Part shown: one piece after another, positions 1 to 64,000 of the stretch | Numbering within the stretch: the first letter of the stretch is position 1 | Layout: the number at the start of each line of letters is the position of its first letter | Assembly (NCBI RefSeq): GCF_014898055.3 | Contig: NW_023601322.1 | Span: 71,824,740 to 71,888,739 of the forward strand | Origin: Talpa occidentalis | Taxonomy: Eukaryota > Chordata > Mammalia > Eulipotyphla > Talpidae | Length of the DNA: 64,000 nt | Direction: 5' to 3' | The notes under the pieces: generated by a model | Told to the model about the DNA's origin: nothing | Databases searched by the model: none | What the model saw: the letters and a program-made list of their open reading frames with translations, nothing else | Program-made: the position numbers and the translations under genes

Positions 1-102
1 GGAAAACTCTTCAGACACAAAGCAGTTAAGACATGACAAGGGGGCCTCCACAGGACCCTGTTCCCGAACCAGATTCTTTCCTCCAGGAATTTGGGATTGC
101 AA
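1..102. other. Unassigned flank
   Basis: Short AG-rich stretch before the first LTR. No gene, repeat family or site is recognised. Confidence 0.5.
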
Positions 103-585
103 TGTGTTGAATAATGACTCCCCAAAAGACATGTCCACTAGAACCACTAGTTCTAGAATCACTAGTCTAGAACCACTAGTTCTAGTCCACTAGAACCACA
201 TGTCCACTAGTCTGTCAACTTATTTGGAATAGGGTCCTTGCAGCAGGACTTGGGTATTTCAAGATGAACTCATCCTGGATCACAGTGGGCCCTAAACCCA
301 ATGACCAGTGTATAAGAAGGAGAAAGGAAGACACAAAAATAGCAAGGAGAAAGAGGCAGAGATTGAAGTGGTGCTACAACATGCCAAGGACTGCGAGGAC
401 TGCCAGGAGCCACCAAAAGCTAGGGTAGGCATGGAAGGAATTTTCCTTCAGAGTAGCCAAAGAAGGAGTCAATCCTTGCCTCCTGAACCTGGCCTCCTGA
501 ACTCTGAAAGAGGATCTGTCCACAGTTAAAGCCCCATCATTTGTGGTAATTTATTAATTATGACCATCACAGGAAAATAAAACAG
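103..585 (+). mobile_element. MaLR (MLT1-type) solo LTR, degraded
   Basis: The order of landmarks matches MLT1-class LTRs: a TG start followed by a run near ACTCCCCAAAAGAC, a TTATTTGGAATAGGGTCCTT block near 218-240, GTGGGCCCTAAACCCAATGACC near 285-305, AAGAGGCAGAGATTGAAG near 350, CCAAGGACTGCGAGGACTGCC near 384, and a TTTGTGGTAATTTATTA end. These elements are nonautonomous ERVL relatives that spread before the placental orders split. Nothing here codes; the 73-codon frame inside it is chance. The minisatellite at 131-212 has grown inside the LTR. Confidence 0.75.
131..212. repeat. CTAG-rich minisatellite inside the LTR
   Basis: Units built from CCACTAGAACCACTAGTTCTAG are repeated both directly and inverted. 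ACTAGT occurs at 147-152, 161-166 and 175-180, and the phrase TGTCCACTAG occurs at both ends. Local slippage within the LTR is the simplest origin. Confidence 0.75.
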
Positions 586-1747
586 GGGCTCTGGGTTGTC
601 AACAAGTCAAGGCTGGAGGGAGTGCACTGAAGTCATGGTGAAGCTGAAGCAGGGAGAGAAACAGAGGCAAGGAACAGTGAGGACCCCTGGGCTCCTGCAG
701 AGTCACACAAATCCTAGCAGTCCTTGGGTCCCTGAGATGCCTGGTACCACCCAATAATTTCCCTTTCTGCTAACACCGATGAAAATCACTTTCTGTGACT
801 TCTAACAAACCCAAGCCCCTATATGGTATGTCCAGCCTTCTCCCAAGGTTGAGAGTAAGTGTGGGCTGCAGAGGTGGGGGAGCAGGAGGGCTAGGTAGAG
901 CTGCTGGGTCTGAAGGCAAACTGCTCAGCTAGTGAAGACAGGCACTTCCTAGGAATAGCACCCCCCAGAGTGTAAACAGCATCCCCGGGCAGGCAGCTTT
1001 GAGGACAGCAAGCCAGGCACCACAGCCAAGGCGCATCCCAGAGGTAGTGAAACTTTTCAGAAAGGCATTCATTTTGCTTTCAACCCCTGTCCCCATAAGC
1101 TGGTGCTGTTCTTAAGTGATTATATTCCCCTAAGTACAAAGTTGGGGTGTCTGATAGAGAGTGTGCATTGGAGACCAGAGAAAAGTGACTCCTGGGGAGC
1201 AGCATAAAATGGTCTCCCTGAATGGGCTCCTAGATATCACTGGGAGGGGCTCCACCGAATGCTGGTCACCCTCTCTCCAGAGCCAGGAAAGCCAGGTGCC
1301 CTCCCGGGGCGCACACTCCAGGGTGCTGCAGAGGTGGCACGCGCTGCTCCGAGAGAGCAAAGGGATGGGGGTGGGGACAAGGGGAGATGCAAGGTCTTTG
1401 GGCTGTGTGGTGGGGGAGTGATGCGAAGGCCCTGGGGGACAAGACCCCGACCAACTTGGGAAATTGGTTCTCTTGTCACCACTGCTCCTCTAACTCTCAC
1501 CCCCAGGTCACGGCCAGCAGAGCCATTACACTATTTCTCCAACCTGGGGGGAGGTGGGGAGGGCGCAGAGCCCTACTCTGTGCTCCACAGTCCTCCCCAA
1601 GCCCCACTCCAGTCTGCTGGAGCACGGTTTTTCCTGGGTTCCGAGGGCACTGCACATGGCAACCAATCATGGCCGACCCACTCCAAAAGTCTCACCCAGC
1701 CAAGTGTCCCACAAACACGATCTCATGTCGTTCTCGACTGGGCGGAC
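586..1747. other. Upstream intergenic flank of NEUROG1
   Basis: Mostly unique sequence with no clear repeat. Several overlapping open frames lie on both strands near 1130-1850, but none shows a recognisable domain, and CpG content and GC rise towards the island. I see no exon here. Proximal regulatory sites are possible but none stands out. Confidence 0.5.
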
Positions 1748-1848
1748 TGGCGTCCCATTTTATCGATGGAAAAATGAGGTTCAGAGAAGGCAAAACTCTC
1801 ACTCAGCAGCCGGAGAGGATACGAATCCAGGCCCCCGACTGACTGCAG
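1748..1848 (+). mobile_element. MIR fragment
   Basis: The CCATTTTATCGATGGAAAAATGAGGTTCAGAGAAGG phase followed by ACGAATCCAGGCCCC matches the MIR core and the region after it. It sits at the edge of the CpG island. Confidence 0.55.
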
Positions 1849-2039
1849 TTTTCCGCAACTCGCTGAGCCTCTTACACTTTTCCAGCCGGCGCCCCGCCTC
1901 CTCATCTCACGGCGGCGAGGGAGCCCCGCCCGCCCCGGAGGAGTGTGCCTCCGCCGCTAATCGCCAGCCGCCCCCGCCCCCGTCTCACTGCCTGGAGACG
2001 CCCCCACCGGCTTAGCCTGGAGAGGGCTCCCGGGGCCCG

Positions 2040-2275
2040 GCGACGCCGCCGATTGGCCCGCGGTAATTACGGGCACGCTCCGGGTGGGGGGAGGGGTGGG
2101 GCGGCCCCCCGCAAGCATAAATTATGCAAATACCCGGGCGCCGCACGGGGCTGACCTGCCGCCCAGCTCCATTCAACTGGGGCCTGCTTCGGGGGCGGAG
2201 GTGGCAAGGAAGGGGGGGCGCCCATTGTTGCGTTGGGTACTTAAGGGGTCCTGAGGCCGGTCGTGTGCCACACTC
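2040..2275 (+). promoter_or_regulatory. NEUROG1: NEUROG1 proximal promoter
   Basis: Sites seen in order: inverted CCAAT (ATTGG, 2052-2056); TAATTA homeodomain core (2064-2069); G-rich Sp-type boxes (about 2082-2103); a perfect octamer ATGCAAAT (2124-2131), the POU-factor site; an E-box CAACTG (2174-2179); a SOX-like CATTGTT (2223-2229); and TACTTAAGG at 2238-2246, which could act as a weak TATA-like element and would put transcription start near 2265-2275. The first ATG after that point is the NEUROG1 start. The start site is inferred. Octamer and SOX sites would suit a neural-progenitor gene, but binding is not shown. Confidence 0.65.
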
Positions 2276-2530
2276 GGTGCTCACACGAGCTGATCTGATC
2301 GCCGGCGAGATCACTCGGGGACACCGGGCCGGGCGCGTGGCCCCTGCAGGCGAGGCGAGGAGGTGAGGCCAAGTTCCCGGGGGTGCCCTTCCAGGCTTTT
2401 GCGCCCGCAGCAGGCACTGTACAACCTCCGGGCAGTTCTAAACTCAGTGCCCCGGCGGTCCTACCTTCGGCCCGGGCTCCTGCCCTCTAAGTGCCCTCAA
2501 AGCCCTCCGTCGGTCAAGCAGAGCGCAACG

Positions 2531-3271
2531 ATGCCAGCCTCTCTGGAGACCTGCCTCTCGGACCTCGACTGCTCCAGCAACAGCAGCAGCAGCAGTGACC
2601 TGTCCGGCTTCCTCACGGACGAGGAGGACTGTGCCAGACTCCAACCCCCGGCTCCCGCTTCGGGGCCATCCGTGCCGGCCCGCAGGGCCGCACCCGAAAT
2701 CCCCGGGACGTCAGATGCTGCCGAGGCTCAGGACGAGGAGCAGGAGCGGCGGCGGCGCCGGGGCCGAGCGCGAGTGCGTTCCGAGGCGCTGCTGCACTCG
2801 CTGCGCAGGAGCCGGCGCGTCAAAGCCAACGACCGCGAGCGCAACCGCATGCACAACCTGAACGCGGCGCTGGACGCGCTGCGCAGCGTGCTGCCCTCCT
2901 TCCCCGACGACACCAAGCTCACCAAGATCGAGACGCTGCGCTTCGCCTACAACTACATCTGGGCTCTGGCGGAGACGCTGCGCCTGGCAGACCAGGGACT
3001 GTCCGGGGGCGGTGCCCGGGAGCGCCTCCTGCCGCCGCCGCAGTGCCCTCCCTGCCTGCCAGCGCCCCCGAGCCCCGCCAGCGACGCCGAGTCCTGGGGC
3101 TCTGGTGCAGCCGCGTCCCCCTGCGCCACCGCCGCGTCGCCGCTCTCTGACCCCTGTAGCCCCGCAGCCTCCGAAGACTTCGCCTATGGCCCCGGCGACC
3201 CCCTCTTCTCTTTCCCCGGCCTGCCAAAAGACCTGCTCCACAATGCACCCTGCTTCATCCCTTACCACTAG
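2531..3271 (+). CDS. NEUROG1: Neurogenin-1, proneural bHLH transcription factor
   Basis: The 246-residue product is a nuclear activator that dimerises with E proteins and binds E-boxes to commit progenitors to neuronal fate (cranial sensory ganglia, inner ear, dorsal spinal cord, telencephalon); this role is known for the family. Seen here: an acidic, serine-rich N-terminus (about 1-35), a basic run RRRRRGR at 73-79 that may be a nuclear signal, and a bHLH at about 95-150. The basic region [12 protein letters not shown] includes Glu103, the E-box contact residue, and is neurogenin-type; helix 2 reads [16 protein letters not shown] Pro/Ser/Ala-rich tail ends in CFIPYH, the NEUROG1 C-terminus. 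The ATG at 2531 has A at -3 and is the first ATG after the predicted start site; the frame is open back to 2363 but without an ATG. Human NEUROG1 is 237 residues; the extra length lies in a serine run (16-22) and the Ala/Ser-rich tail near 195-215. No damage is seen. NEUROG2 and NEUROG3 fit less well at both termini. Confidence 0.97.
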
Positions 3272-3980
3272 GCTCTTTCGGGTCACCGTTCGCTTCCCCA
3301 CTCCCCCAGGGGACTGACAGTAGATGGGCTTCGAGCTGTGGTTCCTGATCCCGGGCCCAGGAGAGAGGAAGCAGCAGCTCTAAAGGGGTGGGGGATACCT
3401 GAGCCGCTTGTTAGGCCACTGCACCCTCGTGGTGGCTGCCCCTTGGTCTGTTTCTCCAGCCCTCAACCCTGAGCCCTCAACCCTCCTGCCCGCCCCTAGA
3501 CGGCCTTTCCTTTTGCACTTTCTGAACTCCACAAAACCTCCTTTGTGGCTGGCTCAGAGCTGACCCCAGCCACCACTTCAGTGTGATTTAGAAAAGGGAC
3601 AGATCAGCCCCTGAAGACGAGGTGAAAAGTCAATTTTACAATTTGTAGAACTCTAATGAAGAAAAACGAGCATGAAAATTCGGTTTGAGCCGGCTGACAA
3701 TACAATGAAAAGGCTTAAAAAGGAGAGACAAGGAGTGGGCTTCATGCATTATGGATCCCGACCCCCACCACTGCAGGCTTGCTCTAGGAAGAACCGGAGA
3801 CACTTGCATAGCTATTCAGGCACCGGGCTGGAGAGTACTTTAATTTATTCAAGATGCTTCATTCATATGAAAATGTATTTTTGTACATAAAAAGTTTATT
3901 CTATTATTATGAGCTATTAAAGTTTACATTTTTGTACTGCAGATGTTTCATGTAAATAAAAACTAAGTAAAAAAAAAAAA
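3272..3980 (+). other. NEUROG1: NEUROG1 3' UTR
   Basis: GC-rich for the first 300 bases, then AT-rich from about 3600, with repeated TTTATT/ATTTTTGTA runs before the poly(A) signal. A 72-codon frame at 3672-3890 has no recognisable content and is treated as chance. Confidence 0.75.
3955..3960 (+). terminator. NEUROG1: NEUROG1 poly(A) signal AATAAA
   Basis: A canonical AATAAA in the context TGTAAATAAAAACTAAGT, with a weaker ATTAAA at 3916-3921 upstream. A genomic A-run (about 3968-3980) follows and then a T/G-rich stretch, as expected at a cleavage site. Confidence 0.8.
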
Positions 3981-4189
3981 GTCACCGAGTTTCTTGTCTA
4001 ATGTTAATGTTTCTCTGTGGCTTTCCTTCCCTTCCTCGGGCAGCTCAACCACCAACGTGAAACACTATCCCCACCCACCTCCAATCCCTCCAGTCCTTTC
4101 AAAAACAATTAAAAAATAAAATGCACCTGATTTCCACCAGAAACGGATAAAGACAGACTAAGGCATTTGGGATCCATCATTTCCTTTCA

Positions 4190-4560
4190 CCTTGTAAACA
4201 CAAGGGAGATCTTTCAGGCTCCCCATAAGCCAATTAAGACTTTTTAGTGGGGAATTAGCCCCGGATACTCAGCTACCTGTAGAGGTAGGGGCGGTGGGAG
4301 AGTCTTTCTTTTGAGGAACTCCACATCAGCTGGCTCTGTGTTTCAAAGAGAGGGGATTAAAAAGATCAATACAGTGTGACCACTGGCTAGGAAGTCCCAG
4401 TGACAGGTGGGCCAGGCTGGGCAAGCAGAAGGGTCCACTCTTATAACAGCCTATTTAGAAGGGAGAATTGATTTGTAAACAATGCCTCCAAATTGTTGTC
4501 CATTGAGGCTGGGATCACCCTGGCTGTGAGGTGTGGGATGAATTATGCCGGTGTGGTGTC
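4190..4560. promoter_or_regulatory. Candidate 3' proximal enhancer (non-coding, repeat-free)
   Basis: Repeat-free block just downstream of the gene with several developmental binding cores close together: CCAATTAAG and GGAATTAGCC homeodomain cores (about 4229-4260), CAGCTG E-box near 4328, GGATTAAAAAGATC near 4355, a perfect forkhead site TGTAAACAA (4474-4482) and adjacent SOX-like AATTGTTGTCCATTG (4491-4505). Neurogenin enhancers are known on both sides of the gene. Enhancer function is inferred only. Confidence 0.4.
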
Positions 4561-6229
4561 CCTGGGTGGGGTGGACAGCTGCCTAAAACTGTGCGCTAGG
4601 GACCCTGCATCCCTCAACCCCCTCCTGACATGCTGTGTTCACAGTGGGTGAAAGGAGGCGTGTGGAGAGTTCAGGTCCTGGCTTGCTCAACCAGTCCTTG
4701 GGGGGGACAGCCAAAGCCTGCATTTGTTGCCAGAGAAATCAGTCGCCTAAACTCAGTGGGGATTTTTCTGACTGCAGTGTTTCTCTGTTATCTGACAATT
4801 AGCGAGCAGCACTGGCCAGGGTAGCTTTTGTTTTAAATTTCAGAATATGCAAAACTACCAGAGAAGCAGTTCCTAAAATGCTGTTGCCGTCCATCCTCCC
4901 AGCTAACAAGTTACTTCACATTAAGACCAAATTTTCTTTCACTGGTAATATTTTAGTAGGAAGAGGTAGAAATGATTTCAGGAAAACAGTATTCCATAGC
5001 ATACTAGAAATCATACCTGTTTAGGAGGGAAATAGTAGCAGGGGGCTATAAGTTTGGTCACTAAGCATTTCCCAGTTGTGGAAGTTCTTTCCCTCTTCAT
5101 ACATGTCCTAGTGAGTTAGATCTGCAGATTTATATGCTGAGTCCCCAGCAGGCATCACTAAATCCTGCCCTCTTTCAGATAAAAAGGATCGTTTTCAGAA
5201 GGGTATGGAAAGCTGCACACCTTCTCTAATACTCCTACAGCAGGGACAGTGTCCTCCAAGAAACACTTCAGAAGTTGCAAGGGCTCGGGTAGTTTCTGCT
5301 ATGAGCGCCAAGGGAAAAGTTGTGTCTCTTGAAAGGCCCTGCCCGGGGCTCCACTCTGTTGTTTGTAGCAGAATTAATTCACTCTGCTAGGTTTGCCTTT
5401 TTCTGAAGCAAAAGACAGAGTCTGCATCAGATTTTCTTTTCTCTCATGTTTAGGATGCTTGGAAGTGACTCCCTCCAGCTTTCTGAGGGGGTGAGAAGGG
5501 CAGGTTCCCTATGGAGACTCTGCTCAGTCATGGTGTAGGTGCACGTGTCTGGGCCAGAAGAGAACAGCCTATTATGTTATCATTGTCTAAAATCCTTGCA
5601 AAAACCACCAGCAAACAAATACCCCAAACACCAGCTGCAAAGGGACTGTGTCTCACACAGCTAACTGCATTATAACCAGCACTGAAAACAGAAATGTCCT
5701 GACCCCAGAGACTCAAGGAGAGCCAGTTGTCCTCCCAACCTTGCTGCCATATAGGCTCACAACTCAAGGTGCAAGGTCCAGAGCATCTTCCATCTAAAGA
5801 AACATCTTAACCACAACCACTGATGGGCTGGGGGGGGGTGCATGGGGGGGCGATCCCCACCAGTCCAGTTAATACTATTCTTCCTTAGAGTTCCCAAGTA
5901 GGAGAAAAGAAGGTGATTTAAAACGCTCACCACCAGGAGCCTCTTTCTTCCTGCAGCAAACTCCCCTTCATCAACTGGTGTCTGTGAAGGGAGGTTGGGG
6001 GGTACTAGAATATTCTAATCAATTACAGAGCATAAAACATACCCCTGGCTGCCATGCTTCACTACCTCAACACCATCTTCCTCTGGGGAGATCCTCACGT
6101 TCTCTACCTTGATCTCTATTTGCTGCTCTCCCCATGTAACTTATTTTTACACACTGCTTCCAGACCTTTGAGGGGTCAGGCAAGAGAATATTGGGATGGC
6201 AGAGTAAAGTGAAGGATTTTGCTCATTCT
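4561..6229. other. Intergenic, no gene seen
   Basis: Unique sequence without a supported gene or clear mobile element. Two G-runs sit near 5829-5850. Short open frames at 4630, 5205 and 5528 have no recognisable content. Confidence 0.5.
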
Positions 6230-6985
6230 GTCATTTCTTTAATGAATCTTTATGAAGTCCCTGCTGTGTGCCCAACACCCTGCTTGGCACTGGGTGACCC
6301 AAACAAAGTTCTCACCCAAAAGGAGCTTATATTCCAGCAGGGAAAGAAATTCATGACAGATTGTTGTAAACGGTAGGGGCGGGGGCGGGGAGGAGTAAAA
6401 TAAGGGAACATGGATGGCAGGGTGGGAGAGGGGTTGCTCTTTCAAAAAAGATGGTGAGGAGAGGGTTTCAAGCAGATACCATTTGAGCAGAGACTCAACT
6501 GCAGAGGGAAGGATAAGGTGTATCTAGGGGGGGGGCCTCCAGGGAGAAGGCACCATGAGGGTGGGCCTGGCCATGGAGTAACAAGGAGGGCCCACATGGA
6601 GACAGATGGGGGGGGCAGTGCAAATCACAGTGAGCTTTACTAATTGTTATAAGGACTTCGAGGGTTTTTTTTAAGGTGATTGGAGGGCTGAAGGCAGAAG
6701 AGTGGTAAGAATTGAGCTATTTTCAAAGGTTACACAGGTTGTGATATGAATAGCAGACTTTAGGGGTCTGAGTAGAAGCAGGGACTCAACTAAGCCTCTC
6801 TGCACATTAGTCCTGTAGGGGCAAAGAATGGTCAGAATCAGGACACCTTTCGATAGAGAAAATGATAGGCTTTGTTTGGGTGTGTGAAAGAAAGATAACT
6901 CAAGAATGACTACAGACTTTGGGTCAGGAGCAATAAGCACACAGAACTCTTTCCAAAGATCACTCTACAAATGCTAGAATAGCCT
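6230..6985 (+). repeat. Ancient interspersed repeat, family not resolved
   Basis: Begins with a phrase close to the common mammalian repeat text ending in the GCTGTGTGCCCAACACC and GGAGCTTATATTCCAGCAGGG blocks, and continues as a G/A-rich tract (GAGACTCAACTGCAGAGGGAAGG, GATCACTCTAC near 6957). It is MIR/L2-age and heavily decayed. Copies of the same family appear near 52455-52960 and 53785-54010. Confidence 0.5.
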
Positions 6986-7214
6986 GAAGCTGCTCATTTT
7001 AGTCCCATTTAGCATTTGCATTCATTTAGCATCATTTAGCAAAGATGGAAATATAACTTATGATGGCCACAGGATAAAGACAGATAGCTACTCAAGAGAA
7101 CCATATAACCTTTCCTGGGTTGGGGAACTAAGAGAAATGCCTCAGAGAAAATACATGTTGGGAGCAGAGGGAAGGGGCTTGTGATATCCTAGGTAACGCC
7201 CTTGATAACATCAT

Positions 7215-7490
7215 CATTATTACTAACATTACTATCATCATCATTCTAGCTAACATATAACACTGATTTAGTGCTCCATTAACTACACACATTAGTTCAT
7301 TTAATTCTCACAACCCATGAGGGTGATAATATCATCTCCATTTTATAAATGAGGAAAGTGAGGTGTAAAGAAGTCACATAACTTTCCTAAACCACAGAGC
7401 TTGTAAATCATGATGATGGGATTTGAACCCTGGCAATCCGCTGGATTCCAACTCCAGCATTTCTGTTACTTATTGTAAGATTGTCTCTTA
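7215..7490 (+). mobile_element. MIR SINE
   Basis: Near-complete MIR core: TTAATTCTCACAACCCATGAGGGTGATAATATC, CCATTTTATAAATGAGGAAAGTGAGG, and GGATTTGAACCCTGGCAATC, in the expected order. Confidence 0.8.
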
Positions 7491-8555
7491 AGGAATGAAA
7501 ATTAAGGAAAAAGAGTCAAGCCTGACCCAGTAGTAACTTTAAACATAGCTATAGGCCAGGGTTTCAGTTGTCATGCAGGGCTTTTGGCTGAAAGAATTAA
7601 AAGGGCTTTGCCTACCTGCCCGCCCCCCCCCCCTCAAGGGAACCAGTCCCACACACGGTGCAGCAGATTGAGTGCAGTCTTCCCTCCGTCTTCTCCCACT
7701 TCCCATAGAGGCCATGGCCATGGCTCATTCTATGCAAATTTACTAAGTAGCCCTGCCTAAAGTCAAGGATGAGTCATGGGCATGCACCTTTCCCAGTTGA
7801 GGCAGAGGTAGCCTGCAGAGGGTTTGGGGGTAAGTTTTCCAGCAAGGACCTGGGTCGTTACTGCTTCTGTTTGCAAGACCAGTCAGACTAAGAGCCTAAC
7901 TGGCACCCTTTTGTGAATCAGTCCCTTCACAATTCACATCTGGCTATCCTACACAATTTTATCAGGGCCTAACTTCCTTTAGAAAATGTTTCTGAGGCTG
8001 CTTAAACCGAGGCCAAGCAGTGGGCAGAGGCTGCAAAGTTCCATATCACAGAGCCTAATGGTAAACACCATTAGGTGTTCCATAGGGTGCTCCTGCCAAC
8101 TTTCACTAGTTGCCTGCATCCCCATAAACCAAGAATAAGGCCAGGGTACATCTAACCTTTGGAGTTCTTGAGGGTGGCTCAGGACAAACACTCAGCTCCA
8201 GCACCCAGCTTACCTGCTGCCCACTGGGCTAGTGGCTGGGGGTCAGACAACCCTGGCAGCAGATGCCAAACTGAGTAGGGATTTCAGATAGCTGGGTTTA
8301 AATCATTCTCTTTAGCAACACTTAGATGCCTGTACTGGCCCTCTGCTGAGGTCCTCTCTTGTTGTGAGACCCACTGCACCAGTGATCAGAATGTCTTCTT
8401 CCAGTCTTAAGAGTAAAGGAGAGTGTGCACCCAGTTTATCCTAAGGTGGTCTTGTGTCATTGAGATATAAGGAAAAGATGGGGGCCAGAGGACACGACTG
8501 CTATGTCTACTCAAATTTGCTCTCTACTCAATCTAAAGAACTGCACTTGGCCCTT
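7491..8555. other. Intergenic, no gene seen
   Basis: Unique sequence. A C-run lies near 7621-7633. No exon, RNA gene or assignable repeat is recognised. Confidence 0.5.
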
Positions 8556-8565
8556 AAAGTGCTGT

Positions 8566-8695
8566 ATATATACATACATATGTGTATATATGAGATACAC
8601 AGATACTATACATATATGACATATATGCATACATACATGTATACATATAGACATACCTATATGTGTGTATGTGTTACACATGCATACATATATAG
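8566..8695. repeat. (CATA)/(TA) microsatellite
   Basis: Imperfect TATATACATACATATGTG-type tract of about 130 bases. It yields chance Tyr/Ile/His-rich frames on both strands. Confidence 0.85.
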
Positions 8696-8726
8696 GTTCT
8701 GGTCGTTTCCTTGTAAGCATTTTCAG

Positions 8727-9540
8727 TGCATAACTATTGTATTAGGCCACAAGGCAGTAATGCCATAAAAGAGGAAAGATCAGTGAAAGAAAAGCAGGAC
8801 ATTATGAAACATGAGTTCCTTCATGTGTGTAGATTCATGGCCATACAGTGCAAACAACTAATTTTCTATTGTGGTAAAAAAGAAAAGAATGGAGGGGGGG
8901 ATATTTAAAAATGACAACATGAAGATGAAAAACTTAAAGCAAAATTAAAAAGGCTTTTTTGTATGTGTAGATTCATGGCAACACTGAACGAAGAATTGAT
9001 TCTGATTTTCTCTTGTTATATGTAAAAGAACAAAAAATAAGAGAGGGACATTTAAAGGGGTGTGATAACAACATTTCACAGCATAGCTAATTGGCCATAA
9101 GGCAATTCTACTATAGAGGAACATTCAAAAGGACACAATTAAGCAAGAAAAATTAATACAAAATAACAAAATAAAAAATAAAAATATGAATATATTCTGA
9201 AAAATACAAATATTTAAATGTGTTTAAAATGTGCATGGATTCATGGCAATACTATACAAAGAACTGATTTTTTTCTATTGAGGATTGGACCTAAGCATTT
9301 CCAAGTTTCTCATCCTCTTATAGTATAATACAATTTTGTATTTTCCTATGATCAAATTTACTGAAATGAGAGAATATAAAGGCAGAATCCATACTACTAT
9401 ACTAGAAAATGATAACATCAGTTTGCAAAGAGTTGATTTCTTATTTTTCAATGGAAATATGAAATCAAATTGTCACAGTTCTTTTCTTTTATGGCAAAAT
9501 TGTCTTATGGCCAATTAGTTACTCAACAAAACTGCTTACA
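8727..9540. repeat. Decayed tandem array with recurring GATTCATGGC unit
   Basis: The decamer GATTCATGGC recurs at 8832-8841, 8970-8979 and 9238-9247, spaced 138 and 268 bases, close to one and two units of about 135. Each copy is followed by a related stretch (ATAC then CAAA-GAACTGATTTT-CTATTG). Related GCATA-CTA-TTGGCCATAAGGC phrases occur at about 8727 and 9080, and a further partial copy of the second half near 9420-9455. The whole is AT-rich and uncoding. It may be an old satellite fragment or an unrecognised element with internal repeats. Confidence 0.45.
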
Positions 9541-10114
9541 GCAAAAAAATGTTTATAGTAAAACTACCATGCACAAACCTGGGTACCTACTGTGCCCCTA
9601 CCATGTGAGCCTGGTAGACTGTACTATTTGTTACGATTACTGGTTCCCTCATGAACAGCACCAGTTCTCCTAAAGCCAACAGTGTTTGCACTCCTATGGG
9701 CGTGGTCATGCAACTGGCTTCCACCTATGGGATGTGAGCAGTCACAGGCTATACCACATCCAAACACAAGCTTTCGTTGCATTTATGCAGGTGTCTCTGC
9801 TTTCTACATGAGGACAGTCTCTGCTTTCCACATGGCCTTCAGTTTGAGTCCCCAGATGAAAACTACTTACATGCACATCCTTACCCGTGCCTGCTTCTGG
9901 GAGAACCAAAAAACCAAGATAGACCAGATCTTAGATATGCTTACAGCCTTCTACTCAGAGAACTCTGATACACACAAACTACACCTGGCTTTTCCAAGAA
10001 CTAAATCCAGATGTCTTTGCTTATATGTCCAGCCAATCCCGCCATATCACCTAGACTTGAACCATAAGAACCCTCTCATTATTCTGTAAACACAAGGGAC
10101 AGGGCCCTTCGTTG
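9541..10114. other. Intergenic, no gene seen
   Basis: The 135-codon open frame at 9682-10089 has no domain, low-complexity bias or splice context that I recognise, and is treated as chance. Confidence 0.45.
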
Positions 10115-10440
10115 CTCTGTGTCTTTTTACTCACCTGTCTCCTATTCAGCTACCACCAACCTCTCACTCATCTTTCAAAGTGCAGTTCCCACTACACCTC
10201 TTCTGTAGAGCCTTCCCAGACATCCCTGGCTGACTTAGTCACTTCATCCTCCCCTGGGCTCCTGCCACACTCAGGATGCTCAGAACCACTCCCCAATCAT
10301 TGTGCACATGATGAGTATGTCAGTTTCTGAGGAACTCTGGACTGCTTACAGCCAATACACAGACCCCGGTCCTCTTCAAGCCCCCAGAGTCTGTATCTCA
10401 CCTTCACCTGTACCTCACCTTCATCTGGAGTAGTTTACCA
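10115..10440 (+). mobile_element. L2 LINE 3' fragment
   Basis: The phrase CATCTTTCAAAGTGCAGTTC, then CACCTCTTCTGTAGAGCCTTCCCAGAC, then GACTTAGTCACTTCATCCTCC matches the L2 3' region. Non-coding relic. Confidence 0.65.
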
Positions 10441-10800
10441 CCTCTCTGGAAAATCATCAAAGTGATTATCAGTCTTTCTGGGAAGCTTTGACGGTGGTTC
10501 AACCAAAGAGAGATAGGTTTGTTTGATTCCGTCTTTCACCTTATTCTAGCCATTATTTTCCCTGAAGGAAGGAAACCACAATTCTGCAGGCAGACAGCAC
10601 TGGGTTGGTGTGTGTGTGTGTGTTGGGGGGGGGGTAACAGTGTGGGGAGAAGTTCAAGTATCAGTGATTGGACCCAATAAAGTGACCAAGAGAATCCACT
10701 GTCTTGCTTTCATTTCCACCACAGTGCATTCTCTGAAACAGCAATTTCCCAAATTAAACAATATACTCCCAAATAATCTATTGTTTGAAGAGGGTGTGAA
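10441..10800. other. Intergenic with (TG)n and G-run
   Basis: A short (TG)n tract followed by a G-run at about 10606-10633. Otherwise unique sequence. Confidence 0.6.
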
Positions 10801-12398
10801 AAAACAAATTTGAAAATATTTTTAAGTGAATTAAAATAAAGACACACAAATTAGAAAATGTGGGATGCTGCTAAAATGGTACTTAATATGATATTTATAG
10901 CATTAATTGTTTACATTAGAAAATAAGAGATATTTGGAATTAATAAAGTGTCTTATTAAAAAATAGAAAAGAAGATAAAATTTTACTCCAAATCAGCACA
11001 AAATGTCTTACTAAGGAAAAGAGCAAATCTCATTGGAATTAGAAATTGAAAGCAATAGACAAAATTCAGAGTCAAAGCAGGTTTTAAGAAATAACCTACA
11101 AAGTTTATAAACTTCTAACCAAATGAATCAATAAAACAGAAGACATAAATCACCAATCAAGACTGAAAAGAAGGAACATTGTTAAAGATCATAGAGACAT
11201 TACAAAGATAACAGAATATTGTAAACAGCTTTATGCCAATACGTTTGATTACTCAGAGGAAACTAATAAGTTATTTAAAAGATACAAACTCAAAAACTTA
11301 ATCAAAGAGAACTAGGTAAACGGAATAATCATATATATTAGAAGTTAAATATGGGGTTAAGTGTTTCTGGAAAGAAATCTCCAGATCCAGATGACTTCAC
11401 TTAAAGTATTCAGGCAAACACTTGAGGGTAAAATAGTATTAATTCTATAGAAGTTCATCCACTAAAAAAAAAGAAAAAAGGAGAAAAACACATCTCAATT
11501 CATTTTATGATGTCAGCACTACCCTGATGTAAAAACAAGACAAAGCATTACAAGTAAAATAAGCAATAGACCATATTCCTTATGATTAACATGCATGTAA
11601 AAATCCTCAACAAAACATTAGCAAGTTGAATCAATCAGTATATAAGAAATGGTAAACATAAAATTAGTGGGTATTATTCCAAGAATACATATTTGGCTCA
11701 ACATTTGAAATTTATCAATGTAATTTATACCAATCAATAGACAATAAGAGAAAAACCATACAATTATTATATTGATGCAGAAAAATCATTTCAAAAAATT
11801 CAATGCCAATTTAATAATAAAATCTCTCAGTAACTAGGAATAGTTAATCTGATACAAAGCATTTATGAAAAACCTCCAGTTCATATTCCACTTAATGTAG
11901 AAAGATGAAATGTTTTCCCCCATAATCAAGAAAAAGACAGTGAAATCAGTTTTACCATTCTATGAAACATTGTGCTAAAAATCCTAGCCTATAGAATAAA
12001 AAAAGAAAAAGATTTGAAAAGAAGTAAAGCTATCTTTATTTACAGACATTATCATCTATACCTACAATCAAAAAAAACAAGAACAAAGTTGGAGGATATA
12101 GGTTAACTGATTTCAAAACAACATATATGTGAAAGGATGGACTCAGATTAATGAAACCAAAAAAATAATCCCAAAATAAACTCACATATACATGGTCAAT
12201 TGATTTTAGACAAAGGTAATTCAATGGAGAAAGGTTAGGTGCCAATAAGTAGTGGAAAATTAGATATGCAACTGACCCATACTCCACACCATACACAAAA
12301 ATTAACTTTAAATGTAAAACCTATAGAAGGAAACATAGGGTGAAATCATATGACCTTGGATTGGGCAGAAATTTCTTAAATTCAAAAAGCATGAATCA

Positions 12399-12695
12399 GG
12401 GCCTCCCTGGTGGCGCAGCGGTTGAGCACTGGGTTGCAAAGCTGCCCACAGCCTCTGCAGCACCGGTTTGATCCCCAGCCGCCAGCGAGGGTCCCAAATG
12501 GTGTGCAGACCAATCCTGCTGCCCACTGCTCCCCTCAGCAGTGTACCTCATCAGTCTGCTTGTTCTACTCTTCACTCTGGCTCTGGTGAATTCTCACACT
12601 CTCCCGCACCTCTGACTGTACCCAGTGCTTGTATAAATAAATAAATAAATCTTTTTTAAAAAGAAAAAAAAAAGAGAAAGAAAACTCTTCTATTA
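12399..12695 (+). mobile_element. tRNA-derived SINE, subfamily A
   Basis: Starts GGGCCTCCCTGGTGGCGCAG; the Pol III box A lies in this start and box B is GGTTTGATCCC. Middle CCCCTCAGCAGTGTA; tail CCCAGTGCTTGTATAAATAAATAAATAAATC plus T-run and A-rich end. GCATGAAT occurs just before the element and again at about 12702, a likely target duplication. Inserted in old LINE-1 DNA. Confidence 0.93.
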
Positions 12696-12927
12696 AAAAA
12701 ATGCATGAATTGTAAAATATCAATTTAAAATTACATTTTATCAACAATCAAACCTTCTACTCTTCAAAAGACACTGTAAAGTATTGCAAAGATAAAACAT
12801 AGACTGGGAAAAGAATTTCTTGCAGAGCTGGTATCCAGAATAAACAAAGAACTCTCACAATTCAATAATAAGAAAACAAACAACCCAATTTTAAAAATGG
12901 CCCAAAAAAGAAATCAGACACTCCTGG

Positions 12928-13201
12928 GGTCTGCATCCCTGGTGGTGCAGGGGTTAAAGACACAGTGCTATCAAACTATCTCCAGCCACTGCAGCAGGAG
13001 TTAGATCCCTGGTTGACCAGGGAACTAACCCACATGGTGCAGCAGACTTCTCCTGACTTGCCTGCTGCTCCCCTCAGCAGTGTATTTCAGTAGATCTACC
13101 TGTTCTGCTTCCCAGTTTCTTTGGTGAATCCTCTCACCCCCGCACCTCTGACTTACACCCCAATTCTTCTACGCATAAATAAATAAATCTTTTTAAAAAA
13201 A
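12928..13201 (+). mobile_element. tRNA-derived SINE, subfamily B
   Basis: Same family, more diverged: TGCATCCCTGGTGGTGCAGGGGTTAA start, CTCAGCAGTGTATTTCAG middle, and a CAATTCTTCTACGCATAAATAAATAAATC tail. The TACGCATAA before the tail marks it as the B type. Confidence 0.9.
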
Positions 13202-14505
13202 TTGATAAGGTTTTCAAAAGAGCACATAAAACAATGTTCAGTACAATTAGTCATTAAGGGAATGCAAGTTAAATGCATTCATATTTCTAAATGCAATGAG
13301 ATAGCCTAACACCATAATTCTTGGAATGGCTTAAATAAAACAGCTGACAATACCACGTGCTGCCTACGATGTAGAGCAACTCAGACCTTACACATTCCTG
13401 GAGGGAGTGCAAAAGAATACAGCCACCTTGGAACACACAGCAAAAATGTCAGAGGAAAAAAATCCCTGAGAGGAGTGCTGACCCAGCAGAGCTACAGATC
13501 ATGATTTAAGGGGAGTTCAAGGTAACAGTTCTGATAATTCTCATAGAACTAAAAAAAAAAAAAAATCAGAGGATATAAAACAACAGAATAAAGATAAAGA
13601 AAATATGAGGCAGCTACAATTGGAAACAATGGAGCTAAGAAGCACTTCAGCTGATTTTAAAAATACAATTGAGACAACCAGAAGCAATGGAGAACATTAA
13701 TGAGTTTAAAAACACAATGTTGGAGAATGCATAAACAGAACAATGTAAAGAAAAAAGAATTAAAACTGAAAATAGTATAAGAGCCCTTTGGGACAACTTA
13801 CAGAAAAATCCACATCATGGGGTTCCTAGGAAGAAAACACAAGAGAAAAACATAGAAAATTTATTTAAATAAGTAATTACTGAAAACCATCTCAATGGAA
13901 ATGAGCCAGACATTGTGATACAAGAAGCCAAAATAGGTCCAAAAAAATAATACCAGATAGACACACACTAATACACATTATAATAAAGCTGTTGAAAACC
14001 AACAACAACAGAGTAGTAAAAACAAAAATAAAAAAAGGATAACCTATAAGGGAATACCAACCATACTTTCAGCAGACTTCCCAGTAGAAATATTAAAGTT
14101 ACAAGGGACTGGAAGAAGAAAAAGACTTCCAGCAAGGAATCCTTTACCCAGCACAATTAACACTCAGACAGAAGAAAGAGTGAGGAGGTTCACTGAAAAG
14201 TAAAAAATATAAGAACTTATCGACACCAAGTTGCACATGAAAGAAGTCCAACAGGTGTCATTATAGAGCAGCAGGACACTGAATATTGAGGCAACAGACA
14301 CCTAAACCACTTAACATGGAGGGAAGTACCAATGTGGCCCATCAGAACCAGTCAGACCAGACTGTCCAAAGGGTCACACAAATATCTCATCATATACTAA
14401 ACTCAGTATTATTTCTGATAAAACTCTTCCAATTAAGAAAGATAATAAGACGTAGAGATAGACATTATATTATGAGTAAGGGTCTAAACCAAGAAGAAGA
14501 AATAA

Positions 14506-14552
14506 CATATATATATATATATATATAATCAACATATATATATATATATATA
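14506..14552. repeat. (AT)n microsatellite, two tracts
   Basis: (AT)n tracts at 14506-14527 and 14533-14552 separated by AATCAAC, and the same AATCAAC follows the second tract, so a unit of about 27 bases appears duplicated. Confidence 0.85.
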
Positions 14553-14591
14553 ATCAACAAGACAAAAAAGTAAATAAGGAAACAATAACCT

Positions 14592-14862
14592 TTTTTAAAA
14601 AAATTTATGTATTTATGCATACAAGTGCTGGAGTACAGGCCAGAGATGCAGCGGGTGAGAGGATTCACCAGAGACAAAGTGGGGATAAGAACAGGCAGAC
14701 TGACTGAAATACACTGCTGAGGGGAGCAGCGGGCAAGTCAGGAGAGGTCTGCTGTGCCATGTGGGTTTCTCCCTGGCTGGCTGTGGGATCGAACTTGTGC
14801 TGCAGAGGCTGCGGACAGCTTCATAGTTTGCATCTTAACCCCTTGCACCACCAGGGAGGCCC
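14592..14862 (-). mobile_element. tRNA-derived SINE, subfamily B
   Basis: Reverse copy: T/A tail at left, CACCACCAGGGAGGCCC at right. AGGAAACAATAACCTT flanks both ends, a clean target-site duplication in LINE-1 DNA. Confidence 0.95.
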
Positions 14863-15550
14863 AGGAAACAATAACCTTAAATGATAAACTAGATCTAACA
14901 GACATCTACAGAACATTCCACCTATGATGACCAAAACCAAACAAAGATAGCAGAAGAAAAGAAAATTGCAAGTAAATCTCTCTGATGAATATTGATGCAA
15001 AATTTTTCAACAAGATACTAGCAAATGCAATTCAACAATATACACAAGGGTTATATGCCATGATCAAGTGAGATTTAGCCCAAGGATGCAAGGATTGTTT
15101 AATATATGAAAATCACTTAATATAATATCAACAAAAGCAAAACAACTACATTTCTAGGTATTGAACTAAGAGAAATGAAATCATGTTTATACAAAGGCCT
15201 CCATGCAAATGTTTATATTAATTTTATTCTACAAAACTAGAAACTAATTTTATTCTACAAAAACTAGAAAGGATCCAAATGCCCATCAATAGGAAAATGA
15301 ATAAAGAAATTATTGTATACCCAACTAAAGGCAGTTAATTAATACATGCAAAAACATAAATTTATCTCAAAGGCATAATGCTAAGGCACATGCAAAAAAA
15401 AGCCATACTCAAAAAAGGCTAAATATTGTATGATTCAATTGATATGACATCTGGAAAAAAATGAGACTTTAGGTATAGAAATCAGATTTGTGATTTTCAG
15501 GGTTGGGTGAGGGGAAGTAGAAAGGAATTAGAAAGGAAGAAGTAGAAAGA

Positions 15551-15822
15551 CAGGCCTCCCTGGTGGCACAAGGGGTTAAGCACTGCACTGTGAAGCAATC
15601 CACAGCCTCTGCAGCACGAGTTCAATCCCTGGCTGGCCAGGGAGAAACACACATGGCAAGTCAAACCTCTCCTGAGTCTCCTGCTGCTCCCCTCAGCAGT
15701 GTATTTCAGTCAGTCTGCCTGTTCTGTTTCCCACTCTATCTCTGGTGCATCCTCTCACCCCCCTGTATCTCTGGCCTGTACCCCAGCTCTTGTATGCATA
15801 ATAAAACAATCTTTAAAAAAAA
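15551..15822 (+). mobile_element. tRNA-derived SINE, subfamily B
   Basis: GGCCTCCCTGGTGGCACAAG start, GTTCAATCCC box B, tail CCAGCTCTTGTATGCATAATAAAACAATC. AAGAAGTAGAAAGA flanks both ends as the target-site duplication. Confidence 0.95.
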
Positions 15823-15985
15823 GAAGTAGAAAGAAATTATATAGAAAGGAATAAGGGGAAACTTTGGAATGATGGAAACATTCTATATCCTGATTGTGAT
15901 GGTTGTTACACAATTTGTTAATATACAATTGTACATCTTCAAAAGGTAAATTGTTTTATGTAAATCATACCCCAATATGCCTGAT

Positions 15986-17044
15986 TTAAAACATAAACAG
16001 TGATCATGGACTGGGTGGTTCTCCTCCCCATTCTCTTCTTCCTTCCTGTAACTGTCATGCAAGCCAGCTTCATTCATGAGGACAATGACAATATCCCCGC
16101 CATTGCCACTAAAAGGTTTTCCAGCACCATTCCTTGATGAGAAAAGTACAGATAATGAGAGGATATATTAAGTAAAATTTATAGCAATTTGAGTAATAAT
16201 ATCTTATAATAGCATGTAATATTATATTTTGTATGTAATCATAAAATACTTTGACTATGTTTTGTGTATCTTTGGGATTTTCCCTCCTTCACTTTTTCAG
16301 TAAGATAGCAGATACATTTTTATTATTTTTAACAAAAATTTTGGTCTGAAATGTACCAAAAACAAAAAGAAAAAATGGATCCTTCATCACATATATCTTG
16401 AGAAATGCTGCTCTGGGAAACAGTGGAGCAACTTGAAGAACCCTGCATCCCTGAATGTCTACATGAAGCAAAGCTAGATACCTGGCCACTTGGAATGTTC
16501 CCTCACACTGCTGCATAAATGAGAAATAAACTTTGTTCTCTAAGCCATAGAATCACGTGTCTCTGTTACAGAAGCCGAATCTTACCCCATCTGGGATCAC
16601 CACAAGGGCCTGCTATCTGCTAACACTGAACTGATGTTTCAGCTGCAGGAGGAGCTAGAAGCAAGCTCTATCCAGAAAGAACACAGGCTCAAAACATATG
16701 AGTAAGGTAAGCACTACCCTTCATACCATAGAGAGTTCCCACAAAAGAGAGGAGGTAAGAACTACAGTTCTGCAGGGTACAAGCAGTCTGACAGCAAAGT
16801 TGGTGTATGGAGCCATGCCAACTGCCTGCAAGTCCCCAGCAGAGCTTGGCTTTCCCTTGCTGGCTGTGGGAGAAGCATGACTTCCTACAGCGAATATAGC
16901 TTAAACTACTATAGGAGTCCCTGGGAGGTGGCCCTGGGGCCTCCCTCCTATGGGGCCAACTGGGAATGGGTGCTTCTGGCTATTATTGAGGATCATCAGT
17001 CACCGTAACTCACCTATCCAGTTGCACCAATTCCAATTCCTAAT
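15986..17044. other. Intergenic, no gene seen
   Basis: Mostly unclassified. The stretch 16410-16590 ends in AAATAAACTTTGTTCTCTAAGCC and CTCTGTTACAG, which resembles an old LTR 3' end, but the family is not resolved. The short frame at 16698-16880 has no recognisable content. Confidence 0.4.
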
Positions 17045-17215
17045 AGTCAACCCCCTTTTTGCCTCAGTCTCTTGATCTGTAAAATGGGGGATGATAGTAC
17101 CTATCTATATCAGAGGATTTTTTAAGGTTTCAAGGAGAAGTAATTCATGTAAAGAACTAGTACTGTGCCTAGCTCATTAAAAGAACTTGATAAATGTTAG
17201 CTATTGACTGGTTTA
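17045..17215 (-). mobile_element. MIR SINE
   Basis: Reverse MIR core: GCCTCAGTCTCTTGATCTGTAAAATGGGGGATGATAGTACC, then TGTGCCTAGCTCATTAAAAG. Confidence 0.8.
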
Positions 17216-17479
17216 GCTGCAAGCCAATTACCCTTTGTAATGAGATGATCTTTCTTTGGTCACCAGATGGTCCCTACAGTGCTTAAATGCTATAGGCCTC
17301 AGATACAAACCTGACTAGTGTAACTTGAGTCTAATGCAGCGATTTGAGTTTATGGGCCAATGCTATACTTCAAATGTAAAACTGTGATGAGAAGGGATAT
17401 TAAATTATACCTAGTGATAGTTTGGTTGAAGCCCAGACACAAATCTCACTGCCTTTAAGAACTCTTCATATTAAGCAGA

Positions 17480-17660
17480 CATACATGAGTACAGTGCCTT
17501 CCAGGTTACAAAGCAATTTCACATCCATCATCTGATATTAGCCTCACAATGCCCACTGAAGTAGAAGGGATTATTGTATCTATAGCACAGATGAGGCAAG
17601 AGGCTCAGAGGTTAAGTGGTTCACCCAAGGTCACGGGGTTAATGAGAGGAGAAGGTGGGG
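17480..17660 (+). mobile_element. MIR SINE
   Basis: ATTAGCCTCACAATGCCCAC, GATGAGGCAAGAGGCTCAGAGGTTAAGTGG and CCCAAGGTCACGGG in MIR order. Confidence 0.75.
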
Positions 17661-17894
17661 CTCAGAGTCGCATCTGGTTCCAGGCCCATTTCTTTTTCTC
17701 AGATACTTTTCTGCCTCTCCAGGCTCACCTGACACAGAGCACACCTCCACTGCACAATCATTTATGCAGTATGATTTTTAACCAAGCAAAAGATTAATGA
17801 TAATGAATATATAAATAGATTGAACCATATAAAACTGCTGATTTGAACTTCAGAAATGATGATTTCGTAAGGTTCAACCTAGTAACGCTTATTT

Positions 17895-18080
17895 GGATAC
17901 TTCCCAGGGGTTAGGCCCCAAACTAAGCACTTGACAATTGCATTGGCTGATCTAATCATAATAATCCTATTATCTCCATTTTGGAGATGAGGAAACTGAA
18001 GCCAACGTTGCAAAACTAGTAAGTGATGGTGTGGGATTTCTATCTAACTGAGCCCCAAGCACAAGCACTACTGTTGTACT
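17895..18080 (+). mobile_element. MIR SINE
   Basis: AACTAAGCACTTGACAATTGCATT, CTATTATCTCCATTTTGGAGATGAGGAAACTGAAG, then GTGTGGGATTTC. It ends just before the left arm of the inverted repeat. Confidence 0.75.
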
Positions 18081-18126
18081 GCCCTATGATTTATTTCCCC
18101 AGAAGGAAGACACAAGTTTTCAATGA

Positions 18127-18233
18127 CAGAAACCATGTCTTAATTGACAACACAGTGTTGAATGCAATATTCATTCATTCAGCAAATCTGAGGTCTTACT
18201 ACTCTTATTGTGAGGTGATTCTCCTTAAGTCTC
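18127..18233 (+). repeat. Left arm of a 107-bp inverted repeat
   Basis: Its reverse complement is found at 19308-19414 with about five mismatches over 107 bases and no gaps (about 95% identity by eye). Inside is TTCATTCATTCAGCAAAT, which resembles the 3' end of L2 elements on the minus strand, so each arm may hold part of an old repeat. The two arms are far more alike than two independent L2 copies should be. Confidence 0.85.
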
Positions 18234-18850
18234 AAACATTCCTATATATCTTGTAAGTACAGGCACTGATGGCTCTTTGTTTTCAAAGATGTGTGTCAAA
18301 CTGCCTTGGAAGTTAGAGATAGTGTATCCCTCCCAGACTTGTGGTCCAATATGAAAGAGCCAGGGACCCAAAGCTCAGGGTTCCTTTCCCATAACTCAGA
18401 GAATATGTAGATGTCCTCTGTCCCTCTTTGTATCACTCTAGGGAAATCATTGCTTGAAAAGTCATCACAAAGATGCCAACATGCTGGTTACTGCTATTGC
18501 TTGTGAATAATAAATTATTCTTTACCCTGATGGCAGTCTTGTATCTTCCACCAGCAGGCTAACTTATCAACTGGCAAGTGAGATACAGTCTCAGACTCAG
18601 GGTCCTGCTGGTGCTATACAAGTACTGGGCAATGAATGAATGCACTTAATAAGCACTCCTGTGTACAGGGCATTGTGTCTTCAACATCCTAATTGTGTCT
18701 CTGAAGGAGACATGGCTGTCAACCTCAGACAGATAAGGAAACACTCATGAGAGTGAGTGTGGTGCCCCCCTACTGACCACTGATATGAAAACTAACCACG
18801 GAGAACCAGTATTTTTAAAGAACTATGTCTGCTCCCAGTTTCCGGAATTC
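18234..18850. other. Inverted-repeat spacer, first part
   Basis: Unique sequence with no gene or recognised repeat. Confidence 0.5.
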
Positions 18851-18924
18851 TATAGTGTCTATGTAGACACTATAAGTGTCTACACTATAAGTACTATAAG
18901 TACTTACTTTGTAAGTACTTATAG
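18851..18924. repeat. Two perfect short palindromes (cruciform-prone)
   Basis: 18851-18861 pairs perfectly with 18864-18874 (11-bp arms, 2-base loop; TATAGTGTCTA). 18894-18906 pairs perfectly with 18912-18924 (13-bp arms, 5-base loop; CTATAAGTACTTA). The stretch between repeats parts of both, e.g. GTGTCTACACTATAAGTACT. AT-rich; lies inside the spacer of the larger inverted repeat. Confidence 0.9.
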
Positions 18925-18944
18925 AGCAAAGGATCCATTCACCT

Positions 18945-19090
18945 ATTCAACAAATATTTACTGAGTGCCTACTACGTGCCTCTGTTTTAGAATCTGGGAG
19001 AATGAGACAGACAGAATCCCTGATGTCATGAGTTTATCAACTAGGAAGAGAGACAGTCAACACACAAAAAAATCAGATAATGATAAAAAG
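18945..19090 (+). repeat. Ancient interspersed repeat (L2/MIR age)
   Basis: TATTCAACAAATATTTACTGAGTGCCTACTACGTGCC followed by GAATGAGACAGACAGAATCCCTGATGTCATGAG matches the common ancient mammalian repeat also seen at 6230, 52455 and 60000. Family not resolved. Confidence 0.6.
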
Positions 19091-19307
19091 CTCTTCCATG
19101 ACTTAAAGAGGAAAACTGTAAAGATTGAATGAAAACCACTTTAGAAGTGGTGGACAGGGATAGACCTGGGAACGGGGACCTCTATGCTTTTGCTCAGGCC
19201 AGGGGGATGAGCACTCAAGCAGAGGGAGTGAAATGGGGTGTTCAAAGGACAGTGAGAAGGACAGCATGGACTCCGCAGAACTGGCAGGTGGTAGAGGCAA
19301 TGACAGA

Positions 19308-19414
19308 GAGACTTAAGGAGAATCGCCTCACAATAAGAGCAGTAAGCCCTCAGATTTGCTGAATGAATGAATATTGCATGCAACACTGTGTTGTCAAATA
19401 AGACATGGTTTCTG
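19308..19414 (-). repeat. Right arm of the 107-bp inverted repeat
   Basis: Reverse complement of 18127-18233 with about five substitutions. The homology stops sharply at both ends. Confidence 0.85.
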
Positions 19415-20519
19415 CATATGGGCCTTTATAAAATGACAAGGGTGTTTCCTGAAAAATGACAGCGAACCCTTTTAACACTTTTGAACACTTTTAACCAGAA
19501 CCCATCATATAGGGTAGCAAGATTGCCACACTGCAGATGTTATATCCTCCACCCAGAACTCTGTCATCTGCAAGGTGCAGAAAAAAGAAAAAAAAAAAAA
19601 AAACACAACCAAAAAAAAAACAAAAAACTTAGGTAACACGAATCTCCAGAGAATGGATATTTAACAAACTGAACATGTCACGGGGTTTTTCTATTTAGTT
19701 TTGTTTTTTAAAGACTAGAGCTCTGTGATACGCAGCTGAATTCAACAGACACGGGTTCATATAGAAAACCCTCTCCTGTTTGAATAACAAAAGTAGGAGT
19801 CTCCCTGATTACTGGCTACACACTGACATGTGAGGGGCAGAGGTAGAACTTGCAGGTGCGTGTGGAGCCTGGAATTTTGAAAGGAAGCATAAGGGGTGGG
19901 GCTGGAAAACTGGGGAGCCCTCAAAAATATCATAGTGCCTCCCTGGACCACTTTACCTAACGTAGCTAAAGGAAATATTTTTTTAAAAGAAAAACTCAAA
20001 GGCTAAATAAATATGCAATTCATCTGTTTATAACAACCACATCTACAAAAAACTTCTAAATACTCAAGCCCAAGCTAACAGCTCAGTAAAATAGAGCTGA
20101 ATAGTATTATCTAAGAAGAATGGTTATTGAAACTATATAAGCACATAAAACTTGAATAAAATGACAGGTAGAAATAGATTGTAAACTTTTACATGCACAA
20201 TGATCAAAATGGAGCAAAGGACTAGATGAGCCAAGTGCAAAAATTAAGATTGGTGGGGTTAGAGACATCAACAATAGTTCAGAAGTGGTGAGAGGGTGAA
20301 GTGCCAGATTTATAAAGACATTTACTGAATTAAAACATTATAAATAAAAGATCTTTCCTGATTTCAAAACTGGAATATAAATCCAAAGGAAAACATGTTT
20401 TCCAGAACCAGTAATACCTAAAATAGCAGAAATATCTCCATCTAGAAGCCCCTTACAAGTGATTCACTTGCAAAGATATGCCAAGAGTTATTGGAAATAA
20501 AACTACACACCATTAGCCC
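19415..20519. other. Intergenic, no gene seen
   Basis: Contains an A-rich simple tract at about 19583-19627. Otherwise no assignable element. Confidence 0.5.
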
Positions 20520-21145
20520 TTGAATGTCCTTAGGCATTTATAGCTTTCTCTCTGCTACGGGCAGCAGTTTTAATAAGTCGCCCTGTCCAGATTCCCCTAA
20601 TGATACGCTTTCTACATAAAAAAGGGTTTGTGAAACCTAATTCCTCTGACAGAAGCAAGCTCAGGTCTCTGAAGCAGCGAAGATTTCAGATTTCCGCTGG
20701 GTTTCCTTGCACCTGCCCTTGCGAGGCATGAGGTTTTGTGTGCAGAAGCCTCCAGGGGTTGAAATTTAGCCCTGTCCATGTAGCAGGAAGGTCAGCCGAA
20801 GTCACTGGGTCCCAAGACACTGGACTTCAATCTCCGACCAAAAACAAAACATCAAAACACTTCCATTCACCGGGACGTGCTTAGCAGCGCGCTGGCATTT
20901 ACAAATGTAACGCAGCACCGAGCAGCTCTGAGAAGGGGCTCTGCTTAGAAAGTCGATTGTTCTTCAGAGATCTGACAACCTCTATCAGATCTGTGTCAGC
21001 CGGGCTCCAGCAAACACTCCAGAGAAAGCCAGTCTCCTCCAGGCCGAGCCCTGGCTGCCACCTGATACCTGAATGAGAAGCAGAGCCAGCAAAATCCAAA
21101 CTCCTTTCGGGACTTCTGTTTGTGTAGGAGACGGTTTTGACTTTC
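20520..21145. promoter_or_regulatory. Candidate conserved non-coding element
   Basis: A repeat-free block with retained CpGs in an otherwise CpG-poor neighbourhood. Sites seen: CCTAATGATACG near 20596, CACCTG E-box near 20711, GTCGATTGTTCTT SOX-like near 20951, and two copies of an AGATCTGA/CAGATCTG phrase near 20968 and 20985. No open frame of note. The regulatory role is inferred from composition only. Confidence 0.35.
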
Positions 21146-21344
21146 TTAAAAAACACTAATGTAGAGGAAAATTAATTTTCAATCAGCTTTTGAAGACTGC
21201 TATAATATACCCACTAATTGAATGGCAACATTTTATCAGGAAGAAAACCTTTGCTCTATTTGCCTATGTTGTTCTTAAGTGCTTGTCTTTCTGGGCAGTC
21301 CCCTTACTTTATATTATTATAATCTGTTACAATAAGGATAAATG
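21146..21344. other. Intergenic, AT-rich
   Basis: AT-rich stretch with TTAATTTTCAATCA and CCACTAATTGAATGG homeodomain-like cores; it may be the edge of the preceding candidate element. Confidence 0.35.
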
Positions 21345-21545
21345 CAGTAGCAGCCACTGCTAACTGGACATTTACTGTGTGCCAAGCAGTGTGCTCCTTA
21401 GGCCTCTCAACAAACAGGGAGACATCATTACCCTCACTTTGCAGAAATGTCACAGAGGCTCAAAGAGTTCAAGGGGTTTGCTCAAGATGACCTGGCTGGC
21501 AACGCATGGAAGAGCTTGGTTGAAGCCAGGTTCTCAACTGTTCTG
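21345..21545 (+). mobile_element. MIR SINE
   Basis: TTACTGTGTGCCAAGCAGTGTGCTCC, CACTTTGCAGAAATGTCACAGAGGCTCAAAGAG and CTCAAGATGACC in MIR order. Confidence 0.75.
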
Positions 21546-21901
21546 GATTCTACTGCAGATTCCCACATTTCACTGTGGGTGTATACATAGGTGATGACAG
21601 TCCTTGAACCAGGTAAAAAAAAAACTTCCCTCCAGTCATACAAAAACACAATTTAATTCAGAAAACACTGATCCGATGCCCCCCACGTCTGGGGCTCTAA
21701 CACAACCCTCACCACTGGGTGCCCACAGAATAAGGAACCACTTGAGTAACACTAGCCCAAGGCAGGGCAAATGGCTTAGTAGTGATATTAACCAGCACGA
21801 CAAGGAGCTAGGAGAGGGGTCAAGTTAATACCAAGTGCAGCATCAGGTGAAGGTTTCAAGGCAGAGCATCCCACCTGAGACTTTAAAGACATCAGTGTAC
21901 C

Positions 21902-22189
21902 GGGGCCTCGCTGGTGGTTCAAGAGGTTAAGACGCAACCTATGAAGCTGTCCGCAGCCTCTGCAGCATGAGTTCAATCCCCAGCAGGCCAGGGAGCTACC
22001 CACATGGTACAGCAGACCTCTCCTGACTCGCCTGCAGCTCCCCTCAGCAGCGTATTTCAGTCAGTCTGCCTGTTCTGCTCCCCACTCTGTCTCTGGTGAA
22101 TCCTCTCACCCCCTGCATCTCTGGCCTGTACCCCAGCTCTTGTATGCATAAATAAATAAATAACTCTTTTTTTTTTTTTAAAAAAAAAA
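21902..22189 (+). mobile_element. tRNA-derived SINE, subfamily B
   Basis: GGGGCCTCGCTGGTGGTTCAAG start, GTTCAATCCCC box B, tail CCAGCTCTTGTATGCATAAATAAATAAATAAC followed by T-run and A-run. Flanked by AGACATCAGTGTAC and AGATGTCAGTGCAGTGTAC, a diverged target-site duplication. Confidence 0.94.
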
Positions 22190-22289
22190 GATGTCAGTGC
22201 AGTGTACCGTACTGTATAGTATCAGTGTCCTTTTGGAAAGGAAGGTGCTGGGATTACTTTAGAGAATTTAGAAACACAGAGAAACAAAG

Positions 22290-23790
22290 AAATAAAATTT
22301 AAAAATTGTCTTTCATTCTATCACCCAAAAGCAACCCATGTCTCTTTTCATCAAAATAACTTGACTGTGATCTAATTTCTGGGCAATAAATGCTACATGT
22401 GTACATGCAGGCTGATGAGTACTGACAAATAATACATCTGTTTAACCACCACCTCAGCAGGATAGAGATGATTTCTATCACCCCAGAAATGCCCTTATGT
22501 CCCCTTCCATTTAATTTTCTTCCTTTTTCTGGCCCCAAACAACCACTGATTTGCTTTCTGCCACTTCAGTTTTACTGGTTCTAGAATTCCATAAAAATGG
22601 AATTATATAATAGGTACTGTTTTATATTTCTCCCACTCAGCATGTTTTTAAGATTCAGGATCTTGTTAGGTCTATCAGTTATCCAAACTTCCATTTCCAC
22701 TGTATGAGGATATTACAATTTGTTTATACATTCTCCCATTGATGGGCATTTAGGTTATTTCTGGTTTGAGCATATAATGCATAAGACCTCTATGAACAAT
22801 CCATTCAGGGTTTCGAATGGATGTATAGTTCCATTTTTCTTGGGAAGATACCTAAGAGTGATATACTTAACTTTACTAGGAATTGCCAAACTATTTCCCA
22901 AGAGGGTTGTGCCATTTTGCACTCTTGCCAGCAGCATATGAGAATCACAATTGTTCCAGATACTTGCCCAGACTTAGTATTGGTGTCCTTTTAATATTAA
23001 CCATTCCAATGGGATGTGTAATGAAGTGACATCTTACTGTGGTTTTAATTTGTATTCCCCTTGTAACTAATGATGTTAGGCATCTTCTCATATTCTTATT
23101 AGCCTTTCATAGATATCTTTTTTTTGGTAAAGAATCTGATCAAGTCCTTTGTACATATTTATTTTACAAACACATATTCAATACACAATCAGATATGTGT
23201 ATATATATACACATACATGTATGTTAGTCATTCCTGAACACTATTGTAAGGTAAATAGGAGAAAAGAATAAAGTCAAAGTAGTGGTGAAAGATATATCTA
23301 AAACAAAATCCATGTTATAGCTTAAATTTTTAAATTGCAATTAATTACAGCTACTAATTTTTTTCTTTTGCCAATTTTAATTGGCTTGCCTTATTATTGA
23401 ATTATAAATATTCTTTATGTATTCTGGATGCAGCTGCTTTGCCAGATATATAATTTGAACTATTGCCTTCCATTCTGTGGCTTGTGCTTTCATTTTCCTA
23501 ACAGTATCCTTGAAGAGTAGCAGGTTTTAATCTTTTATGAAATCCAATATATCTTTTTCCTTCTATCATTCATGTTCTTTGGTTCCTATTTAAAATATGT
23601 TTGCCCATCCCACCCAAGGGTGTAAAGATCTTCTCCCAGGTTGCTTTTAGAAATGTCATAATTTTAGCTTTTATTTTCAGGTCAATGATACAGTTTGACA
23701 AAGATCTCTTTGGGCATAATAACTTATCTTTTTATCTTAAAAAAGATATCTCTTATTCATTTTCATTGGGGAAGGTGAGGGTTCTGAGAG
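22290..23790 (-). mobile_element. LINE-1 3' part, reverse, decayed
   Basis: Minus-strand L1 phrases: TTACATGTGTACATGCAGGC region, CATTCTCCCATTGATGGGCATTTAGGTTATTTCTGG near 22731, CTTGGGAAGATACCTAAGAGTG near 22840, GCACTCTTGCCAGCAGCATATG near 22919, TATATAATTTGAACTATTGCC near 23447 and CATTCTGTGGCTTGTGC near 23471. No intact frame. Confidence 0.8.
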
Positions 23791-24980
23791 CCCTCATAAT
23801 GGAGCTGATATCGAGGACATTAGTTGGAATTATATGAAGACCAGCATAATTTACACAAAGTAAATCCCCCTCTGACCACACACCATTCCCCAACTCAAAT
23901 AATAATCTCATCAACTGCTCTGAGTATCTGCTGTTCACAGTTTACAGCTCCTCCAGAGAACTGTCCTCCGCTGACAGGAGAAAGGGACAGCATAGGTAGC
24001 TACTCCCTGGCCCCAGGTAGCCTGCTATCAGTGACCTATCAGTGAAGTGCAAGTGTTAAAATCTGAAGGTACTGTTCATACCCCAGAGCTTCCTACGGGA
24101 TCAGGGTGAGGTTAAATTGTAGCTGAACCCTTATCTTCGCCTAACTTCTTCTACCCCTGTGTTTTCCTCACCCTTGCACAGGAACCCTTCATTCAGGCTG
24201 TTTTCAGGAGAAACAACCTAAGACAATTAGCTAGGTCTTTAGAAAAAGATGGAGCTACCCCTACAGCCTACATTGAAAGCAGGCATTGGGCATATTTCTA
24301 CCCTGGCCTCAGTGATGTATCAGTCAGCAGTTTTAAGACACTTATTTGTGCTCATATTTCATTACCTTTAGTGAAGACTGTCTGATACAACTGAAACAAA
24401 TAAGCTTCATCCCCTCTCTCTGCAGAAAATGGTCCACAGACTAAACACATGTGTATACACTGGCTTTTGTGGGTCATCAGCACGCCTTTAATTGCCAGAT
24501 TTACTATACATAGGTCAACCAAATTTCAGGGATGCCTATGGAACTCACCTCAGAGGAAGTGGTCTCCTGAGCTAAAGGCTAGTTTTATTTATTTTATTTT
24601 ATTTTATTTTTTTTACTGGTTATCCAGAATATCATATGCAAACTTTCTGAGATGCATCATTCCACAATAGACTTGATTTGGGCGTCTAGTAAACACAGCC
24701 TTCAATTGTAAGTCTGTGAAACGTTACACCATAATTACAGTTTCTAGGCACCTCTAATGACCCATTAGGATGGATTTGTAGATCAGGTAGAGACTATGCA
24801 GCCAGCAGCAGGTGAGATGCGGATCTAGCATTTTCTCTCTGAGGGCAGAAATAATCTGCTGTAGAAGAAAATCATGCAGGAAGATGAGCTCCTATCTAAT
24901 ACACAATACCACAAAGAAGGCAAATCCTGAGAGCTTTACATTTCTTGCACTAAAAAGTCACTTGGAGAACGGAGAACATC
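23791..24980. other. Intergenic with (ATTTT)n tract
   Basis: A (TTTTA)n tract lies at about 24582-24614. No gene; 24430-24580 and 24680-24800 look unique. Confidence 0.5.
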
Positions 24981-24984
24981 TTTT

Positions 24985-25447
24985 ACTTGTTTATGGTAAC
25001 ACAAATTGATCCAAGTACTTTGGAAAACTGTTTGACATTATCTTGTAAAATGCTGTTCACCTTGGGCCCAGCAATTCAGCTCCTAGTCATATGATTTTTG
25101 GGAAACTTTTGCACTTAGCAGCGAGAGGTCAGTAAAAGAAGCATGTTTATCATATTCCCCAAATGAAAACAATTTGAATATCCATTTTCAGGAGAATGGA
25201 TAAATGCCTTGGGGTACCAGCACACAATGGAGAGTGTTAAGCAATAAAGAACTGTAATTACATACATCAACAGGAGTGGATCTTAGAAATAAAAATTGAA
25301 TGAAAAAAGCAGTTCACAAAGACTACACAGACCATGTGATATCCTTTTCATAAAGAAAAAGACAAAAGCATGATAACCACTAACTTCAGGATGGTGGTAG
25401 AGGCAGACAGAGGGATAAGATACAAAAGGGACACATAGTAGACTTAC
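24985..25447 (+). mobile_element. LINE-1 3' fragment, left part
   Basis: Phrases such as ACTTTGGAAAACTGTTTGACATTATC, CAATTCAGCTCCTAGTCATATG, and AGGAGAATGGATAAATGCC fit the 3' end of an old L1 ORF2. It is split by the LTR at 25448-25900. Confidence 0.7.
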
Positions 25448-25900
25448 TGGTAATGGGTTAAACAGAGTCCCCCCCCCTCCAAATATACCCAATTTCTAAC
25501 CCCTAGTATCTGTGAATATGGCCTTCTTTACCAATAGAGTCTTCACAGATATATCAATAATTAAGAATCTCAGGCTGAGATCATTCTGGATTTAGGATAA
25601 GCCCTAAATCCAATGGCTAGTGTCTTTATAAGAGAAAAGATAGAGGCAGAGATAGGAGTTTTGCTACCATAGGCCAAGGAACACCAGGAACCACTGGTGT
25701 TCAGGAAGGGAAAAGCAGGAAGAAGGAAGGGAGAAGAATGGATTCTCTCCTTTGGAGGGAGAGCCTTCAGAGGAAGCTTGGCTCTGCCAACACCTTGATC
25801 TTAGACTTCTACCCTTCAGAATGTAAGGGAATAAATTTCTGTTGTGTTAAATAGCTTCCCTTGTGGTTATTTGATATGGTAGCCCTAGGAAACTAACACA
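25448..25900 (+). mobile_element. MaLR (MLT1-type) solo LTR, near full length
   Basis: Starts TGGTAATGGGTTAAACAGAGTCCCC, includes AAGCCCTAAATCCAATGGC, ATAAGAGAAAAGATAGAGGCAG and CACCTTGATCTTAGACTTC, and ends with GGAATAAATTTCTGTTGTGTTAAATAGC and GCCCTAGGAAACTAACACA. It has TG...CA termini and an AATAAA signal. Confidence 0.88.
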
Positions 25901-26010
25901 GGAATGGTGTAGATCTTAAGCTGGATTGTACATTTCAGGGTGCTCGTTTTTCAATTTTGTGCCATGACTTACATATACGTTGCACTTGTTCTATGCATGA
26001 AGCAGATATT
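25901..26010 (+). mobile_element. LINE-1 3' fragment, right part
   Basis: CTGGATTGTACATTTCAGGGTGC and CATGACTTACATATACGTTGCAC look like the continuation of the L1 split by the LTR. Confidence 0.5.
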
Positions 26011-26104
26011 ACGAAACATGTTCAAGGGAGGCAAAGGGTTAGAAAAGCATGTATAAGCGAAACAAAGGTTCTATAGCCTATGGAAAGTCCCTGAGAGACT
26101 GAGA

Positions 26105-26325
26105 AATTCCACAGGTGTTGAGTCCCTACTATGTGCCAGAAAGTGCTAAGCATTTTACAGATGATGTGACATTTGCTTCTCAAAGCAGCCCTGTGGAAAA
26201 TAGTAACTCTATTTTGCAGATAAGTGAAAGCCATGCCTGAGGTAACAGCTAACAAGCAGCAGAGCAAGGACTCAAATGAGGACCAACTTGCAAAGTCCAT
26301 GCCTTTCCCACCATACAACCCAGCT
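26105..26325 (+). mobile_element. MIR SINE
   Basis: CCCTACTATGTGCCAGAAAGTGCTAAGCATTTTACAG, CAGCCCTGTGGAAAATAG, and GCAAGGACTCAAATGAGGACC. Confidence 0.8.
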
Positions 26326-26561
26326 CACCTCAACTTCCCTCAAACTCATTAGCCCCCAAATACAGCATATTACCAGGTTTAACTCGAGGTAAAAAAGGTA
26401 AACATATACATGCTTTGTCTTCCATTCCAGATTTCTCTTCAGACAGAGTTGGATGAACATTGATCACACCATTTCACAACAATTAAGCATCTTAATGGGC
26501 CTTTTACCTTCCAGCACATCTCACAACGACCAATGTAGCTCACCTTAAATTCATCAGTGTG
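26326..26561. other. Intergenic, no gene seen
   Basis: Short unique stretch. TTCATCAGTGTG at 26550-26561 is the left copy of the probable target-site duplication of the following LINE-1. Confidence 0.55.
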
Positions 26562-29299
26562 GATGGATTTACAAATGAATTCTACCAAACATTCAGAGAT
26601 TAATTAGTGCCTATCCTTCACAAACTCTTCCAAAAAATTGAGAAGGAAGGGACAATACCAAACACGTTCTATGAAGCCAACATTACAATAATACCAAAAC
26701 CGAACAAGGACAACACAAAAAAGGAAAACTGCAAGCCAATCTCCCTAATGAACACTGATGCAAAAATCCTCAATAAAATTTTAGCTATCAGAATCCAACA
26801 ATGTATCCATAAGATAATTCACCACGACCAAGTAGGATTCATTCCAGGGACACAAGCATGGTTCAACATGCGAAAATCAATCAACGTTATCCAACACATC
26901 AACAAAAAGAAATATAAAAACCATATGATAATATCAATAGATGCCGAGAAAGCTTTCAACAAAGTGCAACACCCATTCACGATAAAAGCCCTTGAAATTC
27001 TTGGGATACAAGGAACATACCTCAACATCATAAAGGCCATCTATGACAAGCCAACAGCCAGTATCATTCTCAATGGTGAAAAGCTGAAAGCATTTCCATT
27101 AAGATCTGGAACAAGACAAGGATGTCCACTCTCACCACTGCTTTTCAATATAATACTGGAAGTCCTAGCCAGAGCAATAAGACAAGAGAAAGACATCCAA
27201 GGAATCCAAATAGGAAAAGAAGAAGTCAAACTATCACTGTTTGCAGGTGATATGATAATATACATAGAGAACCCCAAAAGCTCCACAGAAAAACTAATTC
27301 AACTCATTAATCAGTTCAGTAAAGTGGCAGGATACAAAATCAACACGCAAAAGTCAGTAGCCTTCTGGCCTCCCCGGTGCCACAGCGGTTGAGCGCTGGT
27401 TGTGAAGCTGCCCGTGGCCTCTGCGGCGCCAGTTTGATCCCCGGCTGCTCCCCGGCCACCGGAGGAGGGTCCCACATGGCGCGCAGACCTCTCCTGCCGC
27501 CCGCTGCTCCCCTCAGCAGTGTACTTCGGTCCTTCTGCCTGCTCTGCTCCCCGCTCTGGCTCTGGTGAATTCTCTCCCCCTCCCGCGCTTCTGACTGTAC
27601 CCAGTGCATGTATAAACAAAACAAAAATCAAATAAATAAATAAATAAATAAAACATGCCTCTATAAAAAAAATAACTATGAAAAGTCAGTAGCCTTCCTA
27701 TACACAAACAATAAATCTGAAGGAGAAGAAATAAAAAAAACCATCCCTTTTATTATTGAAACAAAAAAAATCAAATACTTGGGAATAAATCTAACAAAAG
27801 AGGTAAAGGAACTATACAAAGAAAACTATAAAACACTGTTAAAAGAAATAGAAGAAGACACAAAGAAATGGAAAGACATCCCCTGCTCATGGATTGGAAG
27901 AATAAACATTATTAAAATGGCCATCCTACCAAAAGTAATATACAGATTCAATGCTATTCCAATAAAAATTTCAATGTCATTCTTCAAAGAAATAGAACAA
28001 TTATTGATGAAATTCATATGGAATCACCAAAAACCCAGAATAGCCAAAGTGCTCCTGAAAAAAAAAGAAGGGAATGGAGGCATCACACTCCCAGACTTCA
28101 AACTATACTACAAAGCCATAATCATCAAAACTGCATGGTATTGGAACAAGAACAGACACACAGACCAATGGAATCAAATAGAAAATCCAGAAATAAACCC
28201 ACAGCTTTATGGTCAACTAATCTTTGACAAAGGAGCAAAGAATATGCATTGGAGCAAAGAAAGTTTGTTCAATAAATGGTGCTGGGAAAACTGGGTCGCT
28301 ACATGCAAAAGAATGAAGCTTGACCACTACCTCACACCATGCACAAAAACCAACTCAAAATGGATTAAAAAACTAGACATAAGACCTGAAACCATAAAAC
28401 ACATAGAAGGAAATATAGGCGAAACATTACATGATATGCACATCAAAGACATCTTTACAGATACATCACCCAAAGCAGTGATAGTGAAGGCAAAGATCAA
28501 CAGCTGGGACTACATCAAATTAAAGAGCTTCTACACAGCAAAAGACACAATAACAAAAACAAAGAGAAACCCCACTGACTGGGAGAACATTTTTGCACAC
28601 AACACTAATGATAAAGGACTGATCACAAAAATCTGCAAAGAGCTGATGAGACTCAACAACAAAGAAAATAATCCAGTCAAAAAATGGGCAGAAGAGCTAA
28701 GAAGAAACTTCTCTGAAGAGGAAATGCAAATGGCCAACAGGCATATGAAAAAATGTTCAACATCACTTGTAATCAGGGAAATGCAAATCAAAACTACCAT
28801 GAGATACCATCTCACACCAGTGAGAATGGCACATATTTAAAAAACTAGCAACAACAAATGTTGGTGAGGATGTGGAGAAAAAGGAACTCTCCTGCACTGC
28901 CGGTGGGAGTGCAAACTGGTCCAACCACTATGGAGAGCTGTGTGGAGATTTCTGGACCTACTAAAGATAGAGCTTCCATATGATCCAGCAATTCCACTCC
29001 TAGGTATTTACCCAAAGGACACAGAAACATCAATTCCAAAGAGCATCTGCACCCCTATGCTTATAGCAGCACTGTTTACAATAGCTAAGCTTTGGAAACA
29101 ACCCAAATGCCCAAAAATAGATGACTGGATCAAGAAGATGTGGTACATATACACCATGGAATATTACTCAGCATTCAAAAAAGATAAACACATGCAATTT
29201 GCAGCAACATGGATGGTGCTAGAAGGGATCATGCTCAGCAAAACAAGCCAGAAAGAAAAAGAAAAATACCAGATGGTCTCACTCATAGCAGGAATCTAG
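26562..29299 (+). pseudogene. LINE-1 ORF2 remnant (reverse transcriptase), disabled
   Basis: ORF2p supplies the endonuclease and reverse transcriptase for retrotransposition; the endonuclease half is missing here through 5' truncation. The RT part includes [24 protein letters not shown] and [15 protein letters not shown] motifs. The catalytic box at 27240-27251 reads FAGD where the family has FADD, so one catalytic aspartate is gone. A SINE plus target duplication (332 bases) breaks the frame at 27366; the frame resumes shifted by exactly that length after 27697. In-frame stops follow at 28838-28840 (TAA) and 28865-28867 (TGA, probably CpG decay). The C-terminal Cys region (CWWECKL-like, then DDWIKKMWYIYTMEYYSAFK) ends at 29299. 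It cannot act on its own. Confidence 0.93.
27366..27680 (+). mobile_element. tRNA-derived SINE, subfamily A (long-tail variant), inside LINE-1
   Basis: TGGCCTCCCCGGTGCCACAG start, GTTTGATCCCC box B, tail CCCAGTGCATGTATAAACAAAACA then (AATA)n. The 17-base phrase AAAAGTCAGTAGCCTTC is perfect at 27349-27365 and 27681-27697: a textbook target-site duplication. The perfect duplication and high GC/CpG content make this one of the youngest SINEs here, and younger than the L1 it broke. Confidence 0.98.
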
Positions 29300-29530
29300 A
29301 AAACTTAAATAAGGGACCAGGAAAATGACTAACTATAAGAAAGTGAAAATCAAAATCAGCAAAAAACTATGAACCAGAGACACTCTATGGGGGGTGGGGG
29401 GCGGGGAGGGGAGGGATTGGGGTCAAAATAAGGGGGTTGCAATTGTATGGGGAATATAAAAATAAAATTTATTTTAAAAAAAAGAAAAGAAAGTAAACAC
29501 CTGAAAAAAAAAAAAGTTCATCAGAGTGTG

Positions 29531-30184
29531 ATTCATCCATCACCCACACTTTGACCAAACACACTATGCACTGTGCTGGGATGCAGAAATCTAAGATGAA
29601 ATTGCTTCTTGCTTCTCCTCCTCCTGGGGGTGGGGGTGAGGGTGGGCTAATGATACCTCTCCTCCAATAATGAGGGACCAGCTGAGCAATTCAAAAAGAA
29701 TAAACTTTCAGGAGAGTTTTATCCAGGATGTTCCTTTCTTACCACTGAAAGTCAACAACCCGGAATCCCTCAGTCTTGAGCAAGCCAAGACAGTAGGGAC
29801 CGTTCCTGGGGGAAATCTTGGGATCTGAAGTATTTACAAAGGGATGAGAAAGACAAGCCTGGGTCATCGGATTCAACCTTGCACTTCCTCTGGGACCCAG
29901 CTGGAGCCCAGACTCCTCCTCCCACCTCCCTGTTCCTGTAAGAAAAGATATTTGTCAGAACCTAAGGTCAAACCAGCTGTTGGGGGGCAGGAGGACATTC
30001 TTACTCCACTGGAGCAGGTGCTGCTCTCATTCTTCCCCTTTGCCACTCCTTCAGCAATCAGTGGGTTTTATTTAACTGATAATCAAAGGTCAGCTTCCAA
30101 ACCGCATCCCAGCTTCCCTGCCACCAATGCTAGGGAGGAAAAGCTGCAGTGACACCTTGGATCCAAATTCCAAAGCATGAAGGT
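29531..30184. other. Intergenic, no gene seen
   Basis: Unique sequence; the 102-codon frame at 29844-30152 has no recognisable domain. Confidence 0.5.
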
Positions 30185-30440
30185 GCCCTGGTCTAATGCT
30201 AGCTCTTCAGGTTCTGGCTTCATCATTACCACCAAATGGTGATTCTGCATCACTCTGCAGTTTGCAAAACACTTTGCCTATAATGGCTCTTTGGGGTCTT
30301 AGGGAAACAGAATCATCTTTTGTCTCCATTTTACAGATGGAAACAGACTAAAAGGCACGGGTCAAGAGAAAGTGGCTGCATTAGAGCTGAAACGAGGTCT
30401 GACACCAAGCCTCCCGTGGCTCATGATGGCTCTCAAAAGT
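30185..30440 (+). mobile_element. MIR SINE, partial
   Basis: GTTTGCAAAACACTTTGCCTATAATGGC, then GTCTCCATTTTACAGATGGAAACAGAC, fit the MIR core. Confidence 0.6.
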
Positions 30441-31689
30441 GTTCTAAGAACAACAGCACAACAGAGAAGAAGTCAAGAAGGAATCACCATTTTAGACCTC
30501 CCAACTCCCTCAAAAAATATATCATAATCCTAGAAAACACACTCAGCAGATGGTTGATTCAGGAATAAATTTAGGGCTGCCAGATTTCCTCCACCACAAA
30601 AACCTGACACTTCTGCTCCCCCACTGCCTCTCACACAGGGTAGGAGATGAGGATCCTAGATGAAAGCCCAGCACCAGGCTAGCGGCCTTAGGTGTGTGGA
30701 GGAGGTTGGGGTGAGTGGGGGTGGGGAATGCAGAAGATGACAAGGACTCCAGGCCCCGCACATTGAGTTGAAGGACTCCCTATCACCCTCAAAGGGAGGC
30801 TTAAGACACTTGCAGACTTTCCCTAGAGGCTTGCCCCAAAGTCCCCAGGCTGGGCATGACAGATGTGCCTCCCTTTAACTGAGAACTGAGTCATTTGGCT
30901 CAAAAGAAAAAGCACACAGCTCATCTTTCGCTTCTCTGGCAATGAACCCAGGGTGGGGAGGGAATGGGTTCAGGGAACTGATAAATCCCATTCTGAACCA
31001 TGGCTCTGTGGGGGGAGGGGGTGTGCACATGTGAATATGTGTTTGTGCGTGTGTGTGTGTGTGTGCACTCGTGTATAAAGACTCTGCAGAAAGGGTCTCA
31101 AGCAGGGCTTGAATTTGTTTGCCAAGATCATCTACTTGATGGGACCCCGTGAAAATGGCTAGACTCTGTACTAGAAGTTGTTGGGTGGGCAAAGATGGGT
31201 GGGCAGACTCTGGTCTCCAGGGGAAATGGATCATAAAACCACTCTCTTTGTCCCATGTGTACACTGAGCCAGGCAGAGTAGGAGCTAGGAGCTATGGGGA
31301 GGGGGGGAAGTCAAGGAAAAGTCTTTGTTTCATTTCCCATGGGTAAGAGAGGAGAGGTGGTAGAGCTCATCGGCATGAGCCCCTCCCCCAGTAGAAGAAA
31401 GCAGGTACTAAGAGGGCAGTGGATCAGATCTCCACACGCCTTGCCTTCTACCATGAGACAAATGTAGGTCCCAAGGTCTCCTCCACTGGCAATAACTAGG
31501 GCAGGCCAAGGGAAAGGGAGCGCAGGCTGCCCTTCCAGATTGGACTGGGAGGATCCCAGGGTGATGCCCAGTATAGCACTGCCTTTCATAATTCCTCTCC
31601 TTGGCTGCTGGGTCCCTGTCCAGCGTCCTTTCCAACCCCTGCCTATCTCACCCATTCTAGTATGTCCTACCAAAGGTGACCAGCAGTTT
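30441..31689. other. Intergenic with (GT)n
   Basis: A (TG)n tract lies at about 31036-31066. Overlapping open frames on both strands (30875-31264, 31311-31673) show no family features and share no splice context; I treat them as chance. Confidence 0.5.
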
Positions 31690-32115
31690 TTAAAATATCA
31701 GTGTGACAAGCTCATTCTTTGTTTAGATATTTCTAGAGCTATGAAATCAAAATCTTACAGGATAAAATTCCAGACTATTTATCTCTTCTGCCTGTCTAGA
31801 CTCAAGTCTCTCCATGACCTTCACATGCTTTCTATAACTTCAGGCTTTTACCCAGCAAATTCCTCTGCTGGGACTTCCCTTGCCTGCTTCACATCCTTCA
31901 CACCCCAACTCCTAAATCTCAGATTGCGTCACCTCCTTCTGTATCCCTTTTTCTCCAGGACTTGCTTCTACACTGCACTGACCTCACTGTTCCAGAAGTA
32001 TGGCCTTATCTGTCTGTCTTTCCTTCTCAACTGAGCCAAGAACTCATTTCATTATCTCTGTAAGCCCAGGACTGGCACCTAGTATGATTCAAAGGTTTGA
32101 TGACTAACTGAAAGT
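31690..32115 (+). mobile_element. L2 LINE 3' part
   Basis: Pyrimidine-rich L2 text: CTCTCCATGACCTTCACATGC, CACCTCCTTCTGTATCCC, CACTGCACTGACCTCACTGTTCC, ending CCCAGGACTGGCACCTAGTATGATTCAAAGG. The 164-codon frame at 31540-32034 overlaps it and is a by-product. Confidence 0.75.
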
Positions 32116-32324
32116 GCTCTTGAGTTAGCAAATTAACCCCACTACTCCTCAACTTCCTCAGGAAGATTTCTGGGTGATGTCTGGGTTGCTTGCAGGCATC
32201 CACATCAGAGGAACCTCAGCGTGGGGTACACTGCATAATTCTAGCAAGGACACATTCCTGGTGTATTATTCCTCACATGCTGTTTCAGGAGTCAGCCATC
32301 TCCTAATTTCAAAATGAAACCAAC

Positions 32325-32460
32325 ATCTTTTTTGAGAGCTTGTTATATGAGATGCACTTTATATTCATATCTCATTAAATCCTTAAAAGAACTCAGCAAT
32401 ATTCTATTTTTCAAGTGAGGAAACTGAGGCATACAGAAAGGCATTAAGAAGCTTCCTTTT
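32325..32460 (+). mobile_element. MIR SINE
   Basis: TATGAGATGCACTTTATATTCATATCTCATTAAATCC followed by AAGTGAGGAAACTGAGGCATACAGAAAGG. Confidence 0.75.
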
Positions 32461-32712
32461 AGAACACAAGAGAATATGGTGATGGCTCATGGGTGATACG
32501 GTGGTGGGACAACTACAGGGACTACACCTGAGGGGAGAAACCAATTACTATACAAAACTGAACATAACCTATGAAAATTAAACTAATTTAAAAACAAAAA
32601 GAAGCTTCCTTTTTTTTTTCCATTGGAGTGAAAGTATAGAATCATGTCCCTCAACTATTTCTTACTAACTACCCTGAAATATAAGTGGGTCTTACTTAAA
32701 AAAAAAATCATA

Positions 32713-32982
32713 GGGCCTCCCTGATGGCACAGGCAGTTGAGCGCAGTGCTCTGAAGCTGTCTGCAGCCTCTACAGTGCAGGTTCAATCCCCGCTGGCCTC
32801 AGAGCAACCCACAAGGCAAGCAGAACTCTCCAGTCTCGCCCGCTGCTCCCCTCAGCAGTGTATTTCGTCAATCTGCCTGTTCTGTTCCCCACTCTGTATC
32901 TGGTGAATTTGAATTCTCTCACCTTCCCGCACATCTGGCCTGTACCCCAGCTCTTATATAAATAAAATAAATCTTAAAAAAA
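32713..32982 (+). mobile_element. tRNA-derived SINE, subfamily B
   Basis: GGGCCTCCCTGATGGCACAG start, GTTCAATCCCC box B, CTCAGCAGTGTATTTCG middle, CCAGCTCTTATATAAATAAAATAAATC tail. AAAAAAATCATA flanks both ends. Confidence 0.94.
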
Positions 32983-33054
32983 ATCATAAAACATAGCAAG
33001 TCAGAGGCAGTGATCACTAGTTCCTCCTTCACCCCCTGCAGACTCTGGGCAAAT

Positions 33055-33190
33055 GTTTCAATTAAATTAATGCAATTTAACAGATAACTAGTAAGTGCCC
33101 TCTGGGTGGCAGGGACTATTCTGGACACTTGGCAGATGAAAAGGACAAATAGTACTGCTCTCAAAGGGCAGAGAAAAAAGGACAAAGAAC
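33055..33190 (+). repeat. Ancient interspersed repeat fragment
   Basis: GTAAGTGCCCTCTGGGTGGCAGGGACTATTCTGGACACTTGG followed by AAAAGGACAAATAGTACTGCTC resembles the ancient repeat also seen at 18945 and 52455. Confidence 0.5.
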
Positions 33191-33403
33191 AATGCACAGA
33201 AAATAAAGTGTATGCAGCAGATCCTTCAATGTTTTGTCACAACATTGATGGGAGGAAAAAAAAAATTCCTGGCTGGGGCCACTGTCTGTGTGGCACAGTC
33301 ATGTTCTCCCCAAGTTTGAACGGGTTTTCTCCAGACATTCCAGTTCCCTCACTCCACCCCAAAGATGGGCACATTAGGTTCATTATCGTGTCAATGGTCC
33401 CAG

Positions 33404-33406
<3 letters not shown>

Positions 33407-33454
<48 letters not shown>
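33407..33454. repeat. (GT)24 microsatellite
   Basis: Uninterrupted GT dinucleotide, 48 bases. It gives rise to Val/Cys and His/Thr frames on the two strands, which are not genes. Confidence 0.98.
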
Positions 33455-33456
<2 letters not shown>

Positions 33457-33644
33457 AGGACGCCTGCAATGGACAGGAATCTTGTCCTGGGTTGGTCCCC
33501 GCTTGCATCTTGAGATACTGGGGCAGGCCCCAACATCTACCATCCAGAACTGGAACAAGCACCTTGGAAAATGGATGGATGGACTGGCAGACAGACAGGT
33601 GGGCAGATGGATAAATACAAATGATTGTTTGAATATTAGAAGTG

Positions 33645-33921
33645 GGGGCCTCCCTGGTGGCGCAAGGGGTTGAGACACAACCTATGAGGCTGTCCGCAGC
33701 CACTGCAGCATGAGTTCGATCCCCAGCCAGGGAGCAACCCACATGCACAGCAGACCTCTCCTGTCTCACCTGCTGCTCCCCTCAGCAGTGTATTTCAGTA
33801 GATTTGCCTGTTCTGCTCCCCACTCTGTCTCTGGTGAATCCTCTCACCCTCCACACCTCTGGCCTGTACCCCAGTGCTTGTATGCATAAATAAATAAATC
33901 TTTGGAAAAAATAAAATAAAT
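33645..33921 (+). mobile_element. tRNA-derived SINE, subfamily B
   Basis: GGGGGCCTCCCTGGTGGCGCAAG start, GTTCGATCCCC box B, tail CCCAGTGCTTGTATGCATAAATAAATAAATC (a mix of A- and B-type marks). TATTAGAAGTGG and TAGTAGAAGTGG flank it. Confidence 0.94.
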
Positions 33922-34370
33922 AGTAGAAGTGGCTGGGGTCTTCAAAAGACGTTTGGTGATGTTTTGTTACCAGAGATACCGCCTGGGAACTTCACTCTTG
34001 TTTGTATCCGTTAACTTCTGGTAAAATTAGTTTCTCTATTGAGTATTTTGCTTAAAGTGGAAGTTTCCAAGAACTCAGGGAGGACCTACTGCCCTCAAGC
34101 AGAAGCCCGCACACACTCTCACCTCCTGTCACACAGGCCCCGGGGAGAACCCCACACGGGGCGGGTTACCCTGGAGGTCACTGCAGAAATGACCGTGTAC
34201 GACCCCCACACTGAGTCAGGAACGACCAGGTCTTTCTCTCAGACGCTGACGGAGGGGGGAGAAGAGGGTAGGCAGGGAAGCGGGGTACCAAGTCACCTCC
34301 TTTGAGGCCCCTCAAGTCGCCAGCGAAGAGATCCACCGCGTGAGGAAGTGGGGCTCCCGCCAGCTGCCAG
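33922..34370. other. Intergenic next to the orphan CpG island
   Basis: Unique sequence. 34100-34310 is moderately GC-rich; frames on both strands are short. If the minus-strand exon candidate at 34378-34482 is real, this is the start of its first intron. Confidence 0.4.
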
Positions 34371-34377
34371 CACTAAC

Positions 34378-34482
34378 CTCCAACCAGATGATGGGGGGGC
34401 CTATGTGAAAGCAGTCTAGCCAGTGCACCCCCTTGTCAGGTGTCCTCACAGGACCGCCGGGCGCAGCTGTCTGGAGCGTCAT
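34378..34482 (-). CDS. Possible first coding exon of an unrecognised gene
   Basis: On the minus strand an ATG at 34482-34480 has the full Kozak context GCCGCCATG. It opens 35 codons (MTLQTAAPGG..., with HWLDCFHIGPP late in the frame) that end at a splice-donor-like GAG|GTTAGT with the GT at 34377-34376, leaving phase 0. Reading past the donor gives a stop after about 20 more codons. The exon lies at the edge of a small CpG island with promoter-type motifs 45-120 bases upstream. I do not recognise the peptide and see no second exon. It could be the 5' end of a small gene whose other exons I cannot find, the remnant of a duplicated 5' end, or chance. NEUROG1 lies in the direction this would be transcribed, 31 kb away. 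Confidence 0.35.
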
Positions 34483-34612
34483 GGCGGCCTGAGCCGCGGC
34501 TGTCACCAAATCCCGCCCGCGCCTGCAAGTCTCGCGAGGTCACAGCAGCGACCCCCAGCTCGCGCATACCGAGGACCAGCAGACGGATGGCCGCACGTGC
34601 GTCTGGCAGGCT
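34440..34612 (-). promoter_or_regulatory. Isolated CpG island with housekeeping-type promoter motifs
   Basis: About 20 CpGs in 180 bases inside CpG-poor surroundings. Motifs seen: CCCGCCCGCGCC (Sp/E2F-like, 34513-34524), TCTCGCGAGG (34530-34539), close to the TCTCGCGAGA core-promoter element of many TATA-less genes, and a CACGTG E-box (34594-34599). The order fits a minus-strand promoter with start near 34510-34540 and a very short 5' UTR. No such promoter is known to me between NEUROG1 and TIFAB. Confidence 0.5.
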
Positions 34613-34689
34613 TGCTAACCAAGGGAACTTTCCTTGGAGACAAGTCTGGGCCCCTGGCCTCTAGAACCTCAAGTCTATATCGGATTTAA

Positions 34690-35160
34690 TGGGGTTCAGT
34701 TATATATTCAGTCCAGGTGGTGTCAATAACACAATCCTCTCTTGGGTTGAGTCCTGGAAGCTGATCCTAGCACACTGCAATGGTGGGTGGCACCCACGTT
34801 CCAAGGACAGGGGAGCCTCTGATGGCTCCACAGCTCCCAGTCAACCAGCACCTGCGTCCTCTACATGACTTCCTCCAACCACAGACCAGTGGATTATTTA
34901 AAAAATCCTAGAAATTTCTTTCTGACAATTCTACAGATTGAAACTCCAAGACAGGGTTGCCAGCACAGTTGGGTTCTGGTAAGGGCGCTTTTCTGGGGGT
35001 GCAGAATTACTTCCTGTCATGGTGGAGACTCCCTGGGGTCTCTTTTATAAGGGCACTAATCCCATTCATGAGGGTGCCTCCCTCATAACCTAATCACTTC
35101 CTAAATGCTATTCAGATAAAGGATTTTCACCTCCTTACCCAGGTTCTAGGAATGCAAGAT
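34690..35160 (-). mobile_element. MaLR-type LTR, reverse
   Basis: Minus-strand landmarks: ATTCTACAGATTGAAACTCC near 34928, CAGGGTTGCCAGCACAGTTGG near 34952, TCTTTTATAAGGGCACTAATCCCATTCATGAGGGTGCC near 35040, and CCTCATAACCTAATCACTTCC near 35083. The left limit is uncertain. Confidence 0.7.
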
Positions 35161-36274
35161 AACTTCAAGGTTCTAATTTACAGCAATCTGATTTGCAGTT
35201 TTCTAGAAACATATAGACATAAAAAGCTACAACCTGCCTAAGACATGACATCAGAGTCCCAGGAGTAAAACTCTTCTTCCTCTGAATAGTCATGGCTATG
35301 GCTACTCTTTGATTATGCTTTTCTTATCTAAACACCTACTGTGTGTCAGGCTTAGGTTGAGTTCTAAGAATACAGAAAGGAAAGACCAGTCCCATTTATC
35401 ATTCAATAATGTTTGTGGAACACAGATGAGCTGCCCTGGAATGGGTTGCTAAGATACTTAGGGGGGTTTCATCTCAATCTTCAAATATCCCTTGACCATT
35501 TAAACCCCCCCCCAAAAAAGGAAAGAAAATATACCTCCACTAATGGGATACCTCTTGAATTTTCAGGACCAGTCAAGGAAAATGGCTTGCTGCTCTCCTC
35601 ACCCTATCTCCCACCTCCATCCCCAGGTCTCATTGGGCTTTCTGTGGGTCAGATGGATTGTTCCAATCTTGCCTCCTTGGAACCAAGGACAGGGAGGCCT
35701 GAACCACTGACCATGTCAGGCACAGTGGGCTGGGGGTGACGGACTTGTGCCTGTGAAGTCCCACACAAAAGGAGTCTTACTGATTATTCAGGGCAGCAGT
35801 GTAAATATTTAGAAAAAGAAGTCCCTTCCTTAGAAGGTCAGCCTTTGTCTTCTTAAGACTGAAAGGACTTGGTCTGATGGGGGGTCTGAATACAATGGAA
35901 AGGAGAACAGAGCCAAAGCAGCAGCAGCCAAACCAGTGCCATGGCCTACATGATGGAAGAGACCCACAGTGTAGAGAGAACTGAACCAACCACCAGAGTG
36001 AGGGAATCTTCGCTGGAATTCTCCAGGACACCCGCAGGGACCCTTTGCACATGGCACCTTAAGACGTCTTCAGCTCTCCCAAAGGGCTAAGAATTGTGCC
36101 TTGTAAAATGTCTATGAATCTTTCTGTAAAAGCAAATATTCCCAAGATTCCAAAGAGTAGAAAGGGCTCTGAAAACGGCTCTGAACACACTTGATGCTTC
36201 CTCAGTCCCCTCTTTCCCAACCACAGTTGCTCTTCTGTCTTCAGTTAAGCCACTCAGGCAGCCAGTTTCTTCTT
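35161..36274. other. Intergenic, no gene seen
   Basis: A fragment at about 35315-35405 (AAACACCTACTGTGTGTCAGGCTTAGG) is another ancient L2/MIR-age repeat. The 108-codon frame at 35413-35739 has no recognisable domain. Confidence 0.5.
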
Positions 36275-36545
36275 TGTATAAATTAATTAATTAATTTCTT
36301 ACATCGTTGTAGTGCCCATAGTTCTCCCGCCACCAAATCACCCTTGAACTAGCACCATATTCCCTTGTGTTCATTCCTCCCCTGTTCTGACCCCCCTCCC
36401 TCCCTCTCCTTTGCTGGATGCCTCAGATCTATGGTCAACTAGTTTTGACTTTTTCTTGACCTTTTGATTGGTTTCTCTATATTCTATACATAAGTGAGAC
36501 CATCTGATATTTATCTTTTCTGACTTATTTTGGGCAGCCTGTTTC
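36275..36545 (-). mobile_element. LINE-1 3' end fragment, reverse
   Basis: CTCTATATTCTATACATAAGTGAGACCATCTGATATTTATCTTTTCTGACTTATTT is the usual reverse L1 3' end text; a C-rich CCCCCCTCCCTCCC run at about 36390 corresponds to the G-rich 3' UTR tract. Confidence 0.8.
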
Positions 36546-38519
36546 TTGAACAAGTCTCCTGGGCCCTCCCCTGGCAGCTGATCAGGAATTCTGCGTGTTT
36601 AAATTCCTCCCATTCCTGACTCTTCACCTTAAGACTTTCCGACTTGGCTCCTAGAGGGAAAACCTTTTAAGCCCCCTCATGGTAAGAGGCCATTAGGGTC
36701 CCATCAGGGAGGTAAAGATTTGTCTCAAAAATAATGGATTAGGTTCCACCTGCCCAAGGTAATTAAGAAGACGAGGCCCTCCTTGTGCCTGTCTTGGGCC
36801 TGTCTTGATAGATGCCAACTTGAATGGTGACTGTTAGCAGGAGGCACTAACTTACAGAAGGGAAATGGAATCCATATCTTGAAGCCTAGATCAGTCCCAA
36901 CTAGTCATGTCTCAACACAGGTTTTGTTTTATGAATGGTCTGACCTGACTCACTGGCAAGAAGTGCAGTATTGGTGACACCTTCCCTGCCCCTCAGATCT
37001 CTCAGCAAAGCTCCTGGATGTGAAGAACCAGAAGTGATTCCCAGGCAGCTTATGGAAAAGACTACAGTTTGGGGCTGTCTAGTACTTTGTTATATTAACC
37101 CTTGTTTTCTGTTTCTGGTGGTCCTCCAAGGAAACTGCATTTCTGATTTGACAAAAGTTCAGAAAAGTAGTACTCCACTTCTACAGGGAAGCATAAAAAG
37201 TGAGGAAACCTGCATGAAAGCATTTGTGCATCACCCACCCCTGCCATTAGTTGAAGTCATTTCAATGCTATAAGGGCTGCAAGCCCTCAGGGCTGGCAGG
37301 ACACTGAAGGCTGCTCACCCATTTCTATTTCTTGATACTCTGGAACCTATTGGCCCTCCAGCCTAGAAAGACAGTGCCTGTTCTACCAAGAGAAGTAGAT
37401 ACTTATCCCATGTGCCACCCAGTATCCATTTGCCCATCAAAACAACATTTCTGTTTATTTGGGGGCTACTGCCAACTCTAGACAGTCTGGGTGAAGCGCT
37501 AAGTTCAGGTGTCTGTATGTCATTGCTGAAGCTACAGAGCCATCCGCACAGCCAACCCGACACACGCACGGAATCAGCCAATGTTCTCTGCTGACTTTGA
37601 GTCTTAGCCAGTGGCCCAGGTAGAGCATGCACTGCCCAGGTTGTTCCTTGAATGTCCTTATTTCCTGATGCTCCAGACCCCAGACCTCCACTGCAAGGGG
37701 ATAGATAGATATTAACTGTAATAGATATGCAGATCTCTTCCAACATCAGGAGAATAAAGGGTACCCAGTAATCCCCCTCTGAAAGGGGCCAGATAATGAA
37801 AATGGGGAGCTGAGTATTTGGTGAAGTGAGAGAATTGGGATGAAAGTTGAAGAGGGACAAATAATATCTATTAGGAAGCCACTGGAGTAGCGAATTGAAG
37901 TCACTAACACTGCTGACATTCATTGACATTCAAACCAGGCACCAAGTGGGAGCCCTGCATGAAAAAGTTCACAATCAAAAACTCCTCTTTTAAAACAAAC
38001 AAACAAACAAAAAAAAACCAATCATCTTTTAAATTCCTAGGTGCCTTTTTAAAAAGTCAAAGCATAGTCATTCAGCCAGCATCCTCAAAGGGCTAGTAAT
38101 AGGGCCATCAACAGAGGTTTCCCCAACACCCACTCCATGCCACTTACCTTTTGGTGTCCAAGCACTGACCCCACCCCTGCCCTCAGAAACTGCCTCATCA
38201 ATCACAGCCCCACACCATGAGTGTCTATGGAAGCACAAACTGAATGACAGAAAGGAAAATGGGGGTGACCTGTTCTGGGTAGGGGGTATGGCCAGGGAAG
38301 GTAGGCAAATGTTCCAATCTCAGTTTCCCCAGATCTTGCAGCCTCCTGAAGGCAGCCCACTTGGAAGTCCTTGTGGTCTCACAGCCCCTTCTCCCCAAAG
38401 GGAGCTCCCTTTTAGCCCAGGGCATTCTTAGGAGCAAAGGGCACTTCCGAGAGCCTTCCTTGTTTCCCTAAGGCTGCCTCCCTGACAGGTTAGGAAATTG
38501 ACTCATTAGGATTTCATCC
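36546..38519. other. Intergenic, no gene seen
   Basis: Mostly unique. A (CAAA)n tract lies at 37996-38012. The 188-codon reverse frame at 37363-37929 has many low-complexity features absent and no domain; it is interrupted by repeat-like text and is not supported as a gene. Confidence 0.45.
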
Positions 38520-39000
38520 ATCTTTTCACGGCCCATCTCCCCCCCCCCTCCACCTCCTGCTCCCTTCTGTGTCACTAAATCAACAGCATCCTCTCACTGG
38601 CCTCCCTAATTAGAGGAAGGCCTGTTCTGTGTGCTGGCAGACCAAGCAACCTGGAATCACCTGGTCACCAGCACACTCACCTGCAGCGCTTTCAGACGGG
38701 TGGGCGAAGGGCAGCCCAGCAGCCCCCACCTAGATGAAACAGGGGCTGGAGGCCCTGCTCCCGACCTGTCAATCACGGCTTAGTCCGCAGCTGCGCTCTC
38801 GGCAGCGCCAGCGCACTGCTACTCTGAGGGAGATAAACATCGAGAAATCTAATCCAGTGCGGCTTCAGAGATAAACAGATGTGCTGGCCGCCATCGGTCA
38901 GGAGATAACGCCCCCGCCCCGCCCCACGCGCCCGCCTGGCCCTGCACCTGCCTGAGGCGACCCGGATGAGCCTCTTGGGAGGCAGGCTGCGTCCCCCCAG
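38520..39000. promoter_or_regulatory. Candidate long-range enhancer with PBX/MEIS and GATA sites
   Basis: Repeat-free block with CpGs and a dense set of sites: CACCTG E-boxes near 38657 and 38678, TGTCAATCA (38767-38775), a PBX/MEIS-type core, CAGCTG near 38790, three GATAA cores (38832-38836, 38870-38874, 38904-38908), CAGATG (38876-38881) next to the second, and a CCCCGCCCCGCCCC box near 38911. E-boxes beside homeodomain cofactor sites suit a neural enhancer. Function and conservation are inferred, not shown. Confidence 0.45.
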
Positions 39001-40430
39001 CCTGGAGAAAGGGTCTCCAGCACCGCGAGTGGGGGGCGGGGGGTGGAGCCAGAGAAGAAAGAAACTAGGTTTGTTACAAATTCGACAGAGCCGGTGTTTG
39101 GAACTAACAGCCTGGGTTAGAATCTGGCTCCGCAGCTCTGACAGGTGACAGCAAATCTGCACCTGGATTGTTCTCATCAGGTTGGAATAATCACGTACCA
39201 CTTCATTCGAACCGTACCGTTGCCATTAAAAGAGGTCGCACCAAGTAAGCCTCAGTAGATAGTGGTGGCCAAACTCAGCCAGCCTATCAGCCAGCAATCA
39301 CTGTAGACACTATTGGGGGGCATTGAACGTGGCCCCAGACGTTTTAGGTGAGGGAAAGAGTTTTGACCCCCTAGAGGGCCTGCACAGCCTCAAAAATGAC
39401 AGCCCCAGGCTGACACAGCAAATAAGTGGAAGTGACACCATGGTGAGGAAACAGGTTGGGAACATAGGGTTGGGGACAAGCGGGTTGGGGGTAGTGCTGG
39501 CAACGGAAGGTTAGTCCTTCCGTGGCACTTGAAGCTCCATAACCTGGCCTATGCGAGCTTGGGAGACTTCCCTGCAGAGCACCCCACATAACTCATTAAT
39601 TTATTCCACAGACACGCAGGAACACCTCTAAGGTCCATTTCTTTCTAGGAGTGAAATATGGCCCCTGCCCTCAAGGTAAAATTTAGGTACTTAGCAGGGA
39701 TCATAGGTATCTGCAAGCTATACACCTCCCAGCTAGCCAGCCCTACAGTCCCCCCTCCTTTGGTGAGGCCATTTCTTCCCTACCCCCAGGGACTGGATTA
39801 ACCCAATTTTTGCTGAGGTATGAAGGGTAGAAGGACCTCTGGGGCTATAACTAATGTAGTATGATTTCTGTCCCTGAGACCACCAGGCTAGACGTTCAGT
39901 GAGGGTAGGACATACCCCATCCTATATCCCACCCTCGGTGTCAGCATTTGTGGGTGATACGGATGTGGGTCACACAGCTCGTGGATGAAGTGAGGGGGAA
40001 GACCTGGCTATCAGGCCACGTGCCTACACAAGCGTACAGAGCACATTTAGATTGGCAGATGGGCCAGCAGGACTAGTGGATGGGCAGGAGGCTGTGGCCA
40101 CTTGGCCACATGCTAGGGACCGGGGAACTGAGTCTGCCCCTAAACTGGCTTCTTTTGTTAGTGCTCCCTTCTTGGCCAGCCTGTGTTGGGAGAAGGGTCT
40201 GGAAATGCCAGAGCCACCAGGATTGGGAGGTCCTTGTGGCCACGTCAGACACAGGGGTTGAGGTGGAGCTAAGGACTGCACCCTCAAGCCCCTGGCGCCT
40301 CTGCTGGAGAGGCTAGACACAAATACCTGGACTTAAGCCCCTGGATCTCTGAGGGATGCCACAGGACAGAGACTCCAGACTCCCAGAGCAGTGCAGGGTG
40401 CGAGTCCGCTCTCTTCGCTGCGTGGAGTGC
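39001..40430. other. Intergenic, no gene seen
   Basis: Unique sequence between two candidate regulatory blocks. Frames at 38773-39201 and 40024-40320 show no domain. Confidence 0.45.
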
Positions 40431-41165
40431 ACAAAGGGCACATAGTGCGTACTAGTTAAAAAGTTATTAGTCCCCTCCCGCCAGTGTGATTCCACTTTGT
40501 TTCTGTGAGGACGGAGTGAACCTTTCATGCTATTGCGCAGTGGCGATTTAGCGCAGCTTTTGTGAACCTGAAAGGAGCTGTAGCCTCTTCTGGGGTGCGT
40601 GTTCCCACTACATCAACTTCCGAGGCATCAGGGCCCATGGTTCCCAGAGCCACTGCACCCTACAGCCGGTTTTCCCTGCGTGGCAGCTGGGGCCGATGGC
40701 ACAAACCGCTGAACCAGAGCAGCCCTCAGGCCTCGCTCGCGGAGGCCCTCACCTCCTTCACCAAAGTGAAAAAATGCGCGCAGACCTTTTACCTCTACTT
40801 GGGGGTAATTGGACTGGGTTTAAAGAGCTATTAAGGCCTGGAGAGGCCGCTTCTCTCTGAATAGCTTTGTGCAATGTTTGCAGAGACATTTGCATCTGTT
40901 TGCACTTGGGGAAACGGTCTTGAAGGCTCGGTAGCCAGAAAGAGCAAGGATTGTTTTGTCTCTACCCCTCCCGGCTCCGCTCTGCGCCCGGCAGCTTCGT
41001 GAGCCCAGCAGAGGCATGCAAAACCCGCCCGGTTCAAAGATTGGGCGCCCTCGCTCTCAGTCCACATTTAAACAATTGCTGTTAACAATGCAATTTTAAG
41101 CAGAAAATCGTCTAACTAGATTAAATCCACATGCCATAAAAACCAGGGAGAGAAAAGTCCGTATC
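40431..41165. promoter_or_regulatory. Candidate conserved enhancer block
   Basis: Repeat-free, with retained CpGs and AT-rich core motifs: GGGTAATTGG near 40804, GAGCTATTAAGG near 40826, TTTGCAGAGACATTTGCATCTGTTTGC near 40877 (includes a GCATCTG E-box and POU-like ATTTGCAT), AAGGATTGTTTTG SOX-like near 40946, and ACAATTGCTGTTAACAATGCAATTTTAAG near 41072 with paired SOX-like ACAAT cores. A 90-codon frame at 40562-40834 has no recognised domain. Inferred enhancer. Confidence 0.42.
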
Positions 41166-41199
41166 GGCACAGGAGTGCAGACGCCTAACAGGATAGAAA

Positions 41200-41960
41200 G
41201 TGTGAAATGCATGCAGAGGTGGAGCGACAGGCAGGTGCCTTGGCCTCCCTCTCGCCGGCCAAGGACGGGATGCTGCCTCCCTTCAACCCCGACGCCTCAG
41301 CAGAGGAAGGGGCTCCCGGGGGAGCAGCAAGGGAGGCTGGTCTCCCACCTTCTGCCACCCGGGGCGGGGTGTGTGTGTGCCTGAAGTCCAGTCCTTGGCC
41401 CCCATCAGCCTCCCCCACTCCCCGCAGATCCCGCGAACTCGCCCGAGCTGTGCGCGCCCGCCCCTCCCTGCCCTCCCCGGAGCTGGGGGCGCAGAGCAAG
41501 CCTGGGGAAGCCGGAACGCCCTCTCCACTCGCGAGACTGAGCAGACAGGCTCTTTAATAGAAACGAATCAAAGTCAGGCCTTAGAAAGCCCATTGCTATG
41601 GCAGCAGAGTTCTCTGAAAGCGACAAAGCCCAGAACCCCTCCCTCCTGTCCCCTCACCCCCTACCCCCGCCCTGCCTGGAGCCACGCTCGGAGCGCGCTC
41701 GGACGGGTTAATCACTGTAAAAACAAAGAGATGAAAGGCTCTCCAATTGGGTAGCTCTAGGCGGCCTCCTCCCGGGTCTAGGGAGAGGGCAGAGGAGGGG
41801 GCCGCTGGGGCCTGGCTTCCCTGGAGAGCTCGGAAGGCTCTTCAGCCGGGTGGGAGCCACGTCCCACCGTCCCCAGGCGGCGCCGCCCACACAATCTGGC
41901 GCCTCCCGAAGGGTCTTCAAGGCAGTTGGACCAGCACAGACCGTCCCCCTCCACCACACT
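41200..41960. promoter_or_regulatory. Orphan CpG island
   Basis: CpG-dense stretch, 38 kb downstream of NEUROG1. Contains CTCGCGAGA at 41528-41536 (reverse of TCTCGCGAG), an X-box-like TTGCTATGGCAGC near 41593, and GGGTTAATCACTGTAAAAACAAAG near 41705. Overlapping frames on both strands (for example 41207-41557) are low-complexity Pro/Ser/Ala/Arg and typical of CpG islands. It could be an enhancer-associated island or the promoter of a non-coding RNA. Confidence 0.5.
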
Positions 41961-41989
41961 CCTGCCCCGACCTGCAGTCACAGCCCCCC

Positions 41990-42330
41990 AAAAAAGCTAT
42001 GCACAAAAACCCTGGGCTTTTTCATGATCCCTAAGGAAATATTTGGGAGGAGGAGTCGGGGAGAGGGGGGGAGAGAGGGGGAGAGAGCCTGTGAATTACT
42101 AGTTCTAGAAAACAAAAGGGCCACACAAAATTGAAATTAATAAGCATGTATTATATATTTGTAATATGATAACCTTGTCAATTCGTCAAGTGTAAATCAA
42201 TGTATGTAGTTCTATAAAAATTAAATTTAAAATGGGATGTGGAGGCATTTTTATATCTTCGATATTTTGTGTGGTGGGGCAGAGAAGGAGTCTTTAAAGG
42301 CATCAAAGTTTCTGTGTAAACTCCACCTGG
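41990..42330. promoter_or_regulatory. Candidate AT-rich conserved element
   Basis: Sharp switch from GC-rich to AT-rich, repeat-free: GTGAATTACTAGTTC near 42091, AATTGAAATTAATAAGCATG near 42128, CAATTCGTCAAGTGTAAATCAATG near 42179, and CTTTAAAGGCATCAAAGTTTC near 42291 (TCF/LEF-like ATCAAAG). Homeodomain-rich; function inferred. Confidence 0.35.
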
Positions 42331-43774
42331 GAGCCAGGGGCATGGAGTGCAAAGTCAATGGGCCCCTGTTTATTCTGTAACTGGTTCATTGGAGTCCCTG
42401 GCCCCTCCTCGCTGCTCATCTCAGCCCCACTCTCCTGCTCCTGTCAGGGAGCAGACTGTCAGGGTTCTCAGACACCTTCCCTCCCACCACCCCATCTCCA
42501 TTAGTGAGATGGAGACCCTGAGATGGGAAGCAAGGCAGGGACATGTCTGATCGCTCATCAGTAAAAGGCCAGGCAGGCATGGGCCTGTGGTCTCCAGCTG
42601 GTGGTCTTTCCTCCCACCCAGTTCAGAGTTTCTGCCCTACAGAGGATGAGGCAGTGTGAGGGGAAGAGCATAGAGAGACTCCATGCCATAGGCCTGCGGT
42701 CCAGAACTCCACAGTCGAGCTTTCCAGAGACTTTCTCTCAGGTATGAGAAGCCCCTAGGCTCCTGGAGGGATCTGGGAGCTGGTCCTGGCCTTGGAGCAC
42801 TGCCTCACTACAGCTGATTGCAGATATATATACGTACACATATATAAGTATCTTTTAAGTTTGTAGGTCCAGGACCACCCCAGTGCCCAGTATCATGTAA
42901 ACCAGTGTCATCCAGTCCCTTCGCTATATTAGCAAATCTTTCAAAGTAAAAAGAGCACCCCCCCCCATTCATTCCCCACACAGTAACATCACGCAACCAA
43001 ATTCATTACCTCAAATCTCCTGATTTAGGGTCTCGAGACTCAGATATTCCCATGGTCAAGAATAATAGTAAGAAAAATCTCTTCCTGTTTCTGGGCCTCA
43101 GTATCCCTATAATAAGTGAAATTCATGGAAAACTCTGGATAGTGAATGAGAGGAGACATGGCAAGAAAGGCCGATGCCTGGCCTGAATGAGGCCAGTTGG
43201 CTCTCCCTGGCACTGCGGATGCTTGGGATCAGCAGTTGCGTCCTCGGTGGTCACCCAGTGTGAGACAGCTCTGCACTGGACATTTTCCTCTCTCTGTTCT
43301 GATGAGGCCACTTTACTGGAGTCCCCAGGTTATTCTAGGGGAATCTCTGGAGCAAGATTCCAAGGACAGAAATGGAGAGGGAAGAGTCACTCTCCATGAG
43401 CTTTGCTCTCAGCCCCCTCCCTACCTTGAATGAGGCAAAGGTTTCTCTGTCCTGTTTGCTTCTCTGGGGACTGCCATCTGTGCCTGATTACCCCATCCAT
43501 CACTGCTGAGGAGGGGGCTGCTGAGCCCCAGTGGGAGAGGGAATAGTGTGGAATCACCACTACCAACTCAGTCTCCAAAATCCCCATAGGAAGGCTGCTC
43601 AACCCAGTCACTGCATCCATTTCCCTGGCATTGCATTGGGCACTATTGAGTCCTAGGACCCTCTTTTAGGTCCTGGCGGGAATGCAGCCAGGGTCCAGGT
43701 CATCAGAGCAACATCTCCATCTGCCTTGAAAATCTTACTTTCATATCTGTTTTCTTTCCTGGGGGACATAAGCT

Positions 43775-43812
<38 letters not shown>

Positions 43813-43954
43813 CTCTTTTCTTCTTGGGAGAATGGAACAAGGGAGTGGGGACAGTCTTCTGACTCTTGTGAAGCATCATACCCAGGCCCCAAGGCCAGAG
43901 CCAATCTAAAGCATGAAGCTTGAGCTTGCAGGAGAGGCACATCTTATCATCATG
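42331..43954. other. Intergenic, no gene seen
   Basis: Unique sequence apart from a short (TA)/(CATA) tract at about 42824-42848 and the (CA)n at 43778-43810. Confidence 0.5.
43778..43810. repeat. (CA)16 microsatellite
   Basis: Uninterrupted CA dinucleotide tract. Confidence 0.97.
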
Positions 43955-44105
43955 GGGGTTTTTGTTAGACTTGGAATCCATGATCTGGCTCAAATCCAGC
44001 CTCACCTCTACCTTCAGTGGGCTCATTGTAAAATGGGGATATAGCACCTCCCTCAATGGAGCTGTTAATGGCATAAAAAGCATAAACAGTTGGCACCTGT
44101 ACCTA
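43955..44105 (-). mobile_element. MIR SINE
   Basis: Reverse MIR: ATGATCTGGCTCAAATCCAGCCTC, GTGGGCTCATTGTAAAATGGGGATATAGCACC, GTTAATGGCATAAAAAGC. Confidence 0.78.
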
Positions 44106-44129
44106 CAATGTCACAAATGTCAGTGGTTC

Positions 44130-44781
44130 TGTAACAGTGTGATAACCATAGACAGGGGAGGTTCCAGGTTCCCTGCCCCACTCAAGGAAGGGTGGAGCTG
44201 AGCAGTGAGGAGAAGCTGAAGAAGACTAGAAAGTGACTGAAAAGGAGAAGGAGAAGATGGAGTGGGGACTTGGCAGAGAGACATGTGAAGAAGAAGCCGT
44301 GCTTGCTTCTGGGCCTCGGGCTTGTGCCAGGGAATTGGGGTACATGGAAGGAGACACTTGAAAGAGACAGGGAAGTGGGTGAGAGACCCATGGGGAAGTT
44401 CCTAATGGCAGCCTTTATCTTGACTTGTATTTTGATTGTGCTCTTCTCCTTCCAGACTTGCCTGGCCCCTTTTACTCTTTTCCGATGGGTCCCCACCAGA
44501 AGGTGCCTTAGATGTGTGCAAAGCTTTGGGGCCGTAGTCTCCCTGCTTTGGACCAACTCTGTTTGCCTGGACACTTACCCACGAGGGGATGGATGCCTTT
44601 GGGTGCTTCATTTGAAAACTATAATCTTTCTCTTCGCTTCTCTCTAATGCATACTGATTGTAATAAAGTTTTTTTGTGGAAGTTTTTACACACTGAGAGT
44701 GTGTTTTATCTTATGTGATGGACGACAGAACCCATTTAGAGCAGGCAGGTTTGGGGATGCCCCTCAGTTTGCCCTGTAACA
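44130..44781 (+). mobile_element. Solo LTR of an endogenous retrovirus (+ copy)
   Basis: Bounded by TGTAACAG and CTGTAACA (TG...CA). Flanks GTTC (44126-44129) and GTTT (44782-44785) look like a 4-base target duplication with one change, as in class I (gamma-like) ERVs. A poly(A) signal AATAAA sits near 44661, 120 bases from the end, as expected for the R region. It is homologous over its whole length, about 75-80% by eye, to the reverse copy at 45409-46005. The 125-codon frame inside (44270-44647) is not supported as a gene. No internal viral sequence is next to it. Confidence 0.75.
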
Positions 44782-44899
44782 GTTTTGCAATTCACCATCA
44801 TGATGCTCATCCCTGCATTCCAGCCCCAGGAGTCAAAAATTGTAGCAGGGACTTTCTCAAGAACTTAAATCACACTCAGTGCTCCTTTCTCTTTTCTCA

Positions 44900-45031
44900 C
44901 TATTTTTAGTCGTTTATTAAGCACTTCTATTCAGACACTGCTCTAAGTGTTTTCACATGCTAACCTCATGGACACTTCACTTTGACCCCAGTTTCTAGAG
45001 AGTGACCACAGAGAAGCACAGAAAGGCTGAA
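44900..45031 (+). mobile_element. MIR SINE, left part (split by a SINE)
   Basis: TTAAGCACTTCTATTCAGACACTGCTCTAAGTG, then CACAGAGAAGCACAGAAAGGCTGAATAACCTGCC. It continues after the SINE at 45373-45404. Confidence 0.75.
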
Positions 45032-45043
45032 TAACCTGCCAAG

Positions 45044-45372
45044 TTTTTTTTTTTTAATTTTTTTAAGAGCCATGTATTTTTATTTATTTATGATTTTTTA
45101 TTTGTTTGTTTGTTGTTTTGTTTATACATGCACTGGGAACAGTCAGAAGCGCCGGAGGGTGAGAGAATTCACCAGAGCCAGAGCGGGGAGCAGAGCAGGC
45201 AGAAGGACCGAAGCACACTGCTGAGGGGAGCAGCGGGCGGCAGGAGAGGTCTGCGCGCCATGTGGGACCCTCCTCCGGTGGCCGGGGAGTAGCCGGGGAT
45301 CGAACCCGCACCACAGAGGTCGCAGGCAGCTTCGCAACCCAGTGCTCAACCGCTGCGCCACCGGGGAGGCCC
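45044..45372 (-). mobile_element. tRNA-derived SINE, subfamily A (long-tail variant)
   Basis: Reverse copy with a long T/A tail at left, GTTTATACATGCACTGGG, and CGCCACCGGGGAGGCC at right. TAACCTGCCAAG is perfect at 45032-45043 and 45373-45384. The tail (ATGTATAAACAAAACAA in sense) matches the SINE at 27366, so these two share a subfamily. High CpG content and a perfect duplication point to a recent insertion. Confidence 0.97.
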
Positions 45373-45404
45373 TAACCTGCCAAGTTTTACAGTCAGCTAT
45401 GGAG
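45373..45404 (+). mobile_element. MIR SINE, right part
   Basis: CCTGCCAAGTTTTACAGTCAGC resumes the MIR broken by the SINE. Confidence 0.65.
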
Positions 45405-45408
45405 CCAT

Positions 45409-46005
45409 TGTTATAGGACAGGGAGAGGGTCAGCCCAAGCCCCGCAAACCTGCCTATTCTAAATGGGTTCTGCCATCCGCCGCATCAACACAAAACATAG
45501 GAGACTTTAATGGGAAGGAACTTTAATAAAACTAGGAAACAATACAGGTAAGGCAAAGAGTCTAGTTTCTAAATGAAGCACCTAAAGTTACCCGTCCCCT
45601 CGTGGGTAAAAGTCCATCCATATGGGATTGGCCCAGAGCAAGGCCCCAAAGCCTGCCACAAGTCTAAAGCATCTTCCAGTGGGGACCCACAGAAAAGGGT
45701 CACAAACAACTGGACAAGCCCGGAAGGAAAAGAGCAAAATCAACATCAAGATAAAAGCTGCCATTGTCACCTCCCCACGGGTCTCACCCACATCTGTGTC
45801 ACCCAGTCCACGACCAAAAGACAAGCGCAGTTTCTTTACATGTCTCTAGGCTCCATGTGCCTCTTCCAGGTCTCCTGGCTCCATCCTGCTTCCTTCCTTC
45901 CTTAGTCTCTTCTCCAGCTTCTCCTCTTCCTGCTCAGCTCCACCCTTCCTTGGGTGGGGCAGGGAACCTGGAACCTCCCCCTTTCCTGGGGACCACCCTG
46001 TTGCA
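45409..46005 (-). mobile_element. Solo LTR of an endogenous retrovirus (- copy)
   Basis: Read on the minus strand it runs TGCAACAG...CTATAACA. CCAT is perfect on both sides (45405-45408 and 46006-46009), a 4-base target duplication typical of class I ERVs. A poly(A)-type ATTAAA lies near the end. Homologous to the + copy at 44130-44781 in opposite orientation; the differing lengths come from several small gaps. The LTR landed beside the MIR at 44900. Reverse and forward frames inside are not genes. Confidence 0.82.
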
Positions 46006-46009
46006 CCAT

Positions 46010-48065
46010 GACTGATCCTTATTCCTCCTGATTCCATAGCTCTGCTGTGAAACCCCAACAGGAACTTGGTCATTTCTGTGTCCACATCTGATGCCTTTTC
46101 CTCAGGTCAATTGCCTTCTTCCAACCCACCAGGAGGGGTAAGGGCATTGCTGGAAGAGTCTGTGACCTTGACTCGTGCACCTGGAGAAGAGGTTTCGGCA
46201 GGTTTCTGAATGGGAACAGTAAGATCCTAAAGGGGGAAAGCCAGCCCGAGTAATCGGTATCCCCTGTTTCCTCTCCAGCCGGCTTGCTTCCTCCATTCTC
46301 CTCACAGGTGCTGCCTCCATGGTGCTTCCTACAGTCATTCACAAAACTCCAGGTGCCCCCTTCTGTGTTAGGCCCATGCCTCTGGACTGCACAGCTGGCA
46401 AGGATGTCCCCATTCTGATAGGTGTACCTCAGGCTGCACCTAACTGGCCAGAGGCAAGTAGGTAGAAGGCCACCATAGGCCTCAGTGCACAGGAGGAATG
46501 CCACTGCTTGCTGGTCACATCAGCATCAAGCTTGGATCCCACCTAGAATTGGCCCTAGTGGACTCCAGTCTACTGAATCACAACCATCCAGGTGGGCAGC
46601 TGGGAGGGACTGAGGTTCAGCTTGGGACCATGCCCCTCATTGTTCCATCAAAGACCTATAGGGTCTGCCCTGGTTCCTAAGATGCCCAGGGAGAACATGA
46701 TGCAGCCCCCATATGGAATGTTGGTCAAGGCTAACCACCTTCCCTGTTATCTGCCTTGACTAGCCAAACTTCCTCTCACTTCCCAAGAAAAGAAATATAT
46801 TTACGGACTCAAATGGACAAAGACAAAGAGCTACCTGCCATTGACTGTCAATCAATTGACTCAGGTTGGATAAGGGATCAGTAGCCAGTAGGAGACAACT
46901 TTAAGTCCAAGTTCCCAGAGAGGCAATGATTTGCCCCAAATCAGAGCAAGATGGTTAATAATAAGAAAATGGGAGAATGGATGGTCCACACCAGGAGGGT
47001 GGTGTTTCCTTAGTAAATGAATGGACATTCCCGGCAGGCCTATCTCTGCTCTAGGTTTCAGAAAAATACCTGAGAGATACTTGTCTAGGGCTGATGGGTG
47101 ACCTTCTGGGGTGAAGGTTTAACCCCTCTTAACCTTTGATCTCTAGCCATCAGTCCCCTCTTGGCCTCAACTCCTTCTCCCAGGCTAAGTGAGTACAAAT
47201 CTGGCCTAAGTCTGCACAGAGGCCACCTGGGGGGATAGAGAGGCCAAGAGGCCCAGTAGGACAGAGCCCCTTTAAGCCTCGGATCAGCTTTATCCCAGTG
47301 AAGGGAACCCTGGAGGGAGTGAGGTGCCCCTCCCCACTTGCTCCCTGTAGGACTGTTGGCCTCCCACCCCGGGCCCTCTTTCCACATTCCCCAGCTAGGC
47401 TGGGGTGAGTAAAATGCTCCCAGAACTGGGGGGGAAAGCATCTGGGTTTGAAAATCCCACAGACCCTTGTAGAGTCTCTTCCAGGAGAGCTCCAGGCTGG
47501 AGAGGCATCCACAGAGTTGGGGACTTTTAGCCTACTTGAAAGAACAAACAACTTTCAAGTGCTATCTGGAGCACCTATTTTATTGAAAACTCTTGTTATG
47601 CTAATGAAAGATCCTTCTTTATTAATAGGGCACATCTCCAAAAGACCTCCTTGAGGCTACTTGTGTCTCTTGCTGCTGCCTTTGTGTGTAAGTGACTGAG
47701 AGTGCACCAGTCCTCTAGAAAACAGGGCTGGGGCTTCACAATGTACTCAGCGGCCATTCCCCTGAATTATAAGTGACTGGAAAGGACAGGTTTCCAACAT
47801 CTCAACTATTTAGCAGTCACTTCAAGGAAACTTGGCCCACTGAGAGGCAGCCAGCCAGCCAGGGAAAAAAATGTCAAACCGCACTATGGTTGCCTCAGGT
47901 TATGCTGGGAAGCCGCAGATCTCTCTGCGTGAGCCCCAGAATCAGACAGGCCCCTGGTTCTGTCTTCACTTTGCACTCACAGGGCAGGATAGGATATGTA
48001 ACCCCTGCTCCAAGACTCCACTTCCTCTTCTGTCATGTGGTGCGAATGGCAGAGAAGGTTAGGTG
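46010..48065. other. Intergenic, no gene seen
   Basis: Unique sequence. The longest frames (46070-46504 minus, 47150-47551 minus, 47773-48318 plus) have no recognised domain and no convincing splice sites that link them. Confidence 0.45.
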
Positions 48066-48335
48066 CTTTGGAAGGCATTTAGCTTGTGGCTTACACCAGG
48101 CCATTTATTTTCTCACAGTTCTGGAGGCTGAAACCAGGGTGTTGGAGGGCATCGGTCTGGCTTGCCTTGTCACTGTGTCATCATGCAGCAGAGAGAGCCG
48201 GCAAGTGAGCACTCGAGGAGGGGTCTCTGCTGTCTGTAGTGGGTCTCATCTGCTTTCTGGCTCAGATTTACTGAGCACACAACGAAGGGATGAACCCACG
48301 ATGGGCAGATTTGAATGAAGACTTTGGAAAAGAGG
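48066..48335 (-). mobile_element. MaLR-type LTR remnant, reverse
   Basis: CCATTTATTTTCTCACAGTTCTGGAGGCTGAAACC followed by GGTCTGGCTTGCC is the reverse of the 3' third of MLT1/MST-like LTRs. Confidence 0.65.
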
Positions 48336-48519
48336 GCCCTGGGAGTTTACGGGACAGGTGACTGGCCTCAGTGAACAGTTTGGCTAAGTGCTCACGTTTC
48401 ATTTCTGGCAAAACTAAACTGGGGTTTTTCATCTGAACAGAAGGCCCATTGGGGGCAACTTTCCAGAAAGCTTAAGAGTGCAGGGTAGGTTCTTTCCTTC
48501 CTTCTGAGCTAGGCAGTGA
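48336..48519. other. Unassigned
   Basis: Short stretch between LTR remnants; nothing recognised. Confidence 0.5.
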
Positions 48520-49135
48520 TATGGTTTGAGTTAGTGCGGGGTCCTTGGGTTCACTCTGGGAAAGGTTTCACCAGAGCTTCCCTTTCAGCAGCACGCGGCA
48601 AGTTTCTCCACAAGACAGAGACGGTCGTTATATTTAAAGGGCAGGTTTATTAGGAAAAGGGGCAGAAAAATAAAGTACACTTGCATAGACACAAACAGGC
48701 AGGAAGAGCTGCCCCAGAAGGCACAGGTTTGCTAAGAGAGGCCTGCATGGTTGCAGACAGGTGGCCTTGACAGTCATGGGCAGGCAGGAAGACTGCTGCC
48801 CTGCAGAGCGAGAGAGTTGGTGAAAGGAGGTTTCTGCATAGTCACAGGTGGGCAGATGGATGCTGCACCAGCCAGTGCAGAGACTGCACTGATTTAGTCT
48901 TTTTCTGTATGGGAGGGGTCAATCTTTGTGATCTGTCAGTGGTTGCTAATTTTGGATAACTATGTAGAATTTGAAAGGGACTGGAGATTCTACAATGGGC
49001 TCAATCTCCATCTTTACCCTTGGGGTCTGTTGGGCTCAATCTCCATATCTTTAGACTGTGTCTAAGGATACTAGAGTCATCCACACCTCAGATACTAGTG
49101 TTGTCTGTGCCTCCTGATGCTAGTTTCTGCAACTG
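48520..49135 (-). mobile_element. Probable ERV solo LTR, reverse
   Basis: The minus strand carries CCTAATAAACCTGCCC (poly(A) signal, about 48640-48655) followed by ACGACCGTCTCTGTCTTGTGG, a layout typical of the R-U5 part of class I LTRs. A left end at TGGTTTGAG (CTCAAACCA in sense) is likely. The right end is uncertain, no target duplication was found, and a short phrase (GGGCTCAATCTCCAT) is duplicated near 48998 and 49032. Confidence 0.5.
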
Positions 49136-49309
49136 TGTCGATGGTTATGCTAATCTCTTCTGCCCCCACCTCCTTGTGTGAACCAGGTTTTTGGTCTTGT
49201 GACGCCTCCTTTTTTAGTTTTTTTCTATTCTTGTCCTCCATCAGGCAGGGCCTACTACTCACCATGCATGCTCATGGGTCAGTGACCTGGTGTCCTGGCC
49301 CATTCATGT

Positions 49310-49578
49310 TAAAACTAATGTGAGGAGGACCGTATTTGGATATAGGATTTTTAGGAAGTAATTAAGGTTGGATGAAGTCATATGTGGGATCCCAACCTGA
49401 TACGATCAGTGTCTCTCTAAAAGGAGAAAGAAAAAATTGATCTCTTTTCTCCCCTCCTCTCTCGCCTCTTCTCTCTTCCTCACCTCCAACTTCCAGAACA
49501 GTGAGAAAATTAATTTCTGTTGTCTAAGTCTCCCAGTCGATGATATTTTGTAATGGCAGCTTCAGCTGACTAATACAC
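49310..49578 (+). mobile_element. MaLR (MLT1-type) LTR, partial
   Basis: GTATTTGGATATAGGATTTTTAGG, then CTTCCAGAACAGTGAGAAAATTAATTTCTGTTGTC, ending GCAGCTTCAGCTGACTAATACA, in MLT1 order; the 5' third is missing. Confidence 0.75.
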
Positions 49579-49584
49579 CTGCTT

Positions 49585-49710
49585 TGTCCATGCCCCAGAC
49601 TTCTCATCTGTAAAATGGGACTAATAATGATGATACCTTCATTAAGGGAGGCTGGTCCAGTGTCAGGAACCTTCGTAAAGGCTCAGTAAATGTCATTCAT
49701 CACCATCAGG
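49585..49710 (-). mobile_element. MIR SINE
   Basis: Reverse MIR: GACTTCTCATCTGTAAAATGGGACTAATAATGATGATACC followed by GGCTCAGTAAATGTC. Confidence 0.78.
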
Positions 49711-51489
49711 ATTGTCCTTCCATGGAGCACTGCATTCCACCTACTATAACCCAGACGAGACCCCAAATGATGCAGCAATCTAGAGAAGCAGAACGTCTTA
49801 GAAGTCTTCTGGGGCCCAAAATGGCTTCCTGGAAGAGGAGAGCATCGGAAACCTTTTTTTCTAGAGTCTTTGTTGCTCCCCCACCCTCTGTTCGTGGTGG
49901 GGGGGGGTCGGGAGTAGGGGTAGGGGCAGAGATCACAATGGAATCAGGGCTAAATAGCCAGCAGGAGGAAACAGCTGTAAGATGGGGCTCACCTGTGCCC
50001 CACTGCCCCCTCCCCTTACCTCAGCCCATTCTGGGGCCACGCAGGGGCAGGATGCTCACACAGAGCGAGGAGAGGGCCGTTGCCTTGGGGAAGAGAAAGC
50101 CCTCAAGAGCAGGCCACTGATCTCAAAGGGAAATAATGGGATTTTCTGGGATTCACATTGATCCCCAAAGGAGAAAAGCTTCTGTTTGCCTTTTTTAAGC
50201 CGCCAAACAAGGAACTAAAGCCTCTTTCAGCCCTGAGTCAGGGCTGTCCTCTCTGAAGTCCTTATTATCCCTGGGGCACCGGGAGAACAGGCCCCAATGC
50301 CCAGCCCTCCACGCAGGGAGCTTTCCATGGGTAGAGGCTTGCCTGGTTTCCTAGCGACGGACACCTCACTGGACTACAGGCACCTGCACCTTGGCTCATA
50401 GTGCGTGACTGTGGCCTGGTGAGGGCCCGGCTCCTGTCCATGATCTACCCAGGAACATGTTTCTAAGTCCAGGAGAACTCTAGGTCTGCAAGCCACCAGA
50501 TGCCACATGTAACATCCCTCACCCCAGCTCCCCAGTGATGACAATGAGGACAGCAGTCAGAGTAGTAATGGAGCTGCTAGTTCTTGAACAATGCAATGCT
50601 CCAGGCACTAACTTCCTCTTTAGGGCTCACCTCCAAAGAGCTCAGCATCTGCTAAGACAACCAGCACCCTCCCTCTTGCTCACAGCTCCAGGGCTGCCTA
50701 TGTGATTCCAGTGAACTTCACCTCTTGCCACTGGAGCTGACCTCTCACAGTCACACTCTAGTCCTGTTGTCATCCACTGCTGCTCCACCTCTGAAACCTC
50801 ACAATACATTCACCCACTCACATACACTCCTGCCCATATACTCACCCCCAAACTTAGACTTCAGCCTTCTCTCTGTCCAACTCTTATATTTCCCTCTCTG
50901 GGACACTACTCCACCCCTGGTCAACGTCCTTAAACTCAACAAAACAAACCCACTCTCCCCTGACCCCTAGTCCCCTGCCAGCCCCCCCAGTCCAGGAATC
51001 TCAGCAGCCTCCCCCTCTCCTCTCACTTCTTCTTCGCCTCCATCTTCCTTTGCAGATTTGACTTTCTAAACATTTCAGCTTAGAAACTGAGCGATATTTC
51101 AGTGAAGTTCAGACTTCACAGTGTACTTGGAGATCGAGTCAAAATTCCCATTTTGGGTGCACAAGGCGTAAGACTTGCCCACCTTTCCAGAGTCAGCTTT
51201 CACCAGAGGCCCCCCACCAACATGATGTGTGTACCCAGGCAGGCTGCTCTCTCCAGTCCTGCACTCTGCACACAGCCCTCTCTGGGAGAAAGGGCTTTCC
51301 CCTCCTGGGTGGATGGCCAGAGCCAGTTCATCTTATAAGACACCTCATGTGCCACCTTTTCCAAGAAATTTTCCCTACTCACCACCAACATTTCTGTGTT
51401 ATGTGTCTATGGCTCAGACTTGTTTTCTTTTCCTAAGGCAATGGAAATTTTAACTGAGTAACTAGTAAAGACAAAAACTACATTTCCCA
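49711..51489. other. Intergenic, no gene seen
   Basis: Contains a G-run near 49899-49925, a possible MIR fragment near 50555-50640, and a pyrimidine-rich stretch 50690-51060. No gene. Confidence 0.45.
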
Positions 51490-51763
51490 AGGCCTCCCCG
51501 GTGGCACAGCGGTTGAGCGCTGAGTTGCAAAGTTGCCTGCAGCCTCTGCAGTGCCGGTTGGATCCCCGGCTGCTGGGCGAGTGTCCCACATGGCTCGCAG
51601 ACCTCTCCTGCTGCACCTGCTGCTCCCCTTAGCAGTGTACTTCATCAGTCTGCCTGTTCTGCTCCCCACTCTGGCTCTGGTGAATTCTCTCACCCTCCCA
51701 CGATTCTGATTGTACCCAGTGCTTGTATAAATAAATAAATAAATCTTTAAAAAAATAAAAAAC
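51490..51763 (+). mobile_element. tRNA-derived SINE, subfamily A
   Basis: GGCCTCCCCGGTGGCACAGCG start, GTTGGATCCCC box B, tail CCCAGTGCTTGTATAAATAAATAAATAAATC. CTACATTTCCCA flanks both ends. Confidence 0.96.
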
Positions 51764-52040
51764 CCTACATTTCCCAGCTGCCATTTTAGCCAATGTGATC
51801 ATGTGACTACATTCTGGCCAATGGAATCTAAGCAAAAGTGGCACATGGTAGACTAGCAGCCTTTCTTAAGAGAGAGCTGGAGTGTGCCCTTTGCCTCTTC
51901 CCCAGGGCTATGCCCTTTGTGGGGGGGGGGGAGTTGATTGAGAGGCTCCCTGGAGGCCATGAAATTGCGGTAGTGACCTTACCTTCATCAGAAGAACTGA
52001 TGGAGTAGGGGTACGATGAAGCTCTCACCATGCTGCATTT
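51764..52040 (+). repeat. Ancient interspersed repeat, family not resolved
   Basis: GCCAATGTGATCATGTGACTACATTCTGGCCAATGGAATC followed by GGAGTGTGCCCTTTGCCTCTTCC resembles a widespread old mammalian repeat. A related text (GTCATGGCCAATGAGCTGTGCGTGG) is at 60225-60420. Confidence 0.45.
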
Positions 52041-52454
52041 GGACTTCCGACTGCCTGCTGGGTATGGTGAGTCATTAGGTCTAAGGATTATCTCTGATCC
52101 CTGTGCTCTCCCAGGTGTGGGGTGTGCAGTCAACGCTATGAGGACATCGGCGGGGCAAGAGGGGGTGTACTGGTGGGAACTCCTCCACAGATCTCCACTA
52201 ACCCTTTCAGTGCAGGATTAGCCTGGCTGGCTCCTCCCCAACCAAATGTTTCCATCCCTCTCTCAGTGACAAAGTCTGCTGTCCCCACCCCAACCCACCT
52301 GTAGTCGCAGCTTAGTGATGACCCCCTAAATGCCTAGAACCCCTAAGCTTCTTCTCCCATGACATACATGCCCAGGAAGCCCACTGTGACTAGGATGATA
52401 GGCCATATTTGTCATCTGAGACCTGTGCCTTCAAATCCTAGGTCTGTCACTCTG
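52041..52454. other. Intergenic, no gene seen
   Basis: Unique sequence with no recognised element. Confidence 0.5.
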
Positions 52455-52960
52455 CCCATTTCATTCAACAAGCATTAACTGTGTGCCTGTTCTGTGCCAG
52501 GCACTGTGCTAAGTCCTGGAAATAAAGTGCTACTAGAACAAGGAGAAAAACAACACATTCTGCCCTTATGAAGCTTAGAATCTAGTAGGGAGGCTGATTT
52601 TTAACCATTGCTTGTGTGGATCTTTTGGTGAATGTCTTACTAGTACTGGTTCACCAAGAGGAGTTGCAAATGCTGAGATTTCTGTGGATGAGGAAATTCT
52701 TACCTAGTTAAGGGAATGGGACACTTGGCAAAAGGGCGTGTGGAATTTCGTATTGGAAGAGGGGGGCAAAGTATGTTCCACTCAGTACAAACAGCTTATG
52801 CAAAGGCCCAGTGATTAGCAGGAGAGTGCTCTATACTAGAGACTGAAAAGAAGGCCAATGTGTCTTTGGTGCAGAAAATTTGAGGGGTGGAGGAGCAGTA
52901 AGAAAATATGCAGAGAATGGAGGTGAAGTAAGGGCTCCCAAGATTGGTTTATGTTTTTGA
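52455..52960 (+). repeat. Ancient interspersed repeat, family not resolved
   Basis: TTCAACAAGCATTAACTGTGTGCCTGTTCTGTGCCAGGCACTGTGC, then GCCCTTATGAAGCTTAGAATCTAGTAGGG, then GCAAAGGCCCAGTGATTAGCAGG: the same text order as the element at 6230, but better preserved. Confidence 0.65.
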
Positions 52961-52974
52961 AAGGCTGTTCAGTT

Positions 52975-53115
52975 ACAGACAATGTAGTTTGAACAAGTCA
53001 CACCCCTCTGAACCTCAGTTTTCTGCTCTATTATATGACGGTGGCTTTGAGCTTATGGAGAGAATTAAAAGTCTCTGAGTGCAGCATATGACACAGTGCA
53101 GGGCTGCAGTAACAG
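52975..53115 (-). mobile_element. MIR SINE
   Basis: Reverse MIR: CACACCCCTCTGAACCTCAGTTTTCTGCTC, then GAGAATTAAAAGTCTCTGAG and CACAGTGCAGGG. Confidence 0.72.
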
Positions 53116-53429
53116 CCCAGCCCATCAGCGCTGCCATTCCTGGGACTGAGACTGTCCTGGGGCCCAGTGGTGGCCAGGGCTAAGAAGTGGGCCCTGATCA
53201 CAGGGTCTCTTATTGAGTGAGCCCTAAGGCTCCCCGCAGGGCATGTGCTGCTGCAGTGGCTTCTCTAAAACAAGAACTTAAGGCATTCAGAAAAAAAGGA
53301 GTCCGAGAAGTAAGGACCAGGGTCAGAGTTCATGGCCCACAGCGAGAGCAGGGAGGAGAAGGGCAGCAGAAAAGGCCTGGCTTCCTGGGTAGGATGTGGC
53401 TCACACAGGCCTCAATTCAGGGGTGGCAG

Positions 53430-53570
53430 GACAGGAGCTGTTGCCTTTCTGCAAACAAGGAAATGGAGGCCAGGAAGGTGAATTTCTTACTCAGAACCAC
53501 TTATCTAGCAAGTGGCCAGGCAGGCTGTGAATGCAGACTGCTTCCTTCTAGAGCCGACAAACTTGGAGCC
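53430..53570 (+). mobile_element. MIR SINE
   Basis: CAAACAAGGAAATGGAGGCCAGGAAGGTGAATTTC, CTAGCAAGTGGCCAGGC. It overlaps and explains the end of the 122-codon frame at 53217-53585. Confidence 0.6.
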
Positions 53571-53784
53571 AGAGATTCAGACTAGCAAGGAAGGGCAGAG
53601 GCTCAGGGAGGGGCAATGAACTAAGAGGAAAAGGGAGAGACTCAAGGACCAGGCTCACCCCAGAGCTGTCCTGTCCTGTCCTTCCCAAGACCTGATTATC
53701 CAGATTTTCCTGGGTGCCAGGCAAATTGAATTCCTCTCTCTCTAGCCCACTTCATTCTGGAGTAAGTTCTACTCCTGACATCCT

Positions 53785-54010
53785 GATAGAACTGAAGGCT
53801 TCCTGGAGGAGGTGTCAGTGATGCCAAACCCTGAAGGATGGGCAAGATTTAGCAAGGGAATGCTAGGTGGATTCCCATCAGATCCAAACACCAGAGACTT
53901 GAATGGGAACTGCATGACTGGGGACTGGGAACATTTAGGATGAGGGGAAGGCAGGAGGAAGTGGGGACTGGGACATGCCCTTGGGACCTGCTCCTGAGGG
54001 CCCTGGAGCA
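53785..54010 (+). repeat. Ancient interspersed repeat fragment
   Basis: GGCTTCCTGGAGGAGGTGTCAGTGATGCC and CCTGAAGGATGGGCAAGATTTAGC match the middle of the element seen at 52455. Confidence 0.5.
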
Positions 54011-54339
54011 TCAAGCAAAGTAGCTAATTTTTCATCCTTTAGACGATGGTGTGTGAGCAGAAGACTCACAACATAAAGATTCCTCTTTATCATCGAGATG
54101 GACTTGGGGAGGGGGTGAGCAGAAACCAGGTCAGTGCCTTGGAAGCCCATTGGGGCAGGTGTTTGCCTGGCGGCTGGTGGGCAGGATGAGGCAGGTGCAG
54201 AAGGCTTTGGTCCTGGCCCATCCCCTCCCAGCAAAGGCTCTCCAAGGCCTGACTTTGGCCCAGCTTGCTCCCCTGCTGATGGCTTCTGCCCCCATCTCCG
54301 CCCCCTGCCTCCCCCCCACCCAGGCTAATCAGCTTAGGA
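54011..54339. other. Intergenic, no gene seen
   Basis: GC-rich unique sequence; short frames on both strands lack domains. Confidence 0.45.
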
Positions 54340-54480
54340 TGGCAGCAAATGAAGGTTAGAACTGCAGAGCTCTCACTCTCTGCAGCTACAAATTAACACT
54401 TCAATTAAAAGTCCTCCAAGCCAGACCTGACAACCACGCTCTCACTGGGTGAGGATTTAATTAGGACATGGTGGGGAGGT
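54340..54480. promoter_or_regulatory. Candidate homeodomain-rich conserved element
   Basis: Within 140 bases: GGCTAATCAGCTTAGG near 54324-54339, CTACAAATTAACACTTCAATTAAAAG near 54386-54411, and GGATTTAATTAGGACATGG near 54453-54471. Three TAAT-type cores in a GC-rich, repeat-free setting. Enhancer role inferred. Confidence 0.38.
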
Positions 54481-55780
54481 GGCAGGGAGGAGGTGACCTT
54501 GGGAGGCCCCACCTGAGCTGACCATCTCTGCCAGCCTATTGTTTCCAGCCCACAGGCTAGCTCCGACTGTGGGCTTGAGACCACCGAGCTCACTGGCAGC
54601 AGCAGAGTTTCTCAAGATGCAACAGAATTCCCTTAAAGGGGAGGAGGTCTTGTCAAAAATACCTATTCCTGGACCTCACCCCAGTGCCCCTAAATGTCAG
54701 CCCAGGGTTCTGCACTCATACACATTCCAAGGGTGGGTTCTGATGCCTGTGCATGTCTGAGAACTAACAATTTGGTAGGTTGTGAAAGCAATGGAGAGGG
54801 CCCAAATGACCAGCATTTTTAACAATGGAATGGAGCATCAGAATAGAAAGTACCAGAGGGCATGTCATAGAGTGGGAGAGGTACTATTTTGTGAAAATTC
54901 TGCTTTAGTTATGCGTGTGTGTTGGGTTCCTATGACACACAAATGCAAACACATATTTTTACACTCATAGTAAAAAAAATGTTTGAAAAATCCTTTATTC
55001 ACTTACCACTCTTCAGCAACAAAGAGGTGTCAACATCTCATTCAAGGATGCATGTCCAGCAACAAAAACCACCACTGCCATCCCCCCAAGCTTGCTGATC
55101 CCAGAGTGCCCAAGGACAGCCTGCCCTCCCCCAGAAGTCATCTGCAGACAGGCAGGGGGGTGCAGCCCCATTCTGGGCCCCACTGAGGCAGGTGTCAGAA
55201 GGGACCCCAAAAGAGACCTGAATTGGGGTTTGTACTGATGGCAGGCACAGAGCCTCCAGGTCAGCCTCCTGGCCACCCTCGAAGCCTGGGGTAACACCAA
55301 AAGGTCAAAACTCACTGCGCTGCTGGGGAGCAAGAGAAGTAGGTACGTGACAGGGCCTGAGAGGGTCACAAGACAGCAGAGCAAAGGCAGGGATGACAGA
55401 GAGAAGGCCTGGGTGTGCAGGAGGGTGGGGTGGGGGCCAGGCTGCCTTCCTGAGTGCCGCATTCCCCAGTCCTGGGGTGGGGGTGGGGGGGCGGAGGGCA
55501 GACACCATCCCTGCCCTCTCTGCCTTGGAAATCCCTTTGAGTTGCAGAGGGCAGATGGGGGTCAGAGAGTGATGAGCTCTGGCCCCAGCCCTGTTTGAAA
55601 TCGAAGCATCCTGGGCCAGGGGCGAGCCCTGTGAGGTGGGGTCGCCACCTCCAGGGCAGAGGCATCCCCTGGCCTGGGCTGGCCCGTTGCTAGGGCCCCT
55701 CTTTGGAGGCATCAGGTTATAGGGCCGCGTGGAGCAGCCCATCTGCCGGCTAACTTCTCACTTTCCCCCTAAGGCTGCCT
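54481..55780. other. Intergenic, GC-rich, no gene seen
   Basis: Overlapping frames 55013-55742 on the minus strand are Pro/Ser/Leu-rich with no recognised domain. No repeat family is identified. Confidence 0.45.
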
Positions 55781-56165
55781 GTGACCCGGCTCCCCAGGCT
55801 CTGGCCCGTGTGTAAAGTGGCAGGGGGCCTTTATTCCCACTGAGCCCCTTCTCAGCAGCCCGGCAGCCAAACTGCTCTTGGATTACATTTTGATGAGTTT
55901 TCAATTTAGGCCCAGCAGACAAGGGAAGGGAGGGGATGGGGGTGAGGGGGTGGGGGCGGGCAGGGGAGCCTGCGGAATAAATGCAACAGATGGGTCCAAT
56001 TGTGCAGCCTGGGCAAATGAAGGAAGACATCTGTAGCTCCCGAATACTGGTGGTCTGAAACGCAATTAGCCCTCTGTGAAAGGGGCCCCTCGCAGCCCCC
56101 TCGGCCAATCCCCTCCGAGGCACTGCTCACGTTACAATGGCCTTGACCACAATCCATTGAGCAGA
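55781..56165. promoter_or_regulatory. Candidate strongly conserved enhancer
   Basis: Repeat-free block with slowly changing-looking text: GGCCTTTATTCCC near 55828, CTTGGATTACATTTTGATGAGTTTTCAATTTAGG near 55877-55910, a GA/GT-rich bridge, AAATGCAACAGATGGGTCCAATTGTGCAGCC near 55979-56009 (CAGATG E-box and CAATTG), GACATCTGTAGC near 56026 (second CATCTG E-box), ACGCAATTAGCCC near 56060 (homeodomain), CGTTACAATGG near 56130 (SOX) and ACCACAATCC near 56147. Two E-boxes of the neurogenin/NeuroD type with homeodomain and SOX cores suit a neural enhancer. Inferred. Confidence 0.48.
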
Positions 56166-56202
56166 AAAAGGAAAAAAGAAAAGAAAGAAAGAAAGAAAGA
56201 TT
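56166..56202. repeat. A-rich/(GAAA)n microsatellite
   Basis: AAAAGGAAAAAAGAAAAGAAAGAAAGAAAGAAAG. Confidence 0.9.
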
Positions 56203-57004
56203 AATCCAGGAGTTGCTGGGCGGTGGGGCTGCAAGGAGAGCTGCTTTGCTGGAAAGGAAAGGTTACTTACGTTTCTGCTTTTCTTTCTGTTTTCTCCTTC
56301 ATCTATCTACTGTAGGTTCTTATTAAAGAGAAGGAAAGAGAGGCGTGTCTTATTTTCTGGCTTGGTGAGGCTATGTGGGCCCACATCTTGAGTGGTTATT
56401 AATCTGAAAATGGCTCAGAAACCTCAATTTTCAGTGGACTTGTTTGGAAAATGGTGATTGAAGACGCAAGTCCCTGTGGTTGAGAGTGGGCCCCACCTCC
56501 TGGCCCCTGAGGGGTGAGAAAGTTGTTATGTGATAAGACCCCTTCTGCACGTGATAATTATAATGGCTGCTGTGAGTTTCAGGGAGTTGTCTTGTGCAGC
56601 TGGAAATGGGAGGGTTCTGCCTCTCTTTACTCTCAGGGAGACCAGCTGAGAACTAGGGCAGGCTCAGGTCCCCTCTGTCCTTGCATATTTGTGATTGGGG
56701 TGCCTGGAAGATAAGGGGGAAGCCCTGTTTCATGGGGTGTCAGGGCACCTTTAGATGACCCTCCCGGCATATTCCCCCCTGGTTCCTGGGTGCTTGGCCC
56801 AAGAGATGGCAGCTCTCCCCACCTTCTGGAGACCCCTTCTTGGGTCTTGACTCTGCCCTGCCAGAACCTTTACGGGTCTGCAGAGTTTCTGTGCTGGGCC
56901 ACGGAGTCCGCTCAGGATACCTACTGGGGGCTTGTCCTGCCTTTATGGACAAGACCCTCTATAGACTAAGAGCGGAGGGCGCATGCTCCTGTCATCTCTT
57001 ATAT
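56203..57004. other. Intergenic, no gene seen
   Basis: Unique sequence; 56260-56480 is AT-richer and may be the edge of the candidate enhancer. Confidence 0.45.
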
Positions 57005-57337
57005 CTTATCGTGATAAAATATACATGACATGAAAATCAGCAGTTCTGAGTGTACCATTCAGTAGCACTAATTCCATTTGCTCTGTTGCACCATCACCTC
57101 CACCCCTCTCAGGGACTTTCTCATCTTCCCAAAGGAAACTCTACTCATTAAATACCAACTCCCCATCCTCCAGGTCCTGCCAACCACCACTCTGATTTCT
57201 GTCTCTGAATTTGCCTTTTTAAATTACCTCATCTGAATGGAATCATATGGTATTTGTCCCTTTGTCAGGCTTATTTCATTTAATATAGTGTCACCAAGCT
57301 TCATTTCCCATTGTACTTTATATAAAAACTTCCTACT

Positions 57338-57606
57338 TCAAAAAAGGTTTATTTTATTTATTTATGCATACAAGAACTGGGGTATAGGCCAGAGGTGCAG
57401 GGGGTGAGAGGATTCACCAGAGACACAGCGGGGAGCAGAATAGGCGGATCTACTGAAATGCACTGCTGATGGGAGCAGTGGGCAAGACAGGAGAGGTCTA
57501 CTGCGCCATGTGGGTTAGCAATTTGGCCGGGGATTAAACTCGTGCTGCAGTGGCTGGCAATAGCTTTATAGTGCTGAGACTTTAACCCTGTGCCACCAGG
57601 GAGGTC
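57338..57606 (-). mobile_element. tRNA-derived SINE, subfamily B
   Basis: Reverse copy: TTTATTTTATTTATTTATGCATACAAGAACTGGGG at left, TGTGCCACCAGGGAGGTCCC at right. TATATAA(A/G)AA-TTCC flanks both ends as a diverged target duplication. Confidence 0.93.
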
Positions 57607-57787
57607 CCTGTATATAAGAATTTCCTTTTTAAGGCTGAATCATATTCCACTGCAAGCATACACCACATTTTGTTTATCCATGCATCCATCAACATTTGAG
57701 TTATTTCCACATTTTGTTTGTTAAGAATTATGCTGCTATGGATATGGGTGTATAAATATCTCTTTGAGTCCCTGATTTCAATTCTTT

Positions 57788-58055
57788 TTTTTTTTTTTAA
57801 AGATTTATTTATTTATTTATACAAGCACTGGGTACAGTCAGAAGCGCGGGAGGGTGAGGGAATTCACGAGAGCCAGAGGGGAGAGCAGAGCAGGCAGACT
57901 GACGAAGTACACTGCTGAGGGGAGCAGCGGACGGCTGGGGAGGTCTGCGCACCATGTGGGACCCTCGCCCGGTTGCCGGGGATCGAACCGGTGCTGCAGA
58001 GGCTGCAGGCAGCTTCGCAACCCAGCGCTCAACCGCTGCGCCACCAGGGAGGCCC
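57788..58055 (-). mobile_element. tRNA-derived SINE, subfamily A
   Basis: Reverse copy: TTTATTTATTTATTTATACAAGCACTGGG at left, CGCTGCGCCACCAGGGAGGCCC at right. CTGATTTCA(A/G)TTCTTTT flanks both ends (one change). Confidence 0.96.
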
Positions 58056-58175
58056 TGATTTCAGTTCTTTTAGATATATATCTAGAAGTAGAAATTCTGG
58101 GTCATTTGGAATTTTATGTTTAATTTTGATTCATTTTTATTGTTTTTTTTCCCCTTTTTATCCAAAGTCTGGAAG

Positions 58176-59187
58176 TTCCAGGTGAATGAAATATGGGTTC
58201 AGTCCCAGGAAGATGCACTTTTGATGACATATTGATGACAGGGCTAAGAGTTGTAGAAAACTGATGCTTGAGTTCACTTGCTTTGGTTGGCTGATTTGGA
58301 ACTGTGTGTGATATAACCGCCAGGTTCTCTATTGAACTCAACTGGTTAGTGGCGCTGATTTAGGTTCACATTTCTTCTAACTCAGGCTCCATCAAGGCAT
58401 GCTCGTCCCTTTCTCATGTCAGGTCAGGCAAAGGGTGGTTAAGTAATCCAGTTTTGTTGTCTTTGCAATTATTCTTGTATGTGTTGACACAACATGTAGA
58501 TGTTTGGGCTTACTTTTTTGATGTTTCATTAACCAAGTGCTCTAAGATTCAAGGATTTTCTGGTTAATGGTACTGGATGATATTTGGTTACTCAAGAAAG
58601 CCATAAGTGAACTGTTTTGGCTCTTTCTGAGAACCGTGTATTTTCTGTGGGCACATATACAAGCAACTTTCCCCAATTTCTGCAGTGGGCATAGAATCAG
58701 TTTGGAAAAGTTGGTGCTCACCTACCCCAGATTTCTAAGAATGACTCCGATTTTCAAATGCTCTATTCTGTATGTCATTTCCATGAACCTTCTGCACGTC
58801 CAGAAATCTCAGGATTTTATCATCCAAACTCTCACTCCTGTCCTGGAAATAGGACAAGTCTTGTGACAGGCCACAGAGTTTGAAAAGAGGAGTTATCCAT
58901 ACCCTAAGCCCTAGCAATCACCAGATCTTGAGGATTGTTTGTGAATTGATCCCCTCTTGGGAATCATCTCCCAGCTCTGAGCTGGTTCCTCCAACGTGGA
59001 CATAAAAATCCCCAAACAAGTGCTGCCTCAGAGTCTCTTGGGACAGGTCAGCCCAGCAACACCACAGCTTATGTGTAGGCCTCTCCCTCCCTCCCTCCCA
59101 AGTGCCAACTGTCCAGAGCTAGCAATTCCCCAGGACTTCATTCAATTCCCCCAAAAGGTTAAGTTCTCCATTAGAAATGACACCCTA
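58176..59187. other. Intergenic, no gene seen
   Basis: Unclassified sequence; the 99-codon frame at 58567-58866 has no recognised domain. 58560-58870 could be an old LTR but the family is not resolved. Confidence 0.4.
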
Positions 59188-59467
59188 GGGGCCTCCCTGG
59201 TGGCACAAGGGGTTAAGCACCGCACTATGAAGCAATCCGCAGCCTCTGCAACATGAGTTCAATCCCCTGCCGGCCAGGGAGAAACCCACATGGCACAGCA
59301 GACCTCTCCTGACTCCCCCGCTGCTCCCCTCAGCAGCATATTTCGGTGAATCTACCTGTTCTGCTCCCCACTCTCTCTCTGGTGAATCCTCTCGCCCGCC
59401 CCACACACACCTCTGGCCTGTACCCCAGTTTGTATGCATAAATAAATAAATCTTAAAAAAAAAAAAA
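59188..59467 (+). mobile_element. tRNA-derived SINE, subfamily B
   Basis: GGGGCCTCCCTGGTGGCACAAG start, GTTCAATCCCC box B, CTCAGCAGCATATTTCGG, tail CCCAGTTTGTATGCATAAATAAATAAATC. AGAAATGACACCCTA flanks both ends perfectly. Confidence 0.96.
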
Positions 59468-59999
59468 AGAAATGACACCCTACTCAACCCTCATCCCAAG
59501 GACCCAGTGGGTTTGGCTGATAAAACTAGCATTGGGGCAGGGAAAGGCAGCCATGCACAACTAACAGACTTCTGAGGTCATGTACCTGAGACCATTTTTT
59601 GCAGGAATTCCCAGGTAGGGTTCTTGAGTTTTCTGTAGAAGCTGCAGGCCATTCCTCACCCACAGGGACTGGTCAGAATAACAGAAGACCCTGACCTATA
59701 ACATGCAACCATGATCTCCCCATGAATGGGCTTCCACCTAGTCCTCATCAGGGGAATCTTTTACCCACCTACCTGGAATCAGAATCCCACTTCCTGTCTC
59801 AGATTGCATAGGAGCTCCTGGCTTAGCCTAGCACCAGAATCTATCAAAAGAATTGTACACATCATGTACAAATAAAAGGACCTCGAAGTGCAGGGTCAAC
59901 TAATACTAGTGCTTTGAAGTTCAAAATGCTCTGTGAGATGCTGTTCCCATTTGAAACCACACCTACCAGAGAGACCAGGAGAAGAGTTAGCCCTCATCC
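59468..59999. other. Intergenic, no gene seen
   Basis: Unique sequence, nothing recognised. Confidence 0.5.
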
Positions 60000-60165
60000 A
60001 ATTCATCCAATACATTACTGAGGCCCACCAATGAGCTAGGCTCAGTTTTAGCACTGAGAATAAAACAGGGACAAGATAAGACAAGGATCCTCTACTCAAA
60101 GAGCTGACCGACTAACGGGGCAGGGAGCTAATAAGCAAACAAATATCTAATAGAAATGCCAGGTA
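60000..60165 (+). repeat. Ancient interspersed repeat fragment
   Basis: ACCAATGAGCTAGGCTCAGTTTTAGCACTGAGAATAAAACAGGGACAAG followed by AAAGAGCTGACCG matches the family at 52455. Confidence 0.55.
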
Positions 60166-60224
60166 GTGATGCTTGCTGTGGAGAAAATTAAGCAGGAGCT
60201 GGCAGAGACTTCTGGTGCTCAGCA

Positions 60225-60420
60225 ACTGCCAGTTTTCTCTTGCAAGGTACAGCAGTATAAGAGGCTGACAATTCTCTGCCTGGTGTGCTTGGGTGGAGCC
60301 ATGAATCTAGTCATGGCCAATGAGCTGTGCGTGGAAGCAACACTGGCCACTTCCAGGACACACCATTTAATTGCTAGTGCAAGACCCTCTAGCCCTCTTT
60401 TTTCTTTGTCACAGTGACCT
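60225..60420 (+). repeat. Ancient interspersed repeat, family not resolved
   Basis: GAATCTAGTCATGGCCAATGAGCTGTGCGTGGAAGC resembles the text at 51790-51830. Decayed. Confidence 0.4.
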
Positions 60421-60479
60421 ACAATGTTACAGAGATGAATCTTCACCTAATCTGTTCCCTAAGGGACAATGGGTTATTA

Positions 60480-61145
60480 GCACAACATAGTTCATTTTTA
60501 AAACTTTTTCTTCTTTTTTATAAATGAGGTAGCATTGTTCATATCACTATATATATTTTAGGAGTACAGGTTCACACATCTTCAAATGTATGTTGCCATG
60601 CACCCCCATACCAGAGTACCAATAACCCTTCGCCACTGTCCATGGGACCCCTCCTCTTATAAGTTCAGTTCTGCTGTCGGAATCCAAGGATTTGTACGGT
60701 TTGTTCCCTTGCTTTGTTTCTTCATATTCCAGATAGGAATGAAATCACCTGGAACTTGTCTTTCTCCTTCTGACCTGTTTAGCATAATCCTTCAAGTTCC
60801 ATTCATGTTGTTACAAATGACAAGATGTTATCTTTTTTGTTACTGAGTAGTATTCCATTGTGTATATAACACATTGTCTTGTCTCATCACCCATCACTGG
60901 ATGTTTTCATAGTTTGGCTATTGTCAATAGTGCTGCAATGAATGTAGGGTGAATATCTCTTCTTGAATTAGTGTTTTTATATTCTATGGACAGATATATA
61001 GAAGTATAAATGTTGGATCATATGGTAGATACATTTTTAACTTTTTGAGAAACTTCCATCCTGTTTTCCATAGTGGCTCACCAATTTTTGTTACTACGAA
61101 CAGCGTACAAGCCTTAATTTTTCTCCACACCATCAATCACCATAC
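60480..61145 (-). mobile_element. LINE-1 fragment, reverse
   Basis: AGGAGTACAGGTTCACACATC near 60560, CCATACCAGAGTACCAATAACC near 60607, CAAGTTCCATTCATGTTGTTACAAATGAC near 60793, TTACTGAGTAGTATTCCATTGTGTATATA near 60839, CCACACCATC near 61124. Confidence 0.82.
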
Positions 61146-61149
61146 TCAT

Positions 61150-62055
61150 GTTTGCAGGCTAACCCATTCTCATTAAAACAGAGTCAGGGACTAGAACATT
61201 GGTTCATAAATATCTAAAGATTCCACACAAATTTATGTTATCATAAATGCAGTCAAGTCACAGTATACAAAATCAATATTTAAAAATCAGTTATATATCT
61301 ATATACTAGTAATAAAATATCAGAAAAAGAAATTATGACAACAATCCCATTTGCTATAACATCAACAATAATGAAATATTTAGGAATAAATTTAATTAAG
61401 GAAAGACCTATACACTGAAAACTACAAGGCATTCATGAAAGAAATTGAAGAAGGCACAAATAAATAGAAATATTTTCTGTGCTCATGGATTGAAAGAATT
61501 AATAGTTAAAATGTTCATTCTACCCAAAGCAATCTATAGATTCAGTGTAATCTCAATCAAAATTGTTAGTATTTACAATAGCCAAAGTATGGAAACCACC
61601 TAGGTGTCCATCATTGAATAAAGAAAAGGTGACACACACGCACACGTACACACACACTCATACAGGAATATTATTCTGCCTTTAAAAAGAAGAAAACCCT
61701 CTCATTTGTGACAAAAAGTATTATGCTTAATGAAATAAATCAGACAAATATTATATGACATCAGTTATATGTGAATTCTAAAAAAAAATAGTCGAAGACA
61801 GACAGACAGAGTAGAATGGTAGTTTCCAGGAGATCTAATATATAACATGATAACCAAAATTATAATGCTATATTATATAATTGAAATTTGCGAGAATAGA
61901 AATTAAGTATTCTCACCAAAAAAAATATTTATGAAGTGATGTATGCGTTGATGAACTTGATGATGTTTCATGAACTATCAAACCATCATGTTTTATATTT
62001 TATATTATAATTCTATTTGTCTATTATACCTTAAAGTTGAAAAAATATAAATAAG
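61150..62055 (+). mobile_element. LINE-1 fragment, forward
   Basis: CACAGTATACAAAATCAATATTTAAAAATCAG, CAATCCCATTTGCTATAACATC, GAAATATTTAGGAATAAATTTAATTAAGG, GCTCATGGATTGAAAGAATTAATAG, and a 3' end with GTAGAATGGTAGTTTCCAGGAG. No open frame. Head-to-head with the preceding reverse L1. Confidence 0.82.
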
Positions 62056-62344
62056 TGAAATAATCAGCTATGTCTTATTAACATAGGACATTTTTTATGA
62101 AAGAAAAACTTTTTCAAAACAAAAATTTAGTGATAAGGATGACATTGCTTTACATTTTGCAAGTTAATTTAATGCCTGACTACACAGAAGACAACTAGAG
62201 TCACATATCTGCTTCTGCCTTCAAGCTGGTCTGATAGATTGCTGAAGTATAGAAAAATATGGTCTCACCCAAATATGGAGCTGGAAAAGGATAGACCTCT
62301 TTTTGTGTAAAAAAATCATTGGTAAAAGTAGACATAACATTCTG
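62056..62344. other. AT-rich intergenic
   Basis: No recognised gene or repeat. Confidence 0.5.
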
Positions 62345-62460
62345 TTTCATTTACTAAGCGCTCACAAAATATAAGGCATTTCCTCTTATCCTACTTTGGA
62401 GTCAGATATTATCTTCATTTTACACTTTAAGAGCTTAAGTTCTTAGTGTGTGTGAGTTAC
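62345..62460 (+). mobile_element. MIR SINE fragment
   Basis: TTTACTAAGCGCTCACAAAATATAAGGC, then CAGATATTATCTTCATTTTACACTTTAAGAGC. Confidence 0.55.
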
Positions 62461-63220
62461 ACTTTTCCATTTTGGGGGTAATTTTTTAAACATAATTTCA
62501 AACACAAAACATTTGCAAGAATTCCCTAGTATGTAGATTCACTCATTGTTAACATTTCCCCATATTTGCCTTATTGTTCTATCAGTCTCAAGGTAGGTAA
62601 GTGGGTAAGTGGGTAGGTGGGTGGGTGGGTAGGTAGGTAGGTAGGTACATAGATAGAATAGGAAAATCTTTTTTATTAGCCAACTCATTTGAGAGCTGAT
62701 GGCAGAGAGCATAACCCTTAATCCCTAAGAACTTCAGTGTATATTTCCTAAGAACAGAACATTTTAAAATATCATTTCAGTACAACTTTAAAAATCAGGA
62801 AATTTAATATTGGCATATGTTAATATCTAATGCCCAGTCCATATTCAAATTTCTCCAATTATTCTAACAATGTCCACTTTACCTATTTTGCCTCCAGGCC
62901 AGGATCCAGTCTAAAATCCCACCTTGCTCCTGGTTTTCTTGTCTCTTTGATCTCTTTTCAGCTGGAGTATTTCTTCAGTCTTTATTTTTCATGACTTTAC
63001 ATTCAGGGTTTACATTTTGGCAAAGACCACAGAAGCAAGGTGTGCTCAGCTTATCATGTGAGGGATTACTTGTTTAATTAAGGTGACATCTTCCAGGATT
63101 CTTCACTCTGAAGTTACTGTTTTCCCGTGTAATTAATAAGTAATTTGTGGGGGAGCGTCTTTAAAACCTAAGTATCCTCATCAAACTTTCACCTATAAGT
63201 TTAAGCATCCATGGATGATT
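62461..63220 (-). mobile_element. Probable old LINE-1 relic
   Basis: TTTCAAACACAAAACATTTGCAAGAATTCCC, TCACTCATTGTTAACATTTCCCCATATTTGCC, and GGATCCAGTCTAAAATCCCACCTTGC resemble old L1M-type text. Orientation and family are uncertain. It continues after the SINE, to about 63800. Confidence 0.5.
62591..62647. repeat. (GGTA)n / (GTGG)n microsatellite
   Basis: AGGTAGGTAAGTGGGTAAGTGGGTAGG-type tract inside the LINE relic. Confidence 0.93.
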
Positions 63221-63223
63221 TTT

Positions 63224-63492
63224 ATTAAAGATTTATTTACTTATGTCTGTAAGAACTGGGGTACAGGCCAGATGTGCAGGGGGTGGGGGGTGAGAGGATT
63301 CACCAGAGAAAGAGTGGGGAACAGAACAGGCAGATTGACTGAAATACACTGCTGAGGGGAGCAGCAGGTGAGTCAGGAGAGGTCTGCTGCACCATGTGGG
63401 TAGCTCCCTGGCCAGGGATCAAGCTTGTGCTGCAGTGGCTGCAGATAGCTTCATAGGTTGCATCTTAACCCCTTGTGCTACCAGGGGGGGCC
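63224..63492 (-). mobile_element. tRNA-derived SINE, subfamily B
   Basis: Reverse copy: AAAGATTTATTTACTTATGTCTGTAAGAACTGGGG at left, GTGCTACCAGGGGGGGCCC at right. ATCCATGGATGATTTTT flanks both ends (63207-63223 and 63493-63509). Confidence 0.96.
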
Positions 63493-63509
63493 CATCCATG
63501 GATGATTTT

Positions 63510-64000
63510 TGCCTAAATCATTTATTTAATGTTTGTAAAATGATAATTTTCTCACTCCATCATTCTTTCTGCATCCATTATTTGGCATTCTACTCCAAGG
63601 AAAAGTTTTCCCTTCTCCCCCATTTGTCATTCACTCATCATACCAGTTTAGACTTGCCGTTTCTTACTTCAATCAGTTCGTTAGTCTTTTTCTGTCGTTA
63701 TTTTTTTTTGCTGTCCAGATTGTTTGTTCCAAGTCTGACTTGAGGATGCCTCTTCAAGTTACCTTCAAAGTCATTTTGCTATGTCCCCATCACTTTTTGA
63801 AGATTTCCTTACTTTCTTGCATTAAAGAAAAGTTTGACCTTGGGGAATATAACCAAAATGAAAATACATACATTATGCAAAAATGAAAAATGATATAAGA
63901 ATTATATAAAATAAAATATTAGAAAAATACTCCCGATCCCCCCCAAAAAGTTTGAGGTTCATCTGTACTTTTCCTGTCCTAGGAGTCAGTCTTTTTCCAA
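63510..64000. other. Intergenic to window end
   Basis: Continuation of the old LINE-type text to about 63800, then AT-rich sequence. The 115-codon frame at 63396-63743 runs from the SINE into this relic and is not a gene. Confidence 0.5.

What the first reader, a model, noticed from the sequence alone, without database searches (positions are those of the whole stretch)
34371..34612. Orphan CpG-island promoter with a Kozak ATG and splice donor on the minus strand
Inside CpG-poor intergenic DNA there are about 20 CpGs in 180 bases with a TCTCGCGAGG element, a CCCGCCCGCGCC box and CACGTG, laid out as a minus-strand TATA-less promoter. About 50 bases downstream is GCCGCCATG opening exactly 35 codons that end at GAG|GTTAGT. 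I cannot match the peptide to a known gene, and no gene is known to me between NEUROG1 and TIFAB. It could be a lineage-specific gene, a gene lost or unannotated in human, or the relic of a duplicated 5' end.
Basis: partly seen in the sequence, partly recalled or inferred. Interest (0 to 1): 0.75.

Follow-up and report, generated by a model that had tools for sequence, protein, structure and literature searches.

The report
Orphan CpG-island promoter near mole NEUROG1

Summary
The DNA features are real. The window is from Talpa occidentalis (Iberian mole): TIFAB lies 52 kb beyond the block and is 100% identical to the named T. occidentalis protein on a contig of the same length. At 34451-34612 there are 20 CpGs in 162 bases, observed/expected 0.98, one of three such loci in 164 kb. 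The core holds TCTCGCGAG (BANP-type), GGGCGGG, CACGTG and GCCGCCAT; 0 of 5000 shuffles had all four. This fits an orphan CpG-island promoter.

The gene reading is not supported. GCCGCCAT is the YY1 octamer read backwards and supplies the 'Kozak' by itself. The donor is weak: 399 of 16489 GT sites score as high. Forty such ATG-ORF-donor arrangements, this one included, occur in 164 kb. The peptide has no Pfam, convincing PDB or protein-set match. The 242-base block matched only itself in the genome; the peptide-versus-genome search did not complete. Best reading: an orphan CpG island with noncoding initiation, or a CpG-island enhancer module near NEUROG1. Interest is low.

The parts
34141..34740 (.). 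CpG island by 200-base criteria (GC >= 0.5, o/e >= 0.6): 600 bp, 35 CpG, o/e 0.63, GC 0.61
34451..34612 (.). CpG core: 20 CpG in 162 bp, o/e 0.98, GC 0.71
34530..34539 (+). TCTCGCGAGG, BANP-type 'CGCG' element (nine of the ten bases of TCTCGCGAGA)
   Evidence: for position; motif from PMC9363121 passages
34512..34518 (-). GGGCGGG, Sp1/KLF-type GC box (motif name recalled)
34594..34599 (.). CACGTG palindrome, E-box (motif name recalled)
34481..34488 (+).
   Evidence: role of TISU positions 5-12 in YY1 function from PMC2518114 passages
34562..34567 (+). GCGCAT, NRF1-half-like, weak (24% of shuffles have one); motif name recalled
34312..34482 (-). 56-codon ORF from the proposed ATG, stop included; codons 1-35 end at 34378; probably not a coding exon
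34376..34377 (-). proposed splice donor GAG|GTTAGT, score 3.56 bits, weak
34121..34122 (-). better-scoring minus-strand donor (GAG|GTGAGA, 5.9), lying beyond the ORF's stop
34979..34980 (+). plus-strand donor (CTG|GTAAGG, 5.4): the other orientation is as possible
38671..39280 (.). neighbouring CpG island with the window's other GCCGCCAT (38887 +)
40351..41890 (.). two neighbouring CpG-rich stretches (40351-41300, 41341-41890), the second with the window's other TCTCGCGAG (41528 -)

Best explanation
This is an orphan CpG island: a short TATA-less promoter-type element in the NEUROG1-TIFAB interval of the Iberian mole. Shown: the CpG cluster and the BANP-type, YY1, GC-box and E-box sequences. 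Inferred: the CpGs are kept because the core is unmethylated in the germ line, BANP/YY1/Sp1-type factors open the chromatin, and RNA polymerase II starts short or noncoding RNAs there in some tissue, perhaps in both directions. The 35-codon 'exon' is the by-product of a YY1 site plus a chance open frame, not a protein-coding exon.
For: CpG o/e 0.98 in the core against 0.15 just to the right, 0.07 and 0.20 in two wider flanking stretches and 0.50 in the left part of the island; one of three loci in 164 kb with at least 20 CpG per 162 bp, another being NEUROG1; four promoter motifs within 119 bp, 0 of 5000 shuffles; BANP motif described as enriched near the initiation sites of CpG-island promoters (PMC9363121, passages); TISU positions 5-12, here exact, described as the ones essential for its YY1-linked transcription role (PMC2518114, passages); about half of mammalian CpG islands are orphans, and 42% of human ones showed evidence of promoter activity, 60% if H3K4me3 is counted (PMC2944787, abstract and one section). 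Against coding.
Against: No transcription, methylation or chromatin data could be examined. No orthologous DNA from another mammal could be compared, so conservation is untested. The stretch 34371-34450 has no CpG and raised TpG+CpA (1.63), so only the core looks protected. Nine of 16 promoter or factor patterns scanned, full NRF1, CCGGAAGT, NFY and CRE among them, are absent from 34000-34800. The four motifs tested were chosen because they are present.
Confidence: 0.55

Rival explanations
1. The island is the CpG-island module of a distal (poised) enhancer of NEUROG1: it recruits Polycomb/CXXC proteins and tethers the enhancer to the CpG-rich NEUROG1 promoter 31 kb away; no gene starts here.
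For: CpG-island-like stretches at 34141-34740, 38671-39280 and 40351-41890 lie within 7.8 kb, in the neighbourhood of a developmental regulator with a large CpG island. Poised enhancers lie within 3 kb of CpG islands in 70-80% of cases, and orphan islands are proposed to tether enhancer and CpG-rich target gene (PMC8285398, passages). Orphan islands turn over widely between mammals and track enhancer activity (PMC11170920, passages).
Against: The core's motifs are of the housekeeping-promoter kind; no conserved enhancer core was tested next to it.
Confidence: 0.25
2. It is the real first coding exon of an unannotated gene on the minus strand, lost or unannotated in human.
For: ATG in a perfect -6 to -1 context, 35 open codons and a GT, just downstream of promoter motifs.
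Against: Kozak explained by the YY1 octamer; donor score tied for lowest of the 15 such cases in the window, and 40 such cases in 164 kb, this one included; no Pfam match and no PDB match better than E 1.6; no candidate in the protein set at 31-98 aa or about 106-337 aa (relatives must share three 5-residue words, so distant ones would be missed), a set that holds at least the TIFAB of mole, desman and star-nosed mole; 17 acceptors scoring at least 8 downstream within the window give no convincing second exon, the longest lying in AT-rich or repeat-like DNA (my judgement). Exons beyond the window were not sought.
Confidence: 0.06
3. It is a decayed duplicate of the 5' end of another gene.
For: A housekeeping-type promoter without a recognisable gene is what such a relic would look like.
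Against: The 242-bp block finds only itself in the 2.08-Gb genome at E <= 0.001 (which skips very common words and scores only the best candidates); CpG o/e 0.98 in the core speaks against long methylated decay. Peptide-level and longer-DNA searches of the genome did not complete.
Confidence: 0.04
4. A CpG-rich patch raised by GC-biased gene conversion, with chance motifs and no function.
For: GC-biased gene conversion is proposed as one source of orphan islands (PMC11170920, passages); conservation untested.
Against: Composition alone rarely gives the motif set (0 of 5000 shuffles with the same dinucleotides have all four), with the caveat that the set was chosen because it is there.
Confidence: 0.1

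Closest known systems
Orphan CpG islands (Illingworth et al. 2010, PMC2944787; abstract and one section seen)
   Same: CpG-dense, intergenic, away from known promoters, promoter-type sequence
   Different: No methylation, H3K4me3 or RNA data seen for this one; its core is short (162 bp)
BANP-dependent CpG-island promoters (TCTCGCGAGA; Grand et al. 2021, known to me here only as cited in PMC9363121)
   Same: TCTCGCGAG inside the CpG core, with GC box and YY1 octamer close by
   Different: Tenth base is G instead of A; no known gene starts here; binding not tested
YY1/TISU downstream promoter element (PMC2518114, passages seen)
   Same: Exact ATGGCGGC, positions 5-12 (letters recalled)
   Different: The first four positions differ from the recalled consensus; in the TISU orientation the frame is Met-Ala-Ala-stop, so it cannot serve as a useful coding start
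Poised enhancers with orphan CpG islands (PMC8285398, passages seen)
   Same: Distal CpG islands around a developmental transcription-factor gene
   Different: No chromatin or contact data for this locus

Membership tests
Orphan CpG island | At least 200 bp, GC >= 0.5, CpG o/e >= 0.6 | tested here: met
   34141-34740: 600 bp, GC 0.61, o/e 0.63
Orphan CpG island | Away from annotated promoters | tested here: inconclusive
   31 kb from the NEUROG1 ORF (identity recalled) and 52 kb from TIFAB; the human interval is described with three genes, none in between named. The mole annotation itself was not seen.
Orphan CpG island | Unmethylated in germ line or early embryo | not testable with these tools
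   Only inferred from o/e 0.98 in the core
BANP/YY1-type CpG-island promoter | CGCG element in a CpG island | tested here: met
   TCTCGCGAG at 34530 in the core; 0.2% of 5000 shuffles have one; the start site itself is unknown
BANP/YY1-type CpG-island promoter | Transcription starts there | not testable with these tools
   No RNA data held
Protein-coding first exon | Peptide related to a known protein or domain | tested here: not met
   TIFAB as positive control for the protein set
Protein-coding first exon | ORF and donor better than chance | tested here: not met
   15.8% of 1000 shuffles; 40 such cases in 164 kb, this one included
Protein-coding first exon | Conservation of ATG and donor in close relatives | not testable with these tools
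   No other mammalian genome held
Duplicated 5' end | Second, similar copy in the genome | tested here: inconclusive
   242-bp DNA search finds only itself; peptide and longer DNA searches unanswered

The most novel reading that the evidence does not exclude
A mole-lineage or otherwise unannotated gene, coding or long noncoding, starts from this BANP/YY1-type island on the minus strand and runs towards NEUROG1, where its transcription could influence NEUROG1.
Probability: 0.12. Interest if true: 0.5.

Novelty: new member of a known kind. Interest (0 to 1): 0.2.

Why it matters
If active, it adds one more orphan CpG-island promoter or enhancer module near a neuronal master gene, in a species with public gonad chromatin and RNA data (named in PMC10499028) in which it can be checked directly. 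It is also a worked case of how a YY1 octamer (GCCGCCAT) mimics a perfect Kozak start beside a promoter, a trap for gene finding by eye.

Tried and rejected
Coding gene: peptide and ORF searches in PDB, Pfam and the protein set, exon-2 search by acceptor score inside the window, chance tests: not supported. TIFAB inside the window: no hit better than E 0.5; found beyond it. Known RNA family: none in the window at Rfam gathering thresholds. Repeats: the stretch 34051-34740 matches only itself inside the window at E <= 1; the two tandem repeats found in 30000-43000 lie outside it. Poly(A) signals as a clue to direction: the nearest AATAAA/ATTAAA is about 4.5 kb away on the minus strand and 3.2 kb on the plus strand, which decides nothing. 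A first guess from recall that the SINEs were of a bat type (note) was wrong; the species is the Iberian mole. CXCL14 and macroH2A1 (recalled queries) gave no hit at E <= 0.001 in the 164 kb. A wider background sample of the contig was asked for and not given, so the 164-kb neighbourhood is the only background. Paper searches: 10 were used; only asked for NEUROG1 and TIFAB together, and I saw their listings, opening one paper of them (PMC3599919). I make no claim that nothing is in print about this island.

Full report
Setting. The window is G000:C280:71824740-71888739 of a 2.08-Gb genome. I fetched 40 kb to its left and 60 kb to its right. A TIFAB gene lies at window coordinates 86916-87398 on the plus strand (with a recalled human query). 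Its translation is 100% identical to the named Talpa occidentalis protein, which lies on a contig of 101,830,683 bases, the length of C280. So this is the Iberian mole. NEUROG1 is the plus-strand ORF ending at 3271 (identity recalled, not searched). The finding sits 31 kb downstream of NEUROG1 and 52 kb upstream of TIFAB. [quoted passage not shown] The mole annotation itself was not seen.

The observation. The stated elements exist. The 20 CpGs lie in 34451-34612 (o/e 0.98, GC 0.71), while 34371-34450, which holds most of the proposed exon, has none and raised TpG+CpA. By usual criteria the island is 34141-34740; its left part is only moderately CpG-rich (34061-34370, o/e 0.50). In 164 kb, five clusters at three loci reach 20 CpG per 162 bases: NEUROG1, an island 5-6 kb left of the window start, and this one.

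Promoter character. TCTCGCGAG, GCCGCCAT, GGGCGGG and CACGTG lie within 119 bases. In 5000 dinucleotide-preserving shuffles of the core, TCTCGCGAG occurred in 0.2%, ATGGCGGC in 1.6%, GGGCGGG in 6.9%, CACGTG in 8.0%, at least two of the four in 0.86% and all four in none. The four were chosen because they are present: of 16 patterns scanned, 7 have a hit in 34000-34800 and 9 do not, full NRF1, CCGGAAGT, NFY and CRE among them. The figure is therefore an indication only. The BANP motif TCTCGCGAGA is described as enriched near initiation sites of CpG-island promoters (PMC9363121, passages); here the tenth base is G. Both TCTCGCGAG and both GCCGCCAT occurrences of the window lie in CpG-island stretches between 34 and 42 kb.

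The start codon. GCCGCCAT read on the other strand is ATGGCGGC, the last eight of the twelve TISU positions (TISU letters recalled); positions 5-12 are described as the ones essential for its YY1-linked transcription role, and positions 1-4 as dispensable for YY1 binding (PMC2518114, passages). A YY1 site in this orientation gives a perfect -6 to -1 Kozak and the letters AT by itself; only the G is left to chance. None of 1000 shuffles had GCCGCC before an ATG with 35 open codons, which the YY1 site accounts for. Position +4 is A. In the TISU orientation (plus strand) the frame is Met-Ala-Ala-stop.

The frame and the donor. An ORF of at least 35 codons from any ATG occurs in 83.6% of 1000 shuffles of the 599-base block, and one with a donor at least this good after codon 20 in 15.8%. 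With a simple recalled position-weight table, GAG|GTTAGT scores 3.56 bits; 83 of 3428 GT sites on the window's minus strand and 399 of 16489 on both strands of the 164 kb reach it. Forty arrangements of an ATG with a purine at -3, at least 35 open codons and a donor at least this good in any phase at or beyond codon 35 occur in the 164 kb, 15 of them in the window, this one included; its donor score is tied for the lowest of the 15 as printed. Some of these share a frame, and real exons among them were not removed. Better donors exist at 34122 on the minus strand, beyond the stop, and at 34979 on the plus strand, so direction is open.

The peptide. The only PDB row is an antibody fragment at E 1.6. 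There is no Pfam match for three ORF products at E <= 10, and no candidate with three shared words in the protein set for the 56-residue ORF or for the 35 residues with longer candidates admitted. The set is suitable for mammals: TIFAB found 98 proteins at E <= 0.001 among 154 candidates, including mole, desman and star-nosed mole. A distant or differently sized relative would be missed. Seventeen acceptors scoring at least 8 lie downstream on the minus strand in the window; eight are open for at least 20 codons in phase 0 and none looks like a coding exon (my judgement). Exons beyond the window were not sought.

Duplicate. The 242-base block finds one place in the genome, itself. The peptide search and a longer DNA search of the genome were asked for repeatedly and not answered, so a diverged paralogous 5' end is not excluded.

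What it most likely is. About half of mammalian CpG islands are orphans; 42% of human ones had evidence of promoter activity, 60% with H3K4me3 counted (PMC2944787, abstract and one section). Orphan islands near developmental genes also serve poised enhancers (PMC8285398, passages) and turn over widely between mammals (PMC11170920, passages). Both fit here, with further CpG-rich elements within 7.8 kb. I put the orphan promoter with noncoding output at 0.55 and the enhancer module at 0.25; the two are not sharply separate. Shown: composition, motifs, location, no protein relative in the libraries searched. Inferred: germline non-methylation, factor binding, initiation. Public mole ChIP-seq and RNA-seq data (GSE219021, GSE218536; PMC10499028, passages) could settle it.

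Noticed in passing
window 40351-41890: Long CpG-rich stretch, 37-39 kb downstream of NEUROG1, with AT-rich homeobox-like words between CpG-rich parts; looks like a developmental enhancer cluster (impression, conservation not tested).
   Followed up: partly
window 38671-39280: CpG island with GC boxes, three GATAA words and a YY1 octamer at 38887; a second orphan promoter-like element.
   Followed up: partly
about 5.3-6.3 kb left of the window start (in L008): Very CpG-dense island (104 CpG in 1030 bp, o/e 1.06), roughly 8-9 kb upstream of the NEUROG1 ORF, with no gene identified by me.
   Followed up: no
window 27251-27660 and 57771-58140: CpG-rich stretches whose open frames share similar translated text, so probably copies of a SINE-like repeat rather than islands; 20721-21060 and 45071-45500 were not examined.
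   Followed up: no
window 26604-29299: LINE-1-type reverse transcriptase reading frames in several pieces (identity recalled).
   Followed up: no
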